Assembly: GCA_002699585.1 (NCBI GenBank)
Contig: PABP01000033.1
Location: 80,920-122,111 of the forward strand
Direction: 5' to 3'
DNA: 41,192 bases
DNA from: Anaerolineaceae bacterium
Lineage (GTDB): Bacteria > Chloroflexota > Anaerolineae > Aggregatilineales > Phototrophicaceae
The position numbers were made by a program, and so were the translations under genes. Shown here in pieces: positions 1 through 41,192 of this stretch. Under the pieces are notes generated by a model. It was not told where the DNA came from. It saw only the letters and a program-made list of their open reading frames with translations, and did not search any database. Each line of letters starts with the position of its first letter. The first letter of the stretch is position 1.

Positions 1-777
1 CGGCGTTTGCTGCCAACAAGTGGCCACCGCTTATTAGAAATTGGCGCGGGCTTTGGTCGCCTGACTGAAGAATATAAGATGTTCGATCAGGTCGTGCTGC
101 TGGATTACTCCTTTTCTCAGTTGCAATATGCGCGCGAGCAGCTTGGTGACGATGGTTATGTCTATGTGGCTGCCGATGCCTATCATATGCCCTTTAAGCC
201 ATCTACATTTGACTGCGCGACCATGATCCGTGTGCTGCATCACTTCGAGGATGTACCGGGTGTGCTGGCTAGCATCCGTCGCCTAATTGGCGATGGCGGC
301 ACCTTTGTTCTGGAATATGCCAACAAGCGCAACCTTAAGTCGATCCTGCGCTATGCCATCGGCAGGCAAGACTGGAACCCACATACGCTGGAACCCATCG
401 AATTTGTCGAACTCAATTACGATTTCCATCCTTCATACATTCTGCGGGAACTGCATTCGGTTGGCTTTAGCACCAACGAATATATTCCTGTGTCCTGGTT
501 CCGGCTGGGGGCGGTGAAGTCGTTGGTGCCTGATAATGTCTTGGTATCGCTCGACAATATAATGCAAAAGACCAAATGGGTGGTGACGCCTAGTGTCTTC
601 ACGCGCAATATTGCTGGCAACTCGCTGGAAGACAACCTGAACGTTGATCTACATGATATTTTTGCTTGCCCACTGACAGGCGGCCCCTTGCGTCGGGAAG
701 GCGATCATCTGATTAATTCGGATGGCGTGACCTGGGCGCAACGCGACGGCATCTACGACTTCAAACAGCCGATTTAA
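1..777 (+). CDS. Class I SAM-dependent methyltransferase, 5'-truncated by window edge
   Basis: The open frame runs in from the left edge without a convincing start, so the true N-terminus lies outside the window. Near the visible start is the glycine-rich SAM-binding motif I (LLEIGAGFGRL), followed by an acidic strand end (VVLLDYS) and a post-motif segment (FDCATMIRVLHHFEDV) typical of Methyltransf_11 enzymes. The C-terminal ~45 residues (FACPLTGGPLRREGDHLINS) resemble a Trm112-like small zinc-ribbon segment that has kept only one Cys. The family transfers a methyl group from SAM; the substrate cannot be told from the sequence. It is followed by about 400 nt without a protein gene, so it looks like the last gene of its transcript. 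Confidence 0.8.
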   Translation, partial: RRLLPTSGHRLLEIGAGFGRLTEEYKMFDQVVLLDYSFSQLQYAREQLGDDGYVYVAADAYHMPFKPSTFDCATMIRVLHHFEDVPGVLASIRRLIGDGGTFVLEYANKRNLKSILRYAIGRQDWNPHTLEPIEFVELNYDFHPSYILRELHSVGFSTNEYIPVSWFRLGAVKSLVPDNVLVSLDNIMQKTKWVVTPSVFTRNIAGNSLEDNLNVDLHDIFACPLTGGPLRREGDHLINSDGVTWAQRDGIYDFKQPI

Positions 778-827
778 GCAACTGAATTAACAGACGTGGG
801 GAATTGCATTAAATCTCGGCGAAATGC

Positions 828-856
828 TTGACAGGGCAGAACGTGCGTGCTAAACT
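828..856 (+). promoter_or_regulatory. Strong sigma-70-type promoter for the small RNA at 863
   Basis: A perfect -35 box TTGACA (828-833), a 17-nt spacer and a -10 box TAAACT (851-856) predict transcription from about position 863. No start codon with a ribosome binding site follows closely. The transcript instead runs straight into three hairpins and a terminator. Confidence 0.7.
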
Positions 857-862
857 TCGGGA

Positions 863-966
863 ATAGAATAAATGTTCTCTCCGAGCATTTATAGCCGCAA
901 GAATCCCCACCCTTGCGAACAACACTCACGCCTGGAGCACATCAACCGCGATGTGCTTCTTTTTTT
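863..966 (+). ncRNA. Candidate ~104-nt structured small RNA with C-rich loops and intrinsic terminator
   Basis: Three consecutive hairpins follow the promoter at 828-856. Hairpin 1 has a 7-bp stem 868-874/886-892 with loop TTCTCTCCGAG. Hairpin 2 has a 6-bp stem 896-901/912-917 with loop AATCCCCACC. Hairpin 3 has a stem 934-943/950-959, closed mostly by Watson-Crick pairs with one G-U, followed by seven T residues (960-966). The last is a textbook intrinsic terminator. The first two loops carry TCTCC and TCCCC, which are complementary to Shine-Dalgarno cores. C-rich loops are known in sRNAs that block ribosome binding, so a trans-acting repressor is possible. It matches no RNA family I recognise (not 6S, SRP, tmRNA or RNase P). 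An alternative is a terminated leader of the DUF368 gene at 1181. Confidence 0.6.
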
Positions 967-1180
967 GTTTGCTGGTGCGTACTTTTTCGGGAAGTTCCTT
1001 CAGGACTGTCTGCAAGGTCTATGTATAGTATGGTGTGTAGCATGCATACAGAGTTACCTACAGCAGTTTAGGATTGACTCAGATGACCAGGTTGGGCATG
1101 ATATGCCGCCGTAGTTCGTTACAGTTGCCAACAAGAATTTGTCAAATGACCTCTGCCACGGGCGGAGAATAGGGAGCACA
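967..1180 (+). promoter_or_regulatory. Intergenic region with a candidate promoter for the DUF368 gene
   Basis: No protein gene is supported here. A candidate promoter lies at 1074-1102: TTGACT, a 17-nt spacer, then CATGAT, predicting a start near 1109 and a ~70-nt leader. The gene's ribosome binding site AGGGAG is at 1171-1176, four bases before ATG 1181. Confidence 0.4.
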
Positions 1181-2155
1181 ATGACCGCAATCGATACCAA
1201 ACATGAAGAATCCATTATGCGCGATCTCTCGCGTCCGAAGACCCCTTGGGAATATGTGCGGCTTTTCTTCAGTGGCTTTGCGATGGGGGCTGCCGATGTC
1301 GTGCCCGGTGTTTCTGGTGGCACGATGGCCTTTATCCTGGGTGTCTACGAGACGCTCATCGACGCCATTAAATCGTTCAACGTAAAGGCACTCAAGCTTG
1401 CACTGGGGATGAAATTCGGTGAGCTGCTCAACGAACACGTCCCGATACGGTTTCTGATTGCGCTTGGTCTGGGCATCCTGACCGCTGTCTTTACGCTGGC
1501 TACCATCCTGGAAGGGGCACTGGAAAGCTCACCGACCTATGTTTTTGCTTTCTTTGCCGGCTTGATTCTGGCTTCGATTATCGCTGTTGGGGCCAAGGTC
1601 GAATGGTCGATGGGGGCGGTTATCGCACTGGTTGTGGGCGCTGTTGTTGCTTTTGTGATTGTGGGCATGGATAGCCTGGGCGACCAGTTTGGGCATACCC
1701 CGCCGATTCTCTTCGTTAGCGGCATGATTGCCATTTGTGCCATGATTCTGCCAGGTATCAGTGGCTCATTCATTTTGCTGATCCTGGGCCAATATGATTT
1801 TATCCTGGGCGCAGTCAAAGACCGCGACATTGTCAGCATCATCTCAGTGGGCGTCGGTGCGGTCGTTGGTATCGTAATCTTCTCGCGCATCCTGAGCTGG
1901 TTGCTCAAGCACTATGAAAACGTCACGATTGCGGTGCTGGTTGGCTTTATGGCTGGGTCGCTGCGTTTGATCGTGCATCGGATGCTGAACGCTGTGACGG
2001 AAATCGAAGGCCAGGAAGTGTGGTCATCTATCGAATTGGATGGCAGCATGATCGCTTTTGTGGTTGTGTTGATCGTGATTGGATTTATCCTCGTTACCGC
2101 AATTGACCATGCCCAAAGCCGTAGTAATCCGGTTTTACGTCTCTTCAGCGGTTAG
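1181..2155 (+). CDS. DUF368 family membrane protein, probable polyprenyl-phosphate translocase
   Basis: The protein has 324 residues with about eight to ten hydrophobic segments. The DUF368 signature (GAADVVPGVSGGT, residues 36-48) is followed by a second, related motif (LPGISGSFILLILG, about residues 190-203), which suggests an internally duplicated, inverted-repeat transporter fold. DUF368 proteins were shown in 2023 to act as undecaprenyl-phosphate transporters that return the lipid carrier to the cytoplasmic face for envelope synthesis; transfer of that role to this protein is inference from the family. ATG 1181 is chosen because AGGGAG lies four bases upstream; a longer reading from 1139 has no ribosome binding site. 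The gene is monocistronic, closed by the terminator at 2191. Confidence 0.85.
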   Translation: MTAIDTKHEESIMRDLSRPKTPWEYVRLFFSGFAMGAADVVPGVSGGTMAFILGVYETLIDAIKSFNVKALKLALGMKFGELLNEHVPIRFLIALGLGILTAVFTLATILEGALESSPTYVFAFFAGLILASIIAVGAKVEWSMGAVIALVVGAVVAFVIVGMDSLGDQFGHTPPILFVSGMIAICAMILPGISGSFILLILGQYDFILGAVKDRDIVSIISVGVGAVVGIVIFSRILSWLLKHYENVTIAVLVGFMAGSLRLIVHRMLNAVTEIEGQEVWSSIELDGSMIAFVVVLIVIGFILVTAIDHAQSRSNPVLRLFSG

Positions 2156-2190
2156 GTCGTTCATTCTCCATATCTAGACATCTGAAAAAT

Positions 2191-2222
2191 AAAAACGGAC
2201 GCTTCGTGCTGTCCGTTTTTTT
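2191..2222 (+). terminator. Intrinsic terminator of the DUF368 gene
   Basis: A perfect 10-bp stem (AAAAACGGAC 2191-2200 with 2211-2220), a 10-nt loop and a T-run continuing to 2222, 35 nt after the stop codon. The A-tract on the left could let it work on both strands. Confidence 0.85.
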
Positions 2223-2579
2223 GTTAGAAGCAAGTAGACTTACGTCAAACTTGTAAGGTGATAAGACAACCTTGCAGAGCGTTTTAGTTTGCACACATCT
2301 ATTTCAGGTAAACGACCCCATGAATTACTTGATCGTAATCTTAAAAGAAATAAAAACTAGGCTTCCAAAACGTTTTGGATAATCACAACAATGAACGTTC
2401 TTGTGCCATAAAATAGGGGTTAATACTTATGGTTTTTGATACGAAGCCGTATGTGATAGGGCGTCGCAAGTTCCCCCCTTTATTTTTATGGTGTGAAACA
2501 GTTTGAGGACACACACAACTGAATAACGTTGCAGCAACGTCCTTACGCTAAAAGCCAGCGAAAGGTTACAGGGGACACA
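2223..2579. other. AT-rich intergenic region before the repeat-protein gene
   Basis: About 357 nt without a supported gene. It holds short inverted repeats such as AAGGT...ACCTT (2251-2270 area), two AACGTT copies near 2370-2400 and CGTTG/CAACG just upstream of the next gene. I could not match it to a known riboswitch and found no convincing -35/-10 pair. It presumably carries the promoter and leader of the secreted protein. Confidence 0.4.
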
Positions 2580-3692
2580 ATGAATAGGCGAACTATTACT
2601 TTAACCACTTTTATCGTACTCATCGCAATGTTGGTATTTGCTCAACTTGCGGCAGCACTCGATGTATCAGATGATTTCTATATCAGGGGTTGGTATTGTG
2701 ACAGGTTGGATTATTCAGCCTTCGACATGATAGCTGATCGTGATAACACAGGCAATGGCAAAGAGCGTCATGTGATTACCATCCGCGATAGTGTAGGTAC
2801 TATACTACATTCCAATACAACCGACACAGCGCTGGGCTCGTATCCCAATAATGGACGTAACACCATTTATTACAGCGGATCACCCCAGAGCAATACCATC
2901 ATCTTCACATGGGTAAGTGTTGCTGGGCAAGAATATTCAGAGCAGATGGTTTTCTCAGCTACATCACCAACTTTGGAATGTGTCTCGGATCCGACCGAGG
3001 AACCGACTGAGGAACCAACCGAAGAGCCGACTGAGGAACCAACGGAAACACCAACTGAGGAACCGACTGTCGAGCCGACCGAAGAACCGACTGTCGAGCC
3101 GACCGAAGAACCGACTGTCGAGCCGACCGAAGAACCGACTGTCGAGCCGACCGAGGAACCGACTGTTGAGCCGACCGAAGAGCCAACTGAGGAACCGACT
3201 GTTGAGCCAACCGAAGAGCCAACTGAGGAACCGACTGTCGAGCCGACCGAAGAACCAACCGAGGAACCGACTGTCGAGCCGACTGAAGAACCGACCAAGA
3301 AACCCGTTGTCTATGTCCCGTACATTCCTGATGATCGTATCGCACCCGATCCTGGTGTGTCATTGAATGCCTACTGCCGCGACATTGGTTTCGTCATCTA
3401 CTCCGATGCAGGTCAATTCGTTGTGACCAATGAGCAGATCGCTGCGGTGGGTGTACCAGCCAGCAATACGCTGATCGCCACATTCAATGGTGTAGACTTA
3501 CTGCGGTTGAGCACGGGCGAATTCCAGATCATGGGCATTCCGGCTGACGGCAAGCGCGAAATCATGATCTTCGATATGGGTGACAGTTGCAGTATCAACC
3601 GCTGGCGTCGTGGGCAGTTCTACTATGACACTGTGACGACACACATCTACAATCAGAGTGCTGGTTGGGATGGGTATCCATTCGACTACTAA
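2580..3692 (+). CDS. Secreted protein with a long Pro-Thr-Glu repeat linker
   Basis: The protein has 370 residues and no recognised family. It starts with a signal peptide (two Arg near the start, a hydrophobic stretch, then AQLAAALD). A ~105-residue first domain follows, ending at a Cys (LECVSDPTE). Residues ~139-240 are a tandem repeat of PTEEPTVE/PTEEPTEE units. A C-terminal domain of ~125 residues has two Cys (AYCRDIGF, DSCSINRW). The repeat is a rigid acidic linker of the kind used by cell-surface proteins to separate domains; secretion is well supported, function is not. ATG 2580 is chosen over an upstream TTG because AGGGGA precedes it and because it places the signal peptide at the N-terminus. 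A terminator follows at 3733. Confidence 0.8.
   Translation: MNRRTITLTTFIVLIAMLVFAQLAAALDVSDDFYIRGWYCDRLDYSAFDMIADRDNTGNGKERHVITIRDSVGTILHSNTTDTALGSYPNNGRNTIYYSGSPQSNTIIFTWVSVAGQEYSEQMVFSATSPTLECVSDPTEEPTEEPTEEPTEEPTETPTEEPTVEPTEEPTVEPTEEPTVEPTEEPTVEPTEEPTVEPTEEPTEEPTVEPTEEPTEEPTVEPTEEPTEEPTVEPTEEPTKKPVVYVPYIPDDRIAPDPGVSLNAYCRDIGFVIYSDAGQFVVTNEQIAAVGVPASNTLIATFNGVDLLRLSTGEFQIMGIPADGKREIMIFDMGDSCSINRWRRGQFYYDTVTTHIYNQSAGWDGYPFDY
2992..3300 (+). repeat. In-frame tandem repeat coding PTEEPTVE-type units
   Basis: Degenerate 12-nt and 24-nt units (GAACCGACTGTCGAGCCGAC and variants) are repeated about 25 times at the 12-nt scale. All changes keep the reading frame, and many are synonymous. This is a coding minisatellite that can expand or contract by whole codons through slippage or recombination. 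Confidence 0.9.
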
Positions 3693-3732
3693 GCCAGATA
3701 AGGTACAATCTAGCTTAGCAATTGCACAGAAT

Positions 3733-3761
3733 AAGGTGGAGGCATAACCTCCACCTTTTTT
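3733..3761 (+). terminator. Intrinsic terminator of the repeat-protein gene
   Basis: A perfect stem AAGGTGGAGG (3733-3742) pairs with 3748-3757 around loop CATAA and runs into six T residues (3756-3761). It lies 41 nt past the stop codon. Confidence 0.9.
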
Positions 3762-3847
3762 GTTGTTGTATGATCGTAATAAGGTAGTCGCAATTTGTCA
3801 TAGTTATCGGATGACGTGTGAACCGATTTCTACGCGATTGTGCTTGC

Positions 3848-3878
3848 TTGCACAATCTTAAATAAAGCGCGCTATAAT
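3848..3878 (+). promoter_or_regulatory. Promoter of the acyl-CoA synthetase/acetyltransferase gene
   Basis: A consensus -10 box TATAAT (3873-3878) is preceded by TTGCAC (3848-3853) at a slightly long 19-nt spacing. The predicted transcript start is near 3885, giving a leader of about 47 nt to ATG 3932. Confidence 0.6.
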
Positions 3879-3931
3879 GCACCATGAAGGTGTTGGCATC
3901 TGACCAGCACGAACCGTAAGAGGTACAAACA

Positions 3932-6664
3932 ATGACCACAGAAAGGCAGAGCATGTCCGCCGCGAATAAAACTCGTAGAGCACCTTCGCTCGATAAGATC
4001 TTTAAACCAAACAATGTCGCAGTTATCGGCGCAACTGAAAAAGAAGGCAGCGTCGGGCGTACGATCATCAAGAACCTGATTACGAATCCATTCGGCGGTA
4101 CGATCTTCCCTGTGAACCCCAAGCGTCCTAATGTGTTGGGTATTCAGGCTTATCCTTCCGTCCTTGATATACCGGTATCCATCGATTTGGCGATTATCGT
4201 GACACCTGCTCCGACCGTGCCAGGGGTCGTCCAGCAGTGCGTGGATAAGGGCATTGAAGGCTGCATCATTATCTCGGCTGGTTTCAAAGAAATTGGCGAA
4301 GAGGGTGCAGAGTTAGAGCGCAGAATCCTGGAAATTGCTGAAGGTAAAATGCGCATTATCGGCCCCAACTGCCTGGGTGTGATGCTACCGTTTTATGGCA
4401 TGAACGCCACCTTTGCGGGTGGTATGGCCCGTCCTGGCAACGTTGCGTTTATTAGCCAGTCTGGTGCGATCTGCACGGCTGTCCTCGACTGGAGCTTTGA
4501 TGAAAATGTGGGCTTTAGTGCTTTCATTTCCATTGGTTCCATGCTGGATGTCAACTGGGGTGACCTGATCTATTACCTGGGCGAAGACCCACAGACAGAG
4601 AGTATCGTCATTTATATGGAATCTGTGGGTGAAGCGCGCTCATTCCTGTCTGCTGCGCGTGAGGTCGCCCTCAAAAAGCCAATCATCATCATTAAGGCAG
4701 GCCGCACGGATGAAGCCGCTGCTGCTGCCGCTTCCCACACGGGTTCGCTGACGGGTAGCGACGAAGTCCTTGATGCCGCATTCCGTCGTTCCGGTATCCT
4801 GCGTGTGAACAGCATCTCCGATGTGTTCCATACAGCAGAAGTTTTGGCCAAGCAGCCACTGCCGAAAGGCAATCGTTTGACGATCTTGACCAATGCAGGT
4901 GGCCCTGGTGTATTGGCGACTGATGCCCTGATTGGTGGCGGTGGTCAGCTAACAAAGATCAGCGAAAAGACAATGGGTGAACTCAATGAGTTCTTGCCAA
5001 GCGCTTGGAGCCACAACAATCCGATTGACATCCTGGGTGATGCTACACCGGAGCGCTATGCTCAGTCGTTGGAAACGGCTGCGCGTGATGAAAATAGCGA
5101 TGGCTTGCTGGTGATCCTGACGCCCCAGGACATGACCGACCCGACCCAGACAGCCGAGGCCCTGCGTCCCTATGGGCAAATCGAGGGTAAACCTGTGCTG
5201 GCAAGCTGGATGGGCGGTGCCTCAATCCAGGCTGGTGAGCGTATCCTCAACCGGGCCAACATCCCAACGTTTGAGTATCCTGATACGGCCATGCGCTTGT
5301 TCAACAATATGTGGCGCTATAGCTACAATTTGCGTGCCCTTTACGAAACGCCTGTACCGCCCGCCAAGGACGATGATGACATCGACCGTGAGTTGGTGAA
5401 GCAGCTCATTGATAACGTTCGTAAAGATGGCCGTACCATCCTGACGGAAACAGAATCCAAGCAGTTGTTGGCTGCCTATCAGGTCCCAACGACACCGATG
5501 AAGATCACTGAAGATGTTGAAGAAGCCGTGACCTTCGCTGATGAGATGGGCTACCCGGTTGTGCTCAAGCTCAACAGCGAAACCATCACCCACAAGATGG
5601 ACGTCGGTGGCGTTCAGCTAAACCTGCGTAATGGTGACGAAGTGCGTAACGCCTTCGACCGTATCCGTGAGGGTGTGACTCGTGCCCGTGGTGCGGAGCA
5701 TTTCAATGGCGTATCCGTCCAGCCGATGATTGACTTTGGCGATGGTTATGAATTGATTATCGGCAGCAGTGTCGACCCGCAGTTTGGCCCCGTCTTGCTC
5801 TTTGGTACCGGTGGCTCGCTGGTAGAAGTCTTTAAGGATCGCTCCTTGGGCTTACCGCCGCTGACGACGACACTGGCGCGTCGTATGGTCGAACAGACTA
5901 AGATTTACAAGGCGCTGCTCGGCGTTCGTGGCCGTCCCCCAGTGGATATGGACGCGCTCCTGGACCTGCTCGTTCGCTTTAGCCAATTGGCAGCAGAGCA
6001 GCCCTGGATCGCTGAAATTGACATCAACCCGCTGCTGGCGTCGCCGACGCATGTGCTGGCGCTTGATGCGCGCGTGGTCCTGCATCCGCCGGAGACCAAA
6101 GAAGAAGACCTGCCGGTTCCTGCGGTTCGTCCTTATCCGGTGCAGTACATTGGTGATTGGACTGCGGAAGATGGTACCAGCTTCCATATTCGGCCAGTAC
6201 GCCCAGAAGATGAACCCAAGATGGTTGACTTCCATGGGACGCTGTCCGAGCGTACCGTGCAATTGCGTTACTTCACACCGTTGAACTTGCGTCAGCGTGT
6301 TGCCCATGAACGTTTGTCACAGATCGTATTCGTGGACTATGACCGTGAAATGGTGCTGGTTGCGGAAACACACAATCCGAAGTCGGATGAAAACGAGATC
6401 TATGGTGTCGCCCGCCTGAGCCGGTCCTACGATAAAAACTCGGCTCGTTTTGGTATCATCATCAGTGATCGCTACCAGGGCATTGGGATGGGTAAGGAAC
6501 TACTGATGCGCTTGATCGAAATTGGCCGTGCGGAAAATGTGGCGGTGATTTCCGGTAGCGTGCTCAAAGAGAATAAGAACATGCTCAACCTGGCAGAGCA
6601 GCTTGGGTTTGAAGTGGTGTCCGAAGACGATCATGTTATCGAAGTCGCTCTGGATCTGGACTAA
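3932..6664 (+). CDS. ADP-forming acyl-CoA synthetase fused to GNAT acetyltransferase (Pat/ACD-like)
   Basis: The 910-residue protein has, in order: a CoA-binding Rossmann domain (~20-150, [15 protein letters not shown]), a succinyl-CoA ligase-like domain (~160-470), an ATP-grasp domain (~500-710), and a C-terminal GNAT domain (~735-910) with acetyl-CoA motif [13 protein letters not shown]. This is the architecture of bacterial protein lysine acetyltransferases (Pat/PatZ) and of ADP-forming acetyl-CoA synthetases. In ADP-forming enzymes a His in [11 protein letters not shown] carries the phosphate; that His is present (His269), whereas it is lost in the enterobacterial Pat. The synthetase half may therefore still be active (inference). 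Ribosome binding site AAGAGG precedes ATG 3932; an in-frame ATG at 3953 is possible. The gene is monocistronic, with promoter at 3848 and terminator at 6697. Confidence 0.9.
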
Positions 6665-6696
6665 GAGTCAAAGCGATCAACTTAGCGGAATAAGAA

Positions 6697-6730
6697 AAGC
6701 GGGTGCTTCATCAGAGGCACCCGCTTTTTT
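6697..6730. terminator. Probably bidirectional terminator between convergent genes
   Basis: A 10-bp stem AAGCGGGTGC (6697-6706) with 6717-6726 is followed by T residues to 6730. A-rich sequence on the left (AAGAAAA) gives a U-tract on the other strand. It can close both the acetyltransferase gene and the Mrp operon. Confidence 0.85.
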
Positions 6731-6755
6731 GATAGGGTATGTACGTGCCCTGGAC

Positions 6756-7430
6756 TCAATTACCCTGGAAAATCGTAGATGCTCTGGCCAGGTTCTCATG
6801 CAGGATCTGCTCAACTTCGTCGTTACTCATGCGTGAATTACAGTTCATTTGGGTGATACGTGCCTGATGCGTTAGTTCTTGGGGCACTTCATCGTCACAT
6901 AGCACAATAAAGACAGGCAGCGGCTTGTTGTTCTTTTCCTGTAACATCCCGATGAGTTCAGTAAGCGTCTCGGCTGTGCCAATACACAGGTTGGGGTGCA
7001 CACTCGTGAGTATGGACATTGGCTCGTATTCGCCCACGATATAAACGGAGTACGAGTACGTGTCACTGATGGGCTGGTCCAGCAGGCTGAGAATGGTCTT
7101 GGCGGTTGGATGGTTGGGGTTGGTGATGAGGATGCGGACCTCGTGGCGATGCAGGCCTGCTGCTATGGCATGGGAGGATACCGGACCCGTTAATACCAGG
7201 AATAGGCTCAGTGCCAGCACCTTAAAGGCCGCGCTAGGCATCAGGATGGCAGCGCCGATACAAATCCCCACAACACCCAGCGTACCTACTTTGCCCGATG
7301 CATGTAACCTGCTGTAGGTATCTGGCAGACGCAAAATACCTACAACACCCAAGACGCTAAACACGACTCCGAAAATCACGAAGCCGGTGCCGATAGCCTC
7401 TCGAATACCGTTGATGAGTGTAGGGTCCAT
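6756..7430 (-). CDS. mrpG: Mrp antiporter subunit G with an extra C-terminal soluble domain
   Basis: The first ~96 residues are a typical MnhG/MrpG subunit with three membrane segments (GVVGILRLPDTYSRLHASGK is the family signature). MrpG subunits normally end at about 110-130 residues. This one has 224 and continues into a ~128-residue hydrophilic domain beginning VRILITNPNHPTAKTILSLL, with alternating strand-like and helix-like segments and ending ARASTIFQGN. I do not recognise that domain. It may sense a ligand or dock a partner (inference). The start ATG overlaps the mrpF stop by one base (TAATG), so the two are translationally coupled. It is the last gene of the operon, followed by the terminator at 6697-6730. 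Confidence 0.85.
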   Translation of the reverse strand: MDPTLINGIREAIGTGFVIFGVVFSVLGVVGILRLPDTYSRLHASGKVGTLGVVGICIGAAILMPSAAFKVLALSLFLVLTGPVSSHAIAAGLHRHEVRILITNPNHPTAKTILSLLDQPISDTYSYSVYIVGEYEPMSILTSVHPNLCIGTAETLTELIGMLQEKNNKPLPVFIVLCDDEVPQELTHQARITQMNCNSRMSNDEVEQILHENLARASTIFQGN

Positions 7431-7726
7431 TAAAAAACACGTCCTTCGGAAATATAGCGTGCTGTCGCTAACGTTCCGGCAAAGGCCAGGGCCGTTAAAG
7501 CGATGGCGATATCAATCGTTGTCGTGGATTCCTCAAACAGGGCCAGCAGTACGATGATGCCTACTAACAGCGTCGTCATCAAGTCAACGGCCAGCAGCCG
7601 ATCTGCGGAGCGCCGTGCTTTGCGTTTTCTGTTGCCGATCACGACCCGTATAAAGGCCAGTGGCATGAGCAGGATCATAACGATCAGCGCTAGATTGAGA
7701 ATAGTAGAAACAAGCGGGCCGTTCAT
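7430..7726 (-). CDS. mrpF: Mrp antiporter subunit F
   Basis: A 98-residue protein with three membrane segments, matching MnhF/MrpF in length and in the central motif RRSADRLLAVDLMTTLLVG. MrpF is a small structural subunit of the heteroligomeric Mrp Na+(K+)/H+ antiporter in the cytoplasmic membrane. It lies between mrpE (46 nt upstream) and mrpG (one-base overlap). Ribosome binding site CGAGG is about 8 nt before the ATG. Confidence 0.9.
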   Translation of the reverse strand: MNGPLVSTILNLALIVMILLMPLAFIRVVIGNRKRKARRSADRLLAVDLMTTLLVGIIVLLALFEESTTTIDIAIALTALAFAGTLATARYISEGRVF

Positions 7727-7772
7727 AAAAACCTCGCACGAAACATTGGGCGAATTACATGGGTAGATGCAC

Positions 7773-8372
7773 TCATTGTTTTATATATTCTGCCGGGGCA
7801 TAGGCGATCTTGTCCGGGTCACTGTCCCCCAACATACGATGAATGCGGCGAACACGCACCACTTGCTCGGCATCGAGCGATTCAACGGTCCATTTGTTAC
7901 GGTCAAGCACATGAACGATGACAATGTCATGTGCCTCGTCGAAGTCGATGACGAGCGATCCCGGTGTGATGGAAATGCCGTGGGCCGTAATAGCTTCTAC
8001 CAAACCGCGTTCATCGGGGTCATGTACCCGGATGACATAAATGCCGGGGTCAATATCAATGGATGGACGCAGGATACGCTGAGCAACATCCAGACCTGAA
8101 CGGAAAATATCAAATGCCAGCGTGATCAGATAATACACAAACGCAACGATCTGGCCGGGTAGATTCCTCAAGCTGAGTTCTTCGCCAACCGATGGAATGT
8201 TTGTGTTTTGGCGAATGATGAGATTAATACCTAGGCCGAAGATGAAACCCAGGATGATATTCTGAATACTGAGCGTGCCACTAAGAATTACCCAGGCGAC
8301 ATCTGCGATGACGGCCATAACAATCATCGATAGGATCGGGCGACTGCGGCTGGTGTTTGTGTTGGTTGCCAT
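7773..8372 (-). CDS. mrpE: Mrp antiporter subunit E
   Basis: A 199-residue MnhE family subunit. It has two to three N-terminal membrane segments, including LGFIFGLGINLII, and then a cytoplasmic domain with the family motif RPSIDIDPGIYVIRV and ...HGISITPGSLVIDF. ATG 8372 is chosen because it lies one base after the mrpD stop (GGGGGATAAAATG) with the ribosome binding site GGGGGA overlapping the mrpD end; a TTG at 8384 has no site. MrpE supports assembly and activity of the antiporter complex. Confidence 0.9.
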   Translation of the reverse strand: MATNTNTSRSRPILSMIVMAVIADVAWVILSGTLSIQNIILGFIFGLGINLIIRQNTNIPSVGEELSLRNLPGQIVAFVYYLITLAFDIFRSGLDVAQRILRPSIDIDPGIYVIRVHDPDERGLVEAITAHGISITPGSLVIDFDEAHDIVIVHVLDRNKWTVESLDAEQVVRVRRIHRMLGDSDPDKIAYAPAEYIKQ

Positions 8373-8373
8373 T

Positions 8374-9894
8374 TTATCCCCCAAATAAACCTACGACGCC
8401 GATATAAATAGATGGATTATTGAGCTGCTCAACAGTTGCTGTGGCGATATCCACCAGTGGACGCGCATACAGCCCCAAAAACAGGCTGATCGTGAGCAGG
8501 AATGCCGGGGCCAGTACGCTATCACCCACAGGCTTGATTTTGACACGCAGCTCTTCTGGTTTGGCTTTGGCCTGGAATACGTTTTGCCATGTGCGGAACA
8601 TATAGGTCAGGGTCAGGATTCCGCTGCCGACAGCCAGAATAACCGGTATCCATTGGCCATCATCGACACCACTGCGGGCGACGGCAAGCTTACTGATGAA
8701 GCCATTCATGGGCGGTACACCTGCCAGCGCCATCCCACCAATAAACCATAGCCCCCCAATGATCCAGGGCAGCTTGCCACCCAGCCCATTGATATAGCTG
8801 AATTCAGCCGATTTGGGCTTAATGCGGCTGGCGACGACGCCCATTAGCATTAGCAAAGATGACTTAATGAAGGCATGGTTGAAGGCGTAAATGATCGCAG
8901 CAGCCAACGCGAAGGGCGTTCCCCAGCCGATACAAAGCAGGATGAACCCCACCTGGCCAATCGTCGAGTAAGCCAGCATGCGCTTGCCGTTGTAGGTTCG
9001 TAGTGCGCTAAAACTGCCGAAGAAAATACCGATGATGCCTAGCAGCACCAGCAATTGTTCGATCTGCTGGGCTTCTTCTGTGAACAGCAGCGTCACAAGG
9101 CGAATGATGCCGTAGATACCCACTTTAACCACGACCGAAGACAACATCGCACTGAGTGGCGTCGGCGCTGTGGTATGGAAATCCGGCTGCCAGAAGTGGA
9201 ACGGGAACACAGCGCTTTTTAGCAAGAAGGCAGCGGTTAGCATGATACCTGCGCTCTGGGCCAGCAGCGGACGCTCGCCAGTGGCAAGCTGCTGCGCCAT
9301 ATCGGCCATATTCAACGTGCCGAAGGTGGCATACATGGCCGCGATACCCAGCAGCAAAAACAAGGTGCCCATACCACTGATGAGAATGTACTTCAAGGCA
9401 GCTTCTGGGCCATAGCGATCATCGGAGATGGCGACGAGCGATACTGAGGAGAGCACCATCAATTCCATGAAGACGAAGAACGTAAATAGGTCGCCCGTCA
9501 TGAGTGCACCATTCAAGCCCGTTTGCATGAACATGAATAGGGGCATAAATGCCGGGTAGGATAGGCACTTATCCTGGCAGTTGACAGAATATAAGATGCC
9601 ACCCAACAAGACTGTACTGGCCATCACCCCAAATAGGGCAGCTAGATTGTCTGCAACGAAGACGATGCCAAAAGGCGGTTGGATACCCCCAAGCTGGTAC
9701 ACCTGCGGGCCTTCTTCCACAACCTGGATGAGTAGCAGCAGGCTGACAACAGCCGTGATGACACCCCCCGCCAAACTCAAATAGCGTTGGGTTTTATCCC
9801 GATCCGTATTTGAGAACAGCAAGGTAAATACACCCGTGAAAAAGGGTACGAATACGATGGCGATGACGAGTGGGTTATTGCCCATGTCGGTCAC
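8374..9894 (-). CDS. mrpD: Mrp antiporter subunit D (NuoM/NuoN-like)
   Basis: A 506-residue polytopic protein (about 14 membrane segments) of the proton-conducting antiporter family shared with complex I subunits. Visible family features are the transmembrane Glu in FFVFMELMVLSSVSL, the Lys-containing segment FLLKSAVFPFHFWQPDFHTT, and HAFIKSSLLMLMG. MrpD works with MrpA to exchange cytoplasmic Na+ or K+ for protons. GTG 9894 has AGGA only three bases away; an ATG three codons later is an alternative. It sits between mrpC and mrpE in the standard Mrp order. Confidence 0.93.
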   Translation of the reverse strand: MTDMGNNPLVIAIVFVPFFTGVFTLLFSNTDRDKTQRYLSLAGGVITAVVSLLLLIQVVEEGPQVYQLGGIQPPFGIVFVADNLAALFGVMASTVLLGGILYSVNCQDKCLSYPAFMPLFMFMQTGLNGALMTGDLFTFFVFMELMVLSSVSLVAISDDRYGPEAALKYILISGMGTLFLLLGIAAMYATFGTLNMADMAQQLATGERPLLAQSAGIMLTAAFLLKSAVFPFHFWQPDFHTTAPTPLSAMLSSVVVKVGIYGIIRLVTLLFTEEAQQIEQLLVLLGIIGIFFGSFSALRTYNGKRMLAYSTIGQVGFILLCIGWGTPFALAAAIIYAFNHAFIKSSLLMLMGVVASRIKPKSAEFSYINGLGGKLPWIIGGLWFIGGMALAGVPPMNGFISKLAVARSGVDDGQWIPVILAVGSGILTLTYMFRTWQNVFQAKAKPEELRVKIKPVGDSVLAPAFLLTISLFLGLYARPLVDIATATVEQLNNPSIYIGVVGLFGG

Positions 9895-9917
9895 AATTCC
9901 TGATGATTAGGTACTGA

Positions 9918-10262
9918 CTATCGTTTGAGATCACTTATGTCGTCGGAATCGACACTGCCGTAACGCCGCGAGGCAATATTGATCAGGCCGAGCAGCAAGG
10001 CATAACTACCGAAGCTGACAACGACTGCCGTCAGAATAAGTGCCTGGACCAGCGGATCGCTTACGGCGCGTCCTGCTTCGACATTGGTCGTGTAAGGCGG
10101 TACATCACCCTGATACGCGCCTGTTGCCAGGATAAACAGGTTGATGGCCGTGAACAGCATGGAAAAGCCCATAGCCGCTTTGATGAGATCGCGGCGCAAT
10201 AGTTGGAATACGCCAATAGCAAACAAGATACCGACTGCCATTGCAAAGAGTAAGTCAGTCAT
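9918..10262 (-). CDS. mrpC: Mrp antiporter subunit C (NuoK-like)
   Basis: A 114-residue protein with three membrane segments, the NuoK/MnhC fold (LFAMAVGILFAIGVFQLLRR; DPLVQALILTAVVVSFG is the conserved third segment). ATG 10262 follows the mrpA stop by 7 nt, with GGAAGGA as ribosome binding site at the end of mrpA. A start further upstream at 10316 would overlap mrpA and adds a hydrophilic tail foreign to the family. Confidence 0.92.
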   Translation of the reverse strand: MTDLLFAMAVGILFAIGVFQLLRRDLIKAAMGFSMLFTAINLFILATGAYQGDVPPYTTNVEAGRAVSDPLVQALILTAVVVSFGSYALLLGLINIASRRYGSVDSDDISDLKR

Positions 10263-10269
10263 GTGCGCG

Positions 10270-13200
10270 TTATCCTTCCACTTCTGGTAGGGATGTATGT
10301 GTGCTGGTGTCATCAAGGTCTTCTACCTGGGCTGCGCTTTGTGGATGCGCCGTATATTCCATAATGACACTGAAACCACCGAACACAGTCATGGCGACGC
10401 CAATTTCAAACAGTAGCGTACTGGTGAGCTTGAGGCCAAAGGATGCCAGGAAACCGTCGATATGCAGCAGCTTGCCGTAATTGACATAACCCACCAGGGC
10501 ACCATTGGCCGGGTCGAGTAAGATTGGCATCAGGATATTGATGCTGACGAGAATCAACCCGACGCGCAAAAGGCGTGTGGGCGAGAATGCCCCCAGACGT
10601 TGGCGGGCTTCGTCATAGCCGAAGATGACGAACCAGACGGCTGTTACCAAGCCAGCGATGGCGCCTGCTGTAAAGCCATCGCCGGGAGCATGACTGCCGT
10701 TGATGATGTGCGTCAGGGCCAGTAAGAACCCGGCAGGCAGCACAATTCTTGAGACCATCCGTGTAAATGGCGTATTCAAGTTTTCTGGCGTGCGGATTTC
10801 CTCCAGCACGTCTTGCGCATATTCACCCTGGTCAGGGACTTTGCGCTCATCAGGCACAAACGGGCGTCCACTGCTCTGGATGCCGCGCGAAAGCAGTGTC
10901 AGTACACCCAACGCTGCCACTGAGAATACAGTAATTTCAATGAGGGTATCCATGCCACGATAGTCAGACACAATCGCGCCAACGACATCCTCTGAGCCGA
11001 CTTCTTCATAGCTGTTGCACAGATAGTAACGGGCAATTGAAGACCGAACGCCGTCCGTCTCGCGCGGGATGAAGACGCCATCCAGTACACAGAAGTTGCC
11101 CTGGGCGATATCGGCGGGTTCCGGTCGGTTGACAAGGGCGGTCAGGGCGAAGACAAAGACGCTGATGCCTACTGCGGCGGCTATCAGGATATCCCGGAAG
11201 ATGCCCATATTGATGTTGCCGACCATGCTGCGACCCTGCCATAAGCGTGCCATGACCTGCTTGCGTTGGCGCTCGCTCAGGCGGCCCAGCATGAGGATGA
11301 TGAGCACCGAAGTCAAAGTTTCGACGAGCAAGTTTACCAGCGCGACATCTGGCGCGTGTTCCATCAGGAAGATGCCAGCGACCGCGTAGCCCATTACCCC
11401 CAGCGCCAATGCAGCCGTGATGTGTCGGCGTGCGCGTGTCGCCAGAAAGGCGGCGGCAATCGTTAGAATGAGGAGGGCAGCACGTAAGATCGTTGGCCCT
11501 TCAATGACTACGTTAGCAAGATCGAGCTGATCGCCACGCGCCATATCATTGAGCTGGCCACTGCTGAGGACGACGAAGGCTACCACGCCCAGTATCGTCA
11601 CCAGATAGTAGCGTACATAACCGCTTTGGACGCGTGTCGCCTGGATGCCGATCCAGTCAATGAGGTTGATGAAACCCGTAAATGCTTGTCGTCCACTGGG
11701 GATGAAGCCCAAATTGAAGACTGGCAGCCACCAACGTCGTAGCAAAAACAACACAGTCCCTGCGGCAATGGCTCCAGTACTGAGCCAGAAAGCCAGAAGG
11801 TTATAGAAATCAGGCGCGATCAAGTAGAGCTTGAACTCTTTTGGAATGGCGGCATCCAGCAGAGGATACAGAATGATCGAAATGAGAATGCCAAAGGTCG
11901 CTGTTCCCAAGGCTAACAGACCTGGTGCGGCAGTCAAAATGGGCGACGATTGATGATAGTGAATGTGCTCAGTCGGTGGTTTGAAGAAAACATCCCAGAT
12001 GACGATCAGGCCGGCGGTGACGGTGAAGGTTGAGGCCAGCACGACCACAGCAAGGGCTACTGTCGCGCCGACAATGTGTGTCTCAATAAAGGACTCGATT
12101 AGTAGCTCTTTGGCAACAAACCCAAACAAGGGGAATAAACCGGCCATCGACAACGCCGATACAATCGCGACGACAGTCATCGCAGGCATGTATTTACGCA
12201 AGCCACCTAGCTTATCGATGATGCGTGTGCCCGTATTGTGGTCGATTGTGCCCGCGACCAGGAACAATGCCGCCTTATACAGTGCATGCGCCAGAATGCC
12301 GATAAAAGCCGCTTTAAGGCCTTCGTATTCCGGCAGGCCGATTAAGGCGACGATGGCACCCAATTTGCTTACTGTTGAATAGGCAAGCAAGCCTTTAAGG
12401 TCGCGCTTGGTCAGGGCGAAAAAGGCCCCCAGTAGCATGGTCGTCAGGCCGATGAAGACCAGCGCCTGGGACCAAAGAGCGCCTTCGTGCATTGGCGGAT
12501 ACAGACGCGCCAGCAGGTAGATACCTGCTTTCACCATCGTTGCCGAATGCAGATAAGCGCTGGCCGGTGTTGGGGCTTCCATCGCGCCCGGTAGCCAGAA
12601 GTGGAACGGGAATTGGGCACTCTTGCTGAACGCGCCGATCATGATGAGCACAGCAAAGGCCGTGTAATAAGGGTGCTCGTGCAGATGCAGCTTGAGGATT
12701 TCACTGAGTTCGTAAACAGGCGCTTGGCCGAGCATCTGGCCCGATGCCGCCCCCAGGATCACGAAACCAAGGATGAGCGCTAGCGCACCGCCGCCCGTCA
12801 CCATGAAAGCTTGTTGGGCACCGAAACGCGCTTCTGCGCTTTTCTGGCCTTTGAAGCCAATCAGCATGAAGGACGTCACACTGGTGAGTTCCCACATGAT
12901 GAACAGCGTAATGAGGTTCCCTGACAGGACCAACCCCAACATGGCCCCGGCGAAGGCCGATAACCACATCATGAAGCGGCTTTGTTCGGCTTCGTCATCA
13001 AAGTAGTAACCCGCATACAGGAAAATCGCTGCACCGATACCTGTGACGATCAGACTGAACATCAGCGACAGCCCATCAAGGTACCAAGACAGCGACAGCC
13101 CTAACTCAGGCACCCATTCACTGATGAACGAAAGGGCTTGCCCTTCGTGGTCGATGGCCTGGATATACGGGAAGTAACCGAGCAGCGCTAAAAACAGCGC

Positions 13201-13320
13201 AGCCATGACAATTGCGGCAAACCAGGCCCGCCCATCTTTTGTGATGAGCCGGTTGAGTGGGGTTATGGCGATCAATAGTGCCATCAAGAATGGCACAGCT
13301 ACGATAAACGCAAGTTCCAT
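10270..13320 (-). CDS. mrpA: Mrp antiporter subunit A fused to subunit B
   Basis: A 1016-residue membrane protein. The N-terminal two thirds are the NuoL-like proton channel, with the essential-type Glu in IMWELTSVTSFML (Glu144) and the Lys segment AFSKSAQFPFHFWLPGAMEA. A C-terminal MbhD/MbhE-like part follows (~620-830). From about residue 860 the sequence is a complete MnhB/MrpB domain (INGSHAPGDGFTAGAIAG). The MrpA+MrpB fusion explains why no separate mrpB is seen; the same arrangement is known from PhaAB-type antiporters. The complex exports Na+ or K+ in exchange for H+ at the cytoplasmic membrane and supports pH and sodium tolerance. It is the first gene of the operon. A leader of ~170 nt with an extended -10 (TGTTATACT on the minus strand, 13497-13505) is a weak promoter candidate. 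Confidence 0.93.
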   Translation of the reverse strand: MELAFIVAVPFLMALLIAITPLNRLITKDGRAWFAAIVMAALFLALLGYFPYIQAIDHEGQALSFISEWVPELGLSLSWYLDGLSLMFSLIVTGIGAAIFLYAGYYFDDEAEQSRFMMWLSAFAGAMLGLVLSGNLITLFIMWELTSVTSFMLIGFKGQKSAEARFGAQQAFMVTGGGALALILGFVILGAASGQMLGQAPVYELSEILKLHLHEHPYYTAFAVLIMIGAFSKSAQFPFHFWLPGAMEAPTPASAYLHSATMVKAGIYLLARLYPPMHEGALWSQALVFIGLTTMLLGAFFALTKRDLKGLLAYSTVSKLGAIVALIGLPEYEGLKAAFIGILAHALYKAALFLVAGTIDHNTGTRIIDKLGGLRKYMPAMTVVAIVSALSMAGLFPLFGFVAKELLIESFIETHIVGATVALAVVVLASTFTVTAGLIVIWDVFFKPPTEHIHYHQSSPILTAAPGLLALGTATFGILISIILYPLLDAAIPKEFKLYLIAPDFYNLLAFWLSTGAIAAGTVLFLLRRWWLPVFNLGFIPSGRQAFTGFINLIDWIGIQATRVQSGYVRYYLVTILGVVAFVVLSSGQLNDMARGDQLDLANVVIEGPTILRAALLILTIAAAFLATRARRHITAALALGVMGYAVAGIFLMEHAPDVALVNLLVETLTSVLIILMLGRLSERQRKQVMARLWQGRSMVGNINMGIFRDILIAAAVGISVFVFALTALVNRPEPADIAQGNFCVLDGVFIPRETDGVRSSIARYYLCNSYEEVGSEDVVGAIVSDYRGMDTLIEITVFSVAALGVLTLLSRGIQSSGRPFVPDERKVPDQGEYAQDVLEEIRTPENLNTPFTRMVSRIVLPAGFLLALTHIINGSHAPGDGFTAGAIAGLVTAVWFVIFGYDEARQRLGAFSPTRLLRVGLILVSINILMPILLDPANGALVGYVNYGKLLHIDGFLASFGLKLTSTLLFEIGVAMTVFGGFSVIMEYTAHPQSAAQVEDLDDTSTHTSLPEVEG

Positions 13321-13496
13321 CTTTTACCTGTTGTCGAACATACGTCAGCTGAAAAACACTCACGTTGTGTGCTATTAAATTAATGCGTATTTATACAAAG
13401 GATTTAGTCAGAAGAAATCATTTGACACGTAAAAATCGTGCGAATTTTATGATGTGAAATACGTAAACATGGACCAATTAGCTGATAATGTCATGG

Positions 13497-13505
13497 AGTA
13501 TAACA
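13497..13505 (-). promoter_or_regulatory. Possible extended -10 promoter of the Mrp operon
   Basis: Minus-strand TGTTATACT matches an extended -10 (TGn plus TATACT). No good -35 box is visible at the expected distance. The predicted leader before mrpA would be about 170 nt. Confidence 0.3.
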
Positions 13506-13551
13506 AATTTGGTGCCAAAACGGGGAAGATTTTCTATAGATTTCCATGAGA

Positions 13552-13586
13552 CTGGGGAGGCATATCGGCTCGATATGCCTCCCCAG
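13552..13586. repeat. Perfect 16-bp inverted repeat with 3-nt loop downstream of etfA
   Basis: Positions 13552-13567 pair without mismatch with 13571-13586 around loop GCT. It lies 24 nt past the etfA stop, so it probably terminates or protects the etfBA mRNA. Neither strand has a T-run after the stem, so a simple intrinsic terminator is not assured. Confidence 0.7.
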
Positions 13587-13609
13587 AGCATTTATAGGTT
13601 GTGTGATGC

Positions 13610-14638
13610 TTATTTGCCGAGCCGTTTTTTGAGTTCAGCGGTCAAGGCAGGCAAGAAGTCGTACAGGTCTTCTACAACGCCGTATTTTGCTAGCTTGAAG
13701 ATCGGCGCGTCGCCATCTTTGTTGACGGCCACGATGATCTTGCTGCCGCGCATACCCGCTTGATGCTGGATCGCACCGCTGATACCCGCCGCAATGTACA
13801 GGTCAGGATTGACGACTTTACCCGTCTGGCCGACTTGGGCTTCATAGCCAATGAACCCGGCATCCACAGCGGCACGACTGGCACCGACTGCTGCGTCGAG
13901 TACATCTGCCAGTGGTTGGATGACGTTGGCGAACCCATCCTGGGCTTTCCAGATGGTTTCATCATCAACGGCGCCGGAGGGTGTGGCCGGGTTATTGGCC
14001 ATGCCGCGGCCACCACTGATGACGATAGCGGCATCGGTCAGGCTGATGCCTTCGGCCTGGGTGTCGGCTTCTTCAATGGTGATGTTCAGGTTATCAGCGA
14101 TAGCAGCTGCATCAACTGTCGTGATATTGGCTGAACCGCCTGCTTTTTCGGCAGCGGGGAAGGCGCGGCCACGCAGCGCCAGGAAAACTGTTTCGCTGTT
14201 TGCCTTGATCTGGCTGCGGACTTTGCCTGCATAGGCTGGCTTGGTAGCCACAATCGCGCCACCATCGACGCTTAGCTCGATGATTTCGTTAATCATGGCG
14301 CTGTTGGTATCGGCGGCGCTGGCAGCCATCAGTTCGCGGCCATTGCTGCTGCCGACCGCGACCACCGCTTGCGGCTTGTGTTCGCTGACGAGTTGGCTGA
14401 GAAGCGCGGCATACGGCTCTAGTTGGAATTTGGCCAATGAAGCATCTTCACAGACCAGGGCATTGGCTGCCCCATATTCGCCGGATTCTGTGGCGATGGC
14501 CTGGGCATTTTCACCGAAGACAATAGCGGTGACATCCGTGCCGAGGTCGCTCGCTAGCGATGCGGCTGCGCCGAGTGCTTCCCAACTTGAAGGGCTGGCT
14601 GCCCCATGTGCGGTTTCAATCCATGCAAAGACGCTCAT
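13610..14638 (-). CDS. etfA: Electron transfer flavoprotein alpha subunit
   Basis: A 342-residue ETF alpha. The N-terminal domain is the ETF alpha/beta fold. The C-terminal FAD domain carries ISGGRGM, the segment IGYEAQVGQTGKVVNPDLYI, ISGAIQHQAGMRGS, and the final AVNKDGDAPIFKLAKYGVV, all characteristic of FAD-binding ETF alpha. With EtfB it carries electrons from acyl-CoA dehydrogenases to the respiratory chain through ETF:quinone oxidoreductase (not in this window). The ATG overlaps the etfB end by four bases, indicating coupling. The acyl-CoA dehydrogenase at 18889 is a natural electron donor. Confidence 0.95.
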   Translation of the reverse strand: MSVFAWIETAHGAASPSSWEALGAAASLASDLGTDVTAIVFGENAQAIATESGEYGAANALVCEDASLAKFQLEPYAALLSQLVSEHKPQAVVAVGSSNGRELMAASAADTNSAMINEIIELSVDGGAIVATKPAYAGKVRSQIKANSETVFLALRGRAFPAAEKAGGSANITTVDAAAIADNLNITIEEADTQAEGISLTDAAIVISGGRGMANNPATPSGAVDDETIWKAQDGFANVIQPLADVLDAAVGASRAAVDAGFIGYEAQVGQTGKVVNPDLYIAAGISGAIQHQAGMRGSKIIVAVNKDGDAPIFKLAKYGVVEDLYDFLPALTAELKKRLGK

Positions 14639-15408
14639 AGGACCTTCTCCTCTAGCAGTTTATCGACCAGCTTGGTGGCCTTTTCTTCCACGCTTCCGCC
14701 TTCAATGATTTCGGTCGTCATATCGCGTTCCGGCAAGTTCTCGTAGCTGATGACTTCCGTGACAGCTTGCGGTAGCTCGACGCCCAGGTCAGACGAAGCC
14801 CAAACCGGGATTGTCGCCTTAGATGCTTTGCGAATGCCAATAAACGAGGGGTAACGCGGTTCGTTGATGCCTTTGAGCACACTGATAACCGCCGGGAGTT
14901 GGGCGGTTACTTGCTGCACACCCTGGTCGGTGGTGCGCTCGACTTTGATGCTGTCGTCGCTCAGTTCAAGGATTTTGCTGACGTTACTGAGCATCACCCA
15001 GCCGAGTTTGCGGGCTAGCTGGTATATGTGCTGGTCGGTCTGAACGTCAATGCTTTCTTTGCCACAGATGACCAGTTTGGCATCGTCGGCTTTTTCGACA
15101 GCCGCCGCGCCCAGAGTGGCCCAGGTCAGGCTGTCGGTGCTGTCGAGGCTATCTTCATAGACGCGGATGGCGTTTTTCATGCCCATTGCTAGGCTGTGCT
15201 TGAGGGCTTCTTCGTGGGCTTCTTCGCCAATGGTGATGACGGTCGCATCGCTACCTGTGGCTTTCGCCTGGGCGATGGCTTCTTCCAGCGCGTATTCATC
15301 CCAGGGATTGACGATATTCGCCCCATCCCAGACCACCTTGCCACTGTCATCGACTGTGACGTTGGCGGCAGTATCGGGTGTACTGCGCGTAAATGCAATA
15401 ATGTGCAA
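14635..15408 (-). CDS. etfB: Electron transfer flavoprotein beta subunit
   Basis: A 257-residue ETF beta with the AMP-site region typical of the family (VVWDGANIVNPWDEYALEEA near the N-terminus, then LVICGKESIDVQTDQ, and the recognition-type segment LPAVISVLKGINEPRYPSFI). It starts with TTG 15408, supported by a strong GGAGG ribosome binding site seven bases upstream; no ATG or GTG fits the family's start. It is the first gene of the etfBA operon and overlaps etfA by four bases. Confidence 0.95.
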   Translation of the reverse strand: MHIIAFTRSTPDTAANVTVDDSGKVVWDGANIVNPWDEYALEEAIAQAKATGSDATVITIGEEAHEEALKHSLAMGMKNAIRVYEDSLDSTDSLTWATLGAAAVEKADDAKLVICGKESIDVQTDQHIYQLARKLGWVMLSNVSKILELSDDSIKVERTTDQGVQQVTAQLPAVISVLKGINEPRYPSFIGIRKASKATIPVWASSDLGVELPQAVTEVISYENLPERDMTTEIIEGGSVEEKATKLVDKLLEEKVL

Positions 15409-15541
15409 CGTACTACCTCCTTTTGACAGAATATTAGAGCAGCAACAATCAATGCCTGCTGCGGAGTGGGTCCCATTGTAGACGTTTTTGAGTCGAATTC
15501 TAATGGTGGCTCAGGTCAAGTGCGGCGTGAATCGTGTGGTG

Positions 15542-16123
15542 TTATGAGGTTGGGCGCGTGAAGGTGGTCCAATCCGCGTTTTCTGACCAATTTTTGCCAT
15601 CTGGCAGGATAGTAGAGGCATCACAGCGGAGTTGCTCGACATTGGCACCGTACAACACAGCGCCGCGTAAATTTGCACCTGCCAGGTTGGTGCTCCATAG
15701 ATTGGCCTTTGTCAGGGTCGCCTGAGACAGGTCAGCGCCACTGAGGTCTGTGCGTGCTAGATTGCAGCGTGTCAGGTCAGCCTGATTGAGCGTTGCACCG
15801 ACTAGTATCGCTTCGCGCAGGTTGGCATCGACCAGCTTGGTTGCTGTCAGATTGGCATTGCTCAGGTCGGCAGCATGGAAGTAACTGTGGCTGAGGTCAG
15901 CCTCGCTCAGGTTGATGCCGACGAAATCGCTGGTCGCCAGCGTGGCCTTGGCGAGTTTTGCCCCCTGTAAATTTGCATCGCGCAGGCTGCCATCTTTAAG
16001 GATGCCGCGCTCCTGCAAAAAATAGAGGGCTTCAAGCGCGGCTCCATTCGTGCCTGTTTTGATGCGTTCAATATATTGCTCGGTGGATCGAAAGTTGCCG
16101 ATAAAGCGTTTGATACGTTTCAT
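15542..16123 (-). CDS. Pentapeptide-repeat protein
   Basis: A 193-residue protein. From about residue 48 to 170 it consists of consecutive A(D/N)LxX pentapeptides (LSEADLSHSYFHAADLSNAN and so on), which fold as a right-handed quadrilateral beta-helix. The N-terminal ~45 residues (KRFIGNFRSTEQYIERI, ALEALYFLQERGIL) look like a helical cap seen in other pentapeptide-repeat proteins. The family includes DNA-gyrase-protecting mimics, but most members have no known role, and none can be assigned here. It has no signal peptide, so it is likely cytoplasmic. It is a single gene between etfB and the small yqaE-type gene. Confidence 0.9.
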   Translation of the reverse strand: MKRIKRFIGNFRSTEQYIERIKTGTNGAALEALYFLQERGILKDGSLRDANLQGAKLAKATLATSDFVGINLSEADLSHSYFHAADLSNANLTATKLVDANLREAILVGATLNQADLTRCNLARTDLSGADLSQATLTKANLWSTNLAGANLRGAVLYGANVEQLRCDASTILPDGKNWSENADWTTFTRPTS

Positions 16124-16203
16124 AAGGCTCAGAATGCAGCGGACAATTTGAGCAACTATAGCGATTTACGGCAAGCAGGGCCAGCGTCAGAAGGTGTGTA
16201 AAT

Positions 16204-16232
16204 AAAAACGCCGCACTATGTCGGCGTCTTTT
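16204..16232 (-). terminator. Terminator of the YqaE/Pmp3 gene
   Basis: Stem ACGCCG (16208-16213) with CGGCGT (16222-16227) is followed on the minus strand by five U residues (16208-16204). It lies about 20 nt past the small gene's stop. T residues at 16229-16232 could give weaker function on the plus strand. Confidence 0.75.
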
Positions 16233-16250
16233 AATATGGAAATGTGTGAT

Positions 16251-16430
16251 CTAGCGTTTGCGCTTTTCTTTTTCTTCTTCTGCCATGAAGTTGAGCAGTA
16301 GTGCGGCAATGGCACCAGGGATCCATCCGGCTGCTGTCAATGCCAGCACAATGATGAATGTCCCACAACCGCGATCAATGACCGCCAGTGGTGGAAAGAT
16401 GATGCAGAGCAATGCACGGAAGCAACCCAT
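16251..16430 (-). CDS. YqaE/Pmp3 family small membrane protein (59 aa)
   Basis: The short frame translates to 59 residues beginning MGCFRALLCIIFPPLAVI. It contains the Pmp3/YqaE pattern: a hydrophobic segment ending FPPLAVIDRGCG, a second segment IVLALTAAGWIPGAIAALLL, then a charged tail EEEKEKRKR. PPLAV...GCG and G(W/Y)IPG are the family's signature positions. These are two-helix proteolipids of the cytoplasmic membrane; the yeast homologue affects membrane potential and salt tolerance, and bacterial members are often stress-induced. Its own terminator follows at 16204. A link to the nearby Mrp ion antiporter is only suggestive. Confidence 0.85.
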   Translation of the reverse strand: MGCFRALLCIIFPPLAVIDRGCGTFIIVLALTAAGWIPGAIAALLLNFMAEEEKEKRKR

Positions 16431-16495
16431 TGTTTAGGCCCTCATTTTTAGATTGGTTCATATTATCTATACGTAAGGGAAGGGTACGGGTTGCG

Positions 16496-16966
16496 CTAGA
16501 TCGACTGCCAGATCAAAGGTGGCGGTGGTTGATTATCGAGGATAGCTTCCAGATAGGCAGCGGCAGTGTTGAGGTCGGCTTCCAGGTTGATGGACAATTT
16601 GTCACCGCTGTGTACCGCCAGCAGGATCGCCCAGGGGCCGACCGGGCGCATCGAGACATAGCGCATGGCCATTGTATCTGGCTTTTTGGGGTCGAGCTGT
16701 ACGCGCACATGGACTTCTAGCGATTCACCGTTGCCCCATGCTTCCGATGTGTGTTCACCGAGCAGGAACATGGCGACGGCGACGGCGGTCAGGCGTTGGG
16801 TGCTGGCGTTATGATGCATTGTCGATGTCATGGCGACACCGCGTACATGCGTCAGGATCAGCCCCTCAATCGAAAGATCAGCTTCTTGCAGGGACCACAA
16901 GCAGCGCGTCACCAGGGCGCGTTGTTCATCAGATAGCATGTTATTGTGGCCATTTTCCATGTTCAT
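16496..16966 (-). CDS. Roadblock/LC7-like protein, hypothetical
   Basis: A 156-residue soluble protein with no membrane segment. The order of features fits the Roadblock/LC7 (LAMTOR-like) fold: an N-terminal helix (SDEQRALVTRCLWSLQEA), strand IEGLILTHVRGVAMTSTM, helix LTAVAVAMFLLGEHTSEAWG, then strands around RYVSMRPVGPWAILLAVHSG and a final helix. In bacteria such proteins often partner with small GTPases (MglA-type) and regulate polarity or motility, but no GTPase gene is adjacent. The start is uncertain among Met1, Met3 and Met10. The assignment rests on pattern only and needs a profile search. Confidence 0.6.
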   Translation of the reverse strand: MNMENGHNNMLSDEQRALVTRCLWSLQEADLSIEGLILTHVRGVAMTSTMHHNASTQRLTAVAVAMFLLGEHTSEAWGNGESLEVHVRVQLDPKKPDTMAMRYVSMRPVGPWAILLAVHSGDKLSINLEADLNTAAAYLEAILDNQPPPPLIWQSI

Positions 16967-17006
16967 GATTATACGCTTTAAGCAATCATTTCTTGCAAGC
17001 CAGCTT

Positions 17007-17693
17007 TTACAGCACGTTTTCTGTCAAAAATGCAGCGATGCGCTTACCATAGAGTTTGGCAGTTTCCGGCAGCAGATGCATGCCATCGAAGGTGTAGGTA
17101 TAGCCCCAGTGTTGACGTTCCGCTTCATAATCGGACCAGCCGGAATTGCTGCGTTGGCCAATCACCTGGATGAACTTCAAATCGACCGGGTCACGGTCAA
17201 CGGGCTGCTCTGGCGCAAATTCGTCGAATAAATCCAGCACAGGTACGCGCAGCTTTTCAGCTTCCTGACGGGCTAAGTCGGCATATTGGCGGCGTGCTTG
17301 GAGCAATTCGGCGTTGTATTCTGTGGGAGCTAGCCCCAGGCCCGTGAGTATCCGCTGACCGAGTAGTTCCATCAGAATATTGTGGATAGCGTCGGCGTGT
17401 TGCTCTGGTGTGACGATGCCATCCGGTTTGATCTTCTTGGAGCTTTTATAGTAGTTGCGTGTTTTTGGCATGGTGTAGCTGACAGCATCGTTGCCACCAA
17501 CCATGACAAAGGCCGCGTCGGGCTGATGCTCGGCCAGTTCGTCATCCAGGCGGCGCTCAATATTGATAGCCGTATCGCCACCGACGCCGGCGTTGATGAT
17601 GTCATGCTCTGGCATGAGTTGTGCGACAACATCGACGAAGTTGCCACCATAACCGCCCCAGGTGAGGCTGTCACCGAGGAAAATGATACGCAT
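17007..17693 (-). CDS. SGNH/GDSL-family hydrolase
   Basis: A 228-residue lipase/esterase of the SGNH superfamily. Block I GDSLTWG holds the nucleophile Ser9, block II is NAGVGGDT (Gly near 38-39), block III is VGGNDAV with the oxyanion Asn, and block V is the C-terminal DGMHLLPE with the catalytic Asp and His. All four family blocks are intact. There is no signal peptide, so a cytoplasmic esterase or arylesterase is likely; the substrate is not known. It is transcribed divergently from the small membrane protein at 17767, with which it shares a ~70-nt intergenic region. Confidence 0.9.
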   Translation of the reverse strand: MRIIFLGDSLTWGGYGGNFVDVVAQLMPEHDIINAGVGGDTAINIERRLDDELAEHQPDAAFVMVGGNDAVSYTMPKTRNYYKSSKKIKPDGIVTPEQHADAIHNILMELLGQRILTGLGLAPTEYNAELLQARRQYADLARQEAEKLRVPVLDLFDEFAPEQPVDRDPVDLKFIQVIGQRSNSGWSDYEAERQHWGYTYTFDGMHLLPETAKLYGKRIAAFLTENVL

Positions 17694-17721
17694 GGTTGTA
17701 TGACCTGTTTTCTTGGTGCGA

Positions 17722-17755
17722 TATAATTCAGTAAATCGATTTTGTTTAAGGAGGC
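17722..17755 (+). promoter_or_regulatory. Promoter -10 and ribosome binding site of the 58-aa membrane protein
   Basis: A consensus TATAAT (17722-17727) is followed by a strong AAGGAGG (17748-17754). The -35 is poor (TATGAC at 17-nt spacing). Distance from AAGGAGG to ATG 17767 is 12 nt, longer than usual, but no better in-frame start lies between. Confidence 0.5.
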
Positions 17756-17766
17756 ATCGACCCTAT

Positions 17767-17943
17767 ATGACTAAGACAAAGCGCAAAGCTAAGGGCCAAC
17801 CAAATAGGCTCACTCTCAAGTTAGTCGTCATTGCGGTAATGTTCTTTATTCTTCTGATATCCGTGCTCAGCGTCATGGGGCCATCTTTCGGTAATGTGTT
17901 CTCTAACGTGATGTACACCTTCGAGGTGACTGTCACCCCTTGA
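17767..17943 (+). CDS. Small single-pass membrane protein, unknown function
   Basis: A 58-residue protein with a very basic N-terminus (MTKTKRKAKGQPNR), one hydrophobic segment (LVVIAVMFFILLISVLSVMG) and a short outer tail ending FEVTVTP. By the positive-inside rule the N-terminus is cytoplasmic. ATG 17767 is chosen because it follows AAGGAGG; a longer reading from 17713 would start upstream of that site and overlap the TATAAT box. I do not recognise the family. The good promoter and ribosome binding site support that it is expressed. Confidence 0.6.
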   Translation: MTKTKRKAKGQPNRLTLKLVVIAVMFFILLISVLSVMGPSFGNVFSNVMYTFEVTVTP

Positions 17944-17950
17944 GCTGCTA

Positions 17951-18577
17951 TTAGCGCAACATGGCCTTAGCCAGGTCAATGACTTCGTTGGCATCTGGCA
18001 TCTTATCGTTCCAGAAAATGTCTGGGCTGATCTGCAAGCGGGGCAGGGCTACCGAGTGATGTAGATAGGCTTCGTCTAACTCCGCAAGTTCATAGAAACC
18101 ATTGTCATCTAATTGATAGAAAAGCACTTCCTCTATCGCCACATCAATAAGCCAATACTCTGTGATGCCTGTGGCTTCGTAAGCCAGGAATTTCTCCACG
18201 CGGTCGCGTCGATGACTTTCGTGCGTGCTGATCTCTACCACTAGCGATGCTTTTTCGATGGGGCTGGTGGTTGCTGTGCCTTCATAAACCACAATGTCCG
18301 GGCGACGCAGGCCCATAGCCGTTTTTAGCAGTGGATTTACGGAAACAGCACCCGTTTGCTCGCTGGCGGCGAAGTAGTTCGTGAACAAAGCGGATAGAAA
18401 TCTACTGACGGCTTCGCAGGTTGTGTCATCCTGGGGCAGCTTAAGGGCACACCCATCAGCCCATTCACAGGCATCCTGTTCACCATAGCGTGCCATGAAT
18501 TCTTGTTCACTGATGTCTTTGTCCAAAATGTCACCACTGACTCGAATAGAATGGATAGCGGCCATGATGTTCTCCAT
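17951..18577 (-). CDS. Uma2 family (DUF820) restriction-endonuclease-fold protein
   Basis: A 208-residue PD-(D/E)XK-fold protein. The conserved core is visible: RRPDIVVY (Asp of the first motif), then LVVEISTHESHRRDRVEKFLAYEATGI..EYWLID, giving the E-x-S...D/K arrangement and the family's closing WLID strand. Uma2 proteins are abundant, often in many copies, in Cyanobacteria and Chloroflexota; their biological role is not established. It is convergent with the small membrane-protein gene, only 7 nt from its stop. Confidence 0.88.
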   Translation of the reverse strand: MENIMAAIHSIRVSGDILDKDISEQEFMARYGEQDACEWADGCALKLPQDDTTCEAVSRFLSALFTNYFAASEQTGAVSVNPLLKTAMGLRRPDIVVYEGTATTSPIEKASLVVEISTHESHRRDRVEKFLAYEATGITEYWLIDVAIEEVLFYQLDDNGFYELAELDEAYLHHSVALPRLQISPDIFWNDKMPDANEVIDLAKAMLR

Positions 18578-18888
18578 ACATAACTGTTGATCGATGGTAC
18601 TGTTTAACGGTCGCGACTGCTCAAAACCATGAATTGCAGATGGCTAATTTGTATAAAAGCTCGCAATTTTCTGATAGTTTACCAGATTGAGGCTAGTAAC
18701 AGGATGAAATCGGCGAAATATACAAAAGCTGGTGCCTGCTGCAATCGGCCACAATCTGCACAATATATATCGGAAAACGGGCCAACAAGTTGCGAAGATT
18801 CTCATAGAGATGGGTTGGCGCATGGCAAAAATGCGACAAAAAGGCGGAGCATGTGCCCCGCCTTTATCATTGTCCTGGGTCGCGTTAA
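18578..18888. other. Intergenic region between the Uma2 gene and the acyl-CoA dehydrogenase gene
   Basis: About 311 nt. Apart from the terminator at 18838-18865, I see no gene, RNA or clear promoter. The Uma2 promoter should lie in its left part on the minus strand, but no convincing -35/-10 pair was found. Confidence 0.4.
18838..18865 (-). terminator. Terminator of the acyl-CoA dehydrogenase gene
   Basis: Stem AAAGGCGG (18840-18847) with CCGCCTTT (18858-18865). On the minus strand the stem runs into a U-tract from the A-run around 18838-18842. It lies 24 nt beyond the stop codon. Confidence 0.85.
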
Positions 18889-20121
18889 TTAGTCACCCGC
18901 TTGTGGTTCGGGTTCTTCCTGCCAGAAGTCAGGATCATAAGCCGGGAGTTCACAGCGCAACGGCCTATCTTTACGATAACCCATTTCGTAGTCAGCTTGC
19001 ATCAACTGGTGGATCTCGCTCGACCCTTCATAGATGACCGCGCCCTTGCTGTTACGGAGATAACGCTCGACAGGGTACTCATCGCTGAAACCATAGGCTC
19101 CATGTAGCTGCACGGCTTCCAGCGCGGCCTTGACGCTCTGGTCGGTTGCGTACCATTTGAACAGGCTCGTATCGCGCGTATTGCGCAGCCCTTCGTTCTT
19201 CATCCAGCCGACTTTATACATCATCATCTGGGCGGTATCGTACCACAGCCGCATATGCGCGATTTTCTGCTTGATAAGCTGATGATGGGCGATTGGCTTG
19301 CCGAATGTTTCGCGCTCTTCAGCATATTTCACGCTGTCTTCCAGGCAGGCACGTATCAAACCGGTAGCCCCGGCACCGACCGTATAACGGCCATTGTCCA
19401 GGCAGCTCATGGCGATCTTGAAGCCTTCGCCTTCTTCGCCCAGTCGGTTGGCTTCCGGCACTTCGACATCTTCAAACTTGACCCAACCCGTTGAGCCAGC
19501 GCGTACGCCCAGCTTGCCATGAATGTCACCTGTGGTGACACCGGGCATATCGCTGGTGACGATAAAGGCGCTCATACCACGATGGGCTGGCTCGGCATGG
19601 GGATCGTGCTTGGCCACGACCAGGAAGTTATGGGCTTTGGTCGCTAGACTGATCCACATTTTTTCGCCATTCAGGATGTACTTGTCACCCTTTTTGATGG
19701 CGGTGGCACTCATGGCTGCGACATCGCTGCCCGCACCCGGTTCGGTCAAGCCGAAAGCGCCGTACTGTTCGCCCTGGGCCTGTGGGACCAGAAAACGCTG
19801 TTTTTGCTCTTCCGTGCCCCATTGCAGCAGGGCCATGCTGTTTAGGCCATGATGTACAGACATGACCACGCGCAGGGTGGTATCGCCACGCTCCAACTCT
19901 TCGCAGACCAGGCCGAGAGTCAGATAGTCAAAGCCCTGGCCACCATAACGCACCGGGATGCTAATGCCGAGAATGCCGAGTTCCGCGAGGCGTGGCAGGA
20001 CTGCTGGGTCCATCTCCTGCTTACGATCCCATTCGCCAATGGTTGGGATGACTTCCTTCTGAACATAGTCGCGCACCATCTTCTGGGCGGCAATTTGTTC
20101 GTCATTCAGTGCAAAGTCCAT
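18889..20121 (-). CDS. Acyl-CoA dehydrogenase
   Basis: A 410-residue FAD enzyme that oxidises an acyl-CoA to the trans-2-enoyl-CoA and passes electrons to ETF. The N-terminal helical domain is followed by the substrate/FAD signature GLTEPGAGSDVAAM and NGEKMWIS. The C-terminal domain carries the R...F/Y-type segment AVQLHGAYGFSDEYPVERYLR and the catalytic base in YEGSSEIHQL (Glu365). Length and motifs match short/medium-chain acyl-CoA dehydrogenases; the chain-length or branched-chain specificity cannot be read from the sequence. Ribosome binding site GAAGGA lies a few bases before ATG 20121. The etfBA operon 3.5 kb away encodes its probable electron acceptor. Confidence 0.93.
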   Translation of the reverse strand: MDFALNDEQIAAQKMVRDYVQKEVIPTIGEWDRKQEMDPAVLPRLAELGILGISIPVRYGGQGFDYLTLGLVCEELERGDTTLRVVMSVHHGLNSMALLQWGTEEQKQRFLVPQAQGEQYGAFGLTEPGAGSDVAAMSATAIKKGDKYILNGEKMWISLATKAHNFLVVAKHDPHAEPAHRGMSAFIVTSDMPGVTTGDIHGKLGVRAGSTGWVKFEDVEVPEANRLGEEGEGFKIAMSCLDNGRYTVGAGATGLIRACLEDSVKYAEERETFGKPIAHHQLIKQKIAHMRLWYDTAQMMMYKVGWMKNEGLRNTRDTSLFKWYATDQSVKAALEAVQLHGAYGFSDEYPVERYLRNSKGAVIYEGSSEIHQLMQADYEMGYRKDRPLRCELPAYDPDFWQEEPEPQAGD

Positions 20122-20297
20122 ATCAAATCCTTCACAAATTAAGGTAATTTGGTGATTTTGTTGAAAAGTGCCACAAACAAGGCGGCTTTTTTGTCACCAT
20201 GTGCTATGCCATCACCTGTGGCAAATCATTAAGCTTAATAATAGCGAAGCGAGGCTTTGTTGGAAATAGACGAAGTTAACTAGCTAGGTAATGATAA

Positions 20298-20831
20298 ATG
20301 GCTGCTCCGGTACTAAATCCCCAAGAAACACTCATCACCACCTACCTTGAAATGTCCAGCCCACGCGAATTCGAGCCGTCTTTTGTGCCGCGTGGCGATG
20401 TTCGCATTGAAAAGATGGAATCCGCGGATGTGGATTTTTATCTCTTCCTGTATCGGTCAGTCGGTGAGCAGTGGAATTGGCGGGATCGTCTGGTGGTGCC
20501 GCGTGAGCAGATCAAGGAAATCCTGGCCGGGACACAGACGCATGTCCATGTGCTGTATGTTGATGGTGCTCCGGCTGGTTATGTTGAGCTGATGCATCAT
20601 GGTGCTGATGTCGAAATTGCCTACTTCGGCCTGCGCGAGCCCTTCTTTGGTCGTGGCCTGGGCAAACACCTGCTGAGCTATGGCATCAATGAAGCCTGGA
20701 AACTTGATGCTAATCGCGTTTGGGTCCATACCTGTAACCTGGATGGCCCGCACGCCCTCAACAACTACCAGAAGCGGGGCTTCAAAATCTTCAAGCAAGA
20801 AGCTGAACCCATGCCGGAGATTTACCAGTAA
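20298..20831 (+). CDS. GNAT family N-acetyltransferase
   Basis: A 177-residue GNAT protein. After a ~35-residue N-terminal extension come the usual strands (VRIEKMESADVDFYLFLYR; HVLYVDGAPAGYVELM), the acetyl-CoA binding loop in FFGRGLGKHLLSYGI, and the C-terminal NLDGPHALNNYQKRGFKIF (motif B). The acceptor substrate is unknown. The ribosome binding site is weak. It is divergent from the acyl-CoA dehydrogenase gene across ~175 nt and is closed by the terminator at 20861. Confidence 0.88.
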   Translation: MAAPVLNPQETLITTYLEMSSPREFEPSFVPRGDVRIEKMESADVDFYLFLYRSVGEQWNWRDRLVVPREQIKEILAGTQTHVHVLYVDGAPAGYVELMHHGADVEIAYFGLREPFFGRGLGKHLLSYGINEAWKLDANRVWVHTCNLDGPHALNNYQKRGFKIFKQEAEPMPEIYQ

Positions 20832-20860
20832 GTTCGCTTCACATCCTCATAACGAAAATT

Positions 20861-20885
20861 GGCGCGGCAATTAGTCGCGCTTTTT
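20861..20885 (+). terminator. Terminator of the GNAT gene
   Basis: Stem GCGCG (20862-20866) with CGCGC (20876-20880), extended by a G-T pair, followed by five T residues. Confidence 0.75.
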
Positions 20886-20915
20886 ATTTGCCCTGGTTTA
20901 GACGCTCATCGTAAA

Positions 20916-20945
20916 CAAAAAGAGAGCCGCGCTGGCTCTCTTTTG
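20916..20945. terminator. Bidirectional terminator closing the sulfur-carrier cluster
   Basis: A perfect 11-bp stem AAAAGAGAGCC (20918-20928) with 20934-20944, loop GCGCT. The A/T ends give U-tracts on both strands. It lies 28 nt beyond the stop of the MoeB-rhodanese gene. Confidence 0.85.
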
Positions 20946-20972
20946 TGGATATTATAGCTTGCGATGGTGGCT

Positions 20973-22214
20973 TTAATACTTGGGTAGGCTGGGGTCGATC
21001 TCGTCGGCCCAGGCCAGGATACCACCCGTGACGTTGAACATCTTGTCATTGTCGTAACCCACTTCGCGCAGGAAGTTGATGGTATCGGCGCTGCGTTTGC
21101 CGCTGCGGCAGTGGATCATCAGTACCTTATCCTGTGGAATCTGATCCAGCACGGTTTCGTTTGCCAGCTTGCGACCAGCGATCACGGCATTTTTCGCAGC
21201 CTGAATGTCGCCTTTAGGGATGCGTACCGTACCATCGATAGCAGCGATTTCCCATTCGTGGGGTTCACGCACATCCAGCACGACAATATCCTCACTCGCA
21301 TCCAACTGGGCTTTCAAGTCGGCTACGCTGATTTCATGCATGCCCGCATAGTCATCTTCCCCAGCAAGACTGAACGAACTGTGATCGTGGGCCGGCATCC
21401 CGCAGAACTGTTCATAGTCAATCAACTCGACATCATCGGCGTGGATGCTGCAAACCGGGCAGTTGGGGTCTTTCCGTACCTTGATGGTGTTGAACTCCAT
21501 ATTGAGCGCATCGTAAAGCAGCATACGACCAATCATCGGTTCGCCAATACCCAGGATGAGCTTGATTGTTTCCGTGGCCTGCATGGTGCCAACGGTGCCA
21601 GGAAGAATACCCAGGACGCCACCTTCAGCGCAGCTTGGGACCAACCCGGGTGGGGGCGGCTCTGGGAACATGCAGCGGTAGCACGGGCCTTCTTTAGCGT
21701 AGAACACGCTGAGTTGGCCCTCAAAACGAAAGATGCTGCCGTACACGTTCGGCTTGCCCAGTTTGACACAGGCATCATTGACCAGATAGCGTGTCGGGAA
21801 GTTGTCCGTGCCGTCGACGATGACATCATACGGCTCGAACAGCTCCAGCGCATTGTCTGATGTCAGCGGCACGTTGTATTTGTCGATCTGAATATCCGGG
21901 TTGAGGTCGCGCAGGCGCTTTTCAGCGCTATCGACTTTGCGGATGCCGACGGTGCTGGTCCCGTGAATGACCTGACGCTGCAAGTTGCTCTCGTCAACCA
22001 CATCATAGTCGACCAAGCCCATACGACCTATACCGGCGGCTGCCAGGTAAAGGGCTGTCGGACTGCCCAGGCCACCCGTGCCGATTAGCAGCACACTGGC
22101 CGCTTTGAGCTTTTGCTGGCCGCCAATGCCGACTTCGGGCATGATGATATGGCGACTGTAACGCTGGACTTCTTCATGCGACAGTTCTACTTGTCTGTCG
22201 ATTAATGCGTGCAT
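20973..22214 (-). CDS. moeZ: MoeB/ThiF-type sulfur-carrier adenylyltransferase fused to rhodanese (MoeZ/Uba4-like)
   Basis: A 413-residue E1-like enzyme. The nucleotide site is IGTGGLGSPTALYLAAAG (residues 44-61). A zinc site is formed by CYRCMF and CPVC. The E1-type Cys lies in VPSCAEGGVLG (Cys195), as in Uba4/MOCS3. The C-terminal ~110 residues are a rhodanese domain with catalytic Cys369 in HCRSGKRS. Such enzymes adenylate the C-terminal glycine of a ubiquitin-like carrier and convert it to a thiocarboxylate. The carrier is probably the 90-residue protein encoded upstream (23689-23961). Ribosome binding site GAGGGAA precedes ATG 22214. It is the last gene of the cluster. Confidence 0.92.
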   Translation of the reverse strand: MHALIDRQVELSHEEVQRYSRHIIMPEVGIGGQQKLKAASVLLIGTGGLGSPTALYLAAAGIGRMGLVDYDVVDESNLQRQVIHGTSTVGIRKVDSAEKRLRDLNPDIQIDKYNVPLTSDNALELFEPYDVIVDGTDNFPTRYLVNDACVKLGKPNVYGSIFRFEGQLSVFYAKEGPCYRCMFPEPPPPGLVPSCAEGGVLGILPGTVGTMQATETIKLILGIGEPMIGRMLLYDALNMEFNTIKVRKDPNCPVCSIHADDVELIDYEQFCGMPAHDHSSFSLAGEDDYAGMHEISVADLKAQLDASEDIVVLDVREPHEWEIAAIDGTVRIPKGDIQAAKNAVIAGRKLANETVLDQIPQDKVLMIHCRSGKRSADTINFLREVGYDNDKMFNVTGGILAWADEIDPSLPKY

Positions 22215-22254
22215 AAGGAATGTTCCCTCTCGAATTTGTAGTTTCTACCGTTGG

Positions 22255-22662
22255 CTATACGGCAATATCGAGCTGCTGGCGGAGCTTGTTCTCGTCAGCG
22301 AACCCATAGTTGACGGCCTTTGCTTGGCCGCTTTGGTCGAGCACAAAGGTAGTGGGTGCGCTCATGACGCCCCATCGTTGGGCTGTATCCGGGTCCAGGC
22401 TGGCATCCACCTTGATGATGTTCACGGTGTCACCGATGGCCGCTTGCAGCCGTGACAGAGCGGGTTGCTGCTGTGTCTGGCAGGGAATGCAACCGGGTGT
22501 CGTGAAGTAAACAATGGTCGCGCGGTCGGCGGGTACGGCGTTTAGCAGGGGATCACGTGTGGCTTGTTCACTCGCTTGTTGCAGATTTCGCCGTTTGAAC
22601 AGCAAGAATCCGACATAGCCAATCCCTAGCAGAATAGCCATTAAAATCAGGCGTTCGATCAT
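22255..22662 (-). CDS. Membrane-anchored thioredoxin-like protein
   Basis: A 135-residue protein with an N-terminal membrane anchor (LILMAILLGIGYVGFLLF) followed by basic residues and a thioredoxin domain. The active site is FTTPGCIPCQTQQQP (CxxC with Ile-Pro), and the cis-Pro loop is VMSAPTTFVL. The redox domain most likely faces the cytoplasm if the basic KRR stretch sits inside, though the reverse topology is possible. Its ATG overlaps the stop of the DUF4395 gene by four bases, so the two are coupled and probably work together. In this setting it may reduce sulfur-transfer or persulfide intermediates (inference). Confidence 0.88.
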   Translation of the reverse strand: MIERLILMAILLGIGYVGFLLFKRRNLQQASEQATRDPLLNAVPADRATIVYFTTPGCIPCQTQQQPALSRLQAAIGDTVNIIKVDASLDPDTAQRWGVMSAPTTFVLDQSGQAKAVNYGFADENKLRQQLDIAV

Positions 22663-23120
22663 GATGCGTTCTCCTGAAGGGGTGAGGCGTCAAAGCCAGG
22701 GATGCCCAGTCGATTGAACTGGTAGTACATCCAGCAGCCCATGCAGAAGTTCAACCAGAAGTTAAGGTTTGCCAGGGCGATGACGATCCATACAAGTATC
22801 CAGGCCACTAAGGGTGCCCCTGCCAGTAGGGCAACAGTCGCAGCACCGTTGAAAATCGCGCCGACGAGCATGGCGAAACGGTGCGGCTGCGGGTTATCCG
22901 CTTCTACACGGGGTTTGACGATGCCACTTGGCAGCACGAGGTGCTTATAAATGAGGCGATATGGCGCAAACGATGCGCCTAATGCGCCGAGCAGTTGGCT
23001 GATAGCAACGAAGGCCACCAGCAGCCAGCTTTCCAAAAGGAAGGCGAGCAGCAGTACGATGATGGTAATGGCTTGGCCCGATTTCAGGCCATTTTGATCG
23101 AGCTTTGTTGATGTTGTCAT
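22659..23120 (-). CDS. DUF4395 membrane protein
   Basis: A 153-residue protein with about four membrane segments and the DUF4395 signature: QNGLKSGQ at the N-terminus, the polar loop RVEADNPQPHRFA, and the C-terminal segment LNFWLNFCMGCWMYY with two conserved Cys. The family has no established function. In Actinobacteria members often lie beside thioredoxins and sulfurtransferases (from memory). Here it is translationally coupled to the thioredoxin, so the CMGC pair is a likely redox partner (inference). Confidence 0.85.
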   Translation of the reverse strand: MTTSTKLDQNGLKSGQAITIIVLLLAFLLESWLLVAFVAISQLLGALGASFAPYRLIYKHLVLPSGIVKPRVEADNPQPHRFAMLVGAIFNGAATVALLAGAPLVAWILVWIVIALANLNFWLNFCMGCWMYYQFNRLGIPGFDASPLQENAS

Positions 23121-23168
23121 CTATACAGTCCCACAACTTGTAATGAGATGATTGACGATTCAGGTTGA

Positions 23169-23684
23169 CTAGCCTGGGATCGTGTCCAGGTCATAGCCAA
23201 AGGCGATTTCCGCCAGTTCAACGCCACCGACATGGAACGTCAGTGTTTCTTTAATCAGAACACCCCCCATACGCTCATAAAATCCGCGCGCAGGTAGGTT
23301 GTCTTCCAGCACCCAAATCAACATCGTTTGAAAGCCACGATCTCTCAACTCCTTCATCGCTGAGTGAACTAACGCCTTGCCAATACCTTTGCCCTGGTGT
23401 GCTTGCAAAATGTACAGGGCGTAGATTTCACTATCATATTGCTTGACCTGATCGCGCTCCGGGCCACTGACGGCGAAACCAACGATTTCATCGCCGATAA
23501 GTGCAACCTCATTCAGATTGCGATGGTTATTGATGCTGCGCTGCCATTGCGCCGTCCGTGCCTCAATGCTCAGGCTCGCCAGGGTCTCATCCGGTATGAT
23601 GCCTGCGTACGCCGTCTGCCATGAACTCACATGGACTTTGGCGATTTGCGGGGCATCTTCCAGTACAGCCCTGCGGATCAGCAT
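23169..23684 (-). CDS. GNAT family N-acetyltransferase (RimI-like)
   Basis: A 171-residue acetyltransferase. Features are the N-terminal strand/helix MLIRRAVLEDAPQIAKVH, the acetyl-CoA loop AHQGKGIGKALVHSAM and the C-terminal NLPARGFYERMGG. The SSWQTAYAGIIPDE segment is common in bacterial GNATs of the RimI/YhbS type. The ATG lies 4 nt after the sulfur-carrier stop codon, so it is co-transcribed with that gene. The acceptor substrate is unknown. Confidence 0.88.
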   Translation of the reverse strand: MLIRRAVLEDAPQIAKVHVSSWQTAYAGIIPDETLASLSIEARTAQWQRSINNHRNLNEVALIGDEIVGFAVSGPERDQVKQYDSEIYALYILQAHQGKGIGKALVHSAMKELRDRGFQTMLIWVLEDNLPARGFYERMGGVLIKETLTFHVGGVELAEIAFGYDLDTIPG

Positions 23685-23688
23685 CTAC

Positions 23689-23961
23689 TTAGCGGCCCCC
23701 GGCAATACTCGGGATGATGCGCAAATTCGCATCGTCATCAATTTCAGTATCTGTGCCATCCATAAAACGAATATCTTCGTCGTCGATGAATACGTTGACG
23801 AAGCTGCGCAGCTTGTCATTCTGGAACAGGTGCTGCTGTAAATCAGGATACTGGTTGACCAGGTCGTTTAGTGCCTCGCCAACTGTGCCCCCACTGACCG
23901 AGACTTTAGCTTCGTCACCGGTATAAACACGAAGCGGAGTCGGAATTCTGATGCTTGCCAT
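23689..23961 (-). CDS. Ubiquitin-like sulfur carrier (CysO/MoaD-like) ending Gly-Gly-Arg
   Basis: A 90-residue beta-grasp protein. It matches mycobacterial CysO in layout: RIPTPLRVYTGD, SGGTVGEALNDL, RSFVNVFIDDEDIRF, and the C-terminal RIIPSIAGGR. In CysO, MoaD and ThiS the protein ends exactly at Gly-Gly, which is adenylated and thiocarboxylated. Here an extra Arg90 follows Gly88-Gly89. A JAMM protease is encoded just upstream and could trim it. AGGAG lies 8 nt before ATG 23961. The E1-like enzyme for activation is encoded three genes downstream (20973-22214). Confidence 0.87.
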   Translation of the reverse strand: MASIRIPTPLRVYTGDEAKVSVSGGTVGEALNDLVNQYPDLQQHLFQNDKLRSFVNVFIDDEDIRFMDGTDTEIDDDANLRIIPSIAGGR

Positions 23962-24059
23962 TGAAATTGCTCCTATTGAGTCTAGATGATTCTGAGTGTG
24001 TGTTCTACGTTTTACTTACTTCGTATTACCAAATTCTAATGAGTTGCTGATTATCCGCC

Positions 24060-24488
24060 TTATGGCTGGACGACCAACTCCTGCGCGTCGAATGCACTGC
24101 GATCATCTCGCAGCAGCCAGACGAGCATCTCGACAGCCTTACCGGACATCACCGACGAGATGATGTACACGAAATTGGGTAGGGCATGGACCCGGTCATA
24201 TTCTGATGGAATTGCGGGTGAATCAGGATGGCTATGATAATAGCCAACCAGCGTAAGTCCGCGGTCATCAGCCGTGTCTTCCATATCCGCCCAATTTTTG
24301 GGGGACATAGCATAACGATGATACTGTTCTTCTGTTTCGAAAGTATTTTCTATCTGGATGACATCCACAATGGAAACGGTGTCGCCCGACTTGCTGCCGA
24401 GTAAAAAGCCGCCGCCTTCATTAGGGAATGTGCCTTCCATCTGTTTGAAAATGTCTTGCTGTAATGCCTTGCTGAGTTCGATTTTCAT
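24060..24488 (-). CDS. JAMM/MPN metalloprotease (Mec-like)
   Basis: A 142-residue zinc peptidase. The full JAMM motif is present: Glu24 in FPNEGGGFLLG, then H85-S-H87 followed by Ser95 and Asp98 (HxHx7Sx2D). In Mycobacterium the homologue Mec cleaves cysteine from the CysO-cysteine adduct; other JAMM proteins (QbsD) remove extra residues behind a Gly-Gly. The carrier encoded 98 nt downstream (23689-23961) has such an extra residue. It is the first gene of the cluster, preceded by a structured leader with an internal terminator (24489-24724). Confidence 0.9.
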   Translation of the reverse strand: MKIELSKALQQDIFKQMEGTFPNEGGGFLLGSKSGDTVSIVDVIQIENTFETEEQYHRYAMSPKNWADMEDTADDRGLTLVGYYHSHPDSPAIPSEYDRVHALPNFVYIISSVMSGKAVEMLVWLLRDDRSAFDAQELVVQP

Positions 24489-24724
24489 AGGGTTTCAGTC
24501 CCTGAGTTGGGTAAATCCGTACAACAAAAAAACCAGCCTGTCGGCTGGCGAAGTTCGCTCTTATGGACGCACTGTAAGTGTGAAGTTCTTACAGCGCAAA
24601 ACAGCCGACATGCAATGTACAAGTCATAAGACAACAACAGGTAGTCTGTTGTTGGTGCAGGGGTCGGCAAATACGTTCTCTACTCATGGTGGGATAAGCT
24701 AACATGTGCCTGTAATAATGTCAA
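24489..24724 (-). promoter_or_regulatory. Promoter and ~200-nt structured leader with terminator/antiterminator pair
   Basis: On the minus strand a promoter has TTGACA (24724-24719), a 17-nt spacer and TAGCTT (24701-24696), giving a start near 24689. The leader holds a perfect 9-bp hairpin (24654-24646/24640-24632), a 10-bp hairpin with one wobble (24597-24588/24578-24569), and an intrinsic terminator. A segment GUCGGCUG (24609-24602) is an exact 8-base complement of CAGCCGAC (24547-24540) in the terminator's 5' arm and loop, so an antiterminator can form instead. No T-box (AGGGUGGNACC) or SAM-riboswitch core is visible. This layout is typical of a riboswitch or attenuator controlling the genes below. 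Confidence 0.65.
24526..24549 (-). terminator. Intrinsic terminator inside the JAMM-cluster leader
   Basis: Minus-strand stem CCAGCC/GGCUGG (24548-24543 with 24538-24533), tetraloop GACA and seven U residues (24532-24526). It lies 37 nt before the JAMM start codon, so it must be read through for expression. Confidence 0.85.
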
Positions 24725-24835
24725 GCAATTAGGTCTTGGTGTCATCAATATCTAAGGAAATTGCAATAGCTGGTGCCTTAATGAGAAGTAATTTAGCGTA
24801 GGTGAAGGGCGTCTATAGTGCGTAGTCCATTTACA

Positions 24836-24864
24836 TTGAAGGGACGCTGCCAGAGTGATATACT
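24836..24864 (+). promoter_or_regulatory. Promoter of the citrate synthase gene
   Basis: TTGAAG (24836-24841), a 17-nt spacer and TATACT (24859-24864) predict a start near 24871 and a leader of ~135 nt. No further structure is evident between 24871 and the ribosome binding site GAGGAG before ATG 25006. Confidence 0.55.
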
Positions 24865-25005
24865 CAACCATCAAAACATCTCTAAATCTGGCAATTTCTA
24901 TCAGAATTGACCTTATTTATTGCTCGTAGCGTGTTTTGGGGCACCTACGTAGGCAATTGAGGCGTTTAATCACACATTTTCATACTTACACTCGAGGAGT
25001 ATTCA

Positions 25006-26142
25006 ATGGCTAACAAAGGTGGTCTTGAGGGTATCGTTGTCGCGGATGTCCAGACCAGTTTGGTAGATGGTGTTAATGGCAAGCTCATCTACTCCGGTTA
25101 CAGCATCGAAGATCTGGCAGCTAATGCCTCATTTGAAGAAGTATTCTTTTTGTTACATAACGTTCGTTTGCCAAACGCCACTGAGCTAGAAGCCATTCGG
25201 TCACAGATTGCGACTGAGGGCGTGGTTCCGCAGCCCGTGCTGGACATGATGAAGACTCTGCCTAAAGGTACCCCGGCGATGGCAGCCGTCCGTACTGCAA
25301 CTTCAATGCTCTCCCCCTATGATGCTGACGCTGAAAACCTGACGGATAAAGAAGTCGCCCGTAATAAGGCCGCTCGTTTGACGGGCCAGGTCGCAGCGAT
25401 TTGCGCCGCATGGGTCCGCATCACCAAAGGCGAAGAGCCTGTCGCCCCGCGTGCTGACCTCACCCTGGCTGAGAACTTCGTCTATATGATGACTGGCGAA
25501 GACCCGGATGAAACCGCCAGTGCGGCAGTCAATGTGTATCTGGTCCTACTTGCCGAACACGGCATGAACGCCAGCACCTTCACCAGCCGCGTTGTGACAG
25601 CTACTGGCTCCGATATGCACAGCGCTGTTGTCGCCGCTATTGGCGCGCTAAAAGGCCCGTCACATGGTGGTGCGAATGCCGAAGCCATGAAGATGTTCAT
25701 GGAAATTGGCGAGCCGGAAAATGTTCAGCCTTGGTTCGATACTCATATCAAAGATGGTGACCGTCGTATTATGGGTATTGGTCATCGTGTATACAAAGCC
25801 CCGGACCCGCGCGCAGCAGTCCTTAAAGAACATGCTGAACGTCTGGCAGAGAGCAGCGGCAACACCAAGTGGTATGAAATCGCAGTCAAATTGGCTGATG
25901 CAGCCCGTGCAGATGAGTACTTCATCGAGCGTAAGCTGTTCCCCAACGTCGATTATTACAGCGCTATTGTGCTCTCCACACTCGATCTCGACATCGATAT
26001 GTTTACGCCGCTGTTTGTGATGGCGCGTATGGCAGGTTGGACGGCCAATATCGTCGACCAGATGCAGGGTCGCTTGATCCGTCCGAAAGCCAACTATGTG
26101 GGCCCGGTTGACCTAAGCTGGACAGCTGTCGAGGATCGCTAG
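25006..26142 (+). CDS. gltA: Citrate synthase
   Basis: A 378-residue short-type citrate synthase, which condenses acetyl-CoA and oxaloacetate. The three catalytic residues are in place: His220 (GPSHGGANAEA), His260 (GIGHRVYKAPDPRA) and Asp316 (FPNVDYYSAIV). The N-terminus GLEGIVVADVQTSLVDG is typical of the short bacterial/archaeal group, which also includes 2-methylcitrate synthases; the two cannot be told apart from the sequence alone. Ribosome binding site GAGGAG lies ~7 nt before ATG. It is monocistronic, with terminator at 26181. Residues forming the allosteric NADH site of the long Gram-negative type are absent, as expected for this group. Confidence 0.93.
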   Translation: MANKGGLEGIVVADVQTSLVDGVNGKLIYSGYSIEDLAANASFEEVFFLLHNVRLPNATELEAIRSQIATEGVVPQPVLDMMKTLPKGTPAMAAVRTATSMLSPYDADAENLTDKEVARNKAARLTGQVAAICAAWVRITKGEEPVAPRADLTLAENFVYMMTGEDPDETASAAVNVYLVLLAEHGMNASTFTSRVVTATGSDMHSAVVAAIGALKGPSHGGANAEAMKMFMEIGEPENVQPWFDTHIKDGDRRIMGIGHRVYKAPDPRAAVLKEHAERLAESSGNTKWYEIAVKLADAARADEYFIERKLFPNVDYYSAIVLSTLDLDIDMFTPLFVMARMAGWTANIVDQMQGRLIRPKANYVGPVDLSWTAVEDR

Positions 26143-26180
26143 ACCAACACGCAGTCTCTATAAGCAAAAGATAGTCACAA

Positions 26181-26208
26181 AAGGGCACGCCATACGTGCC
26201 CTTTTTTT
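26181..26208 (+). terminator. Terminator of the citrate synthase gene
   Basis: Stem AAGGGCACG (26181-26189) with CGTGCCCTT (26195-26203), loop CCATA, then T residues to 26208. Confidence 0.9.
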
Positions 26209-26233
26209 GTATCTAGGTGGCTATTCTATGCAG

Positions 26234-27343
26234 CTATTCTGTGACCGTGAAAACGACAATCTGAGTATAAGGCTGTGAGGACGGGTTGAAGTTGTTGTCG
26301 CTGACCAGGATCAGTGTGCGCCGCCCGTCGATGATTGGCCCCCAGGTCGCCCCTTCAATATTATCAACGTTGATGCCCTCTGTTTCTTCGTTGAGCGTCA
26401 GCAGGTGGGTTTTGCTGATGGGCGTATAGTCTATCTCCTGGATGCTTTCTGCCGATTGCACATCGGTGGCTTCTATAAAATCGGCCAAAAAGATGTTGAT
26501 TGTATTGCCATACCCCAGCACAAAGCTCCGTTCAATGGCGATTAGATGGGTTTCGTCTAGATAAACCAGCGCGACCAAACCGTTATCCTGCACGTTGGAT
26601 GGTCCTGTGGATACATCAGGAATGGGTTCGGTGACATACACATATTGGGCGATGGTATCTTCTGTATCGCGGTCCAGCAGCCAGATACGCGATGGTGTGC
26701 CTGCTTCCAACGTGGCGGAGTCACCATCTTGTTCCAGCGCGGATTCTGTGCCCACAAAGAGGATGCTTTCGTCTTCAGAAACGGCCAGTGCTTCAAAGCT
26801 CTCGTTTGACCGAATGCCCATGCCGCCACCCGACCGGACAAAGTCGCTGTCGATGGCGTAATCACGAATGAATGTGCCGTCCAAAGCCATTTCACGTAGC
26901 AGGGGACTGTTGCCACTGCCGTCTCTTTCACTGGTCCACACAAGTTTTTGGCTCATGGGCAAAAAGCGTATCGACTCCGGGTCGGCAGCATTCTCGACGT
27001 ACATTTCGCCATCTGGCGTCATAATGGGTGTCGTGCTCAGAATTTGCGCATCTTGCACGCCGGATGCATCAATTTCGATAGAGAGGGTATAAAAACGAAC
27101 AGGCCCTTCTTCGCCGCGATCATCGCTGATGGCGTAGTAGATGTCCGCTTCGCTGTCATAGGAAATGCCGGAAATCCCGCCGAACAGCACTTCTTCATAG
27201 CGGGTGCTGGTGGGGAACTGGTGCTCACCCAGGAGCGTTAATGTCAGGGGCGCATCCTGGGCTGATGTGTATTGAGGTTGCCCTATAAATACAAAGGCAA
27301 GACACATTGTAATCAAGGTGATGACGGTCTTTTTCGATACCAT
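26234..27343 (-). CDS. Secreted esterase-like/phytase-like protein
   Basis: About 369 residues starting at the Met that opens a clear signal peptide (MVSKKTVITLITMCLAFVF..., cleavage near YTSAQDA). The mature part matches the Phytase-like (PF13449) beta-propeller family: GGISGISYDSEADIYYAISDDRG, then DPESIRFLPMSQKLVWTSER and SNESFEALAVSEDESILFVG. Members are extracytoplasmic and annotated as esterase-like; real activity is rarely shown. A longer reading from 27385 has no ribosome binding site, while GAGAAAG precedes the chosen ATG. It is divergent from the rhomboid cluster. Confidence 0.8.
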   Translation of the reverse strand: MVSKKTVITLITMCLAFVFIGQPQYTSAQDAPLTLTLLGEHQFPTSTRYEEVLFGGISGISYDSEADIYYAISDDRGEEGPVRFYTLSIEIDASGVQDAQILSTTPIMTPDGEMYVENAADPESIRFLPMSQKLVWTSERDGSGNSPLLREMALDGTFIRDYAIDSDFVRSGGGMGIRSNESFEALAVSEDESILFVGTESALEQDGDSATLEAGTPSRIWLLDRDTEDTIAQYVYVTEPIPDVSTGPSNVQDNGLVALVYLDETHLIAIERSFVLGYGNTINIFLADFIEATDVQSAESIQEIDYTPISKTHLLTLNEETEGINVDNIEGATWGPIIDGRRTLILVSDNNFNPSSQPYTQIVVFTVTE

Positions 27344-27483
27344 GCTATTGGCTTTCTCGTATTGAATAACGGGTAAGTAACGCATTATTTTAGCTGAGAG
27401 TTTGCAATGCGTTGGTTGCTTCTGATCATGTTACTGTGCTAATGTTATTGTGATCTATTGTAAAAGTTAGAGGGTAAAAGGGT

Positions 27484-28182
27484 ATGGCAATCAGGCCATT
27501 TCGCATTGTTGGGCGCAGTCAGTTCCGTCCCTATGCGACGTTTGGTATCCTCATCCTCAGTCTCCTGTTCTTTGTCTGGGAGATTATTATCACATCTGCG
27601 AATGGCTTGCCCATTGAGCAATTGTACGATCATTACACCCTCGTTACCTGCCATGTCGGGCACGTTCCCCTGACTGAAATCATCATTGATGGGGTGCGCA
27701 GTCTATTCCTCCATTTGACATTCCTGGAACTCGTCACCAATATGCTGTTCCTGTGGGTCTTTGGCCCGGCTGTAGAGCAGTTCCTGGGGCATCGCCGTTA
27801 CCTGGCCTTCTACATTGCGGTTGGCTTTGGTGGGCATCTGGCGAGCATCCTGTTTAGTGGAGGCAACTGTGCCGCGCTTGCTGGTTCCAGTGGGTCGGTT
27901 GCGGGTGTTCTGGCTGCTTTCTTGTTCCTGTACCCACTGCGACGTGTAGAAGCCTTTGTGCCGATGCTAGGACGCGGCTTCAGCATCCCGGCTTTCCTTT
28001 ATATCCTGATCTTCATCGGTGCGGCCTTCCTGATGGATGATGGCGGTCCGCTGTCTGGTAATCTGGCACCGTTCTGGGATGAAATCGGTGGGTTTGTTAG
28101 CGGCTTTGTCATCTTCTTTGTGGTGACGCTCTTTAAAGCTGCACCGAAAGCCAATCCGTTCCCAACCCTGGATGACGACTAA
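27484..28182 (+). CDS. Rhomboid-fold membrane protein lacking the catalytic histidine
   Basis: A 232-residue protein with six membrane segments and the rhomboid fold. The serine motif is intact (GSSGSVAG, Ser136), but the TM6 position where other rhomboids have His reads WDEIGGFVSG (Glu200). The upstream HxxxxHxxxN motif is also changed (HLTFLELVTN lacks the second His). It is therefore probably a pseudo-protease, which in the iRhom class binds and routes membrane clients; that role here is inference. A Cys follows TM1 (VTCHVGH) and another lies before TM4 (GGNCAAL). The tail ends NPFPTLDDD. Ribosome binding site AGAGGG precedes the ATG. It is the first of three tandem paralogues. Confidence 0.88.
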   Translation: MAIRPFRIVGRSQFRPYATFGILILSLLFFVWEIIITSANGLPIEQLYDHYTLVTCHVGHVPLTEIIIDGVRSLFLHLTFLELVTNMLFLWVFGPAVEQFLGHRRYLAFYIAVGFGGHLASILFSGGNCAALAGSSGSVAGVLAAFLFLYPLRRVEAFVPMLGRGFSIPAFLYILIFIGAAFLMDDGGPLSGNLAPFWDEIGGFVSGFVIFFVVTLFKAAPKANPFPTLDDD

Positions 28183-28233
28183 TAGACTTGTAAACCATGA
28201 ATCGGACACTAGCCCTTAAGGTGTAAGTAGACG

Positions 28234-28980
28234 ATGCTCCCGATTGGAACCCTGGGCCGCAACAAATATCGGCCATACATCACGTTTTTCCTGATAGTGA
28301 TTAACCTGCTCGTGTTTGTGTATCAAGTCATTGTGCAAACACAGGGCGCTGATAGTTACCTCAGCTTCCTGTACAGCAATGCACTCGATATGTGTAGCGT
28401 GGGCGTCGCCCCCGTTGGCACAGTCGTACGCAATGGCCTGTTTAGTCTGTTCCTGCATGGGAACATCCCGCATGTGGTTTTCAACATGGTCTTCTTGTGG
28501 ATCTTCGGTCCACATGTAGAAATGTACCTGGGCCATCGTGCCTTCCTGGGCTTCTATCTGGTTGCCGGGTACGTCGCCAGCTTCTCGCAGGTGGTCCTGG
28601 GTAGCTTCGTGTGTTCACCAGCCATGGTAGAAGGCCAATCCCTGCTGATCGGTGCCAGTGGTGCGATTGCTGGTGTGATGGGAGCCTTCCTGCTGCTGAA
28701 CCCCAATGCCAAGGTTCGTACTCTGATGCTGTTCAACATTCCCTTTATTCGGGTACTGCGTGGTATCATGATCCCCTACAAGATTTCTTATGTGCCTGCC
28801 GGGTTCTTCCTTGTATTCTGGGTGTTGAATGACATCGTGATGGCCATCTTTGGCTCCGGTGGCAACACGGCCCATTGGGCGCATATCGGCGGGTTTGTCG
28901 GCGGCGCGATTATTCTCTTTGTCGTGACCATGTTTAAGCCCGTTCCGGCAGTGAATCCATTCCCGGAACTCGATGACTAG
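28234..28980 (+). CDS. Rhomboid intramembrane serine protease (paralogue 2)
   Basis: A 248-residue rhomboid with the full catalytic set: HGNIPHVVFNMVFLWIFG, GASGAIAG (Ser142) and AHWAHIGGFVGG (His217). Such proteases cleave membrane proteins within or next to their transmembrane helix. Cys residues after TM1 (DMCSVGV) and before TM4 (GSFVCSPA) match those of the two neighbours. The soluble tail ends VNPFPELDD. It starts 51 nt after paralogue 1 with AAGGTG as ribosome binding site. Confidence 0.93.
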   Translation: MLPIGTLGRNKYRPYITFFLIVINLLVFVYQVIVQTQGADSYLSFLYSNALDMCSVGVAPVGTVVRNGLFSLFLHGNIPHVVFNMVFLWIFGPHVEMYLGHRAFLGFYLVAGYVASFSQVVLGSFVCSPAMVEGQSLLIGASGAIAGVMGAFLLLNPNAKVRTLMLFNIPFIRVLRGIMIPYKISYVPAGFFLVFWVLNDIVMAIFGSGGNTAHWAHIGGFVGGAIILFVVTMFKPVPAVNPFPELDD

Positions 28981-29024
28981 AAGCATTACCTGATTGAATC
29001 AGTCGTTAGTTAGAGGTTTTTCGT

Positions 29025-29744
29025 ATGCTACCTATCGGTGTGATCGGCAAAGATAAGAGCAAGTCGTATGTGACGTATGGCTTGATTGTCGTCAATATCC
29101 TCGTTTTTATCTGGGAGCTTTCTGTACAGTCGAAAGGCGTTTTTGCCTTCCAGGCAGCGCTGGGTGAAGTCGCGTTCAATGTCTGCCGCGTGGGCATTGA
29201 TCCGCTGCCAAACCTGTTTGTAGACAGCTTCCGTACCATGTTCTTACATGGCAGCCTGCTGCACCTGATCGGTAATATGCTCTACCTGTGGATTTTCGGT
29301 CGGCGCGTAGAGGCCTATTTCGGTAGCTGGAAATATCTGGTGTTCTATATTGCAGCCGGATCATTCGCGACACTGGGCCATGTGCTTTTTGGTGGCGTCG
29401 TTTGCCGCACTGCCACTGAACTCAAGATTGTCATTGGCGCCAGCGGTGCTATCGCTGGTGTGATGGGCGGCTTCTTGATGCTGTACCCAACCGCACGGGT
29501 CAAAACCCTAATTGGTTTCTTCCAACCGCTTTTCTGGCAGGTGAAGCTCCCGGCTGTGTTGTTCCTGGGCTACTGGTTCATCATGGACTTGTTGCAGGGC
29601 GTTGGTTGGCTGGGTGTGAATACGTCAACAGCCCACTGGGCGCATATCGGCGGCTTTGTCTCCGGTGTGGTCATGGTCTTCCTGGCGACTATGCTGTATA
29701 AACCTGCACCCAAACCCGATCCATTCGAGTATCTTGACGACTAG
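29025..29744 (+). CDS. Rhomboid intramembrane serine protease (paralogue 3)
   Basis: A 239-residue rhomboid with intact catalysis: HGSLLHLIGNMLYLWIFG, GASGAIAG (Ser140), and AHWAHIGGFVSG (His207). The two Cys (NVCRVGI and GGVVCRTA) and the tail (PKPDPFEYLDD) are shared with the other paralogues. It starts 44 nt after paralogue 2 with AGAGG as ribosome binding site, so all three are likely one transcript, closed by the terminator at 29771. Confidence 0.93.
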   Translation: MLPIGVIGKDKSKSYVTYGLIVVNILVFIWELSVQSKGVFAFQAALGEVAFNVCRVGIDPLPNLFVDSFRTMFLHGSLLHLIGNMLYLWIFGRRVEAYFGSWKYLVFYIAAGSFATLGHVLFGGVVCRTATELKIVIGASGAIAGVMGGFLMLYPTARVKTLIGFFQPLFWQVKLPAVLFLGYWFIMDLLQGVGWLGVNTSTAHWAHIGGFVSGVVMVFLATMLYKPAPKPDPFEYLDD

Positions 29745-29770
29745 GCAACATCCTAATTTCATGACTATGA

Positions 29771-29793
29771 AAGCTCGCTTCGGCGGGCTTTTT
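29771..29793 (+). terminator. Terminator of the rhomboid cluster
   Basis: Eight-bp stem (29771-29778 with 29783-29790, one U-G) capped by a stable C(UUCG)G tetraloop, followed by T residues to 29793. Confidence 0.9.
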
Positions 29794-29913
29794 CTTTCGG
29801 CATATGCAATATCAACAATTGTTAAATAGTTTATACTATCGTCAATCTTTATTCATAAACAATAAATTTGGCCTACAATGAGCATATCGATATTTGTGAT
29901 GGTGGTGTGCGAT

Positions 29914-30318
29914 ATGCTCAACAAAATCTATTGGGAAATTCCGGGTCGTGTTATTGTTACCGAGTATGCAGGTGCTGTTTCTGTCGACGATCTGCGTGAC
30001 GGTGGCGAGACGATGGTCCAACTCATGACCATCAAAGGGCAGGAGCCGTTTGTACATGCCATCATTGATACCTCCCGTCGAGCCAATACGGACGACCATT
30101 CCCTCATTGAAGAGAGTACCATTGCGGTAGTGCAGCAGGCGCTTTTGTCCTATCCGGCAGCGGGTTGGACGGTCATCATCGATCCGACATCGGGGCGACT
30201 TAATCGCTGGATGCGCACGTTGACGGGGCAAGCGAGGCAAGCACGTTATCACATCTGCAATAGCCTGGATGACGCGCTGGCATTCCTCAACAAACAAGAT
30301 ACAACACTAGCCAATTAG
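29914..30318 (+). CDS. STAS/SpoIIAA-like small protein
   Basis: A ~134-residue soluble protein from ATG 29914 (MLNKIYWEIPGRVIVTEYAG). The alternating strands and helices (VIVTEYAGAVSVDDLRDGG, FVHAIIDTSRR, GWTVIIDPTSGRLNRWM, ICNSLDDALAFLN) resemble the SpoIIAA-like/STAS fold, and its end matches the usual helix of such proteins. STAS proteins often bind partners in anti-sigma or signalling networks; no phosphorylatable Ser motif can be assigned with confidence. An ATG at 29878 would add a hydrophobic stretch not seen in the fold. A hairpin at 30356 follows. Confidence 0.65.
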   Translation: MLNKIYWEIPGRVIVTEYAGAVSVDDLRDGGETMVQLMTIKGQEPFVHAIIDTSRRANTDDHSLIEESTIAVVQQALLSYPAAGWTVIIDPTSGRLNRWMRTLTGQARQARYHICNSLDDALAFLNKQDTTLAN

Positions 30319-30355
30319 GCTCTCTCATCCTCTACAGGTCAAAGTAATATGCTGA

Positions 30356-30380
30356 AACAGGTATGCGCTACATACCTGTT
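30356..30380 (+). terminator. Perfect 10-bp hairpin, terminator-like
   Basis: AACAGGTATG (30356-30365) pairs with 30371-30380 around loop CGCTA. It lies 38 nt past the preceding stop, but only TT then CTTC follows, so termination may be weak. It could also be a binding site for a dimeric regulator. Confidence 0.5.
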
Positions 30381-30467
30381 CTTCATGTATGCATCAATTT
30401 GGCCTCAACAATCTCAAGAGCAAACTCAAGACTTAACAAAGTGGCCCCCTAACTGAGACCCTGGTTT

Positions 30468-30476
30468 TGTTATAAT
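30468..30476 (+). promoter_or_regulatory. Extended -10 promoter of the recombinase-like gene
   Basis: TGT-TATAAT (30468-30476) is a perfect extended -10. No good -35 box is seen. The predicted start is near 30483. Confidence 0.5.
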
Positions 30477-30515
30477 GATGCCATGATCCACGCAAGCCAT
30501 AATACCAGGAGCGAG

Positions 30516-31433
30516 ATGCAGCACTTCGACTTCACTGCAGCACTGCCGACACGCACCACAAGTGAAAATACGCAGCGTGCTTACTTTCGTTGGGTTGACC
30601 AATATTTGGTTGATCGTGCCAATATGAAAGCAACAAGGGGCGACTATCGACTGAAGCGTATGGAAAAGCTGTCGGTCAAAACCATGCAGCGCCATTTGAC
30701 GCCGCGTAAACTCTCTAGTTGGCTGGATGACCTAGCCGCAGCAGGGCGCAGTCGTCAGAGCCTGGACCAGGCCCGGGCGGCCATTGTGACTCTGGCGGAA
30801 CTGATGTCCCAGGAAGGTTGTCTTGAGCAAAATGTCGCGTCGGATATTCGCGCTGTGAGTGTACCTGCTGTCGCTAAAAAACAAGTACCTGAGCGCTTAC
30901 TTAGCTCGGATGAACTTAAGCAGTTGATGCAGGCCGCGCGGGAAATTGGATCGAGCGATAACCAGATTGCGCGTAATGCCGTTGTTGCAACCATGTTGTG
31001 TACGATGGCCCTACGGCGCGAAGAATTATCCTCTGCCAAATGGGGTGATTTGACTGTTGTCGATGGTAGTGTCGTCCTGCAAATTGGCCCGCATAGCGTG
31101 CCAGTTCCGCGTAATGTGCTGTCGATTATTGACCGCTGGCGGCGGGCTATCACCAGTGAAACCCGTGAACCTGCCCCTAGTAGTTCCCTCATTCGTCGTA
31201 TCTGGAAAGGTGGGCGCATTGCCAAAGATGGCCTATCACCAGATGGTATCTGGCTCATTATTCGGGATGCCGCACAGCACGCTGGTGAGGGCCACGTCAC
31301 GCCCGACGATTTGCGCCGTTCCGCCGTGGCGGGTATGTGGCAGGCTGGCGTGTCTCTAGAGGAAATTAGTCGGTTGCTGCGGCATCGTAATACCCTGATT
31401 ACAGAGCGTTTTCTCAACCGCATCAACCGCTAA
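30516..31433 (+). CDS. Tyrosine-recombinase (XerC/D-like) homologue without the nucleophile Tyr
   Basis: A 305-residue protein with a SAM-like N-terminal DNA-binding domain (TSENTQRAYFRWVDQYL) and a phage-integrase-type catalytic domain. The Arg of box I is present (ALRREEL, Arg167), the box II Arg is present (DDLRR, Arg267) and the H/W position is present (LRHRN, His290). The box II His is Asp264, and the nucleophile position, nine residues after His290, is Phe299 (TERFLNRI). No other Tyr lies nearby, so strand cleavage is not expected. ATG 30516 is chosen because AGGAG lies 5 nt upstream; an ATG at 30483 falls at the predicted transcript start. It stands alone, with no att-like repeats or phage genes. 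Confidence 0.85.
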   Translation: MQHFDFTAALPTRTTSENTQRAYFRWVDQYLVDRANMKATRGDYRLKRMEKLSVKTMQRHLTPRKLSSWLDDLAAAGRSRQSLDQARAAIVTLAELMSQEGCLEQNVASDIRAVSVPAVAKKQVPERLLSSDELKQLMQAAREIGSSDNQIARNAVVATMLCTMALRREELSSAKWGDLTVVDGSVVLQIGPHSVPVPRNVLSIIDRWRRAITSETREPAPSSSLIRRIWKGGRIAKDGLSPDGIWLIIRDAAQHAGEGHVTPDDLRRSAVAGMWQAGVSLEEISRLLRHRNTLITERFLNRINR

Positions 31434-31554
31434 TACGCTATGCGATGGGGGTGCTAGATTGGGATAAATGGGAATATGCTGGTTTATGCAGGCATTTTCT
31501 CGCAAGAATCACGCGATTTGCTGTAATTTCGCATCGTGAATTGCCAGCGAGGGA

Positions 31555-32424
31555 TTAGCCGATTGCAGGCAGGAATATCATGATGAGGTTCATGGCAATC
31601 TGGCAGACCCAGGCCGCAGCCAAGCCATTGCGTTCGCGCACGTAGCTATACAACATCGACATAGCGAATAGCCCAATGGCGAAGATGAGACCAACGGCTG
31701 GATTTTGCTGGATTTCGCCCCACATGACCGGGAAAAAGAGGATCAATCCCCATACGCCAGCCATGATGCCCACGACCCAGAAATCGAGTGTTTCCTGGAA
31801 GACACCCCGGAAAAACAGCGTTTCCGCCAATGGCATGACGAACACCAGATAGGCTAAGAGCGTTCCGGCAGCTAAGCCAGGGAATGCCAGCGGCACTGCT
31901 CGTCCGAGCACATCCCAGCCGAATACGGTAAAGGGGCCGCCGACCAGCAGCGCAAAACCAATGCCCCAGCCGACATTTTCCAGCCGTTCCTGGCCGATGC
32001 GTTGACTGTTGCCAAACAACCACGCCATCACGCCGATGAGGGCTAACACACCCCAGCTGAGTGTATAACGCAGGTCAGCATTGGCAGGCAGCATGGGCGT
32101 CAGGCCAATAGCAACGGCCCCAGCCAGGAGCAGCCCAAATGCCGGGTCACCTGTGCCGCCGCGATAGATGGGTTGCGGCGTATCGTCTTCCTCGTTTGAG
32201 GGCAGGGCATCCGCGCCCAATAAAGGCTGGCCCTGCTCATCAAAAGGCGTATGTTCGTCGATGACGGGGCCACTCGTATAGGCCGCAAACGGGGAGTCAT
32301 CATAATCTGCCGTCGAATATGTATTTTCGTGGGGTTCGTAATCACCGAGAGGGGTGTTGTAGTTCTCGCCCCCTTCATCGGCATCCGATCCATACGGATA
32401 ATCGGGATCGTAACGATCACTCAC
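31555..32424 (-). CDS. CPBP-family membrane protein with degenerate protease motifs
   Basis: A 289-residue protein. The first ~95 residues are acidic and disordered (DPDYPYGSDADEGGENY...). The rest has about eight membrane segments with the CPBP/Abi pattern. Motif 1 is PLAETLFFRGVF, with one Glu rather than EE. The helix that normally bears His is FFPVMWGE, and motif HxxxN appears as CQIAMN. The usual metal ligands are partly lost, so activity as a glutamic/metallo-type protease is doubtful. GTG 32424 overlaps the stop of the threonine aldolase gene (GTGA), so the two are coupled. Confidence 0.78.
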   Translation of the reverse strand: MSDRYDPDYPYGSDADEGGENYNTPLGDYEPHENTYSTADYDDSPFAAYTSGPVIDEHTPFDEQGQPLLGADALPSNEEDDTPQPIYRGGTGDPAFGLLLAGAVAIGLTPMLPANADLRYTLSWGVLALIGVMAWLFGNSQRIGQERLENVGWGIGFALLVGGPFTVFGWDVLGRAVPLAFPGLAAGTLLAYLVFVMPLAETLFFRGVFQETLDFWVVGIMAGVWGLILFFPVMWGEIQQNPAVGLIFAIGLFAMSMLYSYVRERNGLAAAWVCQIAMNLIMIFLPAIG

Positions 32425-33458
32425 GATAGAACAACCTTCATCGATTTAACGACGGTGTCAATGCGATCACGATCAATCCAGTAGTGCATCACACAGCGGA
32501 ACTTCCGTTCAAAACCCGGATAGGGGCTGAGAATGACATTGTGTGACTGCATGGCCTCAATAAACTCAGTCGGCGACAACTTTGCATCTTCTTCTAGCAG
32601 GAAAAAGACAAAATTAGTCGCTTGGCTCATGACGTTCACACCAGGGACTTCGCTCAGGCTTTCCGCTAAGTACGCGGCATTATCATGATCCGTCTGAAGA
32701 CGTTTGCTCATCTCATGCAGGGCGATCAAACCCGGGGCTGCCAGCACGCCAGCCTGACGCATACCGCCACCCAGCACTTTGCGTACGCGGCGAGCTTCCG
32801 CAATGAAGGCTTTGCTGCCGACAATCACCGAGCCAACGGGTGCGCACAGGCCTTTGGACAGGCAAAAGGTCACGCTATCAGCGCCTTTGACCATATCCGC
32901 TACCGGAACCTTGAAATGGGTTGAAGCGTTGAATATGCGGGCCCCATCGACATGGAATGCCAGATCATGCTTATGGGTGAGGTCCGCCAGGTCTTGCATG
33001 TATTCTGGGGATAGCGGCAACCCGCCGAGCGTGCCCTGCGTATTTTCAATCGCGACGAGGCGTGTACGCGGAAAATGATAATTATCGCCGCGAATAGCGT
33101 GCTCGACATCGTCAAAGGCTAACGTGCCATCCGGCTGAACAGGAATTGTATGCGGCATGATGCCGCCCAATGACGCCGAACCCCCTTGCTCATATTTGAA
33201 GATATGGGCCTGGTCGCCAATAATGATTTCTTCACCACGTTGGCAGTGCGTCATGAGCGAGATGAGGTTGCCCTGTGTCCCGCTGGCGACGAATAGCCCC
33301 GCTTCTTTACCAAAGACCTCGGCTGATTCTTGTTCGAGTTGGTTAACAGTTGGGTCTTCACCGTAAACGTCATCACCGACGATGGCATTGGCCATCGCTT
33401 CGCGCATGGCAGCTGTCGGGTGGGTGACGGTATCACTGCGTAAGTCGATTGTTTCCAA
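32421..33458 (-). CDS. ltaE: Low-specificity L-threonine aldolase
   Basis: A 345-residue fold-type I PLP enzyme that cleaves threonine or allo-threonine to glycine and acetaldehyde. The N-terminus TIDLRSDTVTHPTAAMREAM is the family start. HVDGARIFNA carries the PLP-binding Asp, and SVTFCLSKGLCAPVGS carries the Schiff-base Lys202. TTG 33458 is chosen since it matches where the family begins; a longer open frame upstream (to 33629) overlaps the next gene and encodes unrelated sequence. GGGAAAAG a few bases upstream is a modest ribosome binding site. It is followed by the coupled CPBP gene. Confidence 0.9.
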   Translation of the reverse strand: METIDLRSDTVTHPTAAMREAMANAIVGDDVYGEDPTVNQLEQESAEVFGKEAGLFVASGTQGNLISLMTHCQRGEEIIIGDQAHIFKYEQGGSASLGGIMPHTIPVQPDGTLAFDDVEHAIRGDNYHFPRTRLVAIENTQGTLGGLPLSPEYMQDLADLTHKHDLAFHVDGARIFNASTHFKVPVADMVKGADSVTFCLSKGLCAPVGSVIVGSKAFIAEARRVRKVLGGGMRQAGVLAAPGLIALHEMSKRLQTDHDNAAYLAESLSEVPGVNVMSQATNFVFFLLEEDAKLSPTEFIEAMQSHNVILSPYPGFERKFRCVMHYWIDRDRIDTVVKSMKVVLS

Positions 33459-33543
33459 GAGCTTTTCCCTAGACGTAGAGTGTGATGCAAACAGGTTTCC
33501 TGTGGCCGATGTTAGACCCTTCATCGACTTTTCGCAATGGACT

Positions 33544-34341
33544 TTAGCGCCATTGACCTTGCATCTGCTGGCCCTGATCCAGATCGACAATCTCATCGGA
33601 TTCGGCATCTGCTTTGCCATCTGCGTCAATCAGCCTGCCAATGGATGCTGTGTCGTAAGCATCTTCCATCATAGCGAGGTCGTCGTCGAGATGTTCTTGC
33701 ATGCGTTGGCTGATGAATGCGGCATAATCCTTGACCAGATCATTCAGGATCGTACGACGAGTACCATCTGCCATTTCTGCCCATAGTCGATAGCGGGGCG
33801 TATCATAGCCCTCTTTTTTAGAAGCGACTGTTTCTTCGTAGCCAATGCTGACTACACCCGCTAAGTCAATGCGTTGTGGTGTGCTATCTGTAGCTGGCAG
33901 CGGCCCCCGCTTGACCTGGATTTCATAGTCTGTCATCGAGATGTGCGTCTTGTTATAGGTGATGACCGCAGCCGCATAGAACATGACGAGAGCAATCAAG
34001 GCGATGAAAATGGGCAGGATGAAGGGTACATCCCCGGATGAGAAATATTCACTCACTAGCAGCGCTGTGACGACTGACATTGAGCTGCCGCCAATCACCA
34101 TGCCGAGGAGATTTTCGTTACGCTCCAGTCGCCAGTTTGTCCTGAACGACATGCTTAGCAAATGGTCTTCATCGCGTAGCGTCAGTCCTCCAGGCTGTTT
34201 GACCTTACGCCGTTTGGTCTTGGCTGTCGGTAGGTCAAAACTGAAAACATGGTGGCATGCCGGGCAAACCGCTGCCATTTTCTGAATGTTGATATGCTCG
34301 GCAGTGATGGTCTGGCCACAATTTGGGCAGGTGATTTGCAT
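33544..34341 (-). CDS. Zinc-ribbon membrane protein, unknown function
   Basis: A 265-residue protein. The N-terminus is a zinc ribbon with paired CxxC motifs (CPNCGQTI and CPACHHVF, ~22 residues apart). A basic linker (TKRRKVKQPGG) follows, then two membrane segments (MVIGGSSMSVVTALLVSEYF; FILPIFIALIALVMFYAAAV), and a C-terminal cytoplasmic domain with a PH-like strand pattern (HISMTDYEIQVKRGPLP, QRIDLAGVVSIGYEE). Its acidic tail ends QGQQMQGQWR. I recognise no named family. It lies between the M20 dipeptidase and threonine aldolase genes in the same direction. Confidence 0.75.
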   Translation of the reverse strand: MQITCPNCGQTITAEHINIQKMAAVCPACHHVFSFDLPTAKTKRRKVKQPGGLTLRDEDHLLSMSFRTNWRLERNENLLGMVIGGSSMSVVTALLVSEYFSSGDVPFILPIFIALIALVMFYAAAVITYNKTHISMTDYEIQVKRGPLPATDSTPQRIDLAGVVSIGYEETVASKKEGYDTPRYRLWAEMADGTRRTILNDLVKDYAAFISQRMQEHLDDDLAMMEDAYDTASIGRLIDADGKADAESDEIVDLDQGQQMQGQWR

Positions 34342-34416
34342 GGCATGCTCCCTAGGTATCGTGTGCGATGTGTTCCTTATTGTATACGCACTTGATGAAG
34401 TGCGGGTTACAGTCGC

Positions 34417-35787
34417 TTAAAGCTTGGCGACCTCATCCAGTAGGGCAATAGAAGTGTTGATACCCTTATGGAACATATCGATATGGATATGTTCATTTGG
34501 CCCATGTAAGCCGTCTGTATTCAGGCCAAAGCCCATCAAAATCACCGGGACTTGCAGCACCTTCTGGAAGTCGCCGACGATGGGCAGGCTGCCACCCTCA
34601 CGCTTGAAGACCGGTGCGGCTCCCCAGCCTTTTTCGTAGGCAGCTATTGCGGCTTGCATCATGGGCGTATCGATGTCTGTTTGTGGGCTGGGTGTGCCGA
34701 CCTTAAATGGCGTGACTTCGACACGAACCGTATCCGGTGCGATTTCCATAATATAGTCCTGGCAGAGTTTGGCAACTGTTGCCGGGTCCTGGTCAGCGAC
34801 CAGGCGGCAGCTCATCTTCGCCCAGGCTTTCTCAGGAACAATCGCTTTCATGCCGTTGCCCCAGTAACCACTGGCCATGCCGTTGATTTCCAGCGTGGGC
34901 CGCGCGCCAATACGCTCCTGAATGCTGTAATCGGATTCGCCCCAGGGTTTGGGTGCGCCGGTGTCATCTTTCCATTCTTCCTCTGAATAAGGGACTTTTT
35001 CCAGGGCGGCGCGTTCGTCATCGCTCAACACGCGCACAGCGTCATAGAAACCGGGCACCGCCACGCTGCCATCTTCGTTATGTAGCTTGCTGATGATTTC
35101 TGCCAGGGCTTGCGCCGGGTTGTGGACTGTACCGCCATACATACCACTATGCAGGTCTTGCTTGGGGCCGTAGACAGTCACTTCAAAGGCGGTGACGCCG
35201 CGCAGCGCATACACGATAACGGGCTGATCTTTTTTGGCCATGCTGGTATCGCTAATGATGCAGACATCAGCCGCCAGACGGTCAGCATGTTCGTGCACGT
35301 ATTTGGCGATGCTCTCGCCGCCGCTTTCTTCTTCGCCTTCAATGATGAACTTGACGTTCACGGGCAGTTTGCCATCGGTTTCTAGCAAGCTTTCTACAGC
35401 CTTTACATGGGTGAAGAATTGGCCTTTGTCGTCGGTTGTGCCCCGTCCCCAGATTTTGCCGTCGCGCTCGACCGGGTCGAAGGGTTCCGTGTCCCAGCCA
35501 TCTTCTTTAGCGGCGGGTTGGACATCATAATGCCCATAAATCAGGACAGTCGGTGCCTCTGAGCCTGCGCCCAGCCATTCGGCATAGACCAGGGGATGCC
35601 TGCCTGTTGGGATGACTTCAGCGGTCAAGCCGATCGCTTTCAAATGATCGACTGTCCATTCAGCCGCTTTTTTACAATCAGCGGCATAGTCTTCATCGGT
35701 GCTAACGCTTGGAATTCGTAGGAGGTCGATTAACTCGCTCCTGAAGCGAGCGGCGTTTTCTTGGGCATATTGTTGTGCTTGGGTCAT
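34417..35787 (-). CDS. M20-family dipeptidase
   Basis: A 456-residue di-zinc peptidase. Metal ligands and catalytic residues are visible in order: VLIYGHYDVQP (His, catalytic Asp), GRGTTDDKGQ (bridging Asp), IIEGEEESGG (catalytic Glu and metal Glu), SDTSMA (Asp) and the C-terminal GPNEHIHIDMF (His). The lid/dimerisation domain lies in the middle (VYGPKQDLHSGMYGG). Length and motifs fit cytosolic non-specific or CNDP-type dipeptidases; true specificity is unknown. No signal peptide. Ribosome binding site AGAAAGG precedes the ATG. The LLM oxidoreductase gene lies 58 nt upstream in the same direction. Confidence 0.93.
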   Translation of the reverse strand: MTQAQQYAQENAARFRSELIDLLRIPSVSTDEDYAADCKKAAEWTVDHLKAIGLTAEVIPTGRHPLVYAEWLGAGSEAPTVLIYGHYDVQPAAKEDGWDTEPFDPVERDGKIWGRGTTDDKGQFFTHVKAVESLLETDGKLPVNVKFIIEGEEESGGESIAKYVHEHADRLAADVCIISDTSMAKKDQPVIVYALRGVTAFEVTVYGPKQDLHSGMYGGTVHNPAQALAEIISKLHNEDGSVAVPGFYDAVRVLSDDERAALEKVPYSEEEWKDDTGAPKPWGESDYSIQERIGARPTLEINGMASGYWGNGMKAIVPEKAWAKMSCRLVADQDPATVAKLCQDYIMEIAPDTVRVEVTPFKVGTPSPQTDIDTPMMQAAIAAYEKGWGAAPVFKREGGSLPIVGDFQKVLQVPVILMGFGLNTDGLHGPNEHIHIDMFHKGINTSIALLDEVAKL

Positions 35788-35845
35788 GATTTACCTTTCT
35801 GATGGGGATTATTGTGGTCATGCGTCATTCGTATAGTCAATAAGC

Positions 35846-36871
35846 TTAGGAAGTCATCGCCTTGCTGGCTTCTTCCCAGATGATGCGCCGGGTTTCATCT
35901 TCCGGCTCAAATGGGAAATAGTAGCCGACGCGGTCGAGCAGTCCATCGTAACGCTCACGGACTGCATAGGGTAGGTCCTCTGGCGCGGCCACGACCGCAA
36001 ATGTATTGAGGATGTCATCCGGCACATGCTGCCACATTTCGTCCCATTTACCCTCTTTCGTCAGCCGATTCATGGCTTCGCCGAAGTCGCCCCATCCGTG
36101 GATATCAAGCACCCGGCGGTAACTAGGGGTGCTGGCATAGAAGGCAATCTGTGATTTTATTTCAATCGTATTGAGCTGGATCTCTTCCTTATTACGCCCG
36201 GTCACGACGAATACAGCACATGAGAGGGCAATATCCTCCGCTGAGCGATTTGCTTTTTCCGCGCCTTCAGCGATGGCTGGCCGGATCACCTGGCGCAGAT
36301 AGCCCGGCGTGTGGAAGGAGTGCACATGGAAGCCGTTAGCCGCTTCGCCACCCAGGCGGCAAAGGGCAGGTCCCACGCCTGCGATATAAACCGGAATATC
36401 TGGGTGCTCAATCGGGCCAGGGTTGAAGAAGGGTGGGAGTACACCGAACCCGTAATGCTTGCCTCGGTAGCGCAGGCCGCTTTCTTCCTGGAAGGATTGC
36501 CATATTTTGCGCATGGCGGCGATGTAGTCCCTGAGCTGAGAAACGGGTTTGTCATCCCATTGGGCGCTGAAGCGTTTGACGATATGCACTTTGATCTGTG
36601 TGCCCAATCCCAGGATAAAGCGTCCCTTGGATTGAGCGGCCAGGTCCCATGCGATCTGCGCGGTGACCATCGGGCTACGCGGGAACGCGACGGCAATCCC
36701 TGTGCCCAGGTTGATATGCTCGGTGGCACTGGCGGCATGCGTCAGGGGCAAAAACGGGTTGTGCATGGTTTCCGCTGTCCACAAACCATTGAAGCCGTAG
36801 TCCTCGACCTGGCGCGCAAGATTGGCCGCCTTGTTCAAATCATCAGGGAAAATCGTGACATCGAATTTCAT
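35846..36871 (-). CDS. LLM-class flavin-dependent oxidoreductase
   Basis: A 341-residue luciferase-like monooxygenase (TIM barrel). Family features are FPDDLNKAANLARQVEDYGF, NGLWTAETMHNPFLPLTHAA, INLGTGIAVAFPRSPMVTA and RFILGLGTQIKVHIVKRF. The length and these signatures resemble F420-dependent members (TIGR03617-type), which use F420 rather than FMN; cofactor use is not certain from the sequence. The ribosome binding site is weak. It is divergent from the GAF-PP2C gene, and two perfect palindromes lie in the shared region (36931-36953). Confidence 0.87.
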   Translation of the reverse strand: MKFDVTIFPDDLNKAANLARQVEDYGFNGLWTAETMHNPFLPLTHAASATEHINLGTGIAVAFPRSPMVTAQIAWDLAAQSKGRFILGLGTQIKVHIVKRFSAQWDDKPVSQLRDYIAAMRKIWQSFQEESGLRYRGKHYGFGVLPPFFNPGPIEHPDIPVYIAGVGPALCRLGGEAANGFHVHSFHTPGYLRQVIRPAIAEGAEKANRSAEDIALSCAVFVVTGRNKEEIQLNTIEIKSQIAFYASTPSYRRVLDIHGWGDFGEAMNRLTKEGKWDEMWQHVPDDILNTFAVVAAPEDLPYAVRERYDGLLDRVGYYFPFEPEDETRRIIWEEASKAMTS

Positions 36872-36930
36872 AAATAGTTAGCTTTCAATTATTTGGATGC
36901 TGGCAATGAGCCACCATTTGCGTGGCGTTG

Positions 36931-36953
36931 ATCGTACGATTATGGTGCACCAT
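36931..36953. promoter_or_regulatory. Two adjacent perfect palindromes in a divergent promoter region
   Basis: ATCGTACGAT (36931-36940) and ATGGTGCACCAT (36942-36953) are separated by one base. Both are perfect, self-complementary, and sit between two divergent genes, the usual place for operators of dimeric regulators. No regulator gene is adjacent, and the cognate factor is unknown. Confidence 0.5.
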
Positions 36954-37014
36954 GATAGCATTTTCCATGAGCCGATTACGAATGCGACTCGTTTCGCTCT
37001 AATGATCGGTTGAT

Positions 37015-37022
37015 GCTATAAT
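37015..37022 (+). promoter_or_regulatory. -10 box of the GAF-PP2C gene
   Basis: TATAAT (37017-37022) overlaps an ATG at 37021, so that ATG cannot be the true start if this promoter is used. The -35 is weak (TTCGCT at an 18-nt spacing). The predicted start is near 37029. Confidence 0.5.
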
Positions 37023-37092
37023 GCGTGCAACGTCATTCCGAAATGCAATCCAGCAATCGTTCAAAAACTTTTTACATAGCAGGACAATCTTC

Positions 37093-38361
37093 GTGACCCC
37101 TGATACCTCTCCAGAAAACCTGACTGAGTCGCACCTGCGCACCCTCTATCAAATCGCCCAATGGATCAACTCTAGCTTGGAGTTCAACCAGTCGCTGAAC
37201 AATGCCATTGATGCGGTTATGCAGGTGACGCGGGCAGAACGTGGTTTCTTGATGGTTCATGATGAAGGGGCCAATCGCCTGCGGGTGTTGGTGGCACGCG
37301 GTATCGATGGCGCGACGATTGAACGCGAAGGTTACAGCACGACGATTGTCAATCAGGTGGTGCAGACGCGCCAACCTATCCTGACCAACAATGCTCAGTT
37401 CGATCAGGAATATACTGGTTCCAAGAGCATCATCATGCATAAGCTGCGTGCGATTCTTTGTACGCCGATGATGGTCAATGAACGGCTAGTGGGCGTGGTC
37501 TATGTTGATACGGCCATGAAAGCCGGGATGTTCGGCCCGAATGACATGTCACTGGTGACTGCGGTCAGCGGTCTGGCAGCTCGTGCGATTGAAAATGCAC
37601 GTTTGTATCAAGTGGCATTGGAAAAAGGCCGCCTGGAACGCGAACTGCAAATGGCGCGGGAAATCCAGCGTGGTTTGCTACCTCAGCAGTTGCCTGACGT
37701 ATCTAATTATGAAATCGCAACATGGTGGGAAGCTGCTCGTGAGGTTGCAGGCGATTTTTATGACGTGTTCAGGGCAAAAGATGGCATGCTTTCTACAGTG
37801 ATGGCCGATGTTTCTGACAAAGGCGCGCCAGCGGCCTTGTTCATGGCTGTTACGCGCACACTGATTCGCAGCCACGTTCATAATGGCGTGGACCCAGTTC
37901 AAGTGGTGACGAGCACCAACGATCTGCTTTTGCCGGATGCCGAACAGAATGGCATGTTTGTCACCCTGTACTATAGTGAATTCCAGGCGGACGGCTACAG
38001 TGTACATGTCAATGCGGGGCACAACCCACCGATTCATTATCGAGCTGCTAGCAAAGAAGCAACTTTTATGCCGATTGGGGGCCGTGCCCTGGGTTGGTTC
38101 CCTAATAACCCAGTGGGAAGCATCGAACTAGAGCTAGAGCCAGGTGATCTGATGGTGCTCTATACCGATGGCCTGACCGAGGCGGAGAATCCAGAAGGCG
38201 AACCCTATGGTGAGGAGCGGCTAGCTGACATTGTTGAGCGCACAGCGACGTCCTCAGCGGATGATGTTCGGGATGCTATTTTGCATCATGTCGCTGAGTT
38301 TTGTGATGGTAATCCGCCGTTCGATGATATGACTATGTTGGTCGTAAAGTACATTGGATAG
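37093..38361 (+). CDS. GAF domain-PP2C (SpoIIE/RsbU-type) serine phosphatase
   Basis: About 422 residues from GTG 37093. A GAF sensor domain (~35-170: ERGFLMVHDEGANRLRVLV... ILCTPMMVNERLVGVVYVD) is followed by a coiled linker (ELQMAREIQRGLLPQQLPD) and a PP2C-SpoIIE domain. Metal-binding Asp residues are in EVAGDFYD, MADVSDKGAPAALFM, LYTDGLTEAENP and PPFDDMTMLVV. Such proteins dephosphorylate anti-anti-sigma (STAS) proteins and so switch sigma factors. GTG 37093 is chosen because AGGA precedes it at 8 nt and the upstream ATG overlaps the -10 box. No STAS/anti-sigma gene is directly adjacent. Confidence 0.85.
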   Translation: MTPDTSPENLTESHLRTLYQIAQWINSSLEFNQSLNNAIDAVMQVTRAERGFLMVHDEGANRLRVLVARGIDGATIEREGYSTTIVNQVVQTRQPILTNNAQFDQEYTGSKSIIMHKLRAILCTPMMVNERLVGVVYVDTAMKAGMFGPNDMSLVTAVSGLAARAIENARLYQVALEKGRLERELQMAREIQRGLLPQQLPDVSNYEIATWWEAAREVAGDFYDVFRAKDGMLSTVMADVSDKGAPAALFMAVTRTLIRSHVHNGVDPVQVVTSTNDLLLPDAEQNGMFVTLYYSEFQADGYSVHVNAGHNPPIHYRAASKEATFMPIGGRALGWFPNNPVGSIELELEPGDLMVLYTDGLTEAENPEGEPYGEERLADIVERTATSSADDVRDAILHHVAEFCDGNPPFDDMTMLVVKYIG

Positions 38362-38455
38362 CTGATTTTCCATCGACGTCTGCAAATGACATTGTGGCAT
38401 TGTTTATGGTGTGGACTTTTGTCGAAGTCGAGTGACTGAGGAGCTGCGAGGGTAC

Positions 38456-39589
38456 ATGGATCAGGCGAATACGCAAAACTCCTATAACTGGATTTTTGTT
38501 TTACTGATTACGATCATTCTCTTAATAGCCTTATGGGCCATTCGCAGCATCTTGTTGCTGACGTTTGCAGCCGTATTGCTCACGGTCCTGGCAACGGCTC
38601 CTGTCCGTCTTTTTGAACGATGGGGAATGAGTCGGGGAATAGCGATCCTTCTATCAATCTTACTGGGCTTGGTGGTGATTGTTGTTGCCATCATGCTGGT
38701 ATTTCCGACGCTATTTCAGCAGTTCAGCGTACTATTCACGGACATTATCCCGCGTGGTGTTGAACAGCTCATCGAAGAATGGAACAGTGGTCGTGTTTTT
38801 GAAGCATTTCCATTCTTGGAAGATTATGTGCAGAACATCGTGATTGATAGCGACTTGATAAATCAGGTCGCGACACAGGTGGGGAATGCGCTGGGTACTT
38901 TGGGTGGATCCGTGCTGCCTTTAGTCGGTAGTGTTGCCAATACTGTCCTCAGTATTTTGATCGTCATCTTCCTTAGTATGTACTTCCTTGCCGAACCGAG
39001 ACGTTACATCAGCGGCATCATCGCCCTGACGCCAAAGTGGTATCGGTCACGCATGCAAGACATCCTTGCCTTGTGCGATGAAACCATCCGTGCCTGGTTG
39101 CGAGTGACTGGGGCCTCGATGTTGTTGGTCGGTCTGGGCACGGCTTTGGGTCTGGCGATCATTGGCGTCGAACAATGGGCGGCGCTGGGTGTATTGGCTG
39201 GTGTTCTCAGCTTCATTCCAAACTTTGGACCGCTGTTGGCGTTAATCCCATCCATTGCTGTGGCCATTATCCAGGCTCCTGAGAATACGTTCTGGGTCAT
39301 CATCATTATTTATGGCATGTCCTTCTTGCAAAGCCAGATCGTTGGCCCACTCCTGGCGAATGAAAGTATGAAGTTGGCGCCGGTCCTGATTCTCATCGGG
39401 CAGATTGTGTTTGGCGTCTTTTTTGGCTTCCTTGGTATTATGCTGGCGGTTCCACTGACGGCGCTTGGCGTTGTCTTGATTTCAGAGATGTACATCAAGG
39501 ATTTCCTGGGTGATCGTTTATGGAATAGCCTTAAAGATGTCAATGATGAGGGTGAGAATTTAGAAGAATTGCTTCCCTCACCAGATTGA
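38456..39589 (+). CDS. AI-2E family transporter
   Basis: About 377 residues from ATG 38456, with eight membrane segments. Family features: N-terminal YNWIFVLLITIILLIALWAI, the soluble loop between segments 3 and 4, IVIFLSMYFLAEPRRYI, and the C-terminal LSFIPNFGPLLALIPSIAVAI and LAPVLILIGQIVFGVFFGFLG. The family (YhhQ/TqsA-like) includes the autoinducer-2 exporter TqsA and Na+/H+ antiporter-like members, so the substrate is open. The longer reading from GTG 38411 adds 15 hydrophilic residues; GAGGG before ATG 38456 supports the shorter one. Confidence 0.88.
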   Translation: MDQANTQNSYNWIFVLLITIILLIALWAIRSILLLTFAAVLLTVLATAPVRLFERWGMSRGIAILLSILLGLVVIVVAIMLVFPTLFQQFSVLFTDIIPRGVEQLIEEWNSGRVFEAFPFLEDYVQNIVIDSDLINQVATQVGNALGTLGGSVLPLVGSVANTVLSILIVIFLSMYFLAEPRRYISGIIALTPKWYRSRMQDILALCDETIRAWLRVTGASMLLVGLGTALGLAIIGVEQWAALGVLAGVLSFIPNFGPLLALIPSIAVAIIQAPENTFWVIIIIYGMSFLQSQIVGPLLANESMKLAPVLILIGQIVFGVFFGFLGIMLAVPLTALGVVLISEMYIKDFLGDRLWNSLKDVNDEGENLEELLPSPD

Positions 39590-40362
39590 TCAAATTTCTT
39601 ACGATTTCTTTGTGAAAATTGCTACGAAGTCCCCTTGACCAGTGTAGGGGGCCGTGATATGATTTGGCTCCTGCGACGGACAACGACGCAGCGAGCTTAA
39701 CAAAGCAGAGGAGGATGCTGAACAGAGGACTGTTCACAACCTCATAGGGCAGCGAAGACGGCGAGAGCGCAAGCGACCGCGGTCGGAGCTGCAAGAACCG
39801 ACACTCCCTACTTGGGGGTCCGCGTATGCCAGGTCTGGTGACCGGGGTCGTTTTGAGACGGCACTTAGGGAAAAGGACTTGGGATAAAGCGAGATAACCC
39901 AAACGAGTTGGACACGAAAGTGGAAAACTCGGGAAAAAGCGCGAAAGTCAGCGTTGACAAGGTTAGGGTGGGGTTGGTATGCTTGTCTCTACCACAAACG
40001 GAGTACTGGAAACGGGAAACAGAATGTGGGTGAGCGAAAAGCTCAGACAGGGGTGGCAACACCTCAGGGAATGAGAGATCATTCCAGGGAACCTTAACAA
40101 CAGGATAGTGGGTCGAGACGGGGCTTGAGAGACGTTTTCCACACAAGATGGAGAACACAAGCACTGTTGAGACTGAGACGAAATGGTTGGTTATCTGGTT
40201 GAGTTCACTCGAAAGAGACGGGCTCTATAATAGGAACAGATAACGAATCAGCCAGAGTAGAACAAGCTCAGAGCAGACTCCTACGGGAGAGCTGCTCAAC
40301 AAAAAAGGAAAATAACTTACTCAGCGAGTAAGTTAATCCCCTGTACAAGGGGAAACCCCTTG
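39590..40362 (+). promoter_or_regulatory. Ribosomal RNA operon control region with three candidate promoters
   Basis: No protein gene is supported in these 773 nt. P1: TTGACC (39635-39640), 17-nt spacer, TATGAT (39658-39663), with an A/T-rich region just upstream resembling an UP element. P2: TTGACA (39954-39959), 18-nt spacer, TATGCT (39978-39983). P3: TATAAT (40226-40231) with only a weak -35 (GTTCAC, 40203-40208). Transcripts would start near 39670, 39990 and 40238, so the 16S leader is up to ~690 nt. Near its end are a hairpin capped by UACG (40271-40297) and a 10-bp hairpin (40313-40322/40326-40335). The leader probably also holds antitermination and RNase III processing signals. Confidence 0.7.

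Positions 40363-41192
<830 letters not shown>

Follow-up and report, generated by a model that had tools for sequence, protein, structure and literature searches.

The window, by which we mean the whole stretch of 41,192 nucleotides that was analysed, carries a gene cluster on the minus strand whose first member encodes a JAMM (Prok-JAB) protein (24060-24488; PF14464, 8e-22; PDB 2kcq, 3e-20). All NCBIfam matches of this protein were below cut-off, and by analogy it may be Mec-like. The next gene encodes a ubiquitin-like, CysO-like sulfur carrier (23689-23961; PF02597, 1e-10; PDB 3dwg_C, 1e-16), which is ThiS-like and scored over the cut-off of the SAMP1 model (7e-17). We take PDB 3dwg_C to be CysO as it occurs in the mycobacterial complex with CysM. 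Behind the carrier gene lie genes for a GNAT acetyltransferase (23169-23684; PF00583, 4e-19), a DUF4395 protein (22659-23120; PF14340, 7e-32), a thioredoxin-like protein (22255-22662; PF00085, 8e-10) and a MoeZ-like adenylyltransferase with a rhodanese domain (20973-22214; PF00899, 2e-83; PF00581, 8e-12; MoeB/MoeZ models). In Mycobacterium tuberculosis, the CysO/CysM/Mec/MoeZ pathway to cysteine consists of a JAMM protein, a ubiquitin-like carrier, a MoeZ-like activator and a CysM-type synthase, and by its likeness to this pathway the gene set looks like one for cysteine biosynthesis. The JAMM-ubiquitin-like cluster named in the original prediction is a JAMM, ThiS/CysO-like and MoeZ-like set that resembles CysO-type cysteine synthesis.

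At its C-terminus the ubiquitin-like protein reads GGR, with a single residue after the GG, and the neighbouring JAMM peptidase could trim it. In several relatives, the first gene identified downstream of the JAMM gene encodes a two-domain rhodanese that resembles mercaptopyruvate sulfurtransferase, below the model cut-off (L098, L107, L114, L123, L144, L149, L152, L154, L159 and others), and this protein is a possible sulfur donor. Elsewhere on the plus strand of the window, three adjoining ORFs of 232, 248 and 239 aa were found at 27484-29744; two contain GASGAIAGV and the third a similar stretch. From this motif, they are presumably tandem rhomboid-type membrane proteins, and similar ORFs lie downstream in L112. 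Positions 40363-41192 (plus strand) hold the first part of a 16S rRNA gene that is cut by the end of the window.

Promoter, open reading frame and pairing regions of the leader

The minus-strand promoter ahead of the JAMM gene consists of a perfect -35 hexamer, TTGACA (24719-24724), and an extended -10 element, TGT TAGCTT (24696-24704), that ends 8 nt above the ATG of a short ORF. The original prediction had called this promoter good; beside the perfect -35 hexamer, it has a 17-nt spacer and a TG extension, but the -10 hexamer itself (TAGCTT, 24701-24696) is poor (3/6). The leader promoter was absent from the list given by a consensus promoter scan of the window. Over the whole window, 8 terminator-like sites were found versus 11.1 expected, and 12 promoter-like sites versus 12.7 expected.

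The short ORF (24589-24687, minus strand) encodes a peptide of 32 aa, MSRERICRPLHQQQTTCCCLMTCTLHVGCFAL, and occupies nearly the whole leader, a feature that the original prediction overlooked. Six of the 32 residues are Cys, and there is one inner Met. Three Cys codons are consecutive (codons 17-19, TGT TGT TGT, 24631-24639) and form the predicted stall site; the others are codons 7, 23 and 29. The ATG is placed approximately where transcription should begin, and from this promoter spacing the ORF is predicted to be leaderless. An upstream in-frame ATG at 24705 was rejected as the start, since it shares bases with the TG of the extended -10 and would precede the predicted start site.

Several segments of the leader can pair with one another. 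Region 2, GTCGGCTG (24602-24609), covers leader codons 27-29, of which codons 27-28 read GTCGGC, and lies 10 nt above the stop codon (24591-24589). It is an exact complement of region 3, CAGCCGAC (24540-24547), which belongs to the 5' arm and loop of an intrinsic terminator, GCCAGCC-GACA-GGCTGGT with a T-run (24526-24549; stem 24549-24532). Between the end of the T-run (24526) and the JAMM ATG (24488) there are 37 nt. The 8-base complementarity and the terminator 37 nt before the first gene agree with the original prediction in both position and sequence. In a fold of 24690-24590, region 2 can also pair with region 1, GCCGAC (24663-24668), a previously overlooked repeat of the pairing unit in the first part of the ORF. 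With an ORF whose end carries region 2 near the stop codon, an additional GCCGAC and a terminator, the leader has regions 1, 2, 3 and 4 of the trp type.

The two strong hairpins reported earlier were also found again (24654-24632 and 24597-24569). The central hairpin, GCGCTGTAAG/CTTACAGTGC (24597-24588 and 24578-24569), overlaps the leader stop codon and sits within the antiterminator. The other hairpin, CAACAACAG/CTGTTGTTG (24654-24646 and 24640-24632), includes most of the Cys codons. It was considered as an essential part and rejected; by eye, it is missing from the sequence of the sister genome (G059), so it is probably dispensable. Directly before the JAMM ATG lies a 4-bp inverted repeat, AGGG-ACTGAAA-CCCT (24489-24503), which could shield the likely Shine-Dalgarno sequence of the JAMM gene and so add translation control.

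Recurrence of the leader and of its pairing in relatives

Among relatives that carry a name, the nearest are MAGs whose labels read Chloroflexi, Anaerolineae, Phototrophicales or Aggregatilineales and, in a few cases, something else. The JAMM protein was present in 91 of 98 family genomes and in 21 of 24 genera. Upstream DNA was taken from 90 genomes; the 91st match (G019) was left out because it begins at a contig end. We then searched the 200 nt upstream of the JAMM gene for a short ORF that begins with ATG and holds 3 or more Cys within 10 residues, using 87 of the 90 leaders after three with less than 260 nt upstream had been dropped. Such an ORF was found in 71 of the 87 leaders, and in 48 of them it had at least 4 Cys. 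On the reverse strand of the same stretch, the counts were 2/87 and 1/87, respectively. Dinucleotide shuffles gave 243/3480 (7.0%) for at least 3 Cys and 0.8% for at least 4, and other 200-nt windows of named loci gave 62/2618 (2.4%) and 11/2618. The frame richest in Cys was taken as the uORF, in the controls as in the leaders, so the lists of peptides are selected ones; for 5 to 6 leaders the frame was set by hand.

At least one Cys-rich leader was found in 16 of the 20 genera examined, and three more genera had two Cys only. Outside the Cys clusters, the leader peptides vary widely in the family. The sister genome has MNAKRLFSTCCCMTVCRVQIGCFAL, and further relatives have MVNCKATHSAKTGCLCCCSKRLRNIWRVGISAD or MSRNFVYSTPKMMCMSCMPMTMAMCCVTLNNDGVRSR. 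Four relatives (G001, G020, G032 and G063) lacked a Cys ORF before the JAMM gene; in G009, which scored zero in the 200 nt, the leader is placed further up.

The promoter spacing recurs as well. In 72 of 84 leader frames, TGnTAnnnT ends about 8 nt upstream of an in-frame ATG, and in 68 of the 84 the extended -10 was accompanied by TTGA or TTGC about 37 nt above the leader ATG. None of the 72 leaderless-spaced ATGs had a Shine-Dalgarno-like run above it. In the control, TGnTAnnnT stood at that spacing before 64 of 37422 ATGs; the contrast is somewhat overstated, at most by the number of ATGs per frame, since the frames hold several ATGs while the control ATGs were counted singly. A terminator hairpin with a T-run followed the leader in 84 of 88 family leaders (G011 and G020 had no candidate ORF, hence 88), compared with 6 of 2200 shuffles that reached a terminator score of -15 or better. 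The four leaders in which no terminator was found were those of G001, G032, G034 and G063.

The 84 leaders with a terminator were used for tests of the switch. In the sequestration test, the 5' arm of the terminator was allowed to pair with upstream RNA while the 3' arm was still unmade. In the window leader, the sequestration gain was 9.9 kcal/mol with the ribosome at the first clustered Cys codon, versus 2.0 with the ribosome on the stop codon; shuffled sequence gave 3.5, and 0 of 30 shuffles were as good. The sister leader behaved similarly (10.6 kcal/mol stalled, 1.9 at the stop and 4.2 shuffled; 0/30 shuffles). The family means were 6.3, 2.5 and 4.5 kcal/mol, respectively (n = 84; stalled versus shuffled, Wilcoxon p = 2.6e-6). 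The stalled gain exceeded the gain at the stop codon by more than 0.5 in 68 of the 84 leaders, and sequestration was above the leader's own shuffled mean in 55 and not above it in 29.

We also tested regions 2 and 3 directly, by scoring how well the end of the ORF complements, without gaps, the terminator arm and its loop. No shuffle out of 100 came up to the complementarity of the window leader, and among foreign terminator arms the fraction that did was 0.01. Across the family, it beat shuffles at p <= 0.05 in 24 of 84 leaders, where about 4 would be expected, and 60 leaders failed; the leader's own arm likewise outdid foreign arms at 0.05 in 24 leaders, again with about 4 expected. The sister leader, in which the match is one pair shorter and contains a G-U, failed both tests (0.17 for shuffles and 0.28 for foreign arms). 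An earlier test by duplex energy was weaker, with a mean of -13.1 for own pairs, -11.3 for mismatched and -11.4 for shuffled ones, and 19 of 84 leaders at p <= 0.05.

It had been proposed to align related leaders and look for covariation in the 8-bp pairing, which is shown in part. RNAalifold recovered the antiterminator in a 6-genome subclade (z -2.8), with two pairs that had two Watson-Crick types each, but gave no consensus antiterminator in genus-wide alignments of 29, 14 and 13 sequences. Judged from sequence, we read the antiterminator as well supported in the window, energetically in the sister and statistically in the family. In the window and sister leaders, the terminator and the predicted alternative pairing are mutually exclusive, as originally proposed, with 0/100 and 0/30 shuffles as good as the window.

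A second leader before cysM and methionine codons in the leaders of metY operons

The genome has a cysM-like gene distant from the window (G000:C5:141520-142494), for which TIGR01138 was the best synthase model, just below cut-off. We found that this gene is also preceded by a Cys-rich leader, MAHYTQCCCCLETHR, and that its counterpart in the sister genome is preceded by MAFNTQCCCCLETIR. In both leaders, GGTAGTCC lies over the stop codon and its reverse complement, GGACTACC, follows 61-63 nt on. A pattern of four Cys codons had 109 matches on both strands of the genome versus 29 in the control, and the cysM leader was among the matches listed. The unlinked cysM-like cysteine synthase would be governed by its own, second poly-Cys leader.

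Upstream DNA of cysM was taken for 90 of 91 matches; G034 was left out, and G046 gave 14 nt. In 76 of the 90 family genomes, the upstream ORF had at least 3 Cys in 10, and in 64 it had at least 4. These leaders were found in 15 of 22 genera and carry as many as six consecutive Cys codons. A terminator-like hairpin followed 59 of the 76, a raw count without a null comparison, and complementarity over the stop codon reached p <= 0.05 in 20 of the 76 (4 expected).

Many genomes of a single genus, and several others, share CCCLK(R/Q)G(R/A) as the C-terminal end of the cysM leader peptide (L251-L340). One cysM-like match (G095:C7:11081-12025) contains a single in-frame TGA. In the sister genome, cysK (L205, G059:C1:1695242-1696102) also has a Cys-rich short ORF upstream, MLFCACCLCMCCEDSPPNGCGAMFGY. 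Between this ORF and cysK lie the two arms of an inverted repeat and a T-run (ACGAGCCAC...GTGGCTCGT TTTT). A Cys-rich leader before cysS was found in 0 of 6 genomes examined.

We compared 20 genomes of other families. By coordinates, 13 of them have a CysM-like gene immediately upstream of the JAMM gene. In the three genomes of the same order in which cysM and the JAMM gene are apart (G334, G217 and G365), a Cys-rich ORF precedes the JAMM gene in all three; the remaining 17 of the 20 had no convincing Cys-rich ORF at that place. The cysM upstreams of the 20 genomes had 3 Cys in 10 in seven cases, one of which (L346) is likely due to chance, and six more had, by eye, a short CxC with a basic tail. 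This distribution suggests an old cysM leader in the class and a later JAMM leader, which would have been gained in this order when a cysM-JAMM unit split.

In some genera, metY (TIGR01326) and metX lie between the JAMM gene and cysO; 24 of 80 named loci were looked at. The leaders of metY operons held a mean of 3.8 Met per 16-residue window (n = 26), versus 1.06 in other operons (n = 47). This count covered 73 of 81 loci, after those with fewer than 2 Cys in 10 aa or with neither metY nor moeZ reached had been dropped, and L156 and L169 by hand. Among metY-less leaders, the mean was 0.41 in operons of the CysO-MoeZ type (n = 32) and 2.47 in the 15 others, 8 of which had at least 3 Met. We also paired each JAMM leader with the cysM leader of its own genome wherever a matched genome and a cysM leader were at hand (20 of 26 metY loci and 32 of 47 others). 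In metY operons, the JAMM leader had more Met in 20 of 20 pairs (3.95 vs 0.6), with two of these loci sharing one cysM leader; in the other operons the means were 0.69 vs 0.88, and the JAMM leader had more in 6 and less in 15 of 32. Phylogeny weakens the association of Met with metY: phylogenetic contrasts gave r = 0.23 and a one-sided p = 0.026 over 6 metY changes. At E <= 1e-60, metY was found neither in the genome of the window nor in G042 and G057, whose leaders hold Met. By eye, no alternative methionine gene was seen among ORFs of at least 200 aa at five loci with Met-rich, metY-less leaders.

Interpretation and comparison with known systems

We read the leader as a trp-type attenuator of transcription that is mediated by the ribosome and would respond to cysteine through Cys-tRNA, and from the comparative sequence evidence we give this reading a probability of about 0.88. 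Transcription would start at or next to the leader ATG, so the ribosome is predicted to load without a Shine-Dalgarno sequence. When Cys-tRNA is plentiful, the ribosome would reach the stop codon (24591-24589) and cover region 2; arms 3 and 4 would then form the terminator, and transcription would end before the JAMM gene. When Cys-tRNA is scarce, the ribosome would wait at the Cys codons (24639-24631), region 2 would pair with region 3 as soon as the latter is made, and the terminator would be blocked. The jamm-cysO-gnat-DUF4395-trx-moeZ genes, probably one six-gene transcript, would be read through, and more cysteine would be made. The original prediction had left open an attenuator or a riboswitch. 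An attenuator is very likely, with the terminator recurring in relatives and the pairing recurring as a statistical excess. The sulfur signal that was originally suggested points in the right direction, but the carrier was wrong: it is likely the charging of tRNA-Cys, read by the ribosome, and not a metabolite bound by the RNA.

A riboswitch that binds cysteine, SAM, sulfide or the sulfur carrier, with the terminator as its expression platform, would also place an alternative pairing and a terminator before sulfur genes. We consider it very unlikely. An ORF with a run of Cys codons takes up nearly the whole leader, and such an ORF at a fixed place is the element that recurs; a Cys run also stands before the unlinked cysM-like gene, where the RNA context is another. 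Beyond the Cys codons, the promoter and the terminator, no conserved core was found, nor a genus-wide antiterminator consensus. At gathering scores, Rfam matched only 16S rRNA in the window and thus no riboswitch family, in keeping with the earlier remark that no T-box or SAM core was visible. Riboswitch and T-box were both rejected on this lack of an Rfam match and of a consensus fold in the larger alignments. An ORF that lies by chance over an ordinary terminator acting constitutively, or over the end of an upstream transcript, is scarcely credible. One leader alone would be weak evidence, and terminator-like and promoter-like sites are common in the window, but the order and spacing recur in 16 of 20 genera examined.

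Somewhat more weight, though still a small chance, goes to a leader that responds to cysteine mainly through translation of the first gene or through Rho, with the terminator secondary. The AGGG-ACTGAAA-CCCT repeat (24503-24489), which encloses the likely Shine-Dalgarno sequence of the JAMM gene, speaks for it. So do two mycobacterial precedents: according to the available part of PMC13236596, translation attenuation regulates the cysteine genes of M. smegmatis, and in that of PMC1262725 no conserved terminator was found in mycobacterial cys leaders, with Rho suggested. Against it stand the strong intrinsic terminator in 84/88 leaders versus 6/2200 shuffles and the fact that the 5' arm of this terminator is the partner of region 2. 

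A broader picture is offered tentatively, at slightly less than even odds for its parts taken together. There may be a regulon for sulfur amino acid synthesis, shared by Chloroflexota of this class, that is read by the ribosome through two unlinked poly-Cys leaders, the leaderless one of the JAMM-CysO-MoeZ unit and that of cysM, with codons that follow the genes governed. The leader of the JAMM unit may have been gained when an ancestral cysM-JAMM operon split. Cys codons alone would serve cysteine operons, while Cys with Met (MCMCMCC), where metY/metX have joined, would make a sensor of two sulfur amino acids. If the attenuator reading is true, leaderless translation, transcription attenuation and CysO-type cysteine synthesis would be tied together in a leader that recurs through most of a family, and the two natural leaders per genome would be built-in controls. 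The variants with Met and Cys would make it directly testable whether regulatory codons follow operon content.

In the open-licence PubMed Central literature, we found no description of a cysteine leader from Chloroflexota and, by title, no attenuator with both Met and Cys. Few cysteine attenuators were found in this literature, and uORFC-8-2 is one with Cys codons and a terminator. In the trp operon attenuator of enterobacteria, a leader peptide with regulatory codons is followed by regions that pair as 1:2, 2:3 and 3:4, and the terminator is avoided when the ribosome stalls. The his operon attenuator of enterobacteria, described in the available part of PMC9413887, is built alike. The leader described here shares with both the regulatory-codon leader peptide, the alternative pairings and the terminator, but it uses Cys codons, has a predicted leaderless start, belongs to another phylum and serves two unlinked units of one pathway.

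As far as the accessible text of PMC8632094 goes, uORFC-8-2 precedes cysS in Rhodobacterales and has two tandem Cys codons, two stems and an intrinsic terminator, with read-through by ribosome stalling as the proposed mechanism. Tandem Cys codons in a short ORF, the terminator and the stalling model are common to both systems. uORFC-8-2 is from Alphaproteobacteria and precedes cysS (PMC8632094, in part), whereas a JAMM gene with CysO-pathway genes follows here. Compared with the CysO pathway of M. tuberculosis, the JAMM protein, the sulfur carrier, the MoeZ-like protein and the CysM-type synthase are alike, with the functions here assigned by homology. Unlike in M. tuberculosis, the operon adds the GNAT, DUF4395 and thioredoxin genes, and cysM lies elsewhere in the genome.

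Mycobacterial poly-cysteine leaderless short ORFs reportedly form a cysteine-responsive attenuator, going by the title of Canestrari et al. 2020 (doi 10.1111/mmi.14498). Cys-rich leaders of mycobacteria are described in PMC13236596 and PMC9094748, both available in part, and the available portion of PMC1262725 describes Cys-rich leader peptides of cys operons in Actinobacteria, without conserved terminators and with Rho suggested. A short ORF with a Cys run before cysteine genes is shared with the leaders studied here, leaderless there and predicted leaderless here. The mycobacterial leaders act on translation, according to the accessible portion of PMC13236596, whereas here a terminator with an exclusive antiterminator would make a transcription attenuator; no conserved terminator was found for them in the available part of PMC1262725, compared with 84/88 in this study. 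The phylum, the first gene and the leader sequence all differ. What is new here is a predicted leaderless ORF of the poly-Cys kind that comes with a real terminator, in a phylum unlike those of the cases described in the literature consulted, and with a second leader on the same pathway.
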